A stretch of 64,000 nucleotides of DNA from Natrinema halophilum (GTDB lineage: Archaea; Halobacteriota; Halobacteria; Halobacteriales; Natrialbaceae), in the NCBI RefSeq assembly GCF_013402815.2, contig NZ_CP058601.1, positions 124,001 to 188,000 on the forward strand, written 5' to 3'. Positions 1 to 64,000 of this stretch are shown one piece after another (positions within the stretch are counted from its first letter, which is position 1; each line of letters begins with the position of its first letter). Both the position numbers and the translations under genes were made by a program. The notes beneath the pieces are model-generated. The model was not told the DNA's origin, made no database searches, and saw only the letters and a list, made by a program, of their open reading frames with translations.

Positions 1-2
1 TC

Positions 3-230
3 CTCTTTCTCGGCCTGGCCGTCGGCCCGGGAATCGTCGGCCATACCGTGAGCAACTGGGTCATAGAGCGCCTCGAGTCGGTCGTCGTGAGCGTCGCCTG
101 GCTCGGCGAGCCGGTGGGTGCGACCGCGCTCGCGTTCGTCCTGCTCGCGGAGGTCCCCGATCCGGTCACGGTCGTCGGTGGTCTCGCCGTGGTTGCGGGC
201 GTCGCCGTCGCGACGCTCGAGCGAGGATAA
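3..230 (+). CDS. EamA/DMT-family transporter, C-terminal fragment
   Basis: This is the last 75 codons of a gene that begins before the window. The visible part holds two hydrophobic stretches separated by the turn residues GEPVGAT, and it ends in VVAGVAVATLERG. The pattern of a helix, a GEP-type motif, then a final helix is typical of the last repeat of EamA/DMT (drug/metabolite) exporters of the inner membrane. Substrate cannot be judged from the fragment. It is convergent with the formate-dehydrogenase-like gene that ends at 306. Confidence 0.7.
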   Translation, partial: LFLGLAVGPGIVGHTVSNWVIERLESVVVSVAWLGEPVGATALAFVLLAEVPDPVTVVGGLAVVAGVAVATLERG

Positions 231-305
231 CCCGTCGAACAGACGAAGCGAGGCGTTCGGCGTGACGACTCGTCCGACCGATCGTTCGTGTCGGCACGTC
301 ACAGA

Positions 306-2447
306 TCAATCGGTCGCCGCCGGATCGTCGTCCGCCGACGCGGATTCGATGTCTACCTCGATTTCGGCTGCCGCCGCCTTGTACTCGGGTATCTTCGCCC
401 GCTCGTCGAGAACGTGATTCGTGAGTACGTTCGCCGAGGCGGCGGCGAAGTGCGGTGTCGTCCAGACGACGCCCTCCTTCGTGTCGTCGGTGACGTGGGC
501 CTCGAGCGTAATCTCCCCGCGCCGCGAGCGGAGTCGGACGTACTCGCCGTCCTCGATCCCGTAGCGGTCGGCGTCGGCCGGGTGGACGTCGACGAAGTTC
601 TCCGGCGTCTGCCGGTTGAGCGTCGGCGACCGGGTGCTCATCGTACCCGTGTTGTAGTGTTCCTCGAGTCGCGCGGTGGTGAGGATCAGCGGGTAGTCGT
701 CGTCGGGGGTCTCGGCCGGCGGCTGATGGTCGACGCCTTCGATGTGACCGCGTCCGTTTTCGGTGTCGAACCCCGCTTCGTAGAGGAAGGGGTCGCCCTC
801 GTCACCGGGTTCGTAGCAGGGCCAGTGGAGGCCCTCCTCGCCCAGTAAGTCGTAGGTCATGCCGTGGTAGCTCGGACAGACCCGTCGGAGTTCTTCGAAG
901 ACCGATTCCGGGTCCTCGAAGCTGAACGCGTCGCCGTCGAAGAGTCGCGTTCCGATCTCGCGAAGGATCTCGAGGTCGTGTTTCGTGTTCTCGTGAACTT
1001 TGTCGACGCCGCGCATCCGCTGGACGCGGCGGTCGGTATTGGTGACGGTGCCGCCGCGCTCGGCCCACGTCGTTGCCGGGAGAACGACGTCTGCGAACTC
1101 CGCGGTTTCAGTCATGAAGATGTCCTGAACGACTGTGAACTCGAGGTCCGCGAGCCGTTCGGCGACGCTGTTGGCGTCGGGTTCGCTCATTACCGGGTTC
1201 TCGCCCATAACGTAGAGTCCTCTGATGGCGTCGCCGGCTTCGTAGGTGAGTTCGACGTTCGTGAGGCCCGGTTCGGCCGGGATCTCGAAGCCCCAGACGT
1301 CCTCGACGGATTCGCGGGCTGCGTCGTCGTCGACGAGTTGGTAGCCGGGCAACACGTTCGGCATCGCACCGACGTCACAGGTCCCCTGGACGTTGTTCTG
1401 TCCGCGCAGCGGGTTGACACCCGTTCCGGGTCGTCCGAGGTTGCCCGTGATCAGCGCCAGGTTGATTTCGTTTTGAACGTTGTCGACGCCGCAGGCGTGT
1501 TGGCTCATCCCCATTCCGGTGAAGATCGCGGCGTTGTCCGCCGCCGCATACTTCGTCGCCGCACGTTCGATCTCCTCGAGCGGGACGCCACACTCCGCTG
1601 CCGCGGCCGATTTGTCGAATCCCTCGAGCGTCTCCCGGAGGTGTTCGAACCCCTCCGTGCGCTCCTCGACGAACTCCTCGTCGATCCAGCCCTCGTCGGG
1701 GTTTTCGTCGTGGTAGTCGAGGATCGTCTTGAGAACGATATTCAACAGCGGAATGTCCGTTCCGGGATTCAACTGCAGGTGCAGGTGGCGGTCCGTGTCG
1801 TCGATTCCGAACGTCCGCGTGGTCTTGTTCGCGTGCGGGTCGACCTGGACAACGGTCGCACCATCGAGGACAGCCTGCCTGAAGTACTGGCTGTTCGCTA
1901 TCGGATGTTGCTCGCCCGGATTCGCACCCTGAATCCAGAAGAGATCCGCCGCGTCGCGGAGATCTCGCATGCTGTTGGTCATCGCGCCCGCGCCTAGACT
2001 GGTCCGCAGCGCCCAGACCGTTGAAGCGTGGCACATTCGCGTACAGTTGTCGACGTTGTTAGTCCCGTACCGGCGGGCTAGTTTCTGAAGCAGGTAATTC
2101 TCCTCGTTCATCACCTTCGAGGAGGCGAGAAATCCCATCGAATCCGGTCCGTGTTCGTCGCGGATGCGCTCGAGTTCGTCGACGACGTACTCGAGCGCCT
2201 CGCTCCAGGATGCCTCGCGGAACTCGCCGTCTTCTTTGATCAGCGGATCGGTGAGCCGGTCCTCGTGGTCGACGACCTCCGTCGCCGCCCCACCTTTGAT
2301 GCAGATGCGTCCCTCGTTGACGGGCGCATCGCCCCAGGGGAGGAACCGGACGTCGCCAGCCTCGTCGCCCTGCTGGATCTCGATGCCACACCCGACGCCG
2401 CAGTACGGACAAATCGTCTTGACCGGGTCTTGGTTCTCACTGGACAT
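306..2447 (-). CDS. fdhF: Formate dehydrogenase alpha subunit-like molybdopterin oxidoreductase
   Basis: A 713-residue protein of the molybdopterin (DMSO reductase) superfamily, probably oxidising formate to CO2. The N-terminal [4Fe-4S] site is clear: Cys13, Cys16, Cys20 and Cys49, followed by Lys51, which links cluster and cofactor. The likely Mo ligand is Cys139, directly followed by His140, in the context NCTRMCHAS. E. coli FdhF has selenocysteine 140 and His141 at the equivalent place, so this is the cysteine form. The C-terminal molydopterin-dinucleotide-binding domain occupies about residues 590-700. No Tat signal is present, so the enzyme should be cytoplasmic. No beta or gamma electron-transfer subunit lies beside it. 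The neighbours mobA and yqeC supply cofactor. Assimilatory nitrate reductase is the main alternative, but the CH pair favours formate dehydrogenase. Confidence 0.85.
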   Translation of the reverse strand: MSSENQDPVKTICPYCGVGCGIEIQQGDEAGDVRFLPWGDAPVNEGRICIKGGAATEVVDHEDRLTDPLIKEDGEFREASWSEALEYVVDELERIRDEHGPDSMGFLASSKVMNEENYLLQKLARRYGTNNVDNCTRMCHASTVWALRTSLGAGAMTNSMRDLRDAADLFWIQGANPGEQHPIANSQYFRQAVLDGATVVQVDPHANKTTRTFGIDDTDRHLHLQLNPGTDIPLLNIVLKTILDYHDENPDEGWIDEEFVEERTEGFEHLRETLEGFDKSAAAAECGVPLEEIERAATKYAAADNAAIFTGMGMSQHACGVDNVQNEINLALITGNLGRPGTGVNPLRGQNNVQGTCDVGAMPNVLPGYQLVDDDAARESVEDVWGFEIPAEPGLTNVELTYEAGDAIRGLYVMGENPVMSEPDANSVAERLADLEFTVVQDIFMTETAEFADVVLPATTWAERGGTVTNTDRRVQRMRGVDKVHENTKHDLEILREIGTRLFDGDAFSFEDPESVFEELRRVCPSYHGMTYDLLGEEGLHWPCYEPGDEGDPFLYEAGFDTENGRGHIEGVDHQPPAETPDDDYPLILTTARLEEHYNTGTMSTRSPTLNRQTPENFVDVHPADADRYGIEDGEYVRLRSRRGEITLEAHVTDDTKEGVVWTTPHFAAASANVLTNHVLDERAKIPEYKAAAAEIEVDIESASADDDPAATD

Positions 2448-2675
2448 TGTGTTCTTCCGTCTCGCCCGTTACCCGCATCCAACGACCCCACCGTGCATGA
2501 TGTTTTCTACCACGCGGAATGTATGTCGGTGCGAGGGAGGAGTCACTGATCGCACTGATCGCAATTCCCGCCTCTGAAGGGGCAGCCGGCCGCTCTCGTC
2601 GCGGGGTCGCCGCCGAGGTACCGTTCCCCGACGACGGGGAAACGTTGACGGACGGTCGTGGGGAACGACAGGACG

Positions 2676-3230
2676 ATGGAACTCACGCGTTCGCTCGTAG
2701 AAACTCAGGCGCGCGAGTACAGGGAGCGCGAGCCCCTGTACGCGGTCGAGCGTGAGAACATCGAGACGCTCCCGGACGCGTTCGCAACGGGGGAATACGG
2801 CCGCCGGGATGCCGCCTGGGTCGTCAGATGGTACTACCGACGGTTTCTCGGGGCGTATCCCGACGACGAGCGACGGGATGCCGAGGAGCGGTTCTGGGAG
2901 AACGACTTCGAGACGGTCCGTCGGGCTATCGCAGACGTAGTCGACGCGACCGACGCCGCAGCAGGCCTCGCTCGGCTGACCGATCTCGCAGCCGTCGATG
3001 TCCCCGTCGGCTCGGCCTTCCTCATGTTCGTGGACCCTGACGAGTACATCGTCGTCGGTCCCCGCGAGTGGTCGGCGCTCCGGGAGGCTGAAGCGCTTTC
3101 TCGACCCTACCCTGATCCGCCAGCGATTCCGGAGTACGTGGACTACCTCGAGCGGTGTCGTTCGCTTACCGCTCGTCTGGAGTGTAACTACTGGACGCTG
3201 TACCGAGCGCTCTGGCGGCTCTCGTCGTGA
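2676..3230 (+). CDS. Conserved haloarchaeal hypothetical protein, 184 aa
   Basis: I do not recognise a named family. The protein is soluble, acidic and rich in Arg, Trp and Tyr (for example WVVRWYYRRFLGAY and NYWTLYRALWRL), with predicted helices throughout and no signal peptide or membrane segment. ATG at 2676 is preferred over the upstream in-frame GTG at 2658 because the protein then begins MELTRSLVETQAREYRER. It is divergent from the formate-dehydrogenase-like gene and about 70 bp upstream of mobA on the same strand, which suggests a role linked to molybdoenzyme maturation or use. That link is inference from position only. Confidence 0.7.
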   Translation: MELTRSLVETQAREYREREPLYAVERENIETLPDAFATGEYGRRDAAWVVRWYYRRFLGAYPDDERRDAEERFWENDFETVRRAIADVVDATDAAAGLARLTDLAAVDVPVGSAFLMFVDPDEYIVVGPREWSALREAEALSRPYPDPPAIPEYVDYLERCRSLTARLECNYWTLYRALWRLSS

Positions 3231-3303
3231 TCGAGAGCGCCGGTGGTGCCTACACAGCAACGAGACACCGGATGCTTTTCCCCTCCGTCGACGAAGAACG
3301 AAT

Positions 3304-3942
3304 ATGGCTTCCGAAACTGGCCGAGACGATCGTACGGGCCTGATTCTCGCAGGCGGTCATTCGACCCGTTTCGGCGATGAGGACAAGGCCCTTGCCGACC
3401 TCGCCGGAACGCCGATGATCCGCCGCGTTTTCCGCCGTCTCGAGCCGGTCGTCGACGATATCGTCGTCAATTGTCGGATGGAGCAGGTGCCGGCGATTCG
3501 CACAGCGCTTGCGGACGGGCCGAACGCGTCATTCGCCGTCGATCCCATCCCCGACCGCGGGCCGGTGGCGGGAATCCTGACGGGTCTTCGTGAAGCCACA
3601 ACTGCATACGCCGCGGTCGTCGGGTGCGACATGCCCTTCATCGATACAGCGCTCGTCGACCACCTCTTCGAGCGGGCGAGCGGCCACGATGCCGCAGTAC
3701 CACGGCTCGACGATCGGTGGTTCCAGACGACACAGGCCGTGTACCAGGCTAAGCCGATGGCTGAAGCCTGCGAGCGCGCCCTGGAGCGCGACGAGCGACG
3801 AATTGTCGAACCGCTGTTCGAACTCGATTACGTCGTCGTCGATGAAAACGAGGTTCGATCACACGCCAGCCTCGAGACATTCGAGAACGTCAACACCCGT
3901 GAGGAACTGGAGGCGGCCGCGACCCGTCTGGAAGCCGAGTAA
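3304..3942 (+). CDS. mobA: Molybdenum cofactor guanylyltransferase MobA
   Basis: A 212-residue nucleotidyltransferase that attaches GMP to molybdopterin to make the guanine dinucleotide cofactor. The signature nucleotide-binding loop LILAGGHSTRFGDEDKA is near residues 13-29, and the metal-binding GCDMPF motif is near residue 105. These are the hallmark motifs of MobA and related MobA-like transferases. It follows the 184-residue hypothetical gene and is convergent with yqeC, with only 15 bp between their stop codons. The cofactor would serve the formate-dehydrogenase-like enzyme encoded at 306-2447. ATG 3304 gives a normal MobA length. Confidence 0.9.
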   Translation: MASETGRDDRTGLILAGGHSTRFGDEDKALADLAGTPMIRRVFRRLEPVVDDIVVNCRMEQVPAIRTALADGPNASFAVDPIPDRGPVAGILTGLREATTAYAAVVGCDMPFIDTALVDHLFERASGHDAAVPRLDDRWFQTTQAVYQAKPMAEACERALERDERRIVEPLFELDYVVVDENEVRSHASLETFENVNTREELEAAATRLEAE

Positions 3943-3957
3943 AACCGGCATCCCACG

Positions 3958-4707
3958 CTACGCTTCGATGACGTCGACAACCGGATCGTCGGCGACCATC
4001 CGGGCCAACACGACGCGCTCGACGGCCGGCGTTCGCTCGAGGAGCCCCGCCGCGATTTCCTCGGCGTCGGACCGGGAATCTTCATCGTCGACTTTGTTGA
4101 GCAGCGGGACAACCGTCGCGTCGTCGGGGACGTCCGTCAGTCCGCCGCGCTCGCTTGCGAGAACGCGAGCCACGTCGATGGCCTGAACGGGGTCGCCGCG
4201 TTTGCGTCCGGTGATCGCCGACACGTGTTCGGGACGATGAACGTATTCGCTCGAGAGCGGTTTCCCGACGGCCCGAACGCTCGCGATCGGAATCACGGTA
4301 TCGACGCGGCGGGGAAGTTGCGGTTCGTCCGTACCCGGGGCTTTGAACTCCCTCGTCCGGGCACCATCTGCCTTGACGAGTACGAGGTCGGCGACTTCTG
4401 CCGATGCGATTCGATCGACGTCACCGGGGTCGTATCCGCCGTATCGCTCTTCTCCGTCCCGTCCCGGAACGACCCCGACGGGCCAATCGCTCGTCCGCTT
4501 GATGGCCGGGATCGGATCGGCAGTCACGTGAACTCGTGTCACGTTCCGGTCGAAAGGCGGAATCCGGACCGTCGCAGTCACGACCACTCGTCGGTCTTCC
4601 TCGCGGGCGGCTTTTTCGGCAAGCGCGTAGAGCGTCGTCTTCTTCCCGCCCGCACCGACGACGGCCACGACGCCAGTCTCGGCACGGAGCGCTTCGATGA
4701 CGTCCAT
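3958..4707 (-). CDS. yqeC: YqeC-like selenium/molybdenum hydroxylase accessory protein
   Basis: A 249-residue protein with a P-loop-like start (VVAVVGAGGKKTTLYALAE, residues 13-31) and the YqeC signature VKADGARTREFKAPG followed by EPQLP at mid-protein. In bacteria this family is genetically linked to selenium-dependent molybdenum hydroxylases and to cofactor sulfuration or labile selenium insertion, but its reaction is not firmly established. It is convergent with mobA, which supports a role in molybdenum cofactor metabolism. No xanthine-dehydrogenase-type hydroxylase is present in the window, so its client enzyme here may be the formate-dehydrogenase-like protein or one encoded elsewhere. 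Confidence 0.82.
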   Translation of the reverse strand: MDVIEALRAETGVVAVVGAGGKKTTLYALAEKAAREEDRRVVVTATVRIPPFDRNVTRVHVTADPIPAIKRTSDWPVGVVPGRDGEERYGGYDPGDVDRIASAEVADLVLVKADGARTREFKAPGTDEPQLPRRVDTVIPIASVRAVGKPLSSEYVHRPEHVSAITGRKRGDPVQAIDVARVLASERGGLTDVPDDATVVPLLNKVDDEDSRSDAEEIAAGLLERTPAVERVVLARMVADDPVVDVIEA

Positions 4708-5007
4708 ACTGGCAGTACCACCGTGACAGCCTAATCAGTTGGGACCGACGGGAGCGACGCATCCGCCACTCGCTCGACGTACCCCGGACCGCGACGCCCG
4801 GTCATCGCCGTTCGACGGGGCGACACTCGATCCAGGACCGATCTCGGTCTCGATCGAATAGTGATCATGCCCGCCATCGATCGGCGCCTCGTCGGCAGGC
4901 TACACGCGTCGTACTGCCGTCGTGTCCCTGAAGCGCTCTCCCGTAGTCGACCGGCTTGCGGGCGTGTGGCGGGAGTTTTTTCCCTTTCAACGGCTACTAC
5001 CCATTGC

Positions 5008-8000
5008 ATGAGTACACGATCGGACGCCACCGACGAGGTTTTCTGGGGGGACACGAACGACGAGGTGGCGCTCGAACGATATCGAAGGCTCGTCGAGGCG
5101 ATCGGCGACGGGATCTACCAGCTCGATACCGACGGAAATTTCGTCGCGGTAAACGAGACGATCGTCGAGATAACGGGCTATACTCGGGGCGAACTCCGCG
5201 GCGAACACGTTTCACTCCTTCTAGATGCGGCCGATGTGGACTCGATCGAACGCAAACTCTCCGATTATCTGACTGCGGATGCAAGCGAGATCCCCGCCTT
5301 CGAACTCGCCGTTCGCACCGCCGACGGGGACAGAATCCGCTGTGAAGTCCAAATAACTCCGCTTACGGACCAAGACGAGTTTCGGGGAACGATCGGCGTC
5401 GTCAGAGTTCGCTCCGAGGGACCGCAACCGACCGCACTCGACTCGGTCCGACCGTCGTACGAGTCGATTTCCAATATTTTAGACGAGACGAACGTCGGCG
5501 TGCTCGTCCTCGACGATGCGCTCGACGTCAGGTGGATCGACGAGACAATCGAGGAGTATCTCGGTCTCGACCGCGAAGCGGTCGTCGGACGAAACAAACG
5601 CAGGGTGATCGAGGAGACGCTTACGGGGATGGACATCAACCCCGACTCGTTCGCCGAAACCGTTCTCGCGGCGTACGACGACGACGAGTACATCGATCAC
5701 CTCGAGTGTCGGGTCACCGGCGATGGGGACGGCGAACTCGAGGACCGATGGCTCGAGTACCAGAGCAAGCCGATCACGTCGGGACGGTACGCCGGCGGGC
5801 GGATCGAACTCTACTACGACATCACCGATCGAAAGCGGTCGGAGGACTCCCTTCAGGAGCGCCAGGAAGCGTTTCAATCGCTGGTCGAAGCGGTCGAGGA
5901 GTACGCTATCTTCCGACTCGACCCCGATGGGCGTGTCATTAGCTGGAACAGAGGTGCAGAGCGGATCAAAGGCTACGACCCCGACGAGATCATCGGCGAA
6001 CACTTCTCGACGTTTTATACGGAGGCGGACCGCGCGGCGGACGTACCCGAACGGAACCTCGAGACCGCACTCGAGAACGGCTCCGTCGAGGACGAAGGGT
6101 GGCGTCTCAGAAAGGACGGCACCCGCTTCTGGGCGAACGTGACGATTACGCCGGTGTGGGACGACGGCTCCCATCGTGGATACCTGAAGGTGACTCGCGA
6201 CATGACCGATCGACGGGAGCGCGAGCGGGAACTCGAAAGCGAACTCCATCGCATCCTCAGTCGGATCTCGGATGCGTTCTACGCGGTCGACGACGAGTTT
6301 CGATTCACCCACGTCAACGACCGTGCCGAGGAACTCCTGCAGCGTTCCGAAGCGGACCTACTCGGGGAGACGCTCTGGGACGTATTTCCCGATCTCCGCG
6401 AGATCGACGAGGTCCGGACCGCCTTCCACGAGGCGCTTGAAACCCAGCAGCCGACAAGCTACGAACTGTACTACGACGTCCTCGACTTCTGGGTGGAGGC
6501 GAACCTCTATCCGTCCGAGACCGGTATCTCGGTGTACTTCCGTGACGTAACGGATCGAAAGGAGCGCGAACGTGAACTCGAGCGAACCGAGCGCCGGTTC
6601 GAAGCAATTTTCGAGGATCCGAACATCCTCGTCGGCCTGCTCGAACCCGACGGGACGGTCATCGACATTAATCAAACGGCGATGGAGTACATCGACGCCG
6701 ATCTGGCGGCAGTGACCGGTGAACTGTTCTGGGAGACGCCGTGGTGGGGAGAAGGCGAGGAAATCCGGGCCGACGTGAGAGAATGGACCGAACGCGCCGC
6801 GGACGGCGAGTACGTGAACTTCGAGGCGGATCTTACGCGACCCAACGGGGACCTGTACACCCTGAACGGCGTTTTCAGACCGGTCACGAACGACGATGGC
6901 GACGTCGTTTCGGTCATCGTCTCGGACCGCGACGTTACCGAACGCAAGCAGCGCGAACGCGAACTCGAAGAATCGGAGCAGCGATACCGGACCATCGCGG
7001 AGTACTTTCCAAACGGTATCATCACGTTGTTCGACCACGATCTCGAGTACACGCTGGCGGCCGGTCAGGGCTTCGACCGCATTCCCGTCGACCCCGACGA
7101 TCTGGAAGGGCAGAGCTTCTACGACGTCTGGCCTGCGGGAACGAGCAGCGATCTCGAACCCGCAATCCTTGCCGCGCTCGAGGGGGATGAACAGTCGGTC
7201 GAGCTTTCGTACGCGGGCCGAGAATGGGTCATCCACGCAGTCCCGATCACCGACGAACGCGGCGAAGTCTTCGCCGGCGTAACGATGGCACAGGACATCA
7301 CCGAGCGGAAGGCGAACCAACGCAAACTCGAGAAAACCATCTCGCAACTGGAGGAATCGAACAAACGCCTCGAGCAGTTCGCGTACGCCGCCTCCCACGA
7401 TCTGCAAGAGCCGCTGCGGATGGTTTCGAGTTACCTGCAACTCATCAAAAGCCGCTACGCAGACGACCTCGACGAGGAGGGCGAGGAGTTCCTCGCGTAT
7501 GCCGTCGACGGCGCGGATCGAATGCGCGAGATGATCGACGGCCTCCTCGAGTACTCTCGCGTCGAGACACGGGGCGGTCCGCTCGAACCGGTCGACCTCG
7601 AGGAGATCCTCGACAGCGTTCTGACTGATTTACAACTCCGGATCGAGGAAACCGACGCCGAGATCACGAGAGACGGACTTCCACGCGTCGAAGGCGACGC
7701 AAGCCAGATACGGCAGGTGTTTCAGAATCTCCTGTCGAATTCACTCACCTACAGCGGCGACGACCCACCACGGATTCACGTCGACGCACGCCGCCGGGGC
7801 GATGACTGGGTGATCTCGGTCCACGACGACGGAATCGGTATCGACCCGACGGATCAACAACGCGTGTTCGACGTGTTTCAGCGGCTTCACAGCCGCAACG
7901 AGTATCAAGGAACTGGGATCGGGCTCGCGCTCTGTCAGCGCATCATCGAACGCCACGACGGCGACATCTGGCTCGAGTCGGAACCGGGCGAAGGATCGAC

Positions 8001-8043
8001 CTTTTCGTTTACGCTCCCCGCGGTACCGAACACCGACAAGTGA
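5008..8043 (+). CDS. PAS-domain sensor histidine kinase with six PAS domains
   Basis: A 1011-residue cytoplasmic histidine kinase. I count six consecutive PAS/PAC modules (about residues 25-140, 145-275, 285-405, 410-525, 530-655 and 660-775), each ending in a DITDRK/RDVTERK-type linker. The H-box AASHDLQEPLR follows with the phosphoacceptor His797, then the ATPase domain with an N-box (FQNLLSNSLTYS, about 904), G1 (DDGIGIDP, about 940) and G2 (GTGIGLAL, about 969). No membrane segment or receiver domain is visible, so it senses soluble or redox/light cues through PAS ligands. ATG 5008 is chosen because the upstream in-frame extension does not look coding. No response regulator lies next to it, which is common in haloarchaea. 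Confidence 0.92.
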   Translation: MSTRSDATDEVFWGDTNDEVALERYRRLVEAIGDGIYQLDTDGNFVAVNETIVEITGYTRGELRGEHVSLLLDAADVDSIERKLSDYLTADASEIPAFELAVRTADGDRIRCEVQITPLTDQDEFRGTIGVVRVRSEGPQPTALDSVRPSYESISNILDETNVGVLVLDDALDVRWIDETIEEYLGLDREAVVGRNKRRVIEETLTGMDINPDSFAETVLAAYDDDEYIDHLECRVTGDGDGELEDRWLEYQSKPITSGRYAGGRIELYYDITDRKRSEDSLQERQEAFQSLVEAVEEYAIFRLDPDGRVISWNRGAERIKGYDPDEIIGEHFSTFYTEADRAADVPERNLETALENGSVEDEGWRLRKDGTRFWANVTITPVWDDGSHRGYLKVTRDMTDRRERERELESELHRILSRISDAFYAVDDEFRFTHVNDRAEELLQRSEADLLGETLWDVFPDLREIDEVRTAFHEALETQQPTSYELYYDVLDFWVEANLYPSETGISVYFRDVTDRKERERELERTERRFEAIFEDPNILVGLLEPDGTVIDINQTAMEYIDADLAAVTGELFWETPWWGEGEEIRADVREWTERAADGEYVNFEADLTRPNGDLYTLNGVFRPVTNDDGDVVSVIVSDRDVTERKQRERELEESEQRYRTIAEYFPNGIITLFDHDLEYTLAAGQGFDRIPVDPDDLEGQSFYDVWPAGTSSDLEPAILAALEGDEQSVELSYAGREWVIHAVPITDERGEVFAGVTMAQDITERKANQRKLEKTISQLEESNKRLEQFAYAASHDLQEPLRMVSSYLQLIKSRYADDLDEEGEEFLAYAVDGADRMREMIDGLLEYSRVETRGGPLEPVDLEEILDSVLTDLQLRIEETDAEITRDGLPRVEGDASQIRQVFQNLLSNSLTYSGDDPPRIHVDARRRGDDWVISVHDDGIGIDPTDQQRVFDVFQRLHSRNEYQGTGIGLALCQRIIERHDGDIWLESEPGEGSTFSFTLPAVPNTDK

Positions 8044-8143
8044 AGTCGTCGGTGCCGTCGGACGACACAGCACGTCTGTGCGGGAGTCCGAGCAGATCAC
8101 CGCTGCGCTCGGTTTTAACACCGCTCATTCCGTACGGACGGGC

Positions 8144-9370
8144 ATGACTCCATCCCGATCGGGAGCGCGCGACCCGGCATTTCGATTCGAATACCAGCCG
8201 CCGGCGATCAGATTCGGATCGGGTTGTGTCGACGACCTCGAGGCTGAACTGGAGCGGCGAGGTCTCGAGCGCGCGCTGATCGTTTGTGGGTCGACCGTTG
8301 GGAGCACGGCGGCGGTGATGGAACCGGTCAGATCAGGATTGGGGGACCGACTGGCTGGCGTCTTCGACGAGACGACATCGAAGAAGCGACTCGCGACGGC
8401 GGTCGACGGCCGCGACGCGCTCGAGGCCGCGGACGCGGACGTTCTCGTGAGCCTCGGTGGCGGCAGCAGCTTAGACGTCGCGACGGTGATCAGCGTCCTC
8501 GCCGCTGATGATCGATCGCACGAAGACGCGGGATCGGAATTCGCCGCGCGAGGGACGCTCACCGTTCCCGACGACGGACTGCTTCCGATCGTGACCGTCC
8601 CCACGACGCTCGCCGGAGCCGACCTCTCGATGGTCGCAGGCATCACCGCCGGACCCGACTCGAGCCCGGTCGACGAGGAGAGACGCGGCGGCGTTTCCGA
8701 TCCGGGATTGATGCCTGCGGGCGCGTTCTACGATCCGGAACTCGTCGAAACCACGCCCCGGTCGGTACTCGCGGGCTCGGCCATGAACGGCTTCGACAAG
8801 GGCATCGAGACGCTCTACGCGAGCAACGCGACCCCGGTAACGGATGCGACGGCGAGACACGGCCTCGAGACGTTCGGAGACGGTCTCCGAGCGTTCGGCG
8901 ACGGCGACCGAGACACTGAGACGTTCGAAGCGATCCTCGAGGGCCTGATCCTGGTACAGTACGGAATCTCGCGACCCGGCGAAACCACGGCCTCTATCGT
9001 CCACGCATTCGGTCACGGACTGACGCGAACGGAGGACATCCAGCAGGGGGTTGCTCATGCCATCGTGGTACCCCACGTCCTCGAGTACCTCTTCGAACGG
9101 GACGGCGTGGACGCTCGTTCCGGAACGCTCGCGAACGCGCTCGGCGTCGAAAACGCCGCGGATCAGGCCGCTGCGGTCGTCGAGTCAGTCACCGAGGTAC
9201 GGGACGCACTCGGGCTCCCGTCGCGACTTCGCGACGTCGATGGGCCCGATCGAAGCGAGTTCTCTGCGGTCGCGGAGATGGTTCTGAACGACCCGTTCAT
9301 GGTGAATGCACCGCCTGGACTGGACCCGACGGTCGGGGACCTCGAGGGCGTCCTCGAGGCAGCGTGGTAG
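8144..9370 (+). CDS. Iron-containing alcohol dehydrogenase family protein with altered metal ligands
   Basis: A 408-residue protein with the Fe-ADH/dehydroquinate synthase-like fold: a nucleotide-binding GGGSSLDVA motif near residue 106 and a helical C-terminal half. The canonical metal ligands are mostly replaced. At the place of the usual D...H pair the protein reads MNGFDKGIE (Asn and Lys by alignment at the IE pair). Of the later two histidines, HAFGHGL keeps one, but the PHG histidine is QQG here. The alignment is by eye. The enzyme may use another metal geometry, or act on a different class of substrate without iron. It sits just upstream of a PQQ-type propeller gene on the same strand. 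ATG 8144 is preferred over an upstream GTG at 8078. Confidence 0.8.
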   Translation: MTPSRSGARDPAFRFEYQPPAIRFGSGCVDDLEAELERRGLERALIVCGSTVGSTAAVMEPVRSGLGDRLAGVFDETTSKKRLATAVDGRDALEAADADVLVSLGGGSSLDVATVISVLAADDRSHEDAGSEFAARGTLTVPDDGLLPIVTVPTTLAGADLSMVAGITAGPDSSPVDEERRGGVSDPGLMPAGAFYDPELVETTPRSVLAGSAMNGFDKGIETLYASNATPVTDATARHGLETFGDGLRAFGDGDRDTETFEAILEGLILVQYGISRPGETTASIVHAFGHGLTRTEDIQQGVAHAIVVPHVLEYLFERDGVDARSGTLANALGVENAADQAAAVVESVTEVRDALGLPSRLRDVDGPDRSEFSAVAEMVLNDPFMVNAPPGLDPTVGDLEGVLEAAW

Positions 9371-9566
9371 TAACTGACTGGTGGGGCCGATTCCGACGCC
9401 AATGGTTCGGGTATCTGTTCTCGAGGTAACCGGGTGATCGGTGGAGTCGATCGACGTTCGGTTCGATAACTGTTGCATAAGTAGAACAGCTCCACTTCCT
9501 GTTTCGACACCGAAACGGAGATAACGAACCGATAAGTAACCGCTATCGACTGTTGTGTTCAGTAGT
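9371..9566. other. Intergenic region upstream of the exported PQQ-type propeller gene
   Basis: This 196-bp spacer has no credible gene on either strand. Its right half is more A+T-rich and includes ACCGATAAGTAACCG about 30-40 bp before the ATG at 9567, which could form the promoter. No clear palindrome is seen. Confidence 0.4.
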
Positions 9567-10946
9567 ATGACCGATTACGGGAGACGACGGTTTCTGATGA
9601 ACGCCGGACTGACGGTTGCTTGTGGGGGGATGGCAGCGACCGCCGGTGCTGGAGCTGTCAGCAACGCAACCGTCGGTGGGAGTTCGGCCAGTGGGGCAGC
9701 CCAGTGGTCGTCGGAGCACGGCAACGCGGCGAACACCGGTTACGCTCCATCGACAGTCGGGCCGAAACCACCGGTCACCGTCACCTGGGAGTACGATCAC
9801 GGTGGTTCGATCGCCGTCGTCGACGACACGGTCTATCTCACCGCGGACGACGGCCGAGTACATGCACTCGACGCAGCCGACGGATCGGTCGAATGGACGA
9901 GCGAAATCTCCTCGGAGAAATCCGTCACTGCAGCGGGGTCACCGGCGGTAGCGTCCGATACTGTGTACGTTAGCGGGGACCGAAACAGTCCAGCGGTCAC
10001 CGCCCTCGACGCGGCAAACGGGGACGTTCGCTGGAAGAAGACCGATCTCGGGTACGCAACGAATCTTTCCCCCGTCGTCGCAGGTGGGTCGGTGTTTATC
10101 ATCGTCGATAAAATCCTCTATGCACTCGACGCGGACACGGGGAAGAAGCTGTGGCGGTTCGAGCCGAATCTGGTTTCGTTCGACGGGAGAGAGTACGGCG
10201 ATATGCTTGTGCGACGGCCTGTCGCGGTTGCAGACGGAGCCGTGTTCGCCGTGAGCAACAAGCGACTGTTCGCACGGGACATCGAAACCGGAGACGATCG
10301 ATGGACGGACATGCTTCAGGAAAACTGGGCGACCGAGGGGTTTTCCGGAAGGCCGATCGCTGATGACGACGCCGTCGTTGCCATCAGAGGCGGTACCCCA
10401 ACCGTCTTCGACACGGAGACAGGCGAGAAGCGACTGACACTGCCCGGCCACTCACTCGACGTGCTAACACAGGATCGCGTATACGCCACTGGCGAAGCGA
10501 AGTCCGGTGACGGCAGCAGTTCAGCGGTCATCACCGGCTACGATAGAAAAACCAGCGACGACGTCTGGCACTCGTCGCCGGAGATGCAATCGGTTGGAAC
10601 ACCGATCGTCGACGATGGATCCGTCTACGCGCCAGTCGAAAAGCCGTCCGGAGAGACCGGTGTGTTTGCGTTTGATACCGATACCGGGAGTCGAAAGTGG
10701 AGCGTCACCACCGACGCTAGACCGAGTCGAATCGCCGTTGCCGACGAAACGCTGTATGCGAGTACCGAGACGACACTGTCCGCAATTCGGTCCGAAGACG
10801 CGGGGAAGACAGCCGACGAATCGAACGAGGACCAAGGGAAAGGCCAAAGTATCCCCGGGTTTACGTCCGGCGTTGCAATCGCAAGCGGTGTCCTTGCACT
10901 CGAGGGGTTACGCAGGCGAAGCGCTTCCGGTGAGGAAGCGGACTAA
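9567..10946 (+). CDS. Tat-exported PQQ-binding-like beta-propeller protein with PGF-type C-terminal signal
   Basis: A 459-residue secreted protein. The N-terminus carries a twin-arginine signal (RRRFLMNAGLTVA then an alanine-rich core), so it should be exported folded by Tat. The body is a PQQ-like propeller, seen in repeated ALDAADGSVEW, ALDAANGDVRW, ALDADTGKKLW and AFDTDTGSRKW blades. The C-terminus has an acidic linker, then SIPGFTSGVAIASGV, a hydrophobic helix and RRRS, which is the PGF-CTERM architecture cleaved and lipid-anchored by archaeosortase A in other haloarchaea. It may be an assembly or sensor protein at the cell surface. A second protein of the same plan lies at 25196-26893. 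True PQQ binding is not shown. Confidence 0.85.
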   Translation: MTDYGRRRFLMNAGLTVACGGMAATAGAGAVSNATVGGSSASGAAQWSSEHGNAANTGYAPSTVGPKPPVTVTWEYDHGGSIAVVDDTVYLTADDGRVHALDAADGSVEWTSEISSEKSVTAAGSPAVASDTVYVSGDRNSPAVTALDAANGDVRWKKTDLGYATNLSPVVAGGSVFIIVDKILYALDADTGKKLWRFEPNLVSFDGREYGDMLVRRPVAVADGAVFAVSNKRLFARDIETGDDRWTDMLQENWATEGFSGRPIADDDAVVAIRGGTPTVFDTETGEKRLTLPGHSLDVLTQDRVYATGEAKSGDGSSSAVITGYDRKTSDDVWHSSPEMQSVGTPIVDDGSVYAPVEKPSGETGVFAFDTDTGSRKWSVTTDARPSRIAVADETLYASTETTLSAIRSEDAGKTADESNEDQGKGQSIPGFTSGVAIASGVLALEGLRRRSASGEEAD

Positions 10947-11006
10947 CGAACCGCAGTCGAGAGAACCCGGTTCGGCCGCCATCGTTCAGTGGTCGTGACG
11001 GAGAGA

Positions 11007-11750
11007 TTATCGATTACCGTCAGCGTACGACGGCCGCTCGGCATAGTCGATCGGATCGCGACTACCGATGTTCTGGAACGCCTGCAGACGGTACGCACAG
11101 GCGTCGCAGGTCCCACAGGCGGGTTCGGTATCGCGGTAGCAACTCCAGGTGTGTTCGTACGGAACGTCCAGTTTCACGCCGTACTCGGCGATGTCAGTTT
11201 TGGAGTGCTCCACGAACGGGGCTTCGATTGTGATCTCGGTCTCGGATTTCGTGCCGACGTCGACGACGCGCTCGAAAGCCTCGAAGAATGCGGGTCTGCA
11301 GTCCGGATAGCCGGAGAAATCCTCGCTGTGGGCCCCGATGAAAACCGCCTCGCAACCGTTGGCCTCAGCGTAGGAGACGGCCATCGCGAGCAGATTCGCA
11401 TTTCGGAACGGGACGTACGAGGACGGGACGTCGTCGCTCTCGAGGTCGGCGTCAGCGACGGCCATCTCCTCGTCGGTGAGGCTCGAGGCCCCGATAGCAG
11501 CGAGATGAGCGGTCTCGACTTGCAGGAATTCCGCCGCGTCGAGTTCGTCGGCGATTCGACGAGCGCATTCGAGTTCGCGGTCCTCGGTGCGCTGGCCGTA
11601 GGAGGTGTGCAGGGCGTAGAGCTCGTATCCCTGCTCGCGGGCCTCGTAGGCGGCTGTGGCGCTGTCCATCCCGCCCGAGAGGAGAACGACGGCGCGTTCG
11701 GTGGTCGATTCGCTGGGTTCGGTTTCGGTGGTCTGCGTTGTATCGGTCAT
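11007..11750 (-). CDS. queC: 7-cyano-7-deazaguanine (preQ0) synthase QueC
   Basis: A 247-residue ATP-dependent PP-loop enzyme that converts 7-carboxy-7-deazaguanine to preQ0, the precursor of archaeosine in tRNA. The PP-loop SGGMDS is at residues 25-30. The zinc-binding cysteines are near the C-terminus in CYRDTEPACGTCDAC. It is the last gene of a queD-queE-queC operon on the minus strand; the queE stop and the queC start are 14 bp apart. All motifs are intact and the length is normal for archaeal QueC. Confidence 0.95.
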   Translation of the reverse strand: MTDTTQTTETEPSESTTERAVVLLSGGMDSATAAYEAREQGYELYALHTSYGQRTEDRELECARRIADELDAAEFLQVETAHLAAIGASSLTDEEMAVADADLESDDVPSSYVPFRNANLLAMAVSYAEANGCEAVFIGAHSEDFSGYPDCRPAFFEAFERVVDVGTKSETEITIEAPFVEHSKTDIAEYGVKLDVPYEHTWSCYRDTEPACGTCDACAYRLQAFQNIGSRDPIDYAERPSYADGNR

Positions 11751-11764
11751 AGACGGATCCTCGA

Positions 11765-12559
11765 TTACGTTTCGGGGGCATCGTTCCAGAGGTCGACGTG
11801 TAGTCGCGGCGTGTATCGGAAGCCGTACTCCATCGCGAGGTCGGCTACTCGAGTGCGGGTTTCGGCGAGCCGTTCGCGGGTGGCTCCTTCGGGCATCAGG
11901 AGAACGTCATCGTCACGGATCGGACTCTCGGCGGCGTCACGCAGCGTTTCGAGCAGTGCGAGGATCTCCGGCATATCGTCCGCGTCGGTCACGACGAATT
12001 TCAACTGGAACTCGTACGCTTCGACCAGCCGAGCGAGCGACTCCACGTCGATTCGGTCGGTTTCGTGACGTTCCTCCCACGCCCCCTCGCCCGAGGGATC
12101 GCGCTCGGGAGTCGGGGTACTGCTCTCGAGTTTCGGGCTCACTGAGGCGAGATCGATCGGTGCCTCTCGGTAAATCGTTCCGTTAGTCTCGACGGTGGTA
12201 TGGTACCCTCGCTCGTCGAGCGCTTCGAGTAAGGCGACACTTTCGTCGTACAACAGGGGTTCGCCCCCTGTAAGGACGACGTGATCGGTGCCGTGCGATT
12301 CGACCTCGGCGACGATCTCCGGGATGCGCAACTGGGTATGAGTCGGCTCCCAGGAGGTGTGATAGGAGTCGCAAAACCAACATCGGAGGTTGCAGCCGCT
12401 GGTACGGATAAACGTCGACGGGACGCCGACGAGGGACCCTTCCCCCTGCAGCGAGTGGAACAACTCGTTGATCGGGAGTCTCTCGGTGGCGTTCCCAGCT
12501 TCGTCTTCCACGGCGGTATCCACCCCGGACTCGAAATCGATAGAATCAGAGACCGGCAT
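11765..12559 (-). CDS. queE: 7-carboxy-7-deazaguanine synthase QueE (radical SAM)
   Basis: A 264-residue radical SAM enzyme that contracts 6-carboxytetrahydropterin to 7-carboxy-7-deazaguanine. The [4Fe-4S] motif C-x3-C-x2-C is Cys56, Cys60 and Cys63 in SGCNLRCWFC, preceded by the family motif FHSLQGEGSLVGVPS. The GGEP motif that binds SAM follows (VVLTGGEPLLY). It starts one base after the queD stop codon, so the two are translationally close. The N-terminal 28 residues are acidic and variable. Confidence 0.95.
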   Translation of the reverse strand: MPVSDSIDFESGVDTAVEDEAGNATERLPINELFHSLQGEGSLVGVPSTFIRTSGCNLRCWFCDSYHTSWEPTHTQLRIPEIVAEVESHGTDHVVLTGGEPLLYDESVALLEALDERGYHTTVETNGTIYREAPIDLASVSPKLESSTPTPERDPSGEGAWEERHETDRIDVESLARLVEAYEFQLKFVVTDADDMPEILALLETLRDAAESPIRDDDVLLMPEGATRERLAETRTRVADLAMEYGFRYTPRLHVDLWNDAPET

Positions 12560-12560
12560 C

Positions 12561-13049
12561 TCAGATCTCGGACCCTCCGCAGAGTTCGCTCGTTTCGCTG
12601 ATTCTGACGGCGATGTCAGTAACCGTCTGTGGCAGGGCTGCCTCGAGCTTTCGCTCGAGAACGACGCTCATCACCTCTGCCGTGGGCGGGGCCGCAAGGA
12701 CCACGATCGCATCGTCGTCGCCGGCCGATTCGAAGGCCTCGACCAGCGGGTCGCCTTCCTCGAGCAGAAACATGTGGTCCCACTCAGATATTACGTCAGT
12801 AATATCTCCCTTGTCGGCGATCCAGCCCTCGTTCGTCAGGTGGCCCGCGACCGTAACGGCGATCTCGTAGTTGTGTCCGTGTGGTCTGGAACACTTGCCA
12901 TCGTGGTGCTGTATCCGATGTCCCGCACTGATCCGTATCGGCCGGTCGCGGCCGACGTGAAGGAGACGACGGTTTTCAGTGATCGGTCCGTCGATCGGGG
13001 TGCTATCGACGCCCCGCTCGATCGGCCGGGTACCTGCGCCCTCAGTCAT
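12561..13049 (-). CDS. queD: 6-carboxytetrahydropterin synthase QueD
   Basis: A 162-residue 6-pyruvoyl-tetrahydropterin synthase family enzyme that starts the deazaguanine pathway from dihydroneopterin triphosphate. The zinc ligands are His44 (SAGHRI), His57 and His59 (HGHNY), and the catalytic cysteine is Cys53 (GKCSRPHGH). It is the first gene of the queDEC operon. The 5' spacer above it contains the A+T-rich element TTCTTAAGTG on the minus strand about 30 bp before the ATG, a plausible TATA region. Confidence 0.93.
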   Translation of the reverse strand: MTEGAGTRPIERGVDSTPIDGPITENRRLLHVGRDRPIRISAGHRIQHHDGKCSRPHGHNYEIAVTVAGHLTNEGWIADKGDITDVISEWDHMFLLEEGDPLVEAFESAGDDDAIVVLAAPPTAEVMSVVLERKLEAALPQTVTDIAVRISETSELCGGSEI

Positions 13050-13314
13050 ACCTCGATATTACCTAGAGAGCACTTAAGAATAGGGGAACGCTTCCGTTCG
13101 GTTTCTGTTCCGGGCCACACCCGTTCTCAAAACTGGTAACGGGCCCATTAGGGCAGCGACCTGCGGCGAAACCGTCGGTTCAGTCGACGTGAGCACTCGA
13201 GTTCGCTCCCTGTCGATGAATGTCCTGTCTCTCAAGGAGGAATTTCGGTCGATAGATACCTAGAATACCTATCACATGACTGGTACCTTTGCGCGGCGAG
13301 ATCCAACGAGCGGT

Positions 13315-14214
13315 ATGTGGAACTTCGAAACGAGTGCAGACGCGCCGCTTACGTGGACTGTCAGTGAAACGCCGATTGACGGGACCGCGTACGACGTAAC
13401 GGAAACGGCGAACGGAGCCTGTGCTGTCGGTGACGGGGGAACCATCGTGGGTCGAACTTGTGATGGATCATGGGGAGTCGTCGTTCCGGATGGCCCTGCT
13501 GCACGCGACGAATCGCTCCACGCGGTGGCTGCCACTGACGGCGGGCGGCGAGTGTGGTTCTGCGGTTCGGGCGGAGCAGTGGGGCATTACGACCTCACGA
13601 GCGGTAAACGGGTCGATCACTCCAGACCCGACGGAATGGATGTCACGTTTCACGCACTCGCGGTCTCCGGTGCGTACGGTGCAGAGAAACTGCTTCTCGC
13701 GGATGGAAACGGCGTCGTCCTTCCCGGGATCGTCGACGGTGAGAAACTGGAGTGGAACGCGCGGACGAACCCTGCCGATGGAACCGCCGTCTCGGCACTC
13801 GCGGCGGACGGGGATGGACGTGGATACGGCGTCGACGATAACGCGAACGTCTGGATGACTACCGAATCGGGGTGGGAGCGAATCGGCCTCGCCGATGCGG
13901 AACACAGTCTCTATGCGGCGGCTGCAACAGAGGAGACTCTCGTCGTCGGTGGCGGGAACGGACGTCTCTACGAGCGCGACGGGACCGGCGCCTGGACCCC
14001 ACACTCGGTCGATGACGCCGCTATCGAGTGTCTGGACCTGAACGGACGGCTACAGTTAGTCGGCGGAGAAAGTGGACTCCTTCGCTATCGCGAGCGCGAT
14101 ACGTGGCACGAGACGGACTGGGACGAACCGACGACGATTCACGGCGTGCACGTCGGCTCACCGAGCGTCGCCGTCGGAGAAAACGGACTCGTTCTCGAAG
14201 GAACGGCCGAGTGA
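13315..14214 (+). CDS. Beta-propeller protein A, GDGG-repeat type; end formed by an IS relic
   Basis: A 299-residue protein made of repeated short blades with a GDGG-like turn (AVGDGGTIVG, FCGSGGAVGH, LLADGNGVVL, VVGGGNGRLYE, LVGGESGLLR, AVGENGLVLE), consistent with a seven-bladed propeller resembling Ycf48/BNR-type folds. No signal peptide is seen. The start at 13315 (MWNFETS) is chosen because its paralogue at 14682-15797 starts MWELGPD; an in-frame ATG at 13276 is the alternative. The TGA stop (14212-14214) lies inside the terminal sequence of the adjoining IS200/IS605 relic, and the long Ser/Asp tail of the paralogue is missing here. A truncation by insertion is therefore likely. Function is unknown. 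Confidence 0.75.
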   Translation: MWNFETSADAPLTWTVSETPIDGTAYDVTETANGACAVGDGGTIVGRTCDGSWGVVVPDGPAARDESLHAVAATDGGRRVWFCGSGGAVGHYDLTSGKRVDHSRPDGMDVTFHALAVSGAYGAEKLLLADGNGVVLPGIVDGEKLEWNARTNPADGTAVSALAADGDGRGYGVDDNANVWMTTESGWERIGLADAEHSLYAAAATEETLVVGGGNGRLYERDGTGAWTPHSVDDAAIECLDLNGRLQLVGGESGLLRYRERDTWHETDWDEPTTIHGVHVGSPSVAVGENGLVLEGTAE

Positions 14215-14667
14215 CATCCTCCCCGCCGTAAACGGAGAGGGACCGTCGATCCCTCAGGCAGTCGGGCGTCGCCCGACGACGGCGGGGCTTCCCACCGCAC
14301 CGCACGCGGTTGATTTGGGAACCTCGGGTTCGTACACCGACGATGTACTGGGAATGCCACGTCCCCGTTATCCCTATCCCACACGGGATTCGAGAGTATC
14401 TTGCTTGTTTTACGTCGGTATCCGACTCGTTCTCTTGGCAGGATACTCCCAATGAGTGCGGACGGAATCCCAATATTGTCCGATTGTCCCGACATGGGGG
14501 CGGATGTACCGGCACGTGGCGTATCTTTCGTTCCAATTCGATAAAAACGTAATGAGAGTACGCGATTCACGCCCGTCCCCAGAACGCTATGCGTTCTGGT
14601 GTGCGAACGAGACGCTTCGCGTCACGTCAACGCCGTAAACGGCGGGATTCTCTCTGTTTAAAGATAG
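14211..14667 (-). mobile_element. Relic of an IS200/IS605-family (TnpB-only) element, 457 bp
   Basis: Both ends match the intact element at 53346-54845 in the same orientation. The left edge starts with the shared GTGACATCCTCC, followed by the GCCGTAAACGG box and two hairpins (14239-14253 and 14261-14277) whose stems are kept while loops differ. The right edge shares CGCCGTAAACGGCGGGATT and ends at AAAGATAG (14667). Between them, about 14330-14400 aligns with the 3' end of tnpB (shared TGTAC..., GTTA-CTCCTATCC-like stretch), but the rest of tnpB is deleted. The element would be non-coding now and could move only with help from another copy. Confidence 0.8.
14239..14277 (-). ncRNA. Residual omega-RNA-like hairpin pair in the IS relic
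   Basis: Two adjacent stem-loops (ggga...tccc and gtcgggc...gcccgac) match the pair at 53374-53412 of the intact element. In TnpB systems the 3' end of the transposon encodes a structured guide RNA. Whether this relic is transcribed is unknown. If it were, the adjoining guide segment would be antisense to the last codons of the propeller A gene. Confidence 0.4.
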
Positions 14668-14681
14668 ATCGGCGCAGCTAG

Positions 14682-15797
14682 TTACATCTCTGTACTTCGG
14701 GCCGACTGACCGTCCGATGAGGTCTCTGTCTGCTCGGTGGACTGCGACCGATCCGATTGGTCTTCAGCGGTGTCGGTGCTCCCGTCACTCTGAGCCGTGT
14801 CGGAACGCGCGGTATCGGTTGGATCGTAGGACTCGCCCCGCCCGTCGAAGTTGTCCCCGTCCGGGCTCGTTCGTTCGCCACGCGGGTCGCCGCGGCGGCG
14901 TTTGAGAACGAGACCGCCTTTGCCGATCGCAACGTCCGGCGTGCCGAGTGCGACGTCCATAAGGACGCTATCGGTCGGCGTGTGCAGTTTCTCCCAGCGC
15001 TGCCCACCGTCGATACGCTGATAGAATGCGCCGCCGTCGCCGAGCGCGACCAATTGGTCCCCGTACTTATCGAAGGCGCGCAGCGACTTTTCGCCGACTC
15101 CGATCGGAGTCCAGTCCTTGTACGAGTCGTCGTATCGGTAGAGGCGGCCGTCACCAGCAGCAACGTAAACGCGTCCGTTCTCGCCCGCCCAGATATCGTA
15201 GAATTTCACTTGCGAATTGACGATGCCGATGTCCTCCCAGCCGTCGTCTTTCGTCGTTTTGAACGCGTTTCCGCTCGTGTCGACGACGTACCCGTAGCCC
15301 GTCGGTGCCGCCGCGAGGGCTGCGACTTTCGATCCCTTGTCGTTCGGTTTGCCCGTCACACCCCAGTTTACGTCGAAGCCGTGTATCGTCGCGGGCAGGA
15401 TTTCGCCCGACCCGTTCGCGATGAGGAGTTTTTCGTCGCCCGTCTCCCCCGATACGGCGAGGCCTTCCCAGGTGCTCGTCTTTTCCTTGGGATACGAGTA
15501 GTCGAACTTCCGCCGCATCTCGATATCGTAGCAGCCGATCGCACCGCTCGAGCCCGCAAACCAGATTCTGCGGCCGTCGTCCGTAACGCCCAATCCGCGA
15601 AGTTGGTTGTTCCTGACGTTCGGACCGTCGTCTATTATCTCCTCCCAGCCGTCACCGCGATTCGCAACGATGACGCCACCGTCACCGATCGCATAGGGGC
15701 CAGCGGCCGTACTCACCACTTCGAAGAGATCGTACGAGAAAGGCGTTTCAACGGTCTGCCACTCCGGTTCGTCTGCATCGGGGCCAAGTTCCCACAT
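14682..15797 (-). CDS. Beta-propeller protein B, paralogue of protein A with Ser/Asp-rich tail
   Basis: A 371-residue protein whose first 300 residues are collinear with propeller A: AIGDGGVIVANR, FAGSSGAIGCYDI, LIANGSGEILPA, VVDTSGNAFKT, VAAGDGRLYRYD, ALGDGGAFYQR and AIGKGGLVLKR mark seven blades. Residues from about 300 onward are a disordered, low-complexity tail rich in Asp, Ser, Thr and Gln (TDTARSDTAQSDGS and similar), ending STEM. There is no signal peptide or membrane segment, so it is probably cytoplasmic. The two paralogues are convergent with an IS relic between them. Binding partner and function are unknown. Confidence 0.8.
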   Translation of the reverse strand: MWELGPDADEPEWQTVETPFSYDLFEVVSTAAGPYAIGDGGVIVANRGDGWEEIIDDGPNVRNNQLRGLGVTDDGRRIWFAGSSGAIGCYDIEMRRKFDYSYPKEKTSTWEGLAVSGETGDEKLLIANGSGEILPATIHGFDVNWGVTGKPNDKGSKVAALAAAPTGYGYVVDTSGNAFKTTKDDGWEDIGIVNSQVKFYDIWAGENGRVYVAAGDGRLYRYDDSYKDWTPIGVGEKSLRAFDKYGDQLVALGDGGAFYQRIDGGQRWEKLHTPTDSVLMDVALGTPDVAIGKGGLVLKRRRGDPRGERTSPDGDNFDGRGESYDPTDTARSDTAQSDGSTDTAEDQSDRSQSTEQTETSSDGQSARSTEM

Positions 15798-15856
15798 GCA
15801 TCCGATCGAAGCGGCTCAGCGGGAATAAGTAGTGTAGACGTTCCGATAGTTCGAAA

Positions 15857-15916
15857 CAAATCGTCGATCACCGGACCAAATCGTCGATCACCGGACCAAA
15901 TCGTCGATCACCGGAC
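15857..15916. repeat. Threefold perfect 20-bp tandem repeat
   Basis: The unit CAAATCGTCGATCACCGGAC occurs three times without mismatch. It lies 60-120 bp upstream of the propeller B start codon (minus strand), so it could be a multi-site operator or simply a minisatellite. No palindrome longer than TCGATCA-like cores is visible within the unit. Confidence 0.9.
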
Positions 15917-16027
15917 GACTTCTCCAGGCTTCGGACGGCTCATATCGGTCCCAATCCCCGTTCGGCAGTTGTCCAAATCTCGCTCACCCGGGTCATGGAT
16001 ATCTCTCGAGAAACCACGCGGTTGCCA

Positions 16028-16074
16028 CACAGTACGCTCTCTTTCTCGCCAGCACAGTACGCTCTCTTTCTCGC
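16028..16074. repeat. Direct repeat, 22 bp conserved with 25-bp period
   Basis: The sequence CACAGTACGCTCTCTTTCTC plus GC occurs at 16028 and again at 16053, separated by CAG. It is about 60 bp beyond the stop of the winged-helix gene and 230 bp upstream of propeller B. The pyrimidine-rich half makes it look unlike coding DNA. Confidence 0.85.
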
Positions 16075-16136
16075 TCGACGGCTGAAGACGGGACCAGAGG
16101 CGAAACTGCGTCGTCCCGAATACGCTTCTGATCCGC

Positions 16137-16493
16137 TTACTCCTCGAGTTGGTCTTGCAGTCTATTTTTGGCCTCGGTACGTCGCTTTCGCGAAAATCCG
16201 GGCGCATCGTCCGAAAAGTCGATTTCGATTTCGTCGAGCGTTCGTCTGTAGATGTTCGTCCGTCTACCCTCATCGGATAGTTGCCGACCCTCACAGGTTA
16301 ACAATCCCGCGTCGACGAGTTCCTCGATACGGCGATAACAGGTCGCGATCGGAATTTCGATAGTTTCGCTCAATGCCTGCGCCGATTTCGGCGTTCCGGC
16401 GGCGCAGAGGATTTCCGCACTGTATTTACTCCCCAGCGCAGAGAGAACGACGGCTGAATCGACCTCGTTGTTTTCTAATCGACTCCGAGACAT
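16137..16493 (-). CDS. Winged-helix transcriptional regulator (ArsR-like)
   Basis: A 118-residue protein with a single winged helix-turn-helix domain. Residues 15-75 read VVLSALGSKYSAEIL, then helix 2-3 AQALSETIEIPIATCYRRIEEL, and a wing GLLTCEGRQLSDEGRRTNIYRRT. This layout is typical of haloarchaeal ArsR/HTH_20-type regulators that lack ligand domains. The C-terminal 30 residues are charged. It lies next to the propeller B gene on the same strand and 3' of it in reading direction upstream, with the repeat-rich spacer between, so it may act on that promoter. That target is inferred from position only. Confidence 0.8.
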   Translation of the reverse strand: MSRSRLENNEVDSAVVLSALGSKYSAEILCAAGTPKSAQALSETIEIPIATCYRRIEELVDAGLLTCEGRQLSDEGRRTNIYRRTLDEIEIDFSDDAPGFSRKRRTEAKNRLQDQLEE

Positions 16494-16660
16494 ACATTCC
16501 TCGTTACCAATTATCAGAATTGAATCTTGTGGTTGTTTGAGTGTCAGTATATATGTCCGTTGGGTCTGAAACAGTTTCGCGAGAGGAACTCACCCGAAAT
16601 CCTCGAGAGATGACGATCGATGGCGAGACGCCTTAGGGGCCACGGCTCGAACGAATCGAC

Positions 16661-17344
16661 ATGAAGGTCGCGGTCGTAACGGTCGGCAACGAACTACTCG
16701 CCGGACGAACGACGGATACCAATGCAACGTGGCTCTGCAAGCGGCTCGACGACCGCGGCGTCGTCGTCGACCGCGTGACGACGGTTCCGGATCGAATCGC
16801 CGACATCGCCCGCGTCGTGAACGAGTATCGAGCCGAGTACGATGCCGTCATCGTCACCGGCGGACTCGGTCCGACTCACGACGATCTCACTATGGACGGT
16901 GTCGCAGCAGCGCTCGGACGGTCGCTCGAGGAACACGAGGCGGCGCTCGCCTGGCTCGAGGAAGACGGCTACAGCCGAGACGATCTCGCGTCGGGGACGA
17001 CTACCTTGCCGGCGGGTGCGCGAGCGCTCCACAACGAGGACGGCGTCGCCCCTGGTGCAGCGATCGAGAACGTATACATCCTTCCCGGCGTTCCGTCGGA
17101 AATGAAAACGATGTTCGAGGCGATCGCACACGAATTCGAGGGAACGCCGACGTACAGAGAGACCGTCGTCGCCGCCGAACCCGAAAGCGCGCTACTCGAG
17201 CGGATCGCCGATCTCCGCGAGGGGTTCGACGTCGCTGTTGGGTGCTATCCTGGCGAGTCGGTTCGGATCGAACTCGAGAGTGCGGACGAGGACGCCGTCG
17301 AGGCGGCGGCAACGTGGCTTCGGGAACGGGTTGAGCCACCCTGA
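16661..17344 (+). CDS. CinA-like molybdopterin-binding-domain protein
   Basis: A 227-residue protein of the MoaB/Mog-fold competence-damage (CinA N-terminal) family. Diagnostic motifs are VGNELLAGRTTDTNATWL at residues 8-25 and VTGGLGPTHDDLTMDG near residue 65. It consists of the N-terminal domain only; the C-terminal nicotinamide-nucleotide amidase domain of bacterial CinA is absent, as usual in archaea. The domain can bind pterins or hydrolyse ADP-ribose in characterised members. A 41-residue membrane protein is encoded convergently just downstream. Confidence 0.85.
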   Translation: MKVAVVTVGNELLAGRTTDTNATWLCKRLDDRGVVVDRVTTVPDRIADIARVVNEYRAEYDAVIVTGGLGPTHDDLTMDGVAAALGRSLEEHEAALAWLEEDGYSRDDLASGTTTLPAGARALHNEDGVAPGAAIENVYILPGVPSEMKTMFEAIAHEFEGTPTYRETVVAAEPESALLERIADLREGFDVAVGCYPGESVRIELESADEDAVEAAATWLRERVEPP

Positions 17345-17379
17345 CGCGATCCCGTCGCGGTGGATCGACTCGGACCGAG

Positions 17380-17505
17380 TTATCTGTAAAAGTAGAGCAA
17401 CCAGGCGATCGTCACAAGCAGGCTCAGGGCGAGGGCACCCCAGCCGACTACGTTCATCGGTAACTGCGTTTCCGTCGCGAGAACGGCGTCGTTCAGTGCG
17501 TACAT
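17380..17505 (-). CDS. Small single-pass membrane protein, 41 aa
   Basis: A 41-codon reading frame begins at ATG 17505 and ends at TAA 17380. The product starts MYALNDAVLATETQLPMN and continues with a 20-residue hydrophobic segment (VVGWGALALSLLVTIAWLLY) ending in FYR. The N-terminus would be outside or cytoplasmic with one membrane helix. It fills the space between the CinA-like gene and the NAD-kinase-like gene on the opposite strand. Small size and clean hydrophobic profile support a real gene, but function is unknown. Confidence 0.65.
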   Translation of the reverse strand: MYALNDAVLATETQLPMNVVGWGALALSLLVTIAWLLYFYR

Positions 17506-17676
17506 GGTCGGCGATCGGTCCCCAACCCCCTTAGTTGTTCAGAAACGGAGTCAGTCCCTCTCGGCTCGTTAGTCGAGACGTTTTCTGGTAATTGGTCCTC
17601 TTTTCGAGCCGCGAACCCAACGAATTGCAGTACGCAACACGATATCGCTTTCCGATTGGCACTCCCACACCTCTGT

Positions 17677-19014
17677 ATGGATTCTATCGGTGTCGTCGTG
17701 AACCCGATCGCCGGAATGGGCGGACGGGTCGGACTCAAGGGGACCGACGGGAAACTGGAGGAGGCACGACGCCGCGGTGCGGAGCCGCGAGCACCGGAGC
17801 GTGCGCGCGAGGCATTGCAGTCGCTGTACCGACGCGCTCCGGACATCACCGTCTACACTGCCGCGGGAGTAATGGGCGAGCACGCGACGAGAGACGCCGG
17901 CTACGATCCCGACGTCGTCTACGACCCGGCGGAAGCCACTACCGAGACTACCTCGACCGATCCGTCAGCCGCGGGAACGACGGCCGCTGATACCCGCGCG
18001 GCTGTCAGGGCGATGCTCGAGCAGGGTGTCGACCTCATTTTCTTCGTCGGTGGTGACGGTACCGCAGTCGATGTCGCAGCCGTGCTCGAGGGTACCGACA
18101 GCGCTGCGGAACCGAATGGCGATCCCGCCGCGTCTCGGGACGGCGAAACGCCGATGCTCGGAGTTCCGGCCGGTGTCAAGGTCTACTCGTCTGTTTTCGC
18201 CGTAACACCGGCCGATGCCGGTCGAATCGCCGCCGAATTCGATCGCGTCGAGACCCGCGAGGTCAACGACATCGACGAGGACGCCTACCGTGAGGGCGAG
18301 GTTCGCACCGAACTGCAGGCCGTCGTTCCGGTCCCCGTCGCACCGGACGTTCAGTCGGGAAAACGGGTCTCGAGCGGAAGCGTCGACGCGCTGGCGGCTG
18401 GATTCGCACGCGAGGTTGAGCCGGGGCGGACGTACGTTTTCGGGCCCGGAAGTACCGTCGGAGCGATCGAGAGCGAACTGGGAATCGAACCCTCACCGCT
18501 TGGAGTCGACGTCTGGCGAGGCGCCACCCGTGCCCGCGAGACAGGCGGCGCAAACGGAGCCGGTGAGTCGACCGTGAACGAAACCGGGAGGAGAAGTGAA
18601 GGTGGCGATACAGACGAGGCCGACGATACCATCGAGGCTGGCGATACGATCGATGCCGACGATACCATCGAGGCTGGCGATACGATCGATGCCGAACAAC
18701 CCGGACGACGCGGCGACGTTCTCGCTCGCGATGCGTCGGAATCGGAGATCCTCTCAGTTCTCGCAGACCCAGTGACGATCGTCGTCTCGCCTATCGGTGG
18801 ACAGGGATTCATCTTCGGACGGGGAAATCACCAGATTTCGCCGTCAGTGATCCGACAGGCCGACGAAATCGCAGTCGTCGCCGCCGAAGACAAACTCGAT
18901 GATATCGATTCGCTGCGCGTCGACACGGACGACGCAGACATCGATGACCAGCTTCGGGGTTGGCTGCAGGTCCGGACGGGCCGATTCACGACTCGGCTAG
19001 CGAAAGTGATCTAA
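17677..19014 (+). CDS. ATP-NAD kinase family protein with internal repeat
   Basis: A 445-residue protein of the NAD kinase/diacylglycerol kinase-like superfamily (archaeal ATP-NAD/AcoX-type). It starts MDSIGVVVNPIAGMGG, and the catalytic GGDGT motif lies near residue 124 (FFVGGDGTAVD). Later motifs include VPAGVKVYSSVFA and SPIGGQGFIFGRGNHQ. Between about residues 285 and 345 is an acidic, low-complexity insert containing a twofold 12-residue repeat (DDTIEAGDTIDA). The insert probably forms a solvent-exposed loop. ATG 17677 is chosen over a TTG at 17656. The true substrate (NAD, acetoin-related or other) cannot be read from the sequence. Confidence 0.82.
   Translation: MDSIGVVVNPIAGMGGRVGLKGTDGKLEEARRRGAEPRAPERAREALQSLYRRAPDITVYTAAGVMGEHATRDAGYDPDVVYDPAEATTETTSTDPSAAGTTAADTRAAVRAMLEQGVDLIFFVGGDGTAVDVAAVLEGTDSAAEPNGDPAASRDGETPMLGVPAGVKVYSSVFAVTPADAGRIAAEFDRVETREVNDIDEDAYREGEVRTELQAVVPVPVAPDVQSGKRVSSGSVDALAAGFAREVEPGRTYVFGPGSTVGAIESELGIEPSPLGVDVWRGATRARETGGANGAGESTVNETGRRSEGGDTDEADDTIEAGDTIDADDTIEAGDTIDAEQPGRRGDVLARDASESEILSVLADPVTIVVSPIGGQGFIFGRGNHQISPSVIRQADEIAVVAAEDKLDDIDSLRVDTDDADIDDQLRGWLQVRTGRFTTRLAKVI
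18622..18693 (+). repeat. Twofold 36-bp coding tandem repeat
   Basis: Two identical 36-bp units encode DDTIEAGDTIDA twice in the acidic insert of the NAD-kinase-like protein. Because 36 is a multiple of three, gain or loss of a unit keeps the frame. The half-unit GATACCATCGAGGCTGGC / GATACGATCGATGCC is itself a diverged duplication. Confidence 0.9.
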
Positions 19015-19071
19015 GTCGCTCCGGCCGACACAAATTGTTTAAGGAGATAAGCGTGGCAGCCGGAGAATACA

Positions 19072-19110
19072 ACCATATAACGATGCGAAGCCATATAATG
19101 AGCATATAGT
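19072..19110 (+). promoter_or_regulatory. Triplicate CATATA boxes upstream of the PhoU-like gene
   Basis: CATATA occurs at 19074, 19092 and 19103 in the 70 bp before the ATG at 19145. The spacings are 18 and 11 bp. One copy could be the TATA element and the others regulator sites, for example for phosphate control or autoregulation by the AbrB domain of the gene product. This is inference from repetition and position. Confidence 0.45.
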
Positions 19111-19144
19111 CAAGACTAAGGTCGGGTATCTCTTACGGTGGGAT

Positions 19145-20176
19145 ATGGAAACGCGGAAAGTGCAACGGCTCGGGCCGTCGACGCTCGCGATGACGCTCCC
19201 GGCAGAGTGGGCGTCCGAACACGGGGTCGAGAAAGGCGACGAAGTTTCCCTTCGGACCAGTGGTAAGGGTACGCTGACCGTAATGCCCGAATCGGCGAGT
19301 ACGGAGGAAACGGAGGCGATTATTCACACGGACAACCTCGACGCAGACGCCGTAGAGCGCGCGATCGTCGCCCAGTACGTCCTCGGGCGGCGCATCATCC
19401 GTATCGAGCGAGAAGACGGTGCGCTGGAGTCGGAACACATCAATGCGGTGTACCAGGCAGAAACGCAACTGATGGGCCTGGGCGTAATCGAAGAAACCCC
19501 GGAGAGCATCTCGATTCGGTGTTCGGTCGATCCCGACGATTTCACGCTCGACAACCTGCTCGAGCGCCTCGAGCGAACCGGTCAGACGATGCGCGGGGAA
19601 GGGATCAAGGCGCTCGCCCACGGCAATCCCGACCTGGCACAGCGCGCGCTCAATCGGGAGCGGCAGGCTAACAAAATATTCGTCCTGTTGTTGCGATTGA
19701 TCTTTACGGCCTACCAGAACCCCAACCTCGCACGGGCAGTCGGCCTCAACAGCGGATTCCCGCTCATCGGCTATCGATCGATCGCGAAGAATCTCGAACT
19801 GACGGCCGACAATGCCGAGGACATCGCGGAGATCGTCATCGAGACCGAAAGCCACACTCTGAACGTCGACAGCTCGGTGATGCGGAATATCCGGGAACTG
19901 AACGAACTCGTCGACGAGATTACCTCCAAGGCGGTCGAAGCGGCCGTCGAACGAGATTACAACAAGTCAAACGAGGTTCGACAGCTGTTTCACGTCATCG
20001 CTAACCGCGAGCAGGAGATTCTCGCGGAGCTTCCGGAGATGGAAAACGAAGATCTCCTCCGAATTCGTGAGGTCCTCGTCAGTCTCCAGCAGACTGCCCA
20101 GTATGCGATGCGAAACGCCGAAATTTCGGCCAATCTCGCGCTCAACGAAGAGTCCGAACACACGACGATTAAGTGA
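19145..20176 (+). CDS. AbrB-PhoU fusion, phosphate uptake regulator-like
   Basis: A 343-residue protein. The first 45 residues form a SpoVT/AbrB DNA-binding domain (METRKVQRLGPSTLAMTLPAEWASEHGV...GDEVSL). Two PhoU-like helical repeats follow at about 110-205 and 225-320, with conserved acidic clusters. This arrangement is the archaeal PhoU-type regulator that links phosphate ABC transport or other signals to transcription. No pst genes are in the window. The promoter region holds three CATATA boxes. A long gap of hydrophilic helices and no membrane segment indicate a cytoplasmic protein. Confidence 0.88.
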   Translation: METRKVQRLGPSTLAMTLPAEWASEHGVEKGDEVSLRTSGKGTLTVMPESASTEETEAIIHTDNLDADAVERAIVAQYVLGRRIIRIEREDGALESEHINAVYQAETQLMGLGVIEETPESISIRCSVDPDDFTLDNLLERLERTGQTMRGEGIKALAHGNPDLAQRALNRERQANKIFVLLLRLIFTAYQNPNLARAVGLNSGFPLIGYRSIAKNLELTADNAEDIAEIVIETESHTLNVDSSVMRNIRELNELVDEITSKAVEAAVERDYNKSNEVRQLFHVIANREQEILAELPEMENEDLLRIREVLVSLQQTAQYAMRNAEISANLALNEESEHTTIK

Positions 20177-20313
20177 TCGTCACACTGCAATCCGATCCGC
20201 GATCGAATCACTGTCTCCGTTCGATTCGCCCGGCGCTCGAGCGTCGAGAGCAGTCGCTCGCCGCTCCTCTCGGAATGGGTGAAGTTAAGAGACCCCACAC
20301 GAAACGCCCGAAC

Positions 20314-20499
20314 ATGGCTACGCAAACGGAGTCGACGGACAAAGGCGTTGGACTTACACTCGCGCTGAGCGCACTCGCTGTGATCGGTGCACTCGTGATG
20401 TTAACTGGCGCACCTGACGTGACAGCTGCCTGGGGATTCGCCGCTGCAGTTCTCTTTAGTTCGCTGGCAGTCGTTGGCGTTCACCTCTACTGGGACTAA
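20314..20499 (+). CDS. Small two-helix membrane protein, DUF7525-like
   Basis: A 61-residue protein with a short polar start (MATQTESTDKG), a hydrophobic helix (GLTLALSALAVIGALVML), a short loop and a second helix (WGFAAAVLFSSLAVVGVHLYW). Size and layout match a small haloarchaeal membrane family of unknown function that I recall as DUF7525. It sits between the AbrB-PhoU gene and a small winged-helix-like gene, all on the plus strand. Confidence 0.75.
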   Translation: MATQTESTDKGVGLTLALSALAVIGALVMLTGAPDVTAAWGFAAAVLFSSLAVVGVHLYWD

Positions 20500-20630
20500 C
20501 GACGACCTCGTGATTAGCGACACCCGATGTCGATCGCACTGATCGCATCAATCGCAGTGGTTCCAGAGCCAGCGGATTGTGACGGCCGTTAAAAGTTAAG
20601 ACCGCTGACCACCTAGGACCCATACGGACG

Positions 20631-20855
20631 ATGACCGACTACTCCGATGAAGAACGGCGAATACTCTCGTATCTCCGCGAGAGCGCCGCCCGCGGCGAGC
20701 AGTACTTCCGCGCGAAAAACATCGCGGACGCGATTGGACTCTCGTCGAAACAGGTTGGCGCACGACTGCCACACCTTGCGGAGAAGACTGACGAAGTCGA
20801 TATCGAGAAGTGGGGCCGTGCCCGATCGACGACCTGGCGAGTCACGATCAGCTAA
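20631..20855 (+). CDS. Small winged-helix-like protein, DUF7123-like
   Basis: A 74-residue soluble protein: MTDYSDEERRILSYLRES, then YFRAKNIADAIGLSSKQVGARLPHLAE and a basic C-terminus WGRARSTTWRVT. The middle looks like a helix-turn-helix with a recognition helix (SSKQVGARLPHL) and a wing. The family is widespread in haloarchaea (recalled as DUF7123) and is probably a small DNA-binding protein. Target genes are unknown. Confidence 0.8.
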   Translation: MTDYSDEERRILSYLRESAARGEQYFRAKNIADAIGLSSKQVGARLPHLAEKTDEVDIEKWGRARSTTWRVTIS

Positions 20856-20978
20856 CGCAAGCCTCGTACAATCCCGCATTCGGCTGAGAGCGAGTCCCAG
20901 AATCCGATTGGCGTCGATCGAGTCGACGGTCCTCGCCGGTCCACGGATTTTTTATCCACCAGTCGCTCACGTACGGGC

Positions 20979-21413
20979 ATGACTGTCCGCGTCGACCGGT
21001 CGTTCGAAGTTTCGGCGGCACCGGAGCGCGTCTGGAAGTTCATCGCCGATCCAGCAAACAGAGCCCGATCCATCAGTGTCGTCGAAGAGTATTCCGTAGA
21101 CGACCCCGACGGCAAGCGCGTCACTTGGCACGTCGAACTCCCTATCCCCCTCGTTCGGAAAACGATCCGCGTAAACACGGAGGATGTCACGCGAACGCCG
21201 CCCGAATACGTCAAATTCGTCGGCAAATCGAAAGTGATGCAGGTCACCGGCGAACACGAGATTATCGACACTGACGGCGGCACCCGTCTCGAGAACCGCT
21301 TCGTCGTCGACGGCAAACTCCCGGGCGTGGAGACGTTTTTCGAACGAAATCTGGATTCGGAACTCGAGAACCTCCGGCGTGCACTAGAACGTGACCTGCA
21401 GACGACACGGTAA
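20979..21413 (+). CDS. SRPBCC (START-like) domain protein
   Basis: A 144-residue single-domain protein. The opening MTVRVDRSFEVSAAPERVWKFIADP is the standard polyketide-cyclase/CoxG-type START signature, followed by alternating strands and a long C-terminal helix (FFERNLDSELENLRRALERDL). Such domains bind hydrophobic ligands in a deep pocket. It ends 26 bp before the nitrilase-family start and is probably cotranscribed with it. A run of T residues (20947-20953) lies upstream of the start. Confidence 0.85.
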   Translation: MTVRVDRSFEVSAAPERVWKFIADPANRARSISVVEEYSVDDPDGKRVTWHVELPIPLVRKTIRVNTEDVTRTPPEYVKFVGKSKVMQVTGEHEIIDTDGGTRLENRFVVDGKLPGVETFFERNLDSELENLRRALERDLQTTR

Positions 21414-21439
21414 CGGTGCTCGAAGAACACGAATGGAGT

Positions 21440-22306
21440 ATGACAACCGACACGTCTGTCGAGTTCGACGACGCCGATGACGCCGACGCAGGTGGCGAAG
21501 TGCTGACGCTTGCGCTCGCACAGCTACGCGTCGAAGCAGGAGAGGTCGAACGAAACGTCGATCGGGCGCTTACGGCCGTGTCGCGAGCCGCCGACCGCGG
21601 AGCGGATCTGGTCGCGTTACCGGAACTGTTCAACGTGGGCTATTTCGCGTTCGACCTCTACGAGCGCTATGCGGAACCGTTCGCGGGGGAGACGTTTACC
21701 CGCCTTCGAGAGGCGGCAGCAGACCACGGAATCGCCGTTCTCGCGGGGAGTATCGTCGAGGATCTGGCGGCCACGGAATCCGTCGAGACGCCGGCACCTG
21801 AGGGGCTTTCGAACACCGCTGCACTGTTCGACGCAGACGGCGAACTCGGGCTCGTCTACCGCAAACACCACCTGTTCGGTTACGATTCCGCGGAATCAGA
21901 CCTACTCGTCCACGGCGAGTCACTCGAGACGACGGTTATCGGCGGCCTGACCGTCGGTGTCACGACCTGTTACGATCTCCGATTCCCGGAACTCTACCGT
22001 CGACTGGTCGACGACGGCGTCGAGTTGATTCTCGTTCCGAGCGCGTGGCCGTATCCCCGAATCGAACACTGGCAAACGCTCTCGAGAGCCAGGGCGATCG
22101 AAAACCAGAGCTACGTGGCGACGATCAACGGCACTGGCGAGTTCGACGACGCCACGCTCCTCGGACGCTCGAGCGTCTACGACCCCTGGGGGATCTCACT
22201 CGCCTCGAGCGGCGACGATCCAGCGCTATTCACCGCCGAAATCGACCCGCGGACAGTCGCCGACGTCCGCGAGGAGTTTCCAGCACTGCGAGACCGTCGA
22301 CTTTGA
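21440..22306 (+). CDS. Carbon-nitrogen hydrolase (nitrilase superfamily)
   Basis: A 288-residue amidase-type hydrolase with an intact catalytic triad: Glu62 (ALPELFN), Lys142 (VYRKHHLF) and Cys177 (VTTCYDLRFPELYR). The YDLRFPELYR block resembles omega-amidase and Nit-type enzymes that hydrolyse small carboxamides. The first 20 residues are an acidic extension. ATG 21440 is preferred over an in-frame start at 21416 because it avoids overlap with the upstream SRPBCC gene. Substrate is unknown. Confidence 0.87.
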   Translation: MTTDTSVEFDDADDADAGGEVLTLALAQLRVEAGEVERNVDRALTAVSRAADRGADLVALPELFNVGYFAFDLYERYAEPFAGETFTRLREAAADHGIAVLAGSIVEDLAATESVETPAPEGLSNTAALFDADGELGLVYRKHHLFGYDSAESDLLVHGESLETTVIGGLTVGVTTCYDLRFPELYRRLVDDGVELILVPSAWPYPRIEHWQTLSRARAIENQSYVATINGTGEFDDATLLGRSSVYDPWGISLASSGDDPALFTAEIDPRTVADVREEFPALRDRRL

Positions 22307-22619
22307 GAGGCTCCGATCGTCACTGTCACCGAATTCGAATCCCCCTGCACGTTGTATCTCTTCTATCGACCGCTGACTTTTTGTTTCGGTACCCCATTGG
22401 AATAGATGCCGGGATGGACGCTTTTCACGTCAAAACCGGCAGCGCGTCGCTCCGGCCCGTCGACGCTCGGTTCCCGGGACCGAGCGATCACGTCCGCACT
22501 CGACTCCTCGCCTCGTCCACCTTTCGCTGTTCCTCGGACGGTTGCGTACAAACCCTCGAGTAGCCCGCATCGATGACCTGGGTCTCCACCCAGCGAGCCG
22601 GACTGTCCGTCGGTGGATC
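22307..22619. other. 313-bp convergent intergenic region without a clear gene
   Basis: The space lies between the ends of the nitrilase gene (plus) and a membrane protein gene (minus). A short plus-strand frame (22414-22563) exists but has no recognisable motif and a random-looking composition, so I do not call it. The sequence shows no repeat or convincing terminator beyond a T-rich stretch near 22377. Confidence 0.5.
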
Positions 22620-23402
22620 TTAAAATGGGAAGCTCCCGTAGCGGAGATAGACCATATCGAGAATCAAGAGCAACTGGAACAATCCTTGAACGCCGCCGAG
22701 CATCGCGTTCTGTTGTCCGATCGCGGAAATAACCGACGGGTCGGGACGGGCCGATCGCATCTCCCTGTATATCCTCAGCTCGCCGGGTAACAGAAATCCG
22801 AATCCCTGCACGGATAGGATCGTCACGATGGCGAGCGCGACAGCGACCGTGGGTTCGGTCATTTCGAATTCGCCGATCGTCAGGGCGACCCAGGCCAGCG
22901 ATCCGACCGTTGCGAGGCCGAACGGTACCTGCCAGCGCAGGTCGTCCCAGACGTTCAACCGCCAACCGAACAACAAGAGGATCGGAACGAGATTCACGGC
23001 AGTAAACAGCGCCAGCCACGACTCTGCGTGAGGGAACATGCCGATACGCTGGGCCAGCGTGATTCCGCCGGCGATCGTAACGAACGCAAGCGACGGAAGG
23101 AGAAACGTGGTTTTTGGCGTAAGCCGTTGGAACACCGCCGAACTCTCCTCCTCGTCGAGACCCCCGATCACCGGCCCGAGGACGGCGCCGATGAAAATAT
23201 CGATTCCCGTCCAGAGAACTCCCGCCATAACGTGGACGTAGGTGTGTTGTTGAACCGATGCCACCGTCATCGCATATCCGAGTGCGGCGAGTGGCAGTAT
23301 GATGACGGCCACCGCAAACGCAGGATTCGCGCGCTCTCCCATACCCCTTATCGTACCGCGAACTGACGCAGTCGACATACGCGCTACCTTCTGCCAATTC
23401 AT
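22620..23402 (-). CDS. Multi-pass membrane protein, unknown function
   Basis: A 260-residue protein with about seven membrane helices: AVAVIILPLAALGYAM, HVMAGVLWTGIDIFIGAVLGPVI, LLPSLAFVTIAGGITLA, WLALFTAVNLVPILLLF, a helix near VGSLAWVALTIG, TVAVALAIVTILSVQGFGFLL and a final LFQLLLILDMVYL. Conserved-looking polar residues in helices (His in YVHVMAGVLW, Gly and Asp) recall copper-resistance/CopD or cytochrome-like membrane domains, but I cannot assign a family. The start at 23402 is chosen by the hydrophilic lead MNWQKVARMS; ATG 23378 is a possible alternative. Confidence 0.75.
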   Translation of the reverse strand: MNWQKVARMSTASVRGTIRGMGERANPAFAVAVIILPLAALGYAMTVASVQQHTYVHVMAGVLWTGIDIFIGAVLGPVIGGLDEEESSAVFQRLTPKTTFLLPSLAFVTIAGGITLAQRIGMFPHAESWLALFTAVNLVPILLLFGWRLNVWDDLRWQVPFGLATVGSLAWVALTIGEFEMTEPTVAVALAIVTILSVQGFGFLLPGELRIYREMRSARPDPSVISAIGQQNAMLGGVQGLFQLLLILDMVYLRYGSFPF

Positions 23403-23582
23403 CTTAAATTCTGGTTCCTGAGCAACAGCTACCGGTATAGCAGGCGTTTCTGGAACACCAATGACAGATCCGTCCAGCCCGACCGAGTCGACGCGCAGTT
23501 TCTTGACCCAGAACGTGGGAACCCATCGGGAAACGGACGTCGATCGCACCGAACGCGATACTGGTGTACGGAACTCGAGCGG

Positions 23583-24773
23583 TTACCGATCCCGGTCGAC
23601 TGTTTCGCCAGGGCGGGTCATCGCGCCGGGGCCGAGTTTTAGCCCCGGTGAGAGACTCGAGTTAATCCCCGTTTTGACCTCGTCGCCGGCGACGACGCCA
23701 AACTTTCGTCGCCCCGTCGAGACGCGGTCGCCCTTAACTGTGAACTTGACGTCGGCGTCGTCGTGGCGGAGATTCGCCACGTTCGTCCCCGCCCCGAAGT
23801 TCACGTCCTGACCGAGAACGCTGTCACCGACGTACGAGAGGTGACTGACCGACGTTCCACGCGAGATGACGCTATTTTTGATCTCGACCGAGTGGCCGAT
23901 TTCCGCGTTCCGGCCGACCATCGTCGACCCGCGAACGTAGGCGTTGGGCCCCACCGTCGCGCCCGCTCTGATGAGCACCGGCCCCTCGATCACCACGCCG
24001 GGTCGAACCGTCGCGCCCGCTTCGACGACGACGGGACCCTCAAGTGTCGCAGCCTCGCTCACATCGCCGTCTATCCGGCGATCGAGGTCGCCGACCTTCC
24101 ACTCGTTGGCCTCGAGCAGTTCCCAGGGTCGGCCGACGTCGAGCCAGCGCTCGAGGGTGACGGCTGTGACGTCGTGCTCGTCGATCACCTGCGCGACGAC
24201 GTCGGTAATTTCGCGTTCGCCGCGCTCGCTTGCGGGGACCTCGAGCCACTCGCGGGCTTCGGCGGGGAACGCGTACGCCCCGGCGTTGGCGAGGTTCGTC
24301 GGCGGGTCATCGGGCTTCTCGACGATTCCCGTCACTCGAGTATCCATCTCGCCGTCGGTACTCAACACGCCGTAATTGCTCGGTTCGTCGACTTCGATCG
24401 CACAGATAGCCGGACACGCGTCGAACAGTCGATCGACCGCGTCCGGATCGTATAGATTGTCGCCGTTCAGAACCGCAAATGGACCCTCGAGGTGGTCGCG
24501 GGCCGAATTGACGGCGTCGGCCGTGCCGGCTTGCACCTCCTGGACGGCATACGTGACGGGGACGCCCCGATACTCGACGCCGAAGTAATCTCGGACGGTT
24601 TCGGCTTCGTACCCGATTACCAGAACGATTTCGTCGGCGCCAGCGTCGATCGCTGCGTCAACCGTGTGGGCTGAGAGCGGTCGGTCGGCGACCGGGAGCA
24701 TCGGTTTTGGAACTGATTCCGACAACGGTCGCATGCGTGTTCCCTGACCCGCGGCGAGAACGACTGCCTTCAT
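23583..24773 (-). CDS. Bifunctional sugar-1-phosphate nucleotidylyltransferase / acyltransferase (GlmU-like)
   Basis: A 396-residue two-domain enzyme. Residues 1-230 are a nucleotidyltransferase with the start VVLAAGQGTRMRPLSESVPKP and the metal-binding LNGDN motif near residue 97. Residues 245-390 form a left-handed beta-helix of hexapeptide repeats (VVVEAGATVRPGVVIEGPV and following), as in GlmU and archaeal glucosamine-1-phosphate N-acetyltransferases. It likely makes UDP-N-acetylglucosamine or a dTDP/UDP sugar for glycoprotein or S-layer glycosylation. All sequence features of an active enzyme are present. Confidence 0.9.
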   Translation of the reverse strand: MKAVVLAAGQGTRMRPLSESVPKPMLPVADRPLSAHTVDAAIDAGADEIVLVIGYEAETVRDYFGVEYRGVPVTYAVQEVQAGTADAVNSARDHLEGPFAVLNGDNLYDPDAVDRLFDACPAICAIEVDEPSNYGVLSTDGEMDTRVTGIVEKPDDPPTNLANAGAYAFPAEAREWLEVPASERGEREITDVVAQVIDEHDVTAVTLERWLDVGRPWELLEANEWKVGDLDRRIDGDVSEAATLEGPVVVEAGATVRPGVVIEGPVLIRAGATVGPNAYVRGSTMVGRNAEIGHSVEIKNSVISRGTSVSHLSYVGDSVLGQDVNFGAGTNVANLRHDDADVKFTVKGDRVSTGRRKFGVVAGDEVKTGINSSLSPGLKLGPGAMTRPGETVDRDR

Positions 24774-25195
24774 GTTGGTCTTCTATTCGACGAATCGTCG
24801 GATAAGCGATTCGTTCGCGAATGCGCACTGAAACTCGATCGCTCGGCTACATTTCGCGCCTCATCGACTACGGTTCGGCCGATTCGGCGAGCCGGACGAG
24901 ACGGCGGGAACGATCCGCTGCGTTTGCGGGTCCAGTATCCTCGATGTATCAGAGTCGTCCAGTGACGAATCGTCGCTTGCGATCACGTTCGGGGGCCTCG
25001 ATGTTCGTCTATTTCGGTCTCGTTCGGGCTCGGAACTAGAGCGCAACCGTTGCTTTGTGCTCGAGCACGGTGTTACGAGTGATCCGTACCACTGCATCCA
25101 TTCCGCGATAACTCCGATGTGATTAGACTACTATTGTTATTACATCAATTTAACTTTCAAAGGAAATAAATGGGTCTGTTACCATTTGGAGACGT
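24774..25195. other. 422-bp divergent intergenic region with an A+T-rich promoter zone
   Basis: The space separates the divergent GlmU-like and PQQ-type genes. No convincing gene is seen; short frames on both strands are arginine-rich and look like shadow composition. The last 75 bp before 25196 are markedly A+T-rich (about 25120-25175), including ATTGTTATTACATCAATTTAAC, and likely hold the promoter of the PQQ-type gene. Confidence 0.55.
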
Positions 25196-26893
25196 ATGTC
25201 GAAGTACGATCGGCGCGATGTCCTGAAGACAACAGGTGCGACGCTCATCGCAGGTGGAGTGGTGACGACGGGTGGTGCCATCGGGGCTGACGAAGGGGCC
25301 TCCGACTCGCAGCCATCACCCGAGGACGACGTTCTCGAAGGGCTCTGGACCTATGATTCGTATGGGTCAGTGAGCTTCGTCGATGGCAGTGTCTATCTAT
25401 CCTATCACGAAGCGGTAGGTGAAGAGGGATCCATGAGAGAAGAGGGTATGATCGCTCTCGACGTCGCGGACGGGTCGATCCAGTGGCGAAACGAAACGGC
25501 CGAAAATCCGAAAGTGGTCGACGATATGATCTACGGGTGGGCGATCGGACGGAACGGCCAGCTCGTCGCCCTCGATAGAGCTGACGGAAGTATTCGGTGG
25601 CGAACCGACCTCGAGACCGACAGTCACAGTGTCAATCTGTTAACCGTGGCGGAAGATACAGCCTTTGTTAGAGCGGGTTCGACACTGTACGGGCTGGAAA
25701 CCGCCGACGGATCGGTCCGGTGGAAAGTCGATTTCGACACCGGTACTGTCGGGCACTCCGCCCCCGTGTACGCGGGGGCCATCTACCTGAACGTCGACGG
25801 CCTGCTGTATGCGGTGGAGGTCGACGACGGGTCAATCAGGTGGCAAAAGGAGGCATATCAGGCGAGGGAATTCGAGTACGCACCGATCGCTGCCAACGGT
25901 CACATCTACGCCGCGTCTGGTGGACCGGCTCACGCGTTCGATCCGAAGACCGGCGAAGAACTGTGGAATATATTTCACGATACGTCGATCACGATCGAAG
26001 TGAGTTCGAACGCCATCGCGATGAAGGACGAATACTCCATCAGGATCTATGATCTCGAGACCCAGGAGCGAATCACGAAGGTCCCCAACCGTGATCCGTT
26101 CGTTCTCGGGGACGAAATCGCCATTGTCCCCGACGAGAAAACGGGAGGGGGTGTTGCGATCGACCTCGAGAACGCCACGGAACTGTGGCAAACACCGACA
26201 CTGAGGTCCAAACAGGGATTCGTCGGTGAGGCAATCTATTACACAACGGGCGCTGGGAGTTGGGAGCGTCCCATCACAATCGGGGCACTAGATAAACGGG
26301 ACGGGACGACACTGTGGGAGTACGAATATTCCTCTCACGGCCAACATGTCCGGATAGAGGACGTCAAAAACGGAATTATTCTGCTTCGACAGTCGAATTC
26401 GATAACTGCATTTCGGATAACGGCGGACGAAAAAGGAGGCGAGGATGGCGACTGCGACTGCGAGGACGAATCCGACGACCAGTCCGGATCAGCGCCGGAC
26501 GAGTCTGGCGATACTGGCGACACCGACGGTGACCAGCACGATTCCAGTGCACCCGCCGAGACAGATGGAACCGGTGATGCGGATACCGCTGACAACGGCA
26601 CCGCCGACAACGGCTCAGACGGTGTCGCTCCCCCGGGCGATGAAGCCGGAACCGGGGACACCGCCGACGGCGATTCCAACGAACCCAGCAAGCCGACTGG
26701 GGACGCCGCCGACTCCGGCGACGGATCCGATGGCTCGGCCGGCACCACGAACGACTCCGAAGAGGGATCGAACGCGGCCGAAAAAACGCCCGGCTTTGGC
26801 ACCCTTAGCGGTCTCGTCGGCACTATCGGCGGCGCGGCTTTCGCCGCTCGTCGGCTCGTCTCGAGTCCTGACGAACCGGCTGAGAACGATTAA
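25196..26893 (+). CDS. Tat-exported PQQ-binding-like propeller protein with long acidic stalk and PGF-type end
   Basis: A 565-residue surface protein. A twin-arginine signal opens it (YDRRDVLKTTGATLIAGG). Residues 45-420 are a PQQ-like propeller with blades such as ALDVADGSIQW, ALDRADGSIRW, GLETADGSVRW, AVEVDDGSIRW and AFDPKTGEELW. From about 425 to 530 is a highly acidic Asp/Gly/Thr-rich stalk. The end reads KTPGFGTLSGLVGTIGGAAFAARR, a PGF-CTERM-type sorting signal with hydrophobic helix and basic tail. It has the same plan as the protein at 9567-10946 but a much longer stalk, which would lift the propeller above the S-layer. Confidence 0.87.
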   Translation: MSKYDRRDVLKTTGATLIAGGVVTTGGAIGADEGASDSQPSPEDDVLEGLWTYDSYGSVSFVDGSVYLSYHEAVGEEGSMREEGMIALDVADGSIQWRNETAENPKVVDDMIYGWAIGRNGQLVALDRADGSIRWRTDLETDSHSVNLLTVAEDTAFVRAGSTLYGLETADGSVRWKVDFDTGTVGHSAPVYAGAIYLNVDGLLYAVEVDDGSIRWQKEAYQAREFEYAPIAANGHIYAASGGPAHAFDPKTGEELWNIFHDTSITIEVSSNAIAMKDEYSIRIYDLETQERITKVPNRDPFVLGDEIAIVPDEKTGGGVAIDLENATELWQTPTLRSKQGFVGEAIYYTTGAGSWERPITIGALDKRDGTTLWEYEYSSHGQHVRIEDVKNGIILLRQSNSITAFRITADEKGGEDGDCDCEDESDDQSGSAPDESGDTGDTDGDQHDSSAPAETDGTGDADTADNGTADNGSDGVAPPGDEAGTGDTADGDSNEPSKPTGDAADSGDGSDGSAGTTNDSEEGSNAAEKTPGFGTLSGLVGTIGGAAFAARRLVSSPDEPAEND

Positions 26894-27036
26894 CGGCGAG
26901 CGATCCGACGGCGGTGGGTGATTCCGGCAGTACTCACAGCAGACAGCGCCGGACGGGTACACCCTGTTCGGACGATCGCCACATCGCAATCACCATCGAC
27001 GACGGTGGCCGATTCGATGGTCGGGGCAGTTACCCA

Positions 27037-28617
27037 TCACTCTTCGGAGGTGGTGATGTCGGACGATAGCCCCTGAGCCATCTCGATATCCTCCGCGTTG
27101 TTGATCGTCCAGGCTGTTCGTTCTGTGACGGCCTCGATGGCTTCTCGAGCACTGGGATAGCCGTTCCCGGATTTTTTGACACCGCCGAAGGGGAGCTGGA
27201 CCTCCGCGCCGATACACGGCAAGTTCGCGTACGCGAGCCCCACTTCGGCGTGGTCTCGGAAATAGTTGATCTGGCGATAGTCTTCGGAGATGATCGCGCC
27301 GGCCAGTCCGTACGGAGTGTCGTTGTGGATTTCGACCGCGTCCTCGATATCGCCCGAGTACTCGAGCAACGCGACGTGGGGACCGAAACACTCCTCGTTC
27401 AGACACCGCAGGTCGGGATCGTAGTCGATTTCGTAGACGAACGGGCCGACCCAGTGGCCGTTCCCGAAGCTGCCGCCTCGCTCACCATCGACGGCGGTCG
27501 CCGCCGCCTCCTCCTGATCGTCCGGTATCTCGTCGTCTGCGAGTTCGAATCGGTCGACCAGCACGGTCGCACCCTCCTCGCGAGCGAGTTCGTTGTACTG
27601 GTGGATTTTTTCGACGTGGTCGGCCTCGATAGCCGGCCCCATGAACGTGTCTTCGTCGAGGGGATCGCCGACGGCGATACTTTCGGCGATATCGACAAAC
27701 CGTTCTTTGAACTCCTCGTAGACGTCTTCGTGGACGATCAATCGTTCGCTCGAGACGCACCGTTGGCCGGTGGTCTTGAACGAGGACATGATCGCCGAGT
27801 GAACGGCGGTGTCCAGGTCTGCGTGTTCGGTGATAACGATCCCGTTCTTGCCGCCCATTTCGCACGCTGCGAGCTTTCCGGGTTCGCCGCCGACCGTACC
27901 AGCGATTTCGTGGCCGACTTCTGCAGATCCGGTAAAGAGGACGGTGTCCACTCGAGGGTCGTCGGTGATGGCCGCGCCGGCGTCGCCGAAGCCCTGCACC
28001 ATGTTGAAGACGCCCTCTGGCACGCCGGCGTCGTGCATCATTTCGGCGATTATCTCTCCACACCAGGGAGTCTGTTCGGCGGGCTTCCAGACGACCGTGT
28101 TGCCCTCGACCAGCGCGATAGCCATGTGCCAGAACGGAATCGCGACCGGGAAGTTCCAGGGAGTTATGCAGCCGACGACGCCCCGCGGTTTGCGCCGCAT
28201 GGAGGAGTCCTTGCCCGCGACTTCCGAGGGAACGACGTCGCCGTGAGGATGGCGCGCGTTTCCAGCGGCCCATTCGACCATGTGCCAGGCCTCGGTCACG
28301 TCGGCTTTCCCCTCCGAAATTTCTTTGCCACACTCCATCGAGACGATCTCTCCGAGTTCCTCGTGGCGATCCCGGAGCTCGTGGTAGATGTCCCACAGAT
28401 ACTCCGCTCGGTCGATGTACGAGAGGTCGCGCCACTCCTCGAAGGCCGATTCCGCCGCCTCGAGGGCAGCGTCTACGTCCGCGTCGGTCCCGCGCTGGAA
28501 TGTCGCCAGCGTCTCGCCGGTGGCGGGGTTCTCGCTCTCGAAGGTGTCCCCACTGCCGTCAGTCCACTCGCCGCGGATGTAGTGGCCGTATACCTGTTCG
28601 GTGAGTTGCTGGCTCAT
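27037..28617 (-). CDS. NAD(P)-dependent aldehyde dehydrogenase
   Basis: A 526-residue aldehyde dehydrogenase. The oxyanion region ITPWNFPVAIP, the catalytic Glu in LAACEMGGKNG (about residue 254) and the nucleophile Cys287 in TTGQRCVSSER are intact. A 25-residue acidic insertion (DDEIPDDQEEAAATAV region, about 375-400) is typical of haloarchaeal enzymes. The start at 28617 (MSQQLTEQVYGHYIRG) gives the family length; upstream in-frame codons look non-coding. Possible substrates include semialdehydes such as alpha-ketoglutaric semialdehyde, but this cannot be fixed from sequence. Confidence 0.9.
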   Translation of the reverse strand: MSQQLTEQVYGHYIRGEWTDGSGDTFESENPATGETLATFQRGTDADVDAALEAAESAFEEWRDLSYIDRAEYLWDIYHELRDRHEELGEIVSMECGKEISEGKADVTEAWHMVEWAAGNARHPHGDVVPSEVAGKDSSMRRKPRGVVGCITPWNFPVAIPFWHMAIALVEGNTVVWKPAEQTPWCGEIIAEMMHDAGVPEGVFNMVQGFGDAGAAITDDPRVDTVLFTGSAEVGHEIAGTVGGEPGKLAACEMGGKNGIVITEHADLDTAVHSAIMSSFKTTGQRCVSSERLIVHEDVYEEFKERFVDIAESIAVGDPLDEDTFMGPAIEADHVEKIHQYNELAREEGATVLVDRFELADDEIPDDQEEAAATAVDGERGGSFGNGHWVGPFVYEIDYDPDLRCLNEECFGPHVALLEYSGDIEDAVEIHNDTPYGLAGAIISEDYRQINYFRDHAEVGLAYANLPCIGAEVQLPFGGVKKSGNGYPSAREAIEAVTERTAWTINNAEDIEMAQGLSSDITTSEE

Positions 28618-28911
28618 AGTAGAATGAACGATGGGCACGGTGAAAATCCTGGTGGTGGTTCGCATATCACGAAACGCCTGTGGCGTTCGACCCCCGAAAC
28701 GGTATCGTATCTTCGACCAATTTTGCTCGATCGTAGACGTGCGAGAGATATTCAAATACCATCGTATCGGTCGATTCTGAGGGCTAAACGTCGGTGAAAA
28801 CGTGAGGCAAACGGGACGCGCTACCCGGTGGAACGATATCACACGCCATCCGGCGATCCGATCGCGACCGGATCTGAGAAAGACGTCCGCTGGACCCACA
28901 GTCCCGTCCGC
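28618..28911. other. 294-bp intergenic region
   Basis: This spacer lies between the start of the aldehyde dehydrogenase and the end of a small membrane protein gene, both on the minus strand. I see no gene in it. It contains the A+T-rich promoter candidate of the dehydrogenase around 28750-28775. Confidence 0.4.
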
Positions 28912-29127
28912 TCAATTCACAGTCCGGAAATGTTCGCGTTTGCAATCGGCACACACTGGATAATCGTTAATCGTCGTGTCGAGGTCGCCAGTTGAGCAAA
29001 TGAAGCACTGATCGGTAGTCGAAGGCAGTGTCGCCGTTCGTCTCGGAGTGGGCGACAGCACGAGGACTGCAGCTATTATTCCAACGTTCAGCAGTAGCAA
29101 AGCGAGAGCGGCTATGGCACTCGGCAT
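28912..29127 (-). CDS. Small membrane-anchored zinc-ribbon-like protein, 71 aa
   Basis: The product begins MPSAIAALALLLLNVGIIAAVLVL, a single hydrophobic helix, then a linker and two CxxC knuckles: CFIC at about residue 41 and CADC at about residue 59, separated by 14 residues. This is a plausible treble-clef or zinc-ribbon on the cytoplasmic or external face. ATG 29127 is used; a TTG two codons earlier is possible. Function is unknown. Confidence 0.65.
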   Translation of the reverse strand: MPSAIAALALLLLNVGIIAAVLVLSPTPRRTATLPSTTDQCFICSTGDLDTTINDYPVCADCKREHFRTVN

Positions 29128-29701
29128 CGTCAAACGGTCCGAGTAACAGGTAAAAAGTAATTATGGCTGAATGAACTATGATTAATAGTTACAGTTGGGG
29201 AGTACCCTTTGCGTTCGAAGAATCTCTCGATCCTCGAGGCCGCCGCCTCTCCTTCGAGCACTCCGCCCGCTCGCCGTGCGTCCTATAGTAGTCGGTGACA
29301 GTAGTCGGTGACAGTCATTGCACACCTCGCTGGCCGCAGCAAAGCGAGCGATGGGTACATCGTTTCAACGACTACTATAGCGGGCTTCCTTTTCACCACG
29401 CTCTGCCGGAGGGGATTGGTTACCTTCCGACGGAGCCTGTTCGGTATCCGAAGGCCGTTCCCTGCTCGCCTCCGTCAACTCCGCCGTCGAAGATTCGAGA
29501 GGCTGGCCCGTCCGCCCCTCTTCGCTTCAGGGAGGCTTGTCGGGAGCTCCCCCGGCTGTGCCCCGGGCGTTCGCTGCTCGTTGCGGCCATCCGGGTTTTC
29601 GGCCGGTTCGTCGCGTTCGAGAGTGTGCCACAGCGCCATACGGCGACAACTGCTGGTGCCTGCACCGGCCGGTTGGGCAGGGGTTCGAATCCGCGTCCGC
29701 G
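29128..29701. other. 574-bp intergenic region with a short hairpin element and G+C-rich structured DNA
   Basis: The stretch contains the 98-bp inverted-repeat element at 29283-29380, listed separately. From 29381 to 29701 the DNA is G+C-rich with many short complementary segments, and it ends with GGTTCGAATCC, which resembles the T-loop of a tRNA but lacks a matching T-stem. No protein-coding frame with credible composition is seen. A decayed gene or an unrecognised structured RNA is possible. Confidence 0.5.
29283..29380 (-). mobile_element. Hairpin mini-element, copy 1 (98 bp)
   Basis: Terminal inverted repeats CTATAGTAGTCGGTGA... and ...CGACTACTATAG bound this element. Its reverse complement aligns with copy 2 at 41660-41773 over the full length, except for an internal deletion of about 30 bp that removes half of the central hairpin. 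A 13-bp duplication (GTAGTCGGTGACA twice, 29288-29313) sits in one end. No coding capacity is present, so it would be a MITE-like non-autonomous element. Confidence 0.8.
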
Positions 29702-30511
29702 TCACTGTTTGTTCAGGTCAGCCGCCTTTTCGAGTTCGCTTCGAAGCGTCGTCGAGTCGAACTCGTGATCGGGCCGAAGCCGAACGAAATCGAGGAACTC
29801 TCGTGCCGAAAGGAGGGCTGAAGGATCGTAGGCCGTCGCAGCCGCATCGACAGCGTCTCGCGGACCGATTCGCGGCTCGAGGACGGCCAGCGCACACGCG
29901 AGATCGTACGCGGTCGTCTCGTCGACTCGATCCGCGTGCACGCTCGTGGCGTCGATGAAGTAGAATTCGTCCTCGCAGAGGAGGATGTTCTCGGATCGCA
30001 GATCACCGTGGGCGAGTCCGTGTTCGTGCAGGGTTGCGAGCATCTCGAACAGTTCCGGGGCCCGCGTAGTGACCACCTCATCGGAAACCTCGTCGAGAGA
30101 CTCGAACGCCGGGAGGTACTCGAGGACGAGGACGCCCAGTCCGTTGACCTCGAAGGCATCGATCGGTTGCGGCGCATTGACGCCTATTTCACGCATTCGT
30201 TCCGTCGCGTCGTATTCGTGTTCGACCATTTCGAGCGGGGTATCGAACCGGTCGAAAAAGCCCTCGGTGCCCGAGGAGAACGCGCCGACGTTTCGCCCAG
30301 TCGTCAGGACGGCGTGGACCAGCGCGTTTTGCCGGGAGACGATCTTGACGAACCACCGGTCGTCGATGACACACGGTGTCGAGAGCCAGTTGTCGGCCTC
30401 GAGAAACTCCACGCGAACTTCTTCGCGGTCGTACCGATCCGCCAGCGTGCGGATGACACGCTCGATGCGGCTCCACTCGACGGACCCACGTGCGAGCCGG
30501 CGGATGTCCAT
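29702..30511 (-). CDS. RIO/Bud32-like serine/threonine kinase
   Basis: A 269-residue kinase-fold protein. The ATP-binding lysine lies in WFVKIVSR (about residue 57). The hinge LVLEYLPAFESL is followed by the catalytic loop HGDLRSENILL and a metal-binding FIDATSVHAD in place of DFG. The HGD..N pattern is typical of RIO/Bud32-like and aminoglycoside-phosphotransferase-like kinases of archaea. A small N-terminal helical region (SVEWSRIERVIRTLADRY) precedes it. Substrate is unknown; archaeal members act in ribosome maturation or regulation. Confidence 0.82.
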   Translation of the reverse strand: MDIRRLARGSVEWSRIERVIRTLADRYDREEVRVEFLEADNWLSTPCVIDDRWFVKIVSRQNALVHAVLTTGRNVGAFSSGTEGFFDRFDTPLEMVEHEYDATERMREIGVNAPQPIDAFEVNGLGVLVLEYLPAFESLDEVSDEVVTTRAPELFEMLATLHEHGLAHGDLRSENILLCEDEFYFIDATSVHADRVDETTAYDLACALAVLEPRIGPRDAVDAAATAYDPSALLSAREFLDFVRLRPDHEFDSTTLRSELEKAADLNKQ

Positions 30512-30692
30512 ACGTCCCAGTCAGGGCCGGCGGCGTTAAATGCGTCCCGAAGCGTTACAATCAGTATATGTCACCAGTATAGAAGGTGTTGCCATCCGCT
30601 ATCGATCGAGTGAGTGCGTGAAAGAGCCGGACCATACACCGGCAATCGTCAGAGCAGTACTACTATCACGCTAAAAACCCAACTGAAAAGAT

Positions 30693-31844
30693 ATGATTGC
30701 GATAGACAATTTGAGTGATGCTATCGACGTGTCGCGGGAATTCTTGACCCCAATTGACGCTGGTAAATGGCTCAGACTGGCCCTCATCGTCCTGTTCGTG
30801 GCGTCGTTCGGGGTCGGCGGACCGGCGTTTTCGGGCGGGAACGCTGGGACCGGATCGGTTACCGACGCACCGATGGGGCAAAGCGATGCGCCACCAACGT
30901 TCGAGGAGGATTTCCCGACATCCGAACTTCTATTCTGGGGGCTCGTCGTTCTCGCAGTCTTTGTCGCTGTTTGGCTTATCTACGGCTTTCTCAGCGGGGT
31001 CATGACGTTCGTCTTCCTCGAATCGCTTCGCACGTCTGAAATCCACATCAGACGCTATTTCGGAGACCATCTTCAGAGGGGGCTGTGGCTGTTCCTCTTT
31101 CGTTTGGGACTCGGTCTCCTGTTTGCGATCCTCCTCGGCGCGCCCGTTCTGGTCATCGTCTTCTTTGCGATGGATGGACTGGGGGCGCTCACTGTCGGCT
31201 CTATTTTGGCGTTTCTTCCGTACGCCATCGTCGTCGGATTGCTCTACGGCGTTACGATGCAGTTTACTACGGCGTTCGTCGCGCCCGTCATGCTGATCGA
31301 GGATCGGGGCGTCCTTGCGGCCTGGCGACGGTTCTGGACGACCGCGCGGCCAAATTGGGCAGAGTACGGCATCTACCTGTTGTTGGTCTGGATATTGCGT
31401 CTCGTTACCGGGGCCGTCGCCTGGTTCGTCATCGGAATCGCCGGACTTGTTCTCGCGATTCCGTTCGCCGTCGTCATCGCAACTCTGGTGTTTCTGCTGG
31501 GTCCGATCGGGGTCATCCTGTCGATCCCAGTCGGCCTGATCGGTGTCGCGCTCGGATTGCTCCTGGTTGGAGTGGTCATGGCACCGATCGTGACGTACTT
31601 CCAGTACTACGCGCTGTTGCTCCTCGGCGATACGGACGCGGATCTCGATCTAATCCCGGACCAACGCTCGGCGGTCCGCACCGAGTCTGCAAACTGGCGA
31701 AACCGATCCGATGATATCGGTTCGACCGATCGCGACTCGGACGACGAGCAAGACGAGCGGATCGGTTTGAACGACGAAATCGACCGGGAAGACTCGACCG
31801 GCCCGAACGGCGAAACTGGCGAAGACGAAGAGGACGGCTGGTAA
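30693..31844 (+). CDS. Multi-pass membrane protein, DUF7544-like
   Basis: A 383-residue membrane protein with about six to seven helices: LRLALIVLFVASFGVGG, LLFWGLVVLAVFVAVWLIYGFL, LGLGLLFAILLGAPVLVIVFF, ILAFLPYAIVVGLLYGV, a helix pair around WILRLVTGAVAWFVIGIAGLVLAIPF, and LIGVALGLLLVGVVMAPIV. Its last 60 residues are a cytoplasmic acidic tail. The start MIAIDNLSDAIDVSREFL and the overall plan match a haloarchaeal membrane family I recall as DUF7544. Function is unknown. Confidence 0.78.
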   Translation: MIAIDNLSDAIDVSREFLTPIDAGKWLRLALIVLFVASFGVGGPAFSGGNAGTGSVTDAPMGQSDAPPTFEEDFPTSELLFWGLVVLAVFVAVWLIYGFLSGVMTFVFLESLRTSEIHIRRYFGDHLQRGLWLFLFRLGLGLLFAILLGAPVLVIVFFAMDGLGALTVGSILAFLPYAIVVGLLYGVTMQFTTAFVAPVMLIEDRGVLAAWRRFWTTARPNWAEYGIYLLLVWILRLVTGAVAWFVIGIAGLVLAIPFAVVIATLVFLLGPIGVILSIPVGLIGVALGLLLVGVVMAPIVTYFQYYALLLLGDTDADLDLIPDQRSAVRTESANWRNRSDDIGSTDRDSDDEQDERIGLNDEIDREDSTGPNGETGEDEEDGW

Positions 31845-31910
31845 TAGCCGCACGCTTCACCGAGCGATCCGCTGCAGTGGGCTTATTTCGAACGCATGTG
31901 AGTATCACGT

Positions 31911-33053
31911 ATGGCTGTCGATTTGCCAGACGAACACCGAATGATTCGGGAGACTGTCAGGGACTTCTGCGAGACCGAAATCGAGCCGATCGCTCAGGAG
32001 ATCGAAGACGAGCATCGGTTTCCCGAGGAGATATTCGAGCAACTCGCCGGTCTCGACGTAATGGGTGTCCCCATCTCCGAGGAATACGGCGGACTCGGCG
32101 GTGACACGCTTATGTACGCGTTAGTCGCCGAGGAACTCGGCCGGGTCTCTGGAGCGATCGGTCTGTCCTACGTCGCACACACGTCGCTCGCATCGAAACC
32201 GATCGAGCTGTTTGGAACGGCGGCCCAGAAAGAACGATGGCTGCGCCCGCTCGCAGCGGGTGAGTACGTCGGCGGCTGGGCGCTGACCGAACCCGAAAGC
32301 GGTTCCGACGCATCCGATATGGACACACGCGCGGTAAACGACGGTGACGAGTGGGTGCTCAATGGAACCAAGCAATTCATCACGAACGCCTCCGAAGCCG
32401 GATCAGTTCTTGTCAAGGCAGTAACTGATCCTGACGCGGGATACGACGGTATCTCGACATTTATCGTCGACCCACGCGAAGACGACGGCTTCGAGGTGAC
32501 AACCATCTGGGAGAAAATGGGTCTGAACGCCTCACCAACCTGTGAAATCTCACTCGAAAACGTACGCCTACCCGAGGATCGCTTACTCGGCGAGGAAGGT
32601 GACGGCTGGAACCAAACCAAGAAGACGCTCGACGGCGGCCGCATCTCGATCGCTGCGCTATCGACGGGTCTCGCCCAGGGGGCCTACGAACACGCAAAGA
32701 CCTACAGCCAGGAGCGCGAGCAGTTCGGCCAACCGATCTGCGAGTTCGATGCCGTACGAGACATGATCGTCGACATGTATCGCAAGACTGAGCGAGCGCG
32801 ATTGCTCACTCGACAGGCTGCCAGAAAATACGATCGGGGCGACCCCGTGACCAAGGAGTCCGCACTCGCGAAACTCGACGCCAGCGAGGCCGCCCGCGAG
32901 GTCGCAGAAGACGCCGTACAGGTGCTCGGTGGGTACGGGTACACAACTGATTTTGCCCCGCAGCGGTTCTATCGCGACGCGAAACTCATGGAAATCGGCG
33001 AAGGAACGAGCGAGATTCAGCATCTCGTCATCGGCCGAGAGCTCGGTCTCTGA
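31911..33053 (+). CDS. Acyl-CoA dehydrogenase
   Basis: A 380-residue FAD enzyme catalysing alpha,beta-dehydrogenation of acyl-CoA. The three domains are in order: helical N-terminal (1-115), beta domain with the FAD motif WALTEPESGSDASDMDT (about 120-136) and C-terminal helical. The predicted base is the Glu of EGTSEIQ near residue 367, and GGYGYTTDFAPQRFYRDAK precedes it. Length and motifs are normal. Short- or branched-chain substrates are likely. The neighbourhood (carboxylase, hydroxyacyl-CoA dehydrogenase, MaoC) supports fatty or amino-acid oxidation. Confidence 0.93.
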   Translation: MAVDLPDEHRMIRETVRDFCETEIEPIAQEIEDEHRFPEEIFEQLAGLDVMGVPISEEYGGLGGDTLMYALVAEELGRVSGAIGLSYVAHTSLASKPIELFGTAAQKERWLRPLAAGEYVGGWALTEPESGSDASDMDTRAVNDGDEWVLNGTKQFITNASEAGSVLVKAVTDPDAGYDGISTFIVDPREDDGFEVTTIWEKMGLNASPTCEISLENVRLPEDRLLGEEGDGWNQTKKTLDGGRISIAALSTGLAQGAYEHAKTYSQEREQFGQPICEFDAVRDMIVDMYRKTERARLLTRQAARKYDRGDPVTKESALAKLDASEAAREVAEDAVQVLGGYGYTTDFAPQRFYRDAKLMEIGEGTSEIQHLVIGRELGL

Positions 33054-33131
33054 GCGCTTTCGGGTGGACTCGCCCTCGAGAGAGAATTTCGAATTCGAAC
33101 GGTCGATACCGCTACGGGACCGCGAGAGCAG

Positions 33132-33875
33132 CTAGTTTAGAACGCCGTCGTCACTCTCGTTGCCGTCCGTGCTTCCGGAATCACTGTCGCCCTCATCGCC
33201 ACCGTCACTGGACCCGTTGCTCGAGGCGTTTTTGTCGACGTCGCTACTCACCGCTTCAGCGAGCGCTGTCACGTTCGGTTTTTCCTGGCTTTGGAGTTGC
33301 TCTGGGTAGACGCCGATTGTCACAAGCAGGTCGCCGGCAGCCTCGACGGCTTTGGTGATGTGGAAGTTGACCGTGACGCTTTGACCGTCGAACTTCGCAT
33401 CCGCAGTAAACTGCGATTGGGTCGTCGATTGATCGAGGATCGTGACGTCGGAATCCCCATCGTGTGATATGTTATCGATTCCGTTGTAGTTGTTTTCGAC
33501 CAGCCCGATCAGTTCCTTGGTTGTCATATCTTCGACCGGGTTGAACTGTTTACCGAGGAGCGTGACTTTTGGCGTCGTGAGAACGTTGAAGACGGCGCCA
33601 CGTTGCCGTCCGACGAGGGGAATGTCTACGGCTTTCTCGTGTTTGGTCATATAGTTCCCAACGGATATCTTCCCAGTGATGGGGCCGCCGGGAGCGTCCT
33701 TCTCGACGCTGAGTTCCTTCACAGCGGTCTGTTCGTACCCCGTCTCGTTACGAGTTGTTGCCTCGACGCCCGCCGGCGAGGATTCGTGGCTGTCCATCCC
33801 GATCAATCCCAGGCAGCCGGAAAGGCCGGCGAGGCCGACAGCCCCGAGTCCTGCCAGAGCGCTTCGTCGATTCAT
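33132..33875 (-). CDS. Tat-type lipoprotein, DUF6517-like
   Basis: A 247-residue secreted protein. The leader MNRRSALAGLGAVGLAGLSGC has a twin arginine and a lipobox with Cys21, so it should be exported by Tat and lipid-anchored. The body has VFNVLTTPKVTLLGKQFNPVEDMT and FTADAKFDGQSVTVNFHITKAV, matching a haloarchaeal lipoprotein family I recall as DUF6517. The C-terminus is an acidic Ser/Asp/Gly tail. Function is unknown. The gene is convergent with the acyl-CoA dehydrogenase. Confidence 0.85.
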   Translation of the reverse strand: MNRRSALAGLGAVGLAGLSGCLGLIGMDSHESSPAGVEATTRNETGYEQTAVKELSVEKDAPGGPITGKISVGNYMTKHEKAVDIPLVGRQRGAVFNVLTTPKVTLLGKQFNPVEDMTTKELIGLVENNYNGIDNISHDGDSDVTILDQSTTQSQFTADAKFDGQSVTVNFHITKAVEAAGDLLVTIGVYPEQLQSQEKPNVTALAEAVSSDVDKNASSNGSSDGGDEGDSDSGSTDGNESDDGVLN

Positions 33876-34020
33876 CTCCCTTCATTTGGGGGTTCAAATA
33901 ATAAGTGTTTGTTGGAACGGCGATTGTCTGTCAACCAAATCTGATCTCCTTTGTAAGATTATTTAAAATTGGGGCTGCGATCCGCTCGCCTGAGTTCAAA
34001 GATCGTTTATCCCCTGCCGA

Positions 34021-35277
34021 TCAGGGCCAACTGCCGGCTTCAGCGAAGGCGTCGGCGACCCGCTGCATCGCGACGACGTACGCAGCAGTGCGGGGGTTTT
34101 CGATGTCGTGTTCTTCGAGGCTCTCGACTAGGGCGTCGAAACCGTCGACGATGTGGGTCTCGAGTTCCTCGTTGACGCGCTCTTCGGACCAGTAAAAGCG
34201 CTGGCGGTTTTGCACCCACTCGAAGTACGAGACGGTGACGCCGCCGGCATTAGCCAGGATGTCTGGGATAACGAAAACGTCCTTCTCCTCGAGTACTTCG
34301 TCAGCCTCGGGGGTCAGGGGACCGTTTGCGGCCTCGGAAATGACGTCCGCCGTGACGTCTTCGGCGAGGTCCGCGTCGATCGCGTTCTCGAGTGCGGCGG
34401 GAATCAGCAAGTCGACGTCGAGGGTGAGAACGTCTTCGTTGGTGATCTCTTCCTCGCTTTCCGCATATCCGACGACGCTGCCCGTCTCGTTCTTGTGGTC
34501 TTTCGCCGCCACCGGATCGAAGCCGTCTGCGTTATAGATGCCGCCGCTCGAGTCGCTTGCGGCGACGACGGTCGCGCCCATTTCGTCGATCAGTTTCGCA
34601 GCGATCCAGCCCGCGTTGCCGTAGCCTTGCACGGCGACCGTCGCCCCCTCGAGGTCCTTGTCGAGGTAGTCGAAGGCTTCGCGCGCGGCGAGAACGGTCG
34701 AGCGGCCGGTCGCCTCGACGCGACCTTCGCTGCCACCGGAGTCCAGCGCTTTCCCTGTGATGACGCCCGGCTCGGTCGTATTCTCGAGGGTCTCGTAGGT
34801 GTCTTTGATCCAGTTCATCTCCCGTTGACCCGTATTCACGTCGGGTGCGGGGACGTCCTGATCTTCGCCGATCATCGGTCGAATTTCGCGTGCGAACGCG
34901 CGGGTCAGTCGTTCGAGCTCCGCTTCGGAGTAGTCATTGGGATCGATGACGATGCCGCCTTTACCGCCGCCGAGCGGGATGTCGACGATGGCGGTCTTGT
35001 AGGTCATCCAACCGGACAGTGCCCTGACCTCGTCGCGCGATACCTGCGGGTGGTAGCGGATACCGCCCTTATACGGCCCGCGATCGCCGTTGAACTGCGA
35101 ACGGAACGCTTTGAAACGCTCTAGATCGCCGTCGTCGCGTTCGATCGTGAGGTTCGTCTCGAGGATGCGCTCGGGGTATTTGAGTCGCTCGATCACGTCG
35201 TCACCGATGTCGAGGTACGCCGCAGCGTCGTCGATCTGCGACTGAAGGCTTTCGAACGGGTTAGCTTCGTCAGACAT
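34021..35277 (-). CDS. gdhB: Glutamate dehydrogenase (Glu/Leu/Phe/Val family)
   Basis: A 418-residue enzyme interconverting glutamate with 2-oxoglutarate and ammonia. The substrate lysine lies in the canonical PLGGGKGGI motif near residue 100, and the Rossmann motif [11 protein letters not shown] begins the nucleotide-binding domain near residue 215. [17 protein letters not shown] is the family C-terminal signature. The start [12 protein letters not shown] at 35277 is chosen; the upstream in-frame codons run into an A+T-rich promoter. In haloarchaea it can feed glutamate to the methylaspartate cycle, and a CitE-like lyase is the next gene upstream. Confidence 0.93.
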
Positions 35278-35584
35278 TGTCAGTTGATTCTGAGGAAACC
35301 GAAATAAACGTGACGAATGCCTCCCATAGTCCATTAAATACAATATAAGGTATCTGAATATGATTATATAATTAACTTGCATCGACGTTCCTTCCGCTAG
35401 TTAATCGTTTGTGGTCCCGATACCACTTCTAACCCCAGATGGAAGTATTACTCTTTGTCGAGTTAACTATTGTCGCCTGCTGAGATATCAGGTATCTTTC
35501 GGAAGGGATCAGAAAACGACAGCCCGTCTTTTTCCCGGCAATAACGCACTGAAACGTGTGTGAGCAATTTGGGTATCGGGGTAG
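35278..35584. promoter_or_regulatory. A+T-rich upstream region of glutamate dehydrogenase
   Basis: This 307-bp gap lies between the glutamate dehydrogenase start and the end of the CitE-like gene. Positions 35325-35385 are strongly A+T-rich (ATTAAATACAATATAAGG and ATTATATAATTAAC), unlike the rest of the window. They probably carry the TATA element and regulator sites for the dehydrogenase. No gene is seen. Confidence 0.6.
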
Positions 35585-36439
35585 CTACTCTGTTGCTGCA
35601 GTAGCACGTGATCGGATTCGCCTGGCGCGGGCGATCAGCGGCGCATCGATCATCTCTCCGTCGACGGCGAAGACGCCTCGGTCTTCAGCCTCGGCTTCTC
35701 GCTTCGCTTCGAGAACGCGTTCGGCCCACTCGCGCTCCTCGGCCGACGGTGTAAACGCTTCGTTTATCGGCTCGACCTGCGTGGGGTGGATAGCGAGTTT
35801 CCCGTCGTAGCCCAACTGGATCGCGAACTCAGTGTCCTCTCGGAGTGCGGCTTCGTCCTCGAAATCGGAGACGATCGTATCGATCGCCGGACAGTCGTTC
35901 GCCGCTGCCGCGAGGACGACGCGTTCTCGAGCATAGAGCACCTCGGTTCCCTCGGTGGTTCGGCTCGCACCGATGTCGGCCGCCAGATCCTCGGCTCCGA
36001 ACACCAGTGCGTCGGTCGCCGAGATTGCAGCGATTTCCGGCGCTGCGAGGATGCCGGCGGCACTCTCGAGGAGCGCAAGAATCGGTAGCGATTCGCCACG
36101 GGTCTCGAGTCGAGTCTCGAGGTCGCGAACGTCCTCAGGCGACCCGACTTTCGGGAGCAGTACGGAATCGAGACCGCTAGTAGTGCCGTTGGTCAGCAGG
36201 GCCTCGAGGTCGTCAGCTAGGTCTGGTTCAGTCGCGTTGATTCGAACGCAAACTTCGCAGTCGGGATCGAAGTCGGGGTCAGAGAGTACGTCACGAACGG
36301 CTTCCCTGGCTTCCCCTTTTCGTCCGGGCGAAACGGCATCCTCGAGATCGAAAATGATTACATCGGCCCCTGATTCGTGTGCTTTGCGACACATTTCCGG
36401 TCGGTCCCCGGGAGTGAATAACATGCTTCTTCGGGCCAT
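35585..36439 (-). CDS. HpcH/HpaI aldolase, CitE-like (malyl-CoA or beta-methylmalyl-CoA lyase type)
   Basis: A 284-residue CoA-ester lyase. The start RRSMLFTPGDRPEMCRKA and the metal-site motif DVIIFDLEDAVSPGRK (residues 26-41) are standard for the CitE family. VCVRINATE, LPKVGSPEDV, ALLESAAGI and GAEDLAADIG complete the barrel; the Glu in ALLESA and the Asp in EDLAAD are probable Mg ligands. In haloarchaea such proteins act as malyl-CoA/beta-methylmalyl-CoA lyases or thioesterases of the methylaspartate cycle. Glutamate dehydrogenase next door fits, but the other cycle genes are not in the window. Confidence 0.85.
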   Translation of the reverse strand: MARRSMLFTPGDRPEMCRKAHESGADVIIFDLEDAVSPGRKGEAREAVRDVLSDPDFDPDCEVCVRINATEPDLADDLEALLTNGTTSGLDSVLLPKVGSPEDVRDLETRLETRGESLPILALLESAAGILAAPEIAAISATDALVFGAEDLAADIGASRTTEGTEVLYARERVVLAAAANDCPAIDTIVSDFEDEAALREDTEFAIQLGYDGKLAIHPTQVEPINEAFTPSAEEREWAERVLEAKREAEAEDRGVFAVDGEMIDAPLIARARRIRSRATAATE

Positions 36440-37045
36440 ACGGGGAGATTCGAGTCCAGCACCAAAGTCGTAGGCGTTTTCATGTGATCGATTCGTCGCG
36501 TCGTTCAGGTGCGCAAAAATCGATCAATTGGAAAGGAATCGGGGTGATTCTACGTATTCCGAATCCGAACTCGGAATCATAACCGCGAGGTCGACGACCG
36601 TAGACGATCGACCTCAAACGAGATCAGACGCCACAGGGATACGTTTCTGGCGGGGTTTCGCTCCTTTCCTTGCCGAACGGATGGAGCGCTTCGCTTTCGT
36701 CGACGGAGACGAACCCATCGTATCGATCCGGTACCACCGTCCATACGTAGTTGCTACCCTCGTACGTTGGACCGTAGACGATCCCGATCGCGCGATGGCC
36801 GCGAGGATCGGCGATGGAATCCTGTTCTGAGCGATCTGCTACGCCGACTCTCCGATCGAACTCGATAATTTCGTTTTCGAGTCCGGTTCGGTGGAAGACG
36901 TCCTCGTAGCTGCCCGCCGATGCCTCGGGAACCAGCATCCGCTCCATCTTTGTACCCCATTCGTCGCCAGCGATAACGGTTTCGCGAAATGAACCGAAGC
37001 TGACGACGGCGACGAACGAGAAATCGTCCTCCTCGAGCAAACGAG

Positions 37046-37101
37046 CCGTCAACCGCGCCCGTATTCGGTAGTACCGTCAACCGCGCCCGTATTCGGTAGT
37101 A
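37046..37101. repeat. Twofold 28-bp tandem duplication that breaks a reading frame
   Basis: Two perfect 28-bp copies run from CCGTCAACCGCGCCC to TATTCGGTAGTA. The unit is one base more than a multiple of three, so the duplication shifts the minus-strand frame. Deleting one copy would restore a continuous open frame. Confidence 0.95.
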
Positions 37102-37236
37102 CTCCGACGTACTGCGGGAGGCCTCGCCCGGGAGGACCACGTCAGCATCGCCGATGCCGATCACGAGATCGGCGAATCCCTCCTCGATAGGGGTCGTGCG
37201 CTCGACGACCGCCTCGGCCACCCGTGTTGGATCAGT

Positions 37237-37432
37237 GTCTGCCAATTCGAATCGATGTGGGAGTGTCTGCCGATTCGAATCGCCGTGGGAGTGTCTGCCG
37301 ATTCGAATCGCCGTGGGAGTGTCTGCCGATTCGAATCGATGTGGGAGTGTCTGCCGATTCGAATCGCCGTGGGAGTGTCTGCCGATTCGAATCGCCGTGG
37401 GAGTGTCTGCCGATTCGAATCGATGTGGGGTC
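37237..37432. repeat. Seven-unit 28-bp minisatellite with inner palindrome
   Basis: Seven units start at 37237 with a 28-bp period. Each contains the 12-bp palindrome CGATTCGAATCG (first unit AATTCGAATCG). Two variants differ at two bases after the palindrome (ATGTGG, type A; CCGTGG, type B) in the order A-B-B-A-B-B-A, so an 84-bp three-unit block was itself duplicated. The array is 195-390 bp upstream of the MaoC start on the plus strand and within the broken minus-strand gene. Confidence 0.95.
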
Positions 37433-37626
37433 ACGTACGTCACCCACGCAGATATCTCGCGCGAAGCAGTGCCGACCCCTCTTGCGTGCGTCGGTCGGAC
37501 TTGCGACGAATTGGTTCCGCCAACCCGACGGATCGGGCTCGAACCGTCGTCTCGATAGGGTGTGTTCGGACCGCTCACGCTCGATCGAGCGACGCGTTTT
37601 TGTGGTCACTGTACGATTTCTGCCCT

Positions 37627-38094
37627 ATGACTGGCTTGTACTATGAGGAATTCACCGTCGGCGAGACGATCGATCACGAGCGCCGGCGGACCATCTCTGA
37701 GAGCGATAATCAGCGCTTCTGTGACATGACGATGAACCAGCAACCCCTGCATCTCGACCGGGAATTTGCTGGCGACACCGAGTTCGACGAGCGACTCGTC
37801 AACGGCCTTTACACGATGTCGTTGGCTGTCGGCGTCTCGATCCCGGAAACGACCGACGGGACGATCGTTGCGAACCTCTCCTACGATAGCGTCGAACACC
37901 CTCATCCGGTCTTCCACGGCGACACGATTCGAGCCAGATCGACGGTCACGGACAAGCGCGAAACCAGCGACGGCGAGCGCGGAATCGTCAGCATGCACGT
38001 CGAAGCGTTCAACCAGAACGACGATCTCGTCTGCGAGTTCGATCGAACGGTTCTCTCGCTGAAACGCGAACACGCCACAGAAGGCGGGGATTGA
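37627..38094 (+). CDS. MaoC-family dehydratase (hot-dog fold)
   Basis: A 155-residue single hot-dog protein of the MaoC/(R)-enoyl-CoA hydratase type. It has FTVGETIDHERRRTISESDNQRFCDMTMNQQPLHLD, where the usual catalytic Asp/His pair of hydratases (D..N..H) is seen as DMTMNQQPLHLD near residue 38. ANLSYDSVEHPHPVFHGDTIRA and the C-terminal strand FNQNDDLVCEFDRTVL complete the fold. It would hydrate an enoyl-CoA or mesaconyl-CoA-like substrate. ATG 37627 is chosen because the in-frame DNA upstream is the 28-bp repeat array. Confidence 0.88.
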   Translation: MTGLYYEEFTVGETIDHERRRTISESDNQRFCDMTMNQQPLHLDREFAGDTEFDERLVNGLYTMSLAVGVSIPETTDGTIVANLSYDSVEHPHPVFHGDTIRARSTVTDKRETSDGERGIVSMHVEAFNQNDDLVCEFDRTVLSLKREHATEGGD

Positions 38095-38458
38095 TCGCGT
38101 GATGAGGAGACCGGCGATCTCTCGCGGGACATAAAGCGGATCGAACACGGGAACGTACAGGATATCTCGCACAGCCAGAGCGCACTCGGAACCCACTTCG
38201 GTTACGGCAGCGTCGACGGCAGTACCGCGGGGGGATCTGGCGTCGAGATGTCCTTTGATGCGGTTTCGGACCCGAAGGCGGTCCAGCGGCGACTCAGCGA
38301 GGCGAATCGATCGAAAGCGAGGCGAATCTCCGGACGACCGCTCGAGCGAGGAGGTTCTCGTGGCGATTCTCGAGGAGTTGCGGGCGATCTGGGCCGCCGT
38401 GGAAGACGGCACGGGTCACCTCCGGGAAACAGGGGCAGACGACTGCCGATCGATCTGA
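38095..38458 (+). pseudogene. PH-domain protein remnant 1 (start lost, frameshifted)
   Basis: Directly after the maoC stop, in the same frame, the DNA reads DLSRDIKRIEHGNVQDISHS, then GTHFGYGSV and VSDPKAVQRRLSEANRSKA. This is the second half of a bacterial-type PH (bPH_2) domain. Its first half and start codon are missing. Near 38310 the frame changes and the sequence continues as SSEEVLVAILEELRAIWAAV, a coiled-coil tail, to a stop at 38458. Both the missing front and the frameshift indicate decay. Confidence 0.75.
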
Positions 38459-38995
38459 CGCTGGGTCCGAATCGGTGGCGAGCGGGTCCGCTGGCATGGC
38501 GGGTCGCGAATCCAGACTGTACTTCCGTGGATCGGCCTCGCCGTCGTTGGAACGGTATGCATACTAGCCGCTGTTGCGTTCGAACTCGACCCTATAATCG
38601 CAGCCACTGGGATTTCCCTCGTCGTCGCACCCGCGCCGTGGCAGTATGCTCGCGTCTCGCGGACGGCGTTCGTCGGTACGAACGCGGTGGCCGCGGCCCG
38701 CAACGGCGTTCTCGGCGTTACCGTCCGGACCGTGGCGCTCGAGCGAATTCAAAATACGACGGTCGAGCAGCATCCGCTCGGTCGACTCGTCGGCTACGGC
38801 ACCGTTACGATCGAAACCGCGAGCGGCACCGAGATCGCGTTCTGGAACGTCGAGGAGCCGACGGGGATTCGAGCACGACTCGAGGCCGAACGCAAGCGTC
38901 TGACCGGGGCCGAGGTTCCGGGCTCGCGCGACCAGTGGGACGCGATCCTCGCCGAACTTCAGGAGTGGCGACGCGTTCTGGAGTGCGATTTCTAA
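38459..38995 (+). pseudogene. PH-domain membrane protein remnant 2 (no start codon)
   Basis: An open stretch follows the previous stop: GERVRWHGGSRIQTVLPWIG, a hydrophobic segment LAVVGTVCILAAVAFELDPIIAATGISLVVA, then a PH-domain core (VRTVALERIQNTTVEQHPLG, RLVGYGTVTIETASG) and a closing helix ILAELQEWRRVLECDF. No ATG, GTG or TTG occurs in frame before 38687, so the membrane segment could not be made from a normal start. It looks like the partner of remnant 1 in a former two-gene operon. Confidence 0.72.
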
Positions 38996-39036
38996 GCGGC
39001 TCGTGTCTGTGAGCCATCTCTCTCGATGCGTGCGGC

Positions 39037-39387
39037 TCAAATCACCGCAGAAATCGTATAGACGTTCAGAATCGCGGCGGCCAACCACGGAACGGCGAGA
39101 CCGGCAGGAACGATTGACCGATATTTCTGTTCGAGGAGGGGCCGACAAACCAGTCCAACGGTGATCGCGAACGCTTTCAGTACCAGCATTCCGACGACTC
39201 CGTACCCTTCGATGATCCCACGGGCGGCCGGGTTCGACTCGGAGAGCCCGAGCTCGAGGCCGATGAACGTCGTTACGATATCGGCGACCAGCGCAAGTAC
39301 CACGACCGCCCAGAGCAGTCGCTCCAGATCGACGGGCGTGACGTCGCCTGGCAATCGGTGATACACCGACGCACCCTCGGAACTCAT
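39037..39387 (-). CDS. Small membrane protein, DUF5658-like
   Basis: A 116-residue protein with three to four helices: LLWAVVVLALVADIVTTFIGL, a helix around GVVGMLVLKAFAITVGLVC and LAVPWLAAAILNVYTI. The pattern D-x3-T-x3-G-L-x-x-G-L-x-E-x-N-P-x-A-R (ADIVTTFIGLELGLSESNPAAR) is the diagnostic core of the DUF5658 family. Function is unknown. The gene lies downstream of an 18-bp minisatellite on the minus strand. Confidence 0.85.
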   Translation of the reverse strand: MSSEGASVYHRLPGDVTPVDLERLLWAVVVLALVADIVTTFIGLELGLSESNPAARGIIEGYGVVGMLVLKAFAITVGLVCRPLLEQKYRSIVPAGLAVPWLAAAILNVYTISAVI

Positions 39388-39757
39388 AGGCTCCCCGCCG
39401 GGGTCGAACCGGAGTCTCGTGCCACCGGGAGCGGATGCTGTTTTCAGGCCACGGGGTATTGTTATGAGAACCATAGTTGCCGATACGAATCCGTTAAGAG
39501 GACGTAACTGCTCGAACTCGTCGGTCGCCATCGAACGTGTGGACAACAGTCGGACACGTATCACTGCGTTGAGGACGAAAGCGGCCTGTCGTCCCGTCGC
39601 GGGCCATCGTCCCGTCGCGGCCTGTCGTCCCGTCGCGGCCTGTCGTCCCGTCGCGGCCTGTCGTCCCGTCGCGGGCCATCGTCCCGTCGCGGCCTGTCGT
39701 CCCGTCGCGGCCTGTCGTCCCGTCGCGGGCCATCGTCCCGTCGCGGGCCGTCGTCCG
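39388..39757. other. 370-bp intergenic region dominated by a minisatellite
   Basis: The region lies between the acyl-CoA carboxylase stop and the DUF5658-like start, both minus strand. Positions 39586-39747 are a ninefold 18-bp array. The remaining 200 bp hold no credible gene but include the likely promoter of the DUF5658-like gene around 39455-39495 (GTATTGTTATGAGAACC region). Confidence 0.6.
39586..39747. repeat. Ninefold 18-bp minisatellite
   Basis: Nine full units of the form CTGTCGTCCCGTCGCGGC occur with no indels, and a tenth is partial. Variant units begin CCATCG and some end GGG. The unit is open in all frames and would encode a six-residue repeat on either strand (CRPVAA-like or TTGRDG-like), but no start, homology or neighbour supports translation. 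Confidence 0.95.
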
Positions 39758-41563
39758 CTAGAGAATAGTGCCGTGTTTCTTCGCCGGCCGCGACTTCTCG
39801 ACGTCGGCGTAGAAGTCGAATCGGGCTGCCAGTTCCTCGCGGAGCGCGCTCGGTGGAACGAGTTCGTCGATGACGACCTCGCTCGCCATTCGGTGGATAT
39901 CGATGTCCTCGCGGTACTCCTCGCGAAGTTCCCGTTCCATCCGCTCGCGTTCTTCGGGGTCGTCGATATCAGCGAGCTTGCGGGCGTAAACGGCATTGAT
40001 TGCCGCTTCAGGCCCCATTATGGCGATCTCTCCCGAGGGAAGGCCGATGACGCTTTCCGGATCGTAGGCGGGACCGCCCATCGCGTAGATACCCGCTCCG
40101 TAGGCCTTGCGAAGAACGACCGTCTGCTTCGGGACTGTGGCTGAAGATGTGGCGTAGATCATCTTCTTGCCCTGCTCTAAGATACCATCTTTCTCTACCT
40201 GCGCGCCGGCCATGAACCCGGGGGTGTCACAGAGGTATAGTAAGGGAATATTAAACGCATCAGATTTCCAGATGAACTCCGCGGCCTTTTCGGCCGCGTC
40301 GGGGAATATCGCCCCGGCACGATGAGCCGGTTGATTGGCGACGATGCCGATCGGCCGACCGTCGATTCGGGCGTAAGCGGTAACGATTTCGGCACCGTAA
40401 TCCGGTCGTAACTCGAGAAGAGATCCCTGATCGACGAGCCGATCGATCACGTCCGTGACGTCGTATCCGCGGTTTGGCTCCTGGGGAATTACCGCGTCAA
40501 TCTCGGCGGGGGGCTTCGCCGGCTGTTTCGGCTCGCGGGTCGGTGGTTTTTCGTCGGCGTTGTCGGGAAGGTAGGCGATCAGTCGAGCCACGAGGTCGCG
40601 GGCGTGTTCCTCGTCGGTCGCAACGAGATCAGCCGACCCAGACTCGCGTGCGTGGACTGTCGGTCCACCGAGTTCCTGCAAGTCGATATCCTCGCCGGTG
40701 ACCATTTGCACCATCCGCGGGGACGCGATCGCCATCGCGGACATCTCTTCGACCATGATGGTAAAATCGGCGAAGACCGGCGTGTAGGCCGCGCCGGCGA
40801 TACACGGCCCATAGAGGACGCATATCTGGGGAACCCGGCCGGAGAGCATCGAATGGTTGTAGTAGTACTTCCCGATACCTTCCCGGTTAGCGAAAAATCC
40901 CGTCTGCTGGTCGATCCGGCCGCCCGAGGAATCCATCAGATAGAACACGGGCTTTCCTGTCTTCAGGGCGCGCTGTTGCATCCGCAGGAATTTTTCGACG
41001 CCTTTGGCGGCCATACTCCCTCGCTTGACGGTGTAATCGTTGGCCATTACGTGAACGTCGCGGCCCTCAAACGTCGCTGCAGCCGTGATGAGGCCGTCCG
41101 CGGGAAGGCGGTCACCCTCGCCGCTAGACTCGTCGTCTGCCGTCCCTCGCGGGTGCCAGTCGTCGAACGCCGCAAACGTCCCGTCCTCGAAGCACAGCTC
41201 ACTGTCCGGGCCGGAGAACCATAGCTCGAGTCGGTCGCGGACGAACAGTTTTCCTTCGTCGGCAAGCTGGTCCTTGTACTTCTGGGGACCACCGTCGAGA
41301 ATGTCGGCGATTTCGTCTTTCAGTTTCCGTTCGCGCTCGGTCGGCCCCAGTTCGTCGGCGCTCGTGCGTTCGACGGATTTTTCGCTCGCGTTTGCTTCGT
41401 TCTCGACCGAACTCTCAGATGACGGTTCACTGTCGTAAACTGTCGTCGGGTTCGTCTCGTCGCCGACGAACACCTCGACTGTCTCCCCGACGTAGGCAGC
41501 GAGGGCGGTCGCGATCGCCGCAGTTTCATCGTCGGTGGCACCAGCTGCGATGCGAATTTGCAT
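39758..41563 (-). CDS. Acyl-CoA carboxylase beta (carboxyltransferase) subunit with PccX-like N-terminus
   Basis: A 601-residue carboxyltransferase that moves CO2 from biotin to propionyl- or acetyl-CoA. From about residue 80 the two crotonase-like halves are intact, with PVFYLMDSSGGRIDQQTGFF, CVLYGPCIAGAAYTPVFADF, LYLCDTPGFMAGAQVE and the oxyanion loops AIASPRMVQMVTGED and VVLRKAYGAGIYAMGGPAYD. The first 36 residues (RIAAGATDDETAAIATALAA then YVGETVEVFV) resemble the separate small PccX/epsilon-type subunit of haloarchaeal carboxylases, joined by an acidic linker. No biotin carboxylase gene is in the window. Confidence 0.88.
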   Translation of the reverse strand: MQIRIAAGATDDETAAIATALAAYVGETVEVFVGDETNPTTVYDSEPSSESSVENEANASEKSVERTSADELGPTERERKLKDEIADILDGGPQKYKDQLADEGKLFVRDRLELWFSGPDSELCFEDGTFAAFDDWHPRGTADDESSGEGDRLPADGLITAAATFEGRDVHVMANDYTVKRGSMAAKGVEKFLRMQQRALKTGKPVFYLMDSSGGRIDQQTGFFANREGIGKYYYNHSMLSGRVPQICVLYGPCIAGAAYTPVFADFTIMVEEMSAMAIASPRMVQMVTGEDIDLQELGGPTVHARESGSADLVATDEEHARDLVARLIAYLPDNADEKPPTREPKQPAKPPAEIDAVIPQEPNRGYDVTDVIDRLVDQGSLLELRPDYGAEIVTAYARIDGRPIGIVANQPAHRAGAIFPDAAEKAAEFIWKSDAFNIPLLYLCDTPGFMAGAQVEKDGILEQGKKMIYATSSATVPKQTVVLRKAYGAGIYAMGGPAYDPESVIGLPSGEIAIMGPEAAINAVYARKLADIDDPEERERMERELREEYREDIDIHRMASEVVIDELVPPSALREELAARFDFYADVEKSRPAKKHGTIL

Positions 41564-42316
41564 GCTATTTTCTGTGTGGGGCGACCGGATACCGTTTTCC
41601 CCATATGCGTTCGCTCGAAACGTTGCGATAGAACCGGCTGACGATGGTCGGATGCGAGGCTATAGTAGTCGGTGAAACGATGTACCCACCGCTCGCACTG
41701 CTGTGGCCAGCGAGCGCTCGCTGGCCGCGAATTTGCGATCGGACTGTGCAATGACGTTTACCGACTACTATAACGGAGATGACGAACGGAAAGGGGAGAG
41801 GGAAGAGAGGAGGCTGGTTCGCACCAGGTCGATCGCCACTGATCGTTTCCGTTCACCGCGAGGGATGAGGAGGATGCGTGTCGCGGCCGCGGCGCGAACC
41901 ACTCGTGATCGCATTCCGTCTCCGTGGTCACCAACACGGAGACGAACTGTACTGAATGGCGGGATGATACGAACGCTTGCGTTCAGTCGTGCAGTCATTA
42001 TACCGAGAGCGATTCTCGAGCGTGATCGCCGTCGCTTCTTTCAGTACCTCTATCGGCAGTCAAAAACGCCAGTACTGATAAATTCGCATGAGAGTAACGC
42101 GAGCGGAACCATCGGCAGTTGCAGGCAGAATTCCTTTCATCATTTTTGGCGTTCATTCCGACGGTTATCGATCCAGTGTCCGTGTACAAATGCGGTGACA
42201 GAACGGGGATAGCAGCGCCCGATTACCGATATCGTGGGTCGACGCCGGCCGGCCTGTCACACACGGAGAGAGTCGTCCACCGGCTGACGACACTTCGCGA
42301 CCGGATAGATGGAGGA
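41564..42316. other. 753-bp intergenic region with hairpin mini-element copy 2
   Basis: This is the longest gene-free stretch, between divergent carboxylase and protease genes. It holds the 114-bp element at 41660-41773. I reject short frames at 41703-42212 (plus) and 41768-41998 (minus) because they are arginine-rich, lack motifs and start inside or beside the element. The last 300 bp should carry the protease promoter. Confidence 0.55.
41660..41773 (+). mobile_element. Hairpin mini-element, copy 2 (114 bp, full length)
   Basis: The ends are CTATAGTAGTCGGTGA and its near-complement TACCGACTACTATAA. The interior has an 18-nt perfect hairpin, CCAGCGAG-CG-CTCGCTGG (41707-41724). Copy 1 (29283) is its reverse complement with an internal deletion, and copy 3 (50369) matches the central part. 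It lies about 100 bp upstream of the carboxylase start and could affect that promoter. Confidence 0.85.
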
Positions 42317-43426
42317 ATGGACCGACGAGAATTCCTCCGGACCCTCGTCAGCGGCGGCTACGCTATCGGAATGGCGAAATTGCTAGGAGTCGACGATTTT
42401 CTCGCGGCTGAGGACGGTGACGTCCCCATCGTCACGGCCCTCGCCAGGGAGAACCCCGACGATCCCTGGTCGATACGAGAGCGGACCAAGTACGTACCCG
42501 CCGAATGGTATGCAGCCGTCAAGAAAGCCTTCGAGGTGAACAGACGACTGGCCCGCGTTGCCTTTACCGGCTATCTCGGTAGCGCGGTTATTCCCGGCGA
42601 TTACGAAAGCAAGACCGCCACCGTCTCGATCGGCGTCTCGAGTGAAGGTCACTCGGTCGGCGAGATGCTCTCCGAAGTCGCTGAAGGAATCGATATCGAC
42701 GTGAAAACGATCATCGAAATAGACGACATCCACAATCACGGTGGATACAGTGAACCGCGGTTCGCGAACACTATTACGAACGGACATGTCCCCAGTGGCG
42801 TCGCCTGTGAGACCAATACAAGCCTCGCAACGCTCGGGCCGGCACTTTACGACCCAGACGGCGAACGAACGTTCTTTGTTACCGCTGAACACGCGTTCGG
42901 GGAGACGGAGAGTCACGATCCGCTCGGTCGGTCTCTGGTTCTCCCACGCCAGGACGACGATGCCGTCGAGTTGGGGAGTGTCGCCCACTACCATCCAACC
43001 GAAGACGTCGCTGTCGTAGAGCCCGAGAGTTGGATCGAACCCGCTAGTTTGATCGACGCACCGTCGAAGCCGCGCGTGCGCGGCCAGTTCACTAAACTCG
43101 GTCTCGCCGATCTCGTCGCTCGCGGCGAGGAACTCGAGAAAGTCGGCGCCCTGAGCGGTCACACGACCGGGAAGGTCCAAGGTGTTGACGCGGTTACTTG
43201 CTTTACCGATAGCTTCTGTCGGCGCGGCCAACTCCGTTGGGGTGGCGAAATGGACCTGACCGACGGCGATAGCGGCTCCGTGAGCTATCACCGGGATCCC
43301 AACGGCGAGACCCACGACGTTCTCGTAGCGGGCTTCAACAACGCCCGCACGTGGTGGCCCGGACAGAGCTACGTCTGGGGCGTCGGCGCGTATCGACTGA
43401 CCGAAACGCACGGGTATCACTTCTGA
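42317..43426 (+). CDS. Tat-exported trypsin-like serine protease
   Basis: A 369-residue protein with an N-terminal RRE-type Tat signal (MDRREFLRTLVSGGYAIGMAKLLG). The C-terminal half has a chymotrypsin-fold triad: His in FFVTAEHAFGE, Asp in TEDVAVVEPES and Ser in DGDSGSVSY (GDSGS). SFCRRGQLRWGG precedes the serine. The middle (VAFTGYLGSAVIPGDYES, then VSIGVSSEGHSVGEML) may be a propeptide or a regulatory region. A GGAGG box directly precedes the ATG at 42317. An extracellular role in peptide degradation or maturation is likely. Confidence 0.8.
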   Translation: MDRREFLRTLVSGGYAIGMAKLLGVDDFLAAEDGDVPIVTALARENPDDPWSIRERTKYVPAEWYAAVKKAFEVNRRLARVAFTGYLGSAVIPGDYESKTATVSIGVSSEGHSVGEMLSEVAEGIDIDVKTIIEIDDIHNHGGYSEPRFANTITNGHVPSGVACETNTSLATLGPALYDPDGERTFFVTAEHAFGETESHDPLGRSLVLPRQDDDAVELGSVAHYHPTEDVAVVEPESWIEPASLIDAPSKPRVRGQFTKLGLADLVARGEELEKVGALSGHTTGKVQGVDAVTCFTDSFCRRGQLRWGGEMDLTDGDSGSVSYHRDPNGETHDVLVAGFNNARTWWPGQSYVWGVGAYRLTETHGYHF

Positions 43427-43479
43427 GAACCAACGGCCGACACGAACCGAACTCGAACATCTGTTTCGATCGATTTCGC

Positions 43480-43722
43480 ATGAGCAACGATACTGCCCGG
43501 CAATCACAATCCGAACATGACCGTGACGACGACCGTAGTGCGATCGCGACACTCATAAACGGGAGCCTTCGTCTTCTCGTCGATCTGCTCGTTATTTCGT
43601 TGTGGGTGCTTTTCCTGACGCTTCTGTTCCTCGAGACCGCATGGCCGGGCTGGACGTTTTATGCCTTACTCGTGGCCGGTATCGGAGTCTACGTCTCCGT
43701 CACGGCAGCCTGGGTTCGCTGA
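43480..43722 (+). CDS. Small two-helix membrane protein, 80 aa
   Basis: The product has a polar acidic N-terminus (MSNDTARQSQSEHDRDDD), then two hydrophobic helices, LLVDLLVISLWVLFLTLLFLE and WTFYALLVAGIGVYVSVTA, joined by TAWPG. It follows the protease gene by about 50 bp on the same strand and may be cotranscribed. The family is not firmly recognised and function is unknown. Confidence 0.72.
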   Translation: MSNDTARQSQSEHDRDDDRSAIATLINGSLRLLVDLLVISLWVLFLTLLFLETAWPGWTFYALLVAGIGVYVSVTAAWVR

Positions 43723-43756
43723 CGCGGACCGCAGAAATTGACGTCGGGCTGATTGC

Positions 43757-44626
43757 TTACTCGAGCGCCTTCTCGAGTCGGTCGATCAGGGCGGCGTTGC
43801 CGACGTGGACCGGGGTGCGGTCGTGGAGGTCCTCGGGTTCGACGGCGAGCAGCGATCGTTCGCCGTTCGAGGAACGACCGCCGGCTCGTTCGACGACGTA
43901 GCCGATCGGGTTCCCCTCGAACTGGAGCCGGAGCTTTCCGACTGGGCGGGATTCGAGTGCCGGATAGCCGAAGGTGCCGCCGTAGGTGAGGACCTGATTG
44001 ACGTCACCGATCAGTGCGCCGCCGTACCGAAGTTTGAGTTCGTGTTCGATTTCTCGGGCGTACTCGCGGAAGTCGTCCGTCCAGTCGGGAACGCGGCCGC
44101 CGAAGCCGTAGACGACCGGCTCCCCGGGGAGAGTCACGTCGCTGTCGACGATGGCCCGCTCGCCGCCGGAGAGTTCGTACTCCGCGACCGTTTCGTCGGT
44201 CGCGATCACCATCGTCGTGATCGGTCCGTAGAGGACGTAGCCCGCGGCGATGAGGGTCTCGCCGCGAGCAGGCAGTGCGGCGTCGTAAACCCCGAAAATC
44301 GTCCCCATCGTGTTGTTGGACTTGAGGTTCGACGAGCCATCGAGCGGATCGACTGCGATCGCATAGGCGTCCGACTCGGCGGGATCGTCGCCGCAGTCGA
44401 TGACGTCGGTTCGTTCCTCGCTAGCGTACTGGCCGACGCCGTCGAGTTCGGCGATCCGATCCGCTAGCAACCCGTCGGCCCAGACGTCGGCCTCGGCCTG
44501 GGTCTCGCCGCTCGGGTTTTCTTCGTCGATCGTCCCGCGTCGGCCGATCAATCCCTGCCGGATCTCGGTCGCCGAACGACTGATCGTCGCGACGACGTCC
44601 TCGACGACTGGGTCTTTGATCGTCAT
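43757..44626 (-). CDS. fbp: Class I fructose-1,6-bisphosphatase
   Basis: A 289-residue phosphatase for gluconeogenesis. Metal and substrate motifs are intact: SEERTDVI, AVDPLDGSSNL (the invariant DPLDGSSN near residue 93) and YGGTFGYPALESRPVGKLRLQFEGNP near the C-terminus. It follows the aldolase gene by 2 bp on the minus strand, so the two form a gluconeogenic pair acting in sequence on triose phosphates and fructose-1,6-bisphosphate. Confidence 0.94.
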   Translation of the reverse strand: MTIKDPVVEDVVATISRSATEIRQGLIGRRGTIDEENPSGETQAEADVWADGLLADRIAELDGVGQYASEERTDVIDCGDDPAESDAYAIAVDPLDGSSNLKSNNTMGTIFGVYDAALPARGETLIAAGYVLYGPITTMVIATDETVAEYELSGGERAIVDSDVTLPGEPVVYGFGGRVPDWTDDFREYAREIEHELKLRYGGALIGDVNQVLTYGGTFGYPALESRPVGKLRLQFEGNPIGYVVERAGGRSSNGERSLLAVEPEDLHDRTPVHVGNAALIDRLEKALE

Positions 44627-44628
44627 TC

Positions 44629-45423
44629 CTATTCGGTCGCCTCGAGTGCGGCGTCAGCGGTTTCTTCCTCGTAGATGACCTGCTCGAGGGCGTCGAGGAT
44701 TCGAGTGGGATCTTCACGCTGCCAGACGTTGCGCCCGACCGCGAGCCCGCTCGCACCGGCGTCGATGACCGCTTCTACTTGCGAGAGGAACTCGTAGTCA
44801 GACGTCTTGGAGCCGCCGCTCATGACGACTTTCATGTCCCCGGCACAGGTGACCGCGTGGCTCATCGCGTTCTTGTTACCGGGGTATTTGACCTTCGCGA
44901 TGTCGGCGCCGAGTTCGAGTGCGAGACGGGTGGCGTAGGAGATCGTGCCGGGTTTGGTGTCGTTTTTCAGGCCCTGTCCGCGCGGATACGACCACATGAC
45001 GACCGGAAGGTCGTACTCGCGGGCTCGTTCGTGGGCGTCGCGGAACTCTTCGACCATCTCGATTTCGTGGTTCGATCCGCCGTAGACGGTAAATCCGACG
45101 GCGTCGGCCCCGACGTCGACGGCGTACTCGATCGAACAGTTGACCGCCGAGTCCGGTTCCCCCATCCAGAGGTTCGACGTCCCGTTTAGCTTCATCAGCA
45201 GATTGACGTCGTCCTCGTAGCTCGGATAATACCCTTCTGCGATCCCCTTCTGGACCGCCATCGCAGTAACGGCGTCGTGGGTCGCCGTCTCGAAAACCGT
45301 CGACGGGTCCAGTTTTTCCGGAACGTCTTCGAAGTCCACAGGGCCGTGCTCGAGTCCGTGGTCCATCGCGAGAATCAGTGACTTGCCGTCGCGAACGATC
45401 GGAGAGTCGTCGATCGGAATCAT
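44629..45423 (-). CDS. fba: Archaeal class I fructose-bisphosphate aldolase (DhnA family)
   Basis: A 264-residue TIM-barrel aldolase forming a Schiff base on lysine. MDHGLEHGPVDFE opens the active site, VMWSYPRGQGLKNDT is the middle motif, and the Schiff-base lysine lies in DIAKVKYPGNK near residue 180. MSGGSKTSDYEFLSQ and LAVGRNVWQRED complete the phosphate site. It is first in the fba-fbp operon. The spacer above it is A+T-rich (45440-45490), consistent with a promoter. Confidence 0.93.
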   Translation of the reverse strand: MIPIDDSPIVRDGKSLILAMDHGLEHGPVDFEDVPEKLDPSTVFETATHDAVTAMAVQKGIAEGYYPSYEDDVNLLMKLNGTSNLWMGEPDSAVNCSIEYAVDVGADAVGFTVYGGSNHEIEMVEEFRDAHERAREYDLPVVMWSYPRGQGLKNDTKPGTISYATRLALELGADIAKVKYPGNKNAMSHAVTCAGDMKVVMSGGSKTSDYEFLSQVEAVIDAGASGLAVGRNVWQREDPTRILDALEQVIYEEETADAALEATE

Positions 45424-45670
45424 CTGTTAGACGGTCCAACAGGCCGCTATAAATCTTTGATGGTCCTGATTATCGATATTACGTACAAGAGTAGTAAGCC
45501 GTCCGATAATGTATGACTATCGAGGAGAAATTTCGCGACGCAATTCGAATTCACGGGGAATACCGACTGTGGTGAGAGAAGAGGAAAAGACGGGTTCGGA
45601 GGAGAGTTCGAGTGCGAAAGAAACAGGGTTCGATTCGGAACCTGCAGCTGGGCAGGAACCCGGGTCGGGA

Positions 45671-46408
45671 TCAACTGAGCAGTTCGCGAGCGTTGTGTCG
45701 CCACGTTCGGACGTGCAACACGTCGATATCGAGAAGGGTCGCGACGGACATCGCGTCGATCGTCGCCAGTCGCTCTGCGGACCGGATGCCTGCTTCGGCT
45801 AGCCTGTCAGCATCGTCGGGACCGACACCCGTTACCGCCGTGATCGGCGTTGGTCTCGGGTACGGCCGTTCCGACGGACGCTCACGAACGGCTGGAACTG
45901 GGTCGGCGTGATCGTACTCGAACGCTTGCCAGTCCTCGTCTTCGCTGCTGGCGATCCACTCGCGTTCTGCGTCGCCGAGTCCACGCACTTCGCTCGAGCG
46001 CCGATCGAGGTCGCCGTTCGATTCGAACGACCACGGCAGCGAGTACCGTCGGCGGAGGGTGTCGGCGATCGATTCCTCGACGCCGTCGTCCAGCAACAGC
46101 CGATAGGAGTACTCCTTTTCCACGACGGTTTCGGGATCGATATCGACCGCCTCGAGTGCTGCTCGTTCGTCTGGATCCATCGTCGCGTCGGTCTTCCGGT
46201 CCGTCGGATCGTCGAATCCGCAGTTCGCGTCACCCGTCCCGAGCAGCTCGCCGTCCGCTAATTCGAGTTCTACGTCCGCTGCGGTTGCGGACGTGTCGTC
46301 GGCGGCGCTGATATCGACGGCGATACCGATGTCGACGATGTCGTCGCTGACGTCGGTATCGCGTTCTGGTCCGGATTCCGTGTCGCGGACGGGGTTATTC
46401 TTGCTCAC
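45671..46408 (-). CDS. Helix-hairpin-helix protein, DUF7409-like
   Basis: A 245-residue protein. The C-terminal 50 residues carry a helix-hairpin-helix (ITAVTGVGPDDADRLAEAGI, then RSAERLATIDAMSVA), a non-specific DNA-binding or oligomerisation motif. The middle has a small conserved block (VVEKEYSYRLLLDDGVEESIADTLRRRYSLPWSF). The N-terminal 70 residues are acidic and disordered. No ATG is available; GTG 46408 (VSKNNPVRD) is my preferred start, and GTG 46435 would add nine residues. A role in DNA repair or nucleoid structure is possible. Confidence 0.75.
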   Translation of the reverse strand: MSKNNPVRDTESGPERDTDVSDDIVDIGIAVDISAADDTSATAADVELELADGELLGTGDANCGFDDPTDRKTDATMDPDERAALEAVDIDPETVVEKEYSYRLLLDDGVEESIADTLRRRYSLPWSFESNGDLDRRSSEVRGLGDAEREWIASSEDEDWQAFEYDHADPVPAVRERPSERPYPRPTPITAVTGVGPDDADRLAEAGIRSAERLATIDAMSVATLLDIDVLHVRTWRHNARELLS

Positions 46409-46563
46409 GCGATTCACCGGTCGTCCATATCTCACACTCTCTAGACTTGAAAGTTGTCCTCGGGCGTCGATCGGACTACAGTGCGACTCAGCGCGTCACC
46501 GGTGATGACCGGTCACCTCGGACGTACCAGCATGCTTACGGCAGCGACGAAAGTACCGCCTGT

Positions 46564-47418
46564 ATGGTTCGAGATCAGATCGATCGAATCGGCGTCGTCG
46601 GCGCGGGAACGATGGGAAGTGGAATCGCACAGGTCGCCGCTACCAACGGCTACGACGTCGTAATGCGCGACATGGAAACTGAGTACGTCGAGAACGGCTT
46701 CGATACTATCGACGATAGCCTCGAGCGACTGGCCAATCGTGACGGTCTCGACGAGGATCCCGCGACGATCCGTGAGCGGATCGAGGGAACGACGATACTC
46801 GACGACCTCGCGGAGTGTGACCTCGTGGTCGAGGCCGCACTCGAGGAGCTGGAGGTCAAACGAGAGGTGTTCGCGGATCTCGAGCGCGTCTGCGATGATG
46901 ACGTCCTGCTCGCATCGAATACGAGTACGCTCTCGATCACCTCGATCGCGGGCGACCTCGAGCGACCCGAGCGCGTGATCGGCTTGCACTTCATGAATCC
47001 GGTGCCGATCATGGAGGGCGTCGAGATCGTCGTCGGCGAGAAAACGACGGACGAAGCGATCGAACTGGCCCACGACATCGCCGAGGATCTCGAGAAGACG
47101 ACCTGGGAATCCGACGACAAGCCGGGCTTCGTCACCAACCGTATCCTGATGCCCTGGATCAACGAAGGCATTCGAGCCTTCGACGAAGGCATCGCTTCGA
47201 AGGCTGACATCGACGCCGGCATGGAACTCGGTACGAACGTTCCGATGGGACCGCTGACCCTGGCCGACCACATCGGCCTCGACGTCTGTCTCCACGCGAC
47301 CGAAACGCTCTACGAGGAACTGGGCGACCGCTACAAGCCGGCGTATCTCCTCAAGCGGAAAGTCGAGGCCGGCGACCTCGGGAAGAAGACCGGCGCGGGA
47401 TTTTACGACTACGAGTGA
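46564..47418 (+). CDS. 3-hydroxyacyl-CoA dehydrogenase
   Basis: A 284-residue NAD-dependent enzyme for beta-oxidation or hydroxybutyrate metabolism. The Rossmann motif VGAGTMGSGIAQVAA opens the NAD domain. The catalytic His lies in the LHFMNPVPIM motif, with the partner Glu in DLVVEAALE. The C-terminal helical domain has KPGFVTNRILMPWINEG and GPLTLADHIGLDV. The length of about 285 residues marks the single-function enzyme. ATG 46564 gives the usual start. Confidence 0.93.
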   Translation: MVRDQIDRIGVVGAGTMGSGIAQVAATNGYDVVMRDMETEYVENGFDTIDDSLERLANRDGLDEDPATIRERIEGTTILDDLAECDLVVEAALEELEVKREVFADLERVCDDDVLLASNTSTLSITSIAGDLERPERVIGLHFMNPVPIMEGVEIVVGEKTTDEAIELAHDIAEDLEKTTWESDDKPGFVTNRILMPWINEGIRAFDEGIASKADIDAGMELGTNVPMGPLTLADHIGLDVCLHATETLYEELGDRYKPAYLLKRKVEAGDLGKKTGAGFYDYE

Positions 47419-47543
47419 TTCCCTTTCCGGTGGCACCGATCGGACTGCTCCATCCAACGATGCCACCGGAGGCGGTTCGACTCCCGGAAACCGTTCTGGC
47501 TCGGGGTCACTTATTTGGTGTGTTATACTAATGGTCCGTAACG

Positions 47544-48908
47544 ATGCGCCCCCTCGTACTCGCCGTCCTCTGTTGTTCCGTCGTCGGATTGGCTGGCGTT
47601 GCCGTCGTCGCGGGCGCTCCCCCACCGTCGCAAGTCTGTGGCGTGTGTGGCCCGGGAATCGGTGACGATGCCGCCCTCGAGGGGGCGACGGGGCACGGAA
47701 CGCTCGACGTTTACGTCGACGAGACCGGTGACTCGCGGTGGAGTGCGCGAATCCCGGTAACCCCTGGAGCCGCCGAACGATACCGTGAAAACGCGACCGC
47801 ACTCGAGGCCGCGGTCGACGGCGCCTGGGGTCGGTATCACGCCGCCGCCGGCGACGTCCGTGCGGTCGAGTCGTCGCTCGATCGTAACGTCGTCGTCGTG
47901 AACTACACCGTCAACGGCCTCGCCCGTCGAGGGGTCGGCGACACCTGGGTAGTGGACTACTTCGCAACCGGGACGTCGCGGACGCACTACGAGCGTGTAG
48001 CCGAGCGGGTGACGATTCACACGCCCGACGGAACGGTCGTCACGAACCGAATCCCAGGCGCGGAAGTCGACGACAACACCGCGACGTGGACGGGCGAAAA
48101 TGAACGCAGCGGCGGAGATGACTTCGGCGAGCAGCTGTACCTCACCTACGGCACCGGCGGTGTGTTCGACACCGCAAACGGGTACGCGACGATCGGACTT
48201 GCGGTCGGTCCGGGGGTACTTGTCCGGGCCGTTTCCATCGGGATCGTGCCCGGCGTGATGATCGGTTTGGTCGGCGCGTTCGTAGGCAGGGGATCGATCG
48301 GTGATCGGACGAGTTTCGCGCGAACCGTCGTCGACGAGACAGCCGCCCGCCTCGGTCTTCAGGACGCTCCTCTCGGTTCTCGCTCGCTCGAGGAATCGAT
48401 CGTCGCCGTCGGCGCCATCGGCGCGATCGTGTTGCTCCTTTTCGGGGCGGTGAGGACGGGCAGCGCGCTGAGTCCGGGTGCCGTCGTTCTGTCGTCTCTC
48501 GGATTCGGATACGCGCTGATCGGTGTAACGGTCTCCCGTATCGGCGATCGACTCGAAATGCGGGGCCTCGTCGGACTCGTGGTCATCGCAACGATCGCCG
48601 CCGCTGGATACACCCGCCTGCTCGCCGGTCCGGTGGTGTATCCGCTGCCACTGGTGTTCGGGTTTGCCACCGGACTCTGTCTCCCGATCGGCTTCGCGTT
48701 CGAACGCGGGCGGACGCCGATCGGTCTCCTCGGTGTCATCGCCCTCGTGCCTAGCGCCGGCATCGCGCTCGTCTATCCGATGACGACCGCGCATGTCTGG
48801 AACGTCGCGATCGGGGTACTCCTCTTTCTCCCCTGGATCGCCGTCGTCGCTCTGTTCGGCACTCCGCTGGCGCTCCTGGGGCGACAACTGGGTACCAGCC
48901 GCAAGTGA
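47544..48908 (+). CDS. Haloarchaeal membrane protein with extracellular N-terminal domain
   Basis: A 454-residue protein. A signal peptide (LVLAVLCCSVVGLAGVAVVAGA) is followed by a soluble domain of about 190 residues, rich in Asp/Thr, that includes VNYTVNGLARRGVGDTWVVDY and TIHTPDGTVVTNRIPG. From about residue 215 there are seven or more helices: ATIGLAVGPGVLVRAVSIGIVPGVMIGLVGAFV, VGAIGAIVLLLFGAV, VVLSSLGFGYALIGVTV, GLVGLVVIATIAAAGYTRLL and others to LPWIAVVALFG. I do not recognise the family beyond haloarchaeal distribution. A CGVCG pair after the signal is a possible cysteine site. Confidence 0.78.
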   Translation: MRPLVLAVLCCSVVGLAGVAVVAGAPPPSQVCGVCGPGIGDDAALEGATGHGTLDVYVDETGDSRWSARIPVTPGAAERYRENATALEAAVDGAWGRYHAAAGDVRAVESSLDRNVVVVNYTVNGLARRGVGDTWVVDYFATGTSRTHYERVAERVTIHTPDGTVVTNRIPGAEVDDNTATWTGENERSGGDDFGEQLYLTYGTGGVFDTANGYATIGLAVGPGVLVRAVSIGIVPGVMIGLVGAFVGRGSIGDRTSFARTVVDETAARLGLQDAPLGSRSLEESIVAVGAIGAIVLLLFGAVRTGSALSPGAVVLSSLGFGYALIGVTVSRIGDRLEMRGLVGLVVIATIAAAGYTRLLAGPVVYPLPLVFGFATGLCLPIGFAFERGRTPIGLLGVIALVPSAGIALVYPMTTAHVWNVAIGVLLFLPWIAVVALFGTPLALLGRQLGTSRK

Positions 48909-49047
48909 GTCGTCGCCGGCACCGACCGGACCTCACCGTGAACACGATCAATCTCGAGAACGGGGCTCCGGATTGAACGTGGTGGCGCCTCTGGACTCGA
49001 GCGGGATCGGTCAGGAGTGCTAGTCGGACGACGGCTGCCCATACTTT

Positions 49048-49203
49048 TCAGCAGAACGGGCGAAGCCGGTCACAGCCGCAGGGGCATCGCTTCCCGGACC
49101 CGATGAGCAGGAGCGTTCCGTCCTCCAGTTTTCGTGCGGCACCCGGCGAACCACACTTCTCACAGATTGCGACGGTCGTCGGGCGGTCCTGTAACACGGT
49201 CAT
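49048..49203 (-). CDS. Small zinc-ribbon protein, 51 aa
   Basis: The 51-codon frame runs from ATG 49203 to TGA at 49048. It has CEKC at residues 14-17 and a C-terminal CPCGC pattern (Cys40, Cys42, Cys44) with a final Cys51, spaced by GSPGAARKLEDGTLLLIGSG. Two CxxC-like sites of this spacing suggest a zinc ribbon. Haloarchaea have many such mini-proteins with roles in stress or regulation. Function is unknown. Confidence 0.7.
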   Translation of the reverse strand: MTVLQDRPTTVAICEKCGSPGAARKLEDGTLLLIGSGKRCPCGCDRLRPFC

Positions 49204-49385
49204 ATACTGTCCGTATGGAACGGGAAGACTACTTGAGCGCTGCTAAGAGCATTTCAGGGTACTATATAGAAGTGTGTTTTGCGACGTGGATTCGGGGTCT
49301 CCACTCGCGGTGGACGCGGCGGTGTCTCCCTCCGGTGTTCGAGAGGGACTGATCAGCTCTCTCTGTTTGGGTTCGCGTCGACCGT

Positions 49386-49883
49386 TTACTCTCCCGCTGC
49401 CGTCCGCATCGCGTCGTACTCTGCGTCGCTGTAGGCGATCAGCCGAACGTCTTCGAGGGCATCCGGGTCGTACGCGTCGATCTCTTCGGCGATGATTTCG
49501 GCGCCATCAACGAGGTCGAAGCCGGCGACGCCACAGCCGAGCGCCGGGACGACGATCGATCGACACCCGAGTTCGTCGGCTCGCTCGAGGGCGTTCCGGG
49601 TGGCATCCCGGATGCTCTCCGCAGTCGCTTGCCCGTCGCCGTAGTGGGGCATCGCGGCAGCGTGGATGACGTACTCGGCCTCGAGGTCGTAGGCGTCGGT
49701 GACTGCGACTGCACCGAGATCGATCGGTCCCGCGTCCATCGCGTCCTCGTTTATCGCCTCGCCGGCACCGCGACGGAGTGCGCCAGCGACGCCCGACCCC
49801 ATTCGGAGACTCGTCCCGGCGGCGTTGACGAGCGCATCGGCGGACTGCTCTGCAATGTCGCCCTGAACGATGGTGCACTCCAT
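49386..49883 (-). CDS. Macrodomain (ADP-ribose-binding) protein
   Basis: A 165-residue single macrodomain. Key motifs are VQGDIAEQSADALVNAAGTSLRMGSGVAGAL at residues 6-36, VIHAAAMPHYGDGQ and VVPALGCGVAGFDLVDGAEIIAEEI, which match the ADP-ribose-binding loops of macroD-like proteins. It could remove ADP-ribose from proteins or nucleic acids, or hydrolyse O-acetyl-ADP-ribose. The start follows the standard MECTIVQGDI pattern. Confidence 0.9.
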   Translation of the reverse strand: MECTIVQGDIAEQSADALVNAAGTSLRMGSGVAGALRRGAGEAINEDAMDAGPIDLGAVAVTDAYDLEAEYVIHAAAMPHYGDGQATAESIRDATRNALERADELGCRSIVVPALGCGVAGFDLVDGAEIIAEEIDAYDPDALEDVRLIAYSDAEYDAMRTAAGE

Positions 49884-49965
49884 GGACGAATCTTCTCAAT
49901 CGAGCCAGATGAAACTGATCGTGTCGGTTCGTCGGGTTCGCACTGGCGGTGGCTCCGGCGGAGAG

Positions 49966-50289
49966 TCAGCAGGTACGCACCCACTCGTCGTCGAATCGGC
50001 TCGAGACGTCGGCGTTGGCGACGCCGTAAAACTTCTCGCGGCCGATCGGGGTTCGAAGTCGCAAAACGCAGGTGTAGTCGGTCACTTCGAAGGCGGTCAC
50101 CGTTCGCCTCGAGTGTCGATGTGCGAGTTCGAAGCGTCGCTCCGCGTCCGCTTCGACCGTCACTCGGTTTCCGAGGTGCCAGCTCAGCGATTCGACGTGC
50201 TCACTACCGACGTCGACCAGCCGAGCGATCAGTTTCCGTCCCCGTTGGTGCCCTGTTACACCCTGTGACTTGTTCTCGCGCGAACTCAT
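49966..50289 (-). CDS. Hypothetical protein, 107 aa
   Basis: A basic N-terminus (MSSRENKSQGVTGHQRGRK) is followed by LIARLVDVGSEHVESLSWHLGNRVTVE, RFELAHRHSRRTVTAFEVTDYTCVLRLRT and REKFYGVANADVS. The alternation of strands and helices looks like a real small domain, and length and start are reasonable. I do not recognise a family. Hairpin mini-element copy 3 lies about 80 bp upstream of its start. Confidence 0.55.
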   Translation of the reverse strand: MSSRENKSQGVTGHQRGRKLIARLVDVGSEHVESLSWHLGNRVTVEADAERRFELAHRHSRRTVTAFEVTDYTCVLRLRTPIGREKFYGVANADVSSRFDDEWVRTC

Positions 50290-50368
50290 ACACCAGTCGT
50301 GTCGGTGGGCCCGGAAAAATAATGCTATCCTCGCGTGGCGCGTCCTCACGAAACGCGACCGTAATCGA

Positions 50369-50448
50369 GCCGTCGGTAAAGCGATATACTCACCGTTCGC
50401 ACTGCTGCGTCCAGCGAAGGTTCGCTGGCTGCGAATTCGCGAGCGGGA
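50369..50448 (+). mobile_element. Hairpin mini-element, copy 3 (degenerate)
   Basis: The stretch GCCGTCGGTAAAGCGATATAC to GCGAATTCGCGAGCGG matches copy 2 across about 75 bp with scattered differences. The 18-nt hairpin is preserved as CCAGCGAA-GG-TTCGCTGG (50411-50428): both tip positions changed together, AG/CT to AA/TT, so pairing is kept. The right terminal repeat is not recognisable. It sits about 80 bp upstream of the 107-residue hypothetical gene. Confidence 0.7.
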
Positions 50449-50672
50449 GGTACGTCGATCGTCATCGATTCATCTCTTCCTTCGAGGGGACAAATCCGCC
50501 GCAAATGGCGAGGAGGTGTCACAGAGAACCCTCGCGAGACGACGGTGAGACGAACGGACGATAGCGAAGCCAGCGACTGGATCGTTTTTCACCCGGCCGG
50601 AATCGTTGTGGGGCGACCGACGGAATTGACGTTCGGACGACCCGTTCTCGCGATCTTAGGTCGACCAAAACC

Positions 50673-50695
50673 TTTTTAGATTTAGGCTCGCCTAA
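50673..50695 (+). promoter_or_regulatory. Iron-box palindrome TTAGGC-TC-GCCTAA after a TATA-like element
   Basis: A 14-bp inverted repeat with perfect 6-bp arms occupies 50682-50695. It directly follows the TATA-like TTTTTAGA (50673-50680) and ends 9 bp before the ATG at 50705. TTAGGC/GCCTAA half-sites are the classic recognition sequence of DtxR-family (SirR/IdeR-type) metal regulators. A bound repressor would cover the transcription start, so repression by iron or manganese is likely. The assignment is by motif only. Confidence 0.7.
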
Positions 50696-50704
50696 CTCCA
50701 CCTG

Positions 50705-50872
50705 ATGGACGCACCTGCCCGCAGGGAGGAACCCGATTTCGACGACGAAACCGAAGTGCCGACGATGGACGTGACGAGCCACGAAACCCGCCCCGGAAAG
50801 ATGGTTTTCACCGAGCGAAACAACACCGACGGCTGGATCGCGACGGACCTGACCGTCGATCTCGAGCCCTGA
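50705..50872 (+). CDS. Small acidic protein, DUF7331-like, under an iron box
   Basis: A 55-residue soluble protein: an acidic first half (MDAPARREEPDFDDETEVPTMD) and a conserved-looking end (PGKMVFTERNNTDGWIATDLTVDL). The end pattern of a short strand, an NT/NP turn and W-I-A resembles a haloarchaeal mini-protein family I recall as DUF7331. ATG 50705 follows the iron-box promoter with almost no leader, so its transcript is likely leaderless. Its synthesis probably responds to iron. DpsA, an iron-storage protein, is encoded convergently next door. Confidence 0.72.
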   Translation: MDAPARREEPDFDDETEVPTMDVTSHETRPGKMVFTERNNTDGWIATDLTVDLEP

Positions 50873-51027
50873 TTCGACCGGTACTCCAACCGCTCGCTCG
50901 ATCAGTTAGCCGGTCATTCGAGTCGAATACGTGATGGAGTAATTCTGCGAAAAACCGTCGCCGCGTGTCGGTAGTCGTCGACGCCAGTACCTTCCCGCGC
51001 GTTTCGGAGTCGACCGAGAGCGGTTGT

Positions 51028-51573
51028 TCAGTGCGTCGCTTCCTCAAGGACCAGCGTGTCGTCTTCGAGGTAGTGTTCGAAGTGGTGACCGTCTTCTTCG
51101 ATCGTAACGAGGATTTCGCGCAGTATTTCTGCGGTCGCGTGATCGCCGAGGTTTTCCGCGAGTTCGATGCTGTCTCGCATCGATTCGATTATGTCGCCGT
51201 ACATCTCGAGGTCGTTTTCGAACATCGTTCGGACGTCGTAGACGTCTTCGCCCTCGAACTCGACGGTTGCGCGTTCTTCCTGGTTCGCCGGGCCGGAAAC
51301 GGGAACGCCACCCAGTGCCTGGGCGCGTTCGGCGATGACATCCGCACCTTCCTCGACGTGTTCGTATGCCTCTTCGAGGAATTCGTGGAGTGGCAGGAAC
51401 TCCGCACCCTCGACGACCCAGTGGTGCTTTTTCAACTGGTGATAGAGGACGTAAGAGTTCGCCAGTTCGGTGTTCAGTGCCTCGATGATCTGTTCGGCCT
51501 TATCCTGTTCGAGGCGGAGTGCGTTCTCCTCGACGGTACCAGCCTGTTGGCGGACGGTCTTTTGAGTGCTCAT
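51028..51573 (-). CDS. dpsA: DNA-protection and iron-storage protein DpsA
   Basis: A 181-residue ferritin-like Dps protein. It assembles into 12-mers that oxidise and store iron and protect DNA from oxidative damage. The dimer-interface ferroxidase motif is seen in YHQLKKHHWVVEGAEFLPLHEFLEEAYEHVEEGAD (residues 44-78), which carries the conserved His/Asp/Glu ligands. The C-terminus has IEEDGHHFEHYLEDD, as in Halobacterium DpsA. It is convergent with the iron-box gene, placing two iron-related genes together. Confidence 0.95.
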   Translation of the reverse strand: MSTQKTVRQQAGTVEENALRLEQDKAEQIIEALNTELANSYVLYHQLKKHHWVVEGAEFLPLHEFLEEAYEHVEEGADVIAERAQALGGVPVSGPANQEERATVEFEGEDVYDVRTMFENDLEMYGDIIESMRDSIELAENLGDHATAEILREILVTIEEDGHHFEHYLEDDTLVLEEATH

Positions 51574-51775
51574 CCTAACTCGGAGTACACCCGCCTCACA
51601 CTTAAACCTTGCCCAGTAGGAAATTTTTCTTTGGTATTCAGGAACCTATCTTTTTGAATCACGCATCAAATGTCCGCTTGACGTGTTCATGTGTTACTGT
51701 ATACCACTGTCTCCGCTGCCGTTGTTTTTTCAACCTCGAGTAAACATTTTCAGTGTGGGGATCTAAGGGGTGTGT

Positions 51776-53245
51776 ATGGCAACAAGAATCGCCCAACGGA
51801 GAGAACGGATGTACGTCGATGGTGAGTGGCTCGAGACCGAAGATGCGCTCGCGGTCTCTGACCTCGCCGAGGGCGGGACCTTCGCGCAGGTTGCCGCGGC
51901 AGGACCGGCGGAGGCGCGAACGGCGCTCGAGGCGGCACACGAGATCAAACCGACGATGCGCCAGACGACGGTCGTCGAGCGGGCAGCATGGTGCGAAGCG
52001 ATCGCAGCGGGACTTCGCGAGCGCGAGGAAGAACTTGCGGAGGTCATCGTTCGCGAAGCGGGCAAACCGATCTCGTCGGCCCGCGGCGAGGTTGCTCAGG
52101 CAGCAGAACGATTCGACCGAGCGGCCGAGGAAGCTCGGAACGTCGTAAGCAAGGGCGAGTATCGCGAAGGTTCGACGGCTGGCCACGAGGGGTGGCAGGC
52201 CATCGTCAAACACGAACCGATCGGTGCCGTCCTCTGTATTACACCGTACAACTATCCGCTGGCGACGACGGCTTTGCAGGTTGCGCCCGCACTCGCGGCC
52301 GGCAACAGCGTCCTTCTCAAGCCCGCGACGAAGACGCCCGTCTCAGCCTCGATCCTCGCCGACGTCATCGCCAGCGTGGATGGAATCCCGGACGGTGCAT
52401 TCAACTTCATCCCCGGCCAGGCAAGCGATATCGGCGACGTACTGGCGGGCGACGACCGCGTCAACGCAATCGCCATGACCGGTTCATCGGGGGCGGGGAA
52501 ACACGTCGCCCGCGAAAGCGGAATGGTCAATCTTCATATGGAACTGGGCGGGAACGCCCCGGCTGTCGTGTTCGACGATGCAGACCTTACCGACGTCGCA
52601 GGCAACTGCGCCAAGGGATCGTTCAAGTACGCAGGACAGCGATGCTCCGCGATTTCGCGCGTACTCGCCCACGAACCCGTCCACGACGAACTCGTCGAGT
52701 TGATCGACGACCAGATGGATGCCTGGCAGGCGGGCGACCTCTTCGACGAGAAAACCGGCTTCGGCCCGCTCATCAGCGAGGAACAGGCCGACTGGGTCGC
52801 CGAGTTGGTCGACGACGCCGTAGAGAAGGGGGCCACTCTCGTCCGCGGAGGCAAACGCCGCGCTCCGGAGGGCGTTCCGGACGACCTCGGCGACCAGTTC
52901 TTCGAGCCGACGTTGCTCGCAAATGTCCCTCACGACGCTCGAATCGTCGACGAAGAGCAGTTCGGTCCCGTCGCGGCGATTACCACCTTCGAGGACGAGG
53001 ACGAAGCCCTCGAGATCGCAAACGGCTCCGATCTCGCGCTCGACGCCGCGGTCTTTACGAACGACCACGGGCGTGCAATGCGGATGGCAGAGCGAATCGA
53101 CGCCGGTGCGGTCCGGATCAACGGCGCACCAAGCCACGGCCTCGGCGACATCCCATTCGGCGGCAACGAGGACTCTGGAATCGGCCGCGAGGGCCTGGAT
53201 GCCTCGATCCACGCGATGATGCGCGAGAAAAGCATCATTCTCTGA
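51776..53245 (+). CDS. NAD(P)-dependent aldehyde dehydrogenase (GapN/succinate-semialdehyde type)
   Basis: A 489-residue aldehyde dehydrogenase. ITPYNYPLATTALQVAPALAAGN marks the NAD(P) domain, the catalytic Glu lies in LHMELGGNAP (about residue 257), and the nucleophile Cys290 in YAGQRCSAIS. GLGDIPFGGNEDSGIGREG is the usual C-terminal loop. The sequence is closer to glyceraldehyde-3-phosphate or lactaldehyde type enzymes than to the other aldehyde dehydrogenase at 27037-28617, judged by eye. ATG 51776 is preferred over GTG 51770. Confidence 0.9.
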   Translation: MATRIAQRRERMYVDGEWLETEDALAVSDLAEGGTFAQVAAAGPAEARTALEAAHEIKPTMRQTTVVERAAWCEAIAAGLREREEELAEVIVREAGKPISSARGEVAQAAERFDRAAEEARNVVSKGEYREGSTAGHEGWQAIVKHEPIGAVLCITPYNYPLATTALQVAPALAAGNSVLLKPATKTPVSASILADVIASVDGIPDGAFNFIPGQASDIGDVLAGDDRVNAIAMTGSSGAGKHVARESGMVNLHMELGGNAPAVVFDDADLTDVAGNCAKGSFKYAGQRCSAISRVLAHEPVHDELVELIDDQMDAWQAGDLFDEKTGFGPLISEEQADWVAELVDDAVEKGATLVRGGKRRAPEGVPDDLGDQFFEPTLLANVPHDARIVDEEQFGPVAAITTFEDEDEALEIANGSDLALDAAVFTNDHGRAMRMAERIDAGAVRINGAPSHGLGDIPFGGNEDSGIGREGLDASIHAMMREKSIIL

Positions 53246-53345
53246 TCGACGACGGACGACCGCCGGTTCGATTCCCGTCTCCGTTTCTCTCAAGCGGTGT
53301 TGCTTATCCATCGACCGATCGATACTGAACGGACCGGATGTAGAG

Positions 53346-53454
53346 GTGACATCCTCCTCGCCGTAAACGGAGCGGGATCGAAGATCCCTCAGGCAGTCGG
53401 GCAGAGCCCGACGACGACGGGGCTTCCCGTACCGCAGGTGGGATATTTGCTGGT
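53346..53454 (-). ncRNA. Candidate omega RNA (reRNA) at the 3' end of tnpB
   Basis: Between the tnpB stop and the element end lie two stable hairpins (53374-53388 and 53396-53412). Both hairpins are kept in the relic copy with changed loops. In characterised IS200/IS605 systems the transcript of this end forms the scaffold of the TnpB guide RNA, and the guide is the sequence just outside the element, here the 20 bp at 53326-53345 read on the minus strand. Transcription is not shown. Confidence 0.6.
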
Positions 53455-54705
53455 TTACGACACGGCTTGTTCTCTCGTGTGAAACATCCCGCTCTCGCGG
53501 TCGAACAAGTGTACCGACGGCTGTGCCACACAGCCGTTACTCCTATCCTCACCGTGAGGACTCGGAGTTATCTTCTGTCGCATATTCTCTGCCCCGTTGC
53601 AATCCGCGTTTCCGACTAACCCGCACGACGAGCAGACGTACAACCCACGATGTTTGCGGTTGGACTTCGTGTCGTCACCACACTTCGAGCAGGTCTTTGA
53701 GGTGTCCCACTCGTTCTCCTTCGACACCTCAACACCACGTTTTTCGCCTTTGTATTCGAGGTACTGGTAGATACGGTCGAACGCCCATGTGTGGAGTTTT
53801 TTGTTTCCAGTCTTCCCCCAGTCGGACTCTCGAATGTTCTCAGGCCAACTCACCGCGAGCGTGCCAACACTGCGTTCCACACACTCCGTGATGATGGTGT
53901 CTGCAAGCGTATGGTAGAAGTGTGTCTCACGGTCTGTGAGTTTGCGACGCGCCCACATCGACTTCTCGGACGGGCCGTTTTCGCCCTCAGTGTCGTACTC
54001 GGCACGTTTGAAGCAGTGCTTGTCCTGCTTGAGTGAGTTGCCGGGATACAGGACGTACTCGTCAGGGAACGCGACCGTGGCGATATTCGTGATACCGAGG
54101 TCAATACCAGCCACTTCGTCGCCTGCTGAGTCGTTCGTTTCGAGACTGACTTTGCAGACAAAGTGTAGTTCCCACTCGTCGCCGTTCCAGACCGCGCGAA
54201 CGTTCTGTACTTTATTGACTTCTGAAAGGTCTACGTCGGGATGAGTCTGGTACTCACAGAGGATGAAGTCCGAGAAGTGTTCTTTGAGGTTCTTCCCCTT
54301 ACTGAGTCTGACTCGATTGTTCCCGGGGTCGTGTTTGAAGCCGTCTGCTTTGAACGTGACCGTACTTCGGGGTCGGGTGTCGCCGTGTTTGCGGTAGCCG
54401 GGGGGATTCGCCTTGTCGTCTTTGTGTCGCAGGTCGAACCATGACTGGAAAGCGTCGGAAAGTTCTTCGATGACTTTCTGACTGGATTGTGCATTCAGGT
54501 CTTTCCAGCACGCTTGGTCCTTCATATACGATTTGAGCGGACCTTCGTCCGGGATTTTACCGATTTCGTCCCATATGCGGTCGACAGTCCAGCGTGCGAC
54601 GTTCCAGATTTTCGAGGCGGAATCTCCGAGCGAGTCAAGGCCATCGCAGACCTGCCGGTGGTTCTGAATGGAGCCAACGAAGGTACGAGTGGCCTGAATC
54701 ACCAT
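53455..54705 (-). CDS. tnpB: TnpB RNA-guided endonuclease (IS200/IS605 family)
   Basis: A 416-residue TnpB with a complete RuvC active site: Asp202 (GIDLGITN), Glu289 (SWPENIRES) and Asp368 (GNADCNGAENM). The zinc finger is intact with Cys339/Cys342 and Cys358/Cys361. The N-terminal half holds the REC/WED-like regions (LRHKDDKANPPGYRKHGDTRP is the familiar middle motif). Everything expected for activity is present, so this copy may be functional. It lacks a neighbouring tnpA. Confidence 0.93.
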   Translation of the reverse strand: MVIQATRTFVGSIQNHRQVCDGLDSLGDSASKIWNVARWTVDRIWDEIGKIPDEGPLKSYMKDQACWKDLNAQSSQKVIEELSDAFQSWFDLRHKDDKANPPGYRKHGDTRPRSTVTFKADGFKHDPGNNRVRLSKGKNLKEHFSDFILCEYQTHPDVDLSEVNKVQNVRAVWNGDEWELHFVCKVSLETNDSAGDEVAGIDLGITNIATVAFPDEYVLYPGNSLKQDKHCFKRAEYDTEGENGPSEKSMWARRKLTDRETHFYHTLADTIITECVERSVGTLAVSWPENIRESDWGKTGNKKLHTWAFDRIYQYLEYKGEKRGVEVSKENEWDTSKTCSKCGDDTKSNRKHRGLYVCSSCGLVGNADCNGAENMRQKITPSPHGEDRSNGCVAQPSVHLFDRESGMFHTREQAVS

Positions 54706-54804
54706 ACATAGCCTATGTAGGTAGAGTTACTTAATGATACGGATTAGCGTTGAATATCCACCGTGCCATCGACGGTGGTTTGTGTGAGAAGTGTCGGATT
54801 CACT

Positions 54805-54822
54805 CCCGCCGTAAACGGCGGG
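54805..54822 (-). repeat. Left-end hairpin of the TnpB element
   Basis: CCCGCCG-TAAA-CGGCGGG forms a perfect 7-bp stem with a 4-base loop. In this family the ends carry subterminal hairpins recognised as single-stranded DNA by the Y1 transposase. The relic has the 5-bp form CGCCG-TAAA-CGGCG at 14631-14644. Confidence 0.8.
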
Positions 54823-54875
54823 ATTCTCTCCTTGAGGAAAGATAGGCCTAACTTATCCGCGATCGGACGTCGCCC

Positions 54876-55844
54876 ATGGAACACGACGTACTCGTCGCCG
54901 GCGAGACGCTCATCGACTTCCTTCCCCACCAAACCGGCCCGCTCGAGGACGTCGCCACCTTCGAACGACGGCCCGGCGGTGCACCGGCGAACGTCGCCGT
55001 CTCACTCACACGGCTCGAGCGCCCACCGCTGTTCTGGACCCGCGTCGGTGACGATCCGTTCGGCCGGTATCTCGAGCGATCGCTCGTCGAGTGCGGTCTC
55101 TCAGACCGGTGGATCGAACGCGATGAGGATGCGAAGACGACGCTTGCGTTCGTCTCCCACGACGAAATCGGCGATCGCGAGTTCAGCTTCTATCGGCACG
55201 ATACCGCAGATACACGCCTCGAACCTGGCCGGATCGACGATGGGACCCTGGCTGCCTGTGAGTGGGTCCACGCCGGCGGCGTGACCCTTTCGAGTGGCTC
55301 GTCGCGCACCGCGATACTCGAGTTGCTCGAGCGCGCGGCGGCTGCAGGCTGTACGGTCTCGTTCGATCCGAACCTGCGGCCCGAATTGTGGCCCGACGAG
55401 GCCGCGTTTCCCAACGTGGTTGGTGACGCTCTCGCTCACGTCGACATCTGTCTCGCGACGGTCGCGGAACTCGAGGCGCTTGGCTTCACGGGAGGGTCAC
55501 CGAAGGCGATTGCTCGAGCGGTGCTCGATCGCGGATCGATTCACACCGTGTTCGTGACCCAGGGAAGCGACGGCGCAGTCGCCGTCGCAGGCGACGAGGC
55601 ACCGTGGCCTGCGACGGTGGTCGAGCATTCAGGATTCGAGGTTGAGACGATAGACACGACGGGTGCCGGGGACGCCTTCGTCGCCGGCGTAATCGACGCC
55701 CTACGAGACGGCACGAACCTGACGGAAACCGTCGCGTTCGCGAACGCGGTCGCGGCGATGTCGACTACCGCGTCAGGGGCGATGACGGCCCTGCCAACGC
55801 GTGACGCTGTGACGGCGTTGCTCGAGGAGTCGCGGTCGAAATAG
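54876..55844 (+). CDS. PfkB-family carbohydrate kinase
   Basis: A 322-residue ribokinase-fold sugar kinase. It begins VLVAGETLIDFLP, carries the first PfkB signature (RRPGGAPANVAVSLTRLE, residues 31-48) and the anion-hole/catalytic DTTGAGDAFVAGV motif near residue 253. FDPNLRPELWPD is typical of fructokinase-like and KDG-kinase-like members. It phosphorylates a sugar such as fructose or ketodeoxygluconate. The TnpB element lies 31 bp upstream of the start, close enough to affect its promoter. Confidence 0.9.
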   Translation: MEHDVLVAGETLIDFLPHQTGPLEDVATFERRPGGAPANVAVSLTRLERPPLFWTRVGDDPFGRYLERSLVECGLSDRWIERDEDAKTTLAFVSHDEIGDREFSFYRHDTADTRLEPGRIDDGTLAACEWVHAGGVTLSSGSSRTAILELLERAAAAGCTVSFDPNLRPELWPDEAAFPNVVGDALAHVDICLATVAELEALGFTGGSPKAIARAVLDRGSIHTVFVTQGSDGAVAVAGDEAPWPATVVEHSGFEVETIDTTGAGDAFVAGVIDALRDGTNLTETVAFANAVAAMSTTASGAMTALPTRDAVTALLEESRSK

Positions 55845-55983
55845 TCGAGCAGTGCCGGGCGGAAGCGACCGATTCGGGACGAAGAATCGAGACAGGTCGA
55901 CTGTAGAACCCGAAGGTGGGCCGGAACACGGACAGGTGGCTGCAAGCCGGACCGCTATCCGAGCCTGTGGCTGACGATGGCGT

Positions 55984-57177
55984 ATGTCACTGTCCGAGCG
56001 CGGACCGAGATCGTTCGTGAAGTCGGTGATCGTTGGGATTCAGGAGAAAAATGTGACGTTCATGGCCGCAAGCATCGCCTATCAGGCGTTCGTCTCGTTG
56101 ATCCCGCTGCTCGTCCTCCTTTTCTTTCTGGTTTCGTTCGTCGGCGACGACGCGCTTGCGACGCAGGTGTCGTCCATGACCGAGGGGTTTCTCCCCGAAA
56201 GCGGACAGATCATACTCGAGAACGGGATCGAGGGGTCGACCGGCAGCGTCGGAACGTCGCTCATCGGGCTCGTCGCGCTCGTCTGGGGGTCGCTGAAGAT
56301 CTTCCGCGGGCTCGACACCGCATTTTCGGAGATATACACGTCGACCGAAGAGAACTCCCTGGTCGACCAGTTGCGCGACGGCGCCGTCGTCTTCGGAACG
56401 ATCGGTGTCGCGTTGATCGCCGCCGGCGTGACGACGGCCGTTTTCGCGTTCTTCCCGTCCAGTCTCTTCATCGGACTACTGAACCCGCTGTTGCTCGTCG
56501 GTGGATTATCGATCGCCTTCTTTCCGATGTACTACCTCTTCCCGGACGTGGACGTCTCCGTGAGAGAAGTGCTGCCGGGCGTGATCGTCGCAGCCAGCGG
56601 CTGGGCAGCCCTCCAGGCACTATTTCAGATCTACGTCGCTCTCTCGAGCAGCTCCGACTCGGCGGGACCGATCGGGGCCGTCCTCCTCTTGCTGACCTGG
56701 CTGTACTTCGGCGGGCTCATTCTGCTCGTGGGGGCCGTCATTAATGCGACTCACTCGGGTCATATCGAGATCGAGTCCGACGAGATAAGCGAGAGCGACG
56801 AGACACTCGAGGGCATTCCTCAGGACGAAAACCGCGGGCAGTTCGTCGATTCGTCGGAGCGCGAACGCGAACTGCTCGAGGAGCGAGCAACGAATCTGCG
56901 GCGAGAACGCGATCAGTTGCAACACGATCGCGACGCCCAGCGGACCCGTCGCTATCGACTCGAGGATACCGTCGACGAACTCGAAGCGAGGATCGATCGA
57001 CTCGAATCGGAAAACGGTGCACTCGAGGCGGAAACCAACCGTCTCCGACGCGAACTCGAGGCGCGCCATGGCTCGTCGTGGCGCCAACGGGTTGGTGCAA
57101 TTCTGACTGGGGTTCGGTCGGTAACGATCGGTACTATCGACCGCCGAAACGAAGGGCGCCCGCCTCGCCGTAAATGA
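55984..57177 (+). CDS. YihY/BrkB-family membrane protein with C-terminal coiled coil
   Basis: A 397-residue protein. Residues 1-255 are the YihY/UPF0761 domain with about six helices (AYQAFVSLIPLLVLLFFLVSFV, LIGLVALVWGSLKIFRGLDTAF, GTIGVALIAAGVTTAVFAFF, LLNPLLLVGGLSIAFFPMYYL, LPGVIVAASGWAALQALFQ, GAVLLLLTWLYFGGLILLVGAVI). Residues 285-375 form a long charged coiled coil (ERATNLRRERDQLQHDRD, then VDELEARIDRLESENGALEAE), followed by a basic tail. The coiled coil is an extension beyond the standard family. The core's function is unsettled; membrane homeostasis has been suggested. Confidence 0.88.
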   Translation: MSLSERGPRSFVKSVIVGIQEKNVTFMAASIAYQAFVSLIPLLVLLFFLVSFVGDDALATQVSSMTEGFLPESGQIILENGIEGSTGSVGTSLIGLVALVWGSLKIFRGLDTAFSEIYTSTEENSLVDQLRDGAVVFGTIGVALIAAGVTTAVFAFFPSSLFIGLLNPLLLVGGLSIAFFPMYYLFPDVDVSVREVLPGVIVAASGWAALQALFQIYVALSSSSDSAGPIGAVLLLLTWLYFGGLILLVGAVINATHSGHIEIESDEISESDETLEGIPQDENRGQFVDSSERERELLEERATNLRRERDQLQHDRDAQRTRRYRLEDTVDELEARIDRLESENGALEAETNRLRRELEARHGSSWRQRVGAILTGVRSVTIGTIDRRNEGRPPRRK

Positions 57178-57303
57178 TAAGGTCTCGGCATCTTGGATGG
57201 ACGATCGATCGCCGTCGTCCGGCGACTGAGTAACGGATACGACTGATTGCTCCGATAGGAGTTCGAATCGCTGATCTCGCTTCGATTCGGGACATCTTAG
57301 TGA

Positions 57304-57747
57304 GTGCCCGTTCCACCGAAAACCGTGTCCCATCCAGTTCGAACCGCTCGGCGCCATATTCAGGCGGAGCATGCGTCAGTCGTCGACGGAATCGACGCCT
57401 GCGCCGACGCGATTATCGAGCCCTGGGATACCGCTCGAACGACCAACCGCGAGGCGATCGTCGGCGGTCTCCACCGTTCACTCGAGGAATCCGGGATACT
57501 CGGTGCGCTACCGGGCGTTCTAGTCGATGTTGTTTCTGCGACGGATTCCCAACTGCGGGCGAATCCCGTTCCCGCACCGCCCTACGTCGTCGTGACCAGT
57601 CGCGGGCCCGTTCTCCGGGCGACGATCGATCCCGGTCGGCTCGTCATCCGGTTCGATGCCTTCGATGTCGTTCGCGATTCCGACCCCGGTAAGCCGCCAG
57701 CCTATCGCCGACGCGACGGCGTCCGACTGACCGTGTCGCTCGAATGA
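57304..57747 (+). CDS. Haloarchaeal conserved protein, DUF7988-like, 147 aa
   Basis: A soluble protein starting from GTG 57304 (MPVPPKTVSHPVRTARRHIQAEHASVVDGIDACADAI). The second half, LPGVLVDVVSATDSQL and PPYVVVTSRGPVLRATIDPGRLVIRFDAFDV, is a compact strand-rich domain. I recall this as the haloarchaeal DUF7988 family. No catalytic motif is evident and function is unknown. Confidence 0.8.
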   Translation: MPVPPKTVSHPVRTARRHIQAEHASVVDGIDACADAIIEPWDTARTTNREAIVGGLHRSLEESGILGALPGVLVDVVSATDSQLRANPVPAPPYVVVTSRGPVLRATIDPGRLVIRFDAFDVVRDSDPGKPPAYRRRDGVRLTVSLE

Positions 57748-57830
57748 GGTGTGGTCTTTCTTTTCACAACGATTACATCTGGGAACCGACAGCAACAGCA
57801 CTAGCAATTCAGGTGGCTATATCGGCAGCT

Positions 57831-57874
57831 GTTGTTAACAACCCTGGTTGAGGAAGCAGGATGTTAATAACATC
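57831..57874 (+). promoter_or_regulatory. Two operator-like palindromes upstream of the zinc-type ABC operon
   Basis: GTTGTTAACAAC (57831-57842) is a perfect 12-bp palindrome, and GATGTTA-A-TAACATC (57860-57874) is a perfect 7-bp inverted repeat around one base. Both share TGTTA/TAACA half-sites and their centres are about 30 bp apart, or three helical turns. They lie 50-90 bp before the znuA start, just upstream of ACTCTTATAC, a TATA-like stretch. Two sites for a metal-responsive repressor are likely. Confidence 0.65.
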
Positions 57875-57922
57875 CCTCTCTGAGATAATAACTCTTATAC
57901 TCCGGGAACCTAATTCTCGTAC

Positions 57923-58984
57923 ATGACGCTGTCACGACGCGCACTGGTCACGCGTGGAGCCGGTGCGATCGCTGCCGGAGCCTTTGCTGGCTGTCTCGAC
58001 GACGTCCGCGTTTCCCAAACGGAGATCGACGCGGGCTACGCCGCCTTCTTTACGCTCTGGGACTGGGCACAGCAGATCGGCGGAAACGAGATCGACTTCG
58101 AGAATCCGGTCGGAACCGGACAGGCCGGCCACGGTTGGTCGCCCGGTGGTGACCTCACGCGCGAAATAGCCGATACGGGGGTTTTCGTCTACTTCGACAC
58201 GCCCGAATTCTCGTGGGCGCAGGACATCGCAGCGACGCTCGAGGCCGATTACGACACAGTTGCAGTGATCGATGGGTTGGCCGGACTGGACGACCAATTA
58301 CTCGACTGGGATCACCAAGTCGACGCGAGTGGACACGATCACGGATCCGAGGACACCGACAACGATGACGAAAACGATACGGACTCACACGACCCCGAGG
58401 CGGAAAACGGATCGAACGATCACGACGAGTCGTCCATCGATCCACACGTCTGGCTTGACCCGGTGCTCGCACGGGAAATCGTCGAGACCATCTCCGCGGG
58501 ACTGGCCGACGCCGACCCGGACAATGCCCAGACGTACCGGGACAACGCTTCCGCGTTCGCAACCGACCTCGAGAAACTCGACGAACAGTTCGAAGCGTTG
58601 ATAGAGACAGCCGACCGGACCGTCGCCGTCTTCGCCGGTCACGATTCGTTTACCTATCTGCAGGAGCGATACGGGTTCGAGCTTCACACGCCGATTGGGG
58701 TCTCCCCGCAGTCGGAGCCGAGCCAAGGTGATATCTCGGCGACCATCGATCTGATCGAGAGTGAAGGAATCGAGACGATTCTCTACAGCCCCTTCGAAGA
58801 CCGCGACGGGCAGTACCCGACGCTCGTCAACACCATCCTTCGCGATACCGATGCAACGGACGCCATGCCGATCACGCACCTGTCAGGAACGCTCGCAAAG
58901 TGGCAGCAGAAAGACTGGGGGTACGTCGATCAGATGCAAGAAATAAACGTTCCCGCGTTCAGAGAGGCACTAGACGCACAGTGA
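57923..58984 (+). CDS. znuA: Zinc/manganese ABC transporter substrate-binding lipoprotein
   Basis: A 353-residue binding protein. The leader SRRALVTRGAGAIAAGAFAGC has a twin arginine and a lipobox with the modified Cys at about 23, so it is Tat-exported and lipid-anchored. Metal ligands of the cluster A-I family are visible: a His in TGQAGHGW, His in DPHVWLDP and His in FAGHDSFTYL. A His/Asp-rich loop (about residues 133-173, GHDHGSEDTDNDDEND and similar) is typical of zinc ZnuA proteins. It overlaps the next gene by 4 bp. Confidence 0.88.
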   Translation: MTLSRRALVTRGAGAIAAGAFAGCLDDVRVSQTEIDAGYAAFFTLWDWAQQIGGNEIDFENPVGTGQAGHGWSPGGDLTREIADTGVFVYFDTPEFSWAQDIAATLEADYDTVAVIDGLAGLDDQLLDWDHQVDASGHDHGSEDTDNDDENDTDSHDPEAENGSNDHDESSIDPHVWLDPVLAREIVETISAGLADADPDNAQTYRDNASAFATDLEKLDEQFEALIETADRTVAVFAGHDSFTYLQERYGFELHTPIGVSPQSEPSQGDISATIDLIESEGIETILYSPFEDRDGQYPTLVNTILRDTDATDAMPITHLSGTLAKWQQKDWGYVDQMQEINVPAFREALDAQ

Positions 58985-59718
58985 CGATCGTCGACCTCGA
59001 GCACGTGACGTTCGCCTATGGCGAGCAGCCAGCCGTCAAAGACGTCTCGCTGACGGTCACAGAAGGCGACTTTCTGGGATTGGTCGGGCCCAACGGCTCG
59101 GGCAAAACCACACTCCTCTATCTCATGCTCGGCCTGCGCAGTCCCGATAGCGGGTCGATAGAGCTGTTCGGAGAGCCCGTTTCCGAATTCGAGGACGGCG
59201 AACGAATCGGCTACGTCTCTCAGCAAGCGACCAACCGCGGCGGTTCGATGCCGGTTACCGTCCGCGAAGCCGCCACTATGGGCCGTTTCGCCCACGCGGG
59301 CCACGGCCGGCTGACCGACGATGACCGAGCCGCGGTGAACGACGCCCTCGAGACAGTCGGCATCGCAGACCTCGGTGACCGCCAGATCAACCGGCTCTCG
59401 GGCGGCCAGCGCCAGCGTGTCTACATCGCACGCGCGCTCGCCTCCGAAGCAGACCTGCTGGCGCTCGACGAGCCGACCGTCGGCGTCGACGCCGAATCCC
59501 GAGACGAGTTTTACCAGCTACTCGAGTCGCTCAACGACGACGGAATCACGATCATCCTGATCGAACACGACATCGGCGTCGTCACAGATCGGGCGACCCG
59601 GATCGCCTGCATCAATACGGAGCTGTACCACCACGGCGATACAGAATCGTTCGTCGAAAGCGACGCGCTGACCGAAGCCTACGGCGCGACGGGACAGGTC
59701 GTCCACCACCACCACTGA
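58981..59718 (+). CDS. znuC: Zinc-type ABC transporter ATP-binding protein
   Basis: A 245-residue ATPase. Walker A is GPNGSGKTT, the Q-loop is VSQQATN, the signature is LSGGQRQR, Walker B is LLALDEP and the H-loop is LIEHD. The start is GTG 58981, overlapping the znuA stop as GTGA, and its own stop overlaps the permease ATG as TGATG, so the three genes are translationally coupled. Confidence 0.93.
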   Translation: MTIVDLEHVTFAYGEQPAVKDVSLTVTEGDFLGLVGPNGSGKTTLLYLMLGLRSPDSGSIELFGEPVSEFEDGERIGYVSQQATNRGGSMPVTVREAATMGRFAHAGHGRLTDDDRAAVNDALETVGIADLGDRQINRLSGGQRQRVYIARALASEADLLALDEPTVGVDAESRDEFYQLLESLNDDGITIILIEHDIGVVTDRATRIACINTELYHHGDTESFVESDALTEAYGATGQVVHHHH

Positions 59719-60737
59719 TGAGTCGAAACGTCTCTCTCCGCCGACGACTCGAGTACGCCGGTATCGGCCTGACTGCAGTCCTCGCACTGGCGATGATCTG
59801 CCTGCTCGTCGTCGACGCGCTGCGGGCGGTCCCCATCGTCGGCGAACTGTACGACCAGGCTCGAATCGCGGGCTGGTGGGCGGATTACTATCTCGGGACG
59901 AACGTGTTCTACCACCCGTTCATGTGGCGCTCGATCGCGACGGGAATCCTGATCGGCGTCGTCGCACCGCTGGTCGGGACGTACCTCGTCCACCGCGAGA
60001 TGGCCCTGATCGGTGAAACGCTGGCACACACGGCGTTCGCCGGGGTTGCGGTCGGCCTGCTAGTGAGCGCGAGGACCGGTTGGAACGGTTCGTTGATGCT
60101 CGTCGCACTGATCGTGGGCATTCTCGGCGCACTCGGCGTTCAGTGGCTGGCCGAACGGACCGACACGTACGGCGACGTCCCGATCGCGATCATGTTGACC
60201 GGCAGCTTCGCCGTCGGCACGCTGGTCATCAGCTACGGCCGCGGGATGACCGGGATCGCGGTCGAGGACTACATCTTCGGCAGCATCTCCGTCGTCACGC
60301 CGTCGGGCGCGCGGTTGATGGCCGTCATCAGCGTCGTCGTCGTCGGCGTCATCGTCGCGACCTACAAACAGTTCCTGTTCATCACGTTCGACGAGCAGGC
60401 CGCTCGAGTTGCGCGGCTCAACGTGACCTGGTACAACACCCTGCTGGTCGTCATGACTGCCGTCGTGGTCGTCGGTGCGATGCAGATCCTCGGCGTGATC
60501 CTCGTCGCCGCGATGCTCGTCGTCCCAGTCGCCGCAGCGACCCAGATCGCCCACAGCTTTCGAGAGACGCTCTATTTGTCGATTCTGTTCGGGCAGGCGG
60601 CGGTTATCGGCGGCTTCGTCATTTCCATCTCTCAGGGGCTCCCGACCGGCGGCTCGATCGTCGTCGTCGCCATCGCTTGCTACCTGCTCGCGGTGTTCGC
60701 CTCCGGCCGATCGACGACGGCGATTTCGACGCACTGA
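59718..60737 (+). CDS. znuB: Zinc-type ABC transporter permease
   Basis: A 339-residue ABC-3 family permease with about eight helices (LTAVLALAMICLLVVDAL, IATGILIGVVAPLVGTYLV, then LMLVALIVGILGALGVQWL, SFAVGTLVISYG, MAVISVVVVGVIVATY, LLVVMTAVVVVGAMQILGVILVAAMLVVPVAAA and others). MQILGVILVAAMLVVPVAAATQ is the family coupling region. It completes a znuACB importer. Confidence 0.92.
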   Translation: MSRNVSLRRRLEYAGIGLTAVLALAMICLLVVDALRAVPIVGELYDQARIAGWWADYYLGTNVFYHPFMWRSIATGILIGVVAPLVGTYLVHREMALIGETLAHTAFAGVAVGLLVSARTGWNGSLMLVALIVGILGALGVQWLAERTDTYGDVPIAIMLTGSFAVGTLVISYGRGMTGIAVEDYIFGSISVVTPSGARLMAVISVVVVGVIVATYKQFLFITFDEQAARVARLNVTWYNTLLVVMTAVVVVGAMQILGVILVAAMLVVPVAAATQIAHSFRETLYLSILFGQAAVIGGFVISISQGLPTGGSIVVVAIACYLLAVFASGRSTTAISTH

Positions 60738-60870
60738 TTCGCTCGAGGATACTGCGCTCCGGACCACGGCGACGGTATCGACTACCGGCTGGACATTCCG
60801 ACTGACGGAACCGTCGGCGAAGCCTGCCGCCAACCGACGCGATTACACGTTCGAGTGCCAACATTCGAGT

Positions 60871-61269
60871 ATGGGCATTCGACCGACGTCGGCACTCGCG
60901 AGCGGTCTCCTCGCGTTCGTTGCGGGATACGTCCTCTGGCCACCGGGACACGTCTACTGGGTACAAGTTTCACGCATCGTCGGTGAACCGATCTCCCTGA
61001 CGCTCGTCGGCCTGCTGGCCGCGGTCGTCGGCCTGGGTGCCGTCACGGTCCTCGGATGGTCGCTCTCCGAACTCGCGATCGGGGGGTTGCTCGCCTACGG
61101 TATCGGAATGGCGCTCATCGAGCGCGTCATCGGCCCCGACAGCCCGGTCCATCTCCTGCTGTACGGAGGACTACTGTTCTGTTTCGGCATCGGTGCGGTG
61201 TTCGGCGCGTTCTCTCGTGGAACGCGTGGAGACCCGGTATCCGATTCGAATTCCCGCTCAGTCGAGTGA
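60871..61269 (+). CDS. Small haloarchaeal membrane protein, 132 aa
   Basis: Four hydrophobic segments are visible: LASGLLAFVAGYVLW, LTLVGLLAAVVGLGAVTVLGW, ELAIGGLLAYGIGMALIERV and LLLYGGLLFCFGIGAVFGAF, then a polar tail. No conserved polar pattern that I can link to a family is seen. It follows the zinc importer genes on the same strand with a 133-bp spacer. Function is unknown. Confidence 0.72.
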   Translation: MGIRPTSALASGLLAFVAGYVLWPPGHVYWVQVSRIVGEPISLTLVGLLAAVVGLGAVTVLGWSLSELAIGGLLAYGIGMALIERVIGPDSPVHLLLYGGLLFCFGIGAVFGAFSRGTRGDPVSDSNSRSVE

Positions 61270-61366
61270 GACCGCCGCGTCGGTCCACACCCTGATTCCC
61301 GTCGATTGGTCAGGGTCGCGGGAACACGCCGTACGCTTAACATCCTACTCGCTCAAGCAGAGAACG

Positions 61367-63463
61367 ATGGGACGGTTATCCGAACTCTTCGATCCCGAAA
61401 CCGTCGCTGTGGTCGGCGCAACCGACCGTGACGGTGCAGTCGGGCGGGCGATCCTCGAGAACCTGCGAGACGAATTCACAGGGACGGTCGTTCCAATAAA
61501 CCCGTCGCGAGAGGAGGTCCTCGGGATCGAGTGTTATCCGGACGCGTCGAGTGCACCGCCGATCGATCTGGCGGTTGTCGTCGTCCCGCCCGAGATCGTA
61601 CTCGAATCGATCCGCGATCTCGCCGAGGCGGGCACCGAGAACGTCGTCATCATCACCGCCGGCTTCTCCGAGACGGGGAGCGAAGGCGCTGATCGCGAAC
61701 GGCAGCTCCGCGAGATCGCCGAGGAAAACGACCTCAACGTCGTTGGGCCCAATAGCCTTGGACTCATGGCCACGCCGAACGGGATGAACGCAACGTTCGG
61801 CCCGGAGAGCGCCCTCGAGGGCTCGATCTCCTTTATGAGCCAGTCAGGAGCGTTCATCACCGCCGTCCTGGACTGGGCCAACGAACAGGGCATCGGCTTT
61901 CAGGACGTCGTCTCGCTCGGCAACAAGACCGTCCTTGACGAGACGGACTTCGTCCGCGAGTGGGGCGATGATCCCGCGACCGACGTCATCATCGGCTATC
62001 TCGAAGACATCGCCGACGGCCGGGAATTCGTCGACGCCGCGCGCGAGGTAACCGACGATACCCCGGTCGTTCTCGTCAAGTCGGGCCGAACGGATGCCGG
62101 TGCGCAAGCCGCTTCTTCCCACACCGGTGCAATCGCGGGCAGCGAACGAGCGTACGAGGCCGGACTCGACCAAGCTGGTGTCCTCAGAGCCCATTCAGTC
62201 CAGGAACTGTTCGACTCCGCGCGAGCGCTTTCGGGGCTTCCGGAACCCGAAACAGACGGCGTCGCCGTCGTGACCAACGCGGGCGGGCCGGGAGTCCTTA
62301 CGACTGACGCGGTCGGCGACTCGACGCTCGAGATGGCCAACTTCACCGATCAAACGATAGCTGCGCTGGCAGCGGCGATGCCCGACGAGGCCAACGTCTA
62401 CAACCCGATCGACGCGATCGGCGACGCCGACGTCGAGCGCTTCGCCGAAGCGCTGGAGATCGCACTCGACGATCCAGCTGTCGGAAGCGCAGTCATCGTC
62501 GCAGCGCCGACAGCGGTGCTGTCCTACGACGAACTCGCCGAGACCGTGATCGAATCCCTCGAGGATCACGACACGCCGGTCGTCACCTGCCTGATGGGCG
62601 GCAGACGGACGGCGGGGGCCGAGAAAACGCTGCGAAAATCGGGGGTTCCGAACTATTTCGATCCATCACGAGCGGTGACGGGACTCGATGCACTCGCTCG
62701 CTTCCGTGAGATTCGAGCGCAACCGGTCGCCGAGCCGACGACGTTCGACGTCGATCGCCGGCGCGCCAGGGACGTCCTGGGACGGGCAAAGCGCCGCGAC
62801 GACAACCGGCTCGGAATCGAATCGATGGACCTGCTGGAGGCCTACGGAATACCGACGCCGACCGGCGAAATAGTCGACGACCCCGCCCGAGCGCGGGAGG
62901 TAGCCGAATCGATCGATGGCGACGTCGTTCTGAAGATCGTCAGCCCGGACATCTCCCACAAATCCGACATCGGCGGCGTCAAAGTCGGTGTCCCCGACGA
63001 CGAGGTGTACGACGCCTACGAGGACGTCGTTTCCCGAGCGCGTACCTACCAGCCAGACGCGACTATCGTGGGCGTGCAAGTCCAGGAGATGCTCGACCTC
63101 GAATCCGCGACCGAAACGATCGTCGGAATGAACCGCGACCCGCAGTTTGGTCCGCTGCTGTTGTTCGGACTCGGTGGCATCTTCGTCGAAATACTCGAAG
63201 ATACGTCGATTCGCGTCGCGCCCATCGGGGAGGACGAAGCCCGCGAGATGGTCGACGAAATCACGGCCGCACCACTGTTGCGCGGCGCTCGCGGCCGCGA
63301 GCCGGCGGACATAGAGCGCGTCGTCGAGACGATCCAGCGACTCTCACAGCTGGTGACCGATTTCCCGGCGATCCTCGAACTCGACGTCAACCCGCTCGTT
63401 GCGGGACCGGAGGGCGTACAGGCGATCGATCTACGACTCACCGTCGACACGGAGAAACTATGA
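61367..63463 (+). CDS. Acetate-CoA ligase (ADP-forming), fused alpha-beta
   Basis: A 698-residue ADP-forming acetyl-CoA synthetase that converts acetyl-CoA, ADP and phosphate to acetate, CoA and ATP. The CoA-binding domain begins LSELFDPETVAVVGATDRDG. The phosphohistidine is His252 in ASSHTGAIAGSE. The C-terminal ATP-grasp (beta) domain carries VLKIVSPDISHKSDIGGVKVGV and ends ELDVNPLVAGPEGVQAID. Alpha and beta parts are fused, as in other haloarchaea. The start MGRLSELFD at 61367 matches the domain. The next gene starts within its stop codon. Confidence 0.93.
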   Translation: MGRLSELFDPETVAVVGATDRDGAVGRAILENLRDEFTGTVVPINPSREEVLGIECYPDASSAPPIDLAVVVVPPEIVLESIRDLAEAGTENVVIITAGFSETGSEGADRERQLREIAEENDLNVVGPNSLGLMATPNGMNATFGPESALEGSISFMSQSGAFITAVLDWANEQGIGFQDVVSLGNKTVLDETDFVREWGDDPATDVIIGYLEDIADGREFVDAAREVTDDTPVVLVKSGRTDAGAQAASSHTGAIAGSERAYEAGLDQAGVLRAHSVQELFDSARALSGLPEPETDGVAVVTNAGGPGVLTTDAVGDSTLEMANFTDQTIAALAAAMPDEANVYNPIDAIGDADVERFAEALEIALDDPAVGSAVIVAAPTAVLSYDELAETVIESLEDHDTPVVTCLMGGRRTAGAEKTLRKSGVPNYFDPSRAVTGLDALARFREIRAQPVAEPTTFDVDRRRARDVLGRAKRRDDNRLGIESMDLLEAYGIPTPTGEIVDDPARAREVAESIDGDVVLKIVSPDISHKSDIGGVKVGVPDDEVYDAYEDVVSRARTYQPDATIVGVQVQEMLDLESATETIVGMNRDPQFGPLLLFGLGGIFVEILEDTSIRVAPIGEDEAREMVDEITAAPLLRGARGREPADIERVVETIQRLSQLVTDFPAILELDVNPLVAGPEGVQAIDLRLTVDTEKL

Positions 63464-64000
63464 CCGAGACCGATACAGACCCCGAATCCACGGACGCTGA
63501 CAGCGATGCCACCACAGCTACCGACGGCGATACCGACACTGAACCCGACGCGTTGCTCGTCAGCTCGCTCGAACCGAGTACCGGAAAAACCGGAATTACG
63601 CTGGCACTCGCCCGCCTCGCCGCAGCCGAGGGCGACAGCGTCGGCTACATGAAACCGAAAGGGACCAGACTCCAGAGCAACGTCGGGAAAACGCTGGACG
63701 AGGACCCGCTGCTCGCCCGCGAATTGCTCGAACTCGAGGCCGAGATGCACGACCTCGAACCGGTCGTCTACTCGCCAACGTTCATCGAAGAGGCGCTCCG
63801 CGGACGCGAAGAACCCGCCGAGCTCCGCGAGCGCATCCGCGACGCGTACGGGACCCTCGCTGCGGATCGCGACCGAATGTTCGTCGAAGGCGGCGGGCGG
63901 TACACCCTGGGCGGCATCGTCGACCTCGCAGACGCAGACATCGCAGACATCATCGACGCGCGCGTTCTGCTGGTCGCATCGTACGACGTCCCCGGGGACG
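63460..64000 (+). CDS. Phosphotransacetylase-family (P-loop/DRTGG type) protein, cut by window end
   Basis: The first 180 residues are visible. An acidic Thr/Asp-rich lead of about 28 residues is followed by the P-loop LLVSSLEPSTGKTGITLALARLAA and MKPKGTRLQ. The next motif is MFVEGGGRYTLGGIVDLADADI. This is the dethiobiotin-synthase-like AAA domain found at the N-terminus of archaeal phosphotransacetylase-family/DRTGG proteins. ATG 63460 overlaps the synthetase stop (ATGA), so the two are coupled; the pair suggests joint acetyl-CoA/acetate handling or regulation. Confidence 0.8.
   Translation, partial: MTETDTDPESTDADSDATTATDGDTDTEPDALLVSSLEPSTGKTGITLALARLAAAEGDSVGYMKPKGTRLQSNVGKTLDEDPLLARELLELEAEMHDLEPVVYSPTFIEEALRGREEPAELRERIRDAYGTLAADRDRMFVEGGGRYTLGGIVDLADADIADIIDARVLLVASYDVPGD

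Follow-up and report, generated by a model that had tools for sequence, protein, structure and literature searches.

Gene content of the locus

The window analysed was a stretch of 64,000 nucleotides from Natrinema halophilum (contig NZ_CP058601.1, positions 124,001 to 188,000), and all positions given below are those of the window unless another locus is named. A putative pseudogene of the erythromycin-esterase family (PF05139), running from a GTG start to a TGA stop, was identified on the minus strand (36624..37443) by a Pfam match and by alignment to seven intact homologues. It was flanked on one side by an HpcH/HpaI (citE/RipC-like) lyase gene (35585..36439, minus strand), which was intact and free of stops, and on the other by an intact, divergent MaoC-domain dehydratase gene (37624..38094, plus strand). 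The nearest NCBIfam models of these two neighbours were citE/RipC and RipB, all below cut-off.

The MaoC gene was also the divergent neighbour of the esterase gene in the relatives G017, G021 and G015, and several other relatives had the lyase and MaoC genes with no esterase between them. The space between the two varied among relatives and may hold other genes. An esterase homologue was not found in 19 of the 28 same-genus relatives, and the homologue of G017 (about 7863-9214 of that locus) carried a 1-nt frameshift near GTEWG, by which this copy is broken independently. Since it was absent from so many relatives and broken in G017, the esterase gene is accessory, dispensable and patchy in distribution. 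Low GC3, weighed as an indication of decay, was rejected because the neighbouring intact genes were low too.

The family PF05139 covers EreA/B/C/D and uncharacterised homologues. The C-terminal piece of the window gene (142 codons) resembled them with a score above the Pfam cut-off (E 2.6e-19; 70.6 bits, cut-off 26.4), but the window copy was without the central part and the catalytic residues of the family, and its match spanned only positions 257-357 of the 358 in the profile. Same-genus relatives G015, G021, G022 and G023 had uninterrupted genes of 452-462 codons with no stop; the G021 protein covered the whole profile (E 1.2e-117), and the intact relatives at the same locus had the whole domain with its GEASHG, VEGDW and WAHNTH motifs. 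The scores of these relatives fell well short of the NCBIfam cut-offs for EreB and EreD, so macrolides need not be the substrates even of their proteins. A profile search of the own genome, in which a moved copy of the missing middle was sought, found no other PF05139 match, and a read-through protein scan of the genome contigs gave one weak match, which was unrelated.

Tandem duplications within the gene

A perfect tandem duplication of 2 x 28 bp was present at 37046..37101 on the minus strand (TACTACCGAATACGGGCGCGGTTGACGG on the coding strand, the codons of YYRIRARLT), and it shifted the reading frame. A sequence-only reading of the locus had described this repeat as the only obstacle that splits one gene into two frames, leaving a choice between a reversible switch and a fresh pseudogene. 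The units 37046-37073 and 37074-37101 were indeed identical on checking, and the period-28 tract extended by one more matching base to 37102. When one copy was removed, the two frames joined without a stop and remained open to the TGA at 36624-36626, giving the expected 308 codons when counted from the GTG at 37578. For the open frame, in which there was no other stop or frameshift, the duplication was the only obstacle, but not for the gene, the catalytic core of which was missing. With up to two mismatches allowed, the unit had two sites in the 4.84-Mb genome, both of them those of the duplication. The actual window had 10 rows (five distinct arrays) of perfect tandems with a period of at least 15, and 20 second-order Markov versions of it had none, so the duplication was not due to chance.

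A 7-copy array of another 28-bp unit was located at the 5' end of the gene (37234..37429, minus strand), with unit variants alternating in a higher-order period of 84 bp. Its six extra copies amounted to 168 bp or 56 codons and kept the frame, and its sequence was not found elsewhere in the 4.84-Mb genome. The intact homologues start with VSHVTAQRFESADTDP or a near form of it, while the window gene had VTYVTPHRFESADT, then six more 28-bp units, and then DPTRVAEAV. Because the homologues open with the same stretch in one copy, the array is the gene's own opening codons in expanded form (RFESADT, in units of the form xxRFESADT). It had earlier been taken for a second, unrelated array, which was right with regard to the other 28-mer and wrong in so far as it consists of the gene's own 5' codons and is not foreign.

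The homologue alignment also moved the start of the gene. It supported a GTG at 37441..37443 (minus strand), where VTYVTPHRFESADT aligned with VSHVTAQRFESADT, so that the start according to the homologues would be GTG 37443 (or 37434) in place of the GTG at 37578 first proposed, and the frame from 37578 takes in upstream non-coding sequence. A homologue search, which had been suggested along with the sequence-only reading, was fruitful: intact full-length relatives existed in the same genus, and G015, G021, G022 and G023 each had a single copy of both 28-bp units, the 37046..37101 unit being single-copy in every homologue.

Internal deletion and loss of the active site

The N- and C-terminal matches were adjacent in the window gene and 245-253 codons apart in each intact homologue, which placed the junction of an internal deletion, in frame and about 245-253 codons long, at 37004..37013 (minus strand, GTCGCCGTCG), where FVAV of the N-terminal part was joined to VSFGSF of the C-terminal part. 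In the homologues the ends of the deleted part read GTCGCxGTCG and GTCGCC...GTCG, both close forms of the junction, which is what a short-homology deletion would be expected to show.

The deleted part included the VEGDW and WAHNTH motifs. The hydrolytic water of EreC is coordinated by H50, E78 and H289, and earlier mutants at the equivalent residues had reduced activity or none (PMC7979712). In the window gene the H50 position was occupied by Arg, while those of E78 and H289 lay within the deletion. The Arg codon (CGC, 37114..37116, minus strand) replaced the catalytic His of GEA(S/T)H, a motif of all intact homologues, its role being taken from H50 of EreC (PMC7979712), and the codon after it was AGT (Ser) in place of Gly, which changed GEASHG to GEASRS. 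In homologue G023 the spacing from His to Glu was 28 residues, as in EreC, and that from Glu to His was 207 versus 211 in EreC.

Other conserved positions were changed as well. According to the homologue alignment, the invariant Trp of YPWG, close to the C-terminus, was replaced by Cys (TGT, 36633..36635, minus strand). The seven intact homologues had 179 invariant columns, of which 113 were deleted in the window gene, and 11 of the 66 retained ones were changed. When the close relatives G015, G021, G022 and G023 were left out in turn and treated in the same way, only 1-5 of 67-71 retained columns were changed. The dN/dS of the remaining codons against relatives was 0.16-0.30, and among the intact genes it was a little lower (0.12-0.23); the rise was small, as the loss may be later than much of the branch. 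With the core deleted and invariant residues changed, the 308-codon product could not be regarded as an intact gene.

Probable decay of the gene and alternative explanations

Compared with its intact orthologues the window gene carried more than one independent lesion, namely the internal deletion, the catalytic replacement and the frame-shifting duplication. From these comparisons the feature is very probably a pseudogene in decay, derived from an accessory hydrolase gene of the erythromycin-esterase family, and not a reversible switch, and of the two possibilities first offered it was the fresh pseudogene that these lesions supported. The comparison showed that an in-frame deletion between short direct repeats took out about 250 codons and with them two water-coordinating residues, that the remaining one of the three, a His, became Arg, and that other invariant residues differ. 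It also showed a frame-breaking tandem duplication of 28 bp in what is left of the N-terminal part, and an amplification of the first codons to seven units of 28 bp. Probably the gene had already lost its use by the time of the duplication, or lost it shortly afterwards. Both tandem events may have come from the high duplication rate of the genome, through slipped-strand or short-homology replication errors, with no selection for their removal. The decay would have comprised a loss of need for the gene, the deletion, the substitutions and the tandem duplications, in whatever order. The decay would be young, since both parts of the frame were still open apart from the 28-bp duplication, and the catalytically dead fragment may conceivably keep some function. 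Short-homology deletion and tandem duplication give rise to ordinary prokaryotic pseudogenes, which likewise show multiple independent lesions in one accessory gene, and the window gene had nothing notable to set it apart from them save its two separate 28-bp tandem events.

A phase-variation switch, in which gain or loss of one 28-bp unit would turn a functional protein off and on, could be suggested by the perfect copies, the period not divisible by three and the frame that opens without one copy, but it can hardly be credited here. The 'on' product would lack every one of the three water-coordinating catalytic residues, along with about 250 codons; inactivating changes, which the sequence-only reading had itself named as the mark of a dead gene, lay on both sides of the repeat (the long deletion, and the replaced catalytic His and invariant residues); and no homologue had a repeat at either 28-bp site. 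Since the intact homologues were full-length with one copy of each unit, the repeat was no conserved device. In phase-variable contingency loci with non-3n tandem repeats, such as those of Neisseria, copy number shifts the reading frame as it does here, but the window repeat had two copies only, no functional ON state and no conservation in relatives. Known contingency loci are also built of many short units, in comparison with which two copies of 28 bp are a poor substrate. Among the papers listed in a literature search on tandem-repeat phase variation in haloarchaea, none was directly relevant. Slippage could still delete a copy, and the product would then be without an active site, so that an enzyme of the family results from neither state.

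The truncated frame might otherwise encode a new, shortened, non-enzymatic protein which was disturbed only recently by the duplication. Both the deletion and the 5' array were in frame, with no further stop or frameshift, which speaks for this reading; nevertheless it is very improbable, since most of the family domain was deleted, changes at invariant residues were in excess, and a similar short form existed in no relative. An artefact is scarcely plausible either: the duplication (or the deletion), known from a single assembly, might be an assembly error, but the genome was in 3 contigs with high completeness, and the replacement of the catalytic His and the other substitutions would hold regardless. 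Moreover, short-read assembly tends to collapse repeats and not to create them. For the decaying pseudogene, which is preferred, the significance as a gene is small, as it would be one more pseudogene. That a frame opens once a repeat is removed does not prove the gene to be a working one, and the missing core was visible only against intact relatives.

Tandem arrays across the genome

The density of tandem arrays was compared in a 400-kb sample from each of six genomes, the own genome and five same-genus relatives. Distinct perfect arrays with a period of 15-120 numbered 24 in the own genome, against 7 in G021, 2 in G009, 9 in G017, 3 in G014 and 6 in G023. No perfect arrays were found in the 17-18-kb loci of the five relatives. 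Given this excess in the genome, the duplication in the esterase gene looks like background mutation, and no special mechanism need be invoked for the two tandem events of this one unneeded gene. A codon-score scan, of which the score is crude, gave no clear case of a second coding frame broken by a non-3n duplication.

It is possible, though doubtful, that the lineage has an unusually high rate of short tandem duplication, with changes of array copy number as a main source of both gene inactivation and in-frame protein change. If so, the esterase gene would be an example of each, its 2 x 28 bp repeat breaking the frame and its 7 x 28 bp array keeping it. What may be of use in these observations is the excess of arrays, which suggests that replication or repair differs in a lineage-specific way.

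Other arrays were also observed in the window. An 18-bp array of about 10 copies (39581-39756) was located directly after the stop of a carboxyltransferase gene (39758-41563) and at the 5' side of a DUF5658 frame. In addition, 20- and 25-bp tandem arrays were present at 15857-15916 and 16024-16074, within about 200 bp of each other.
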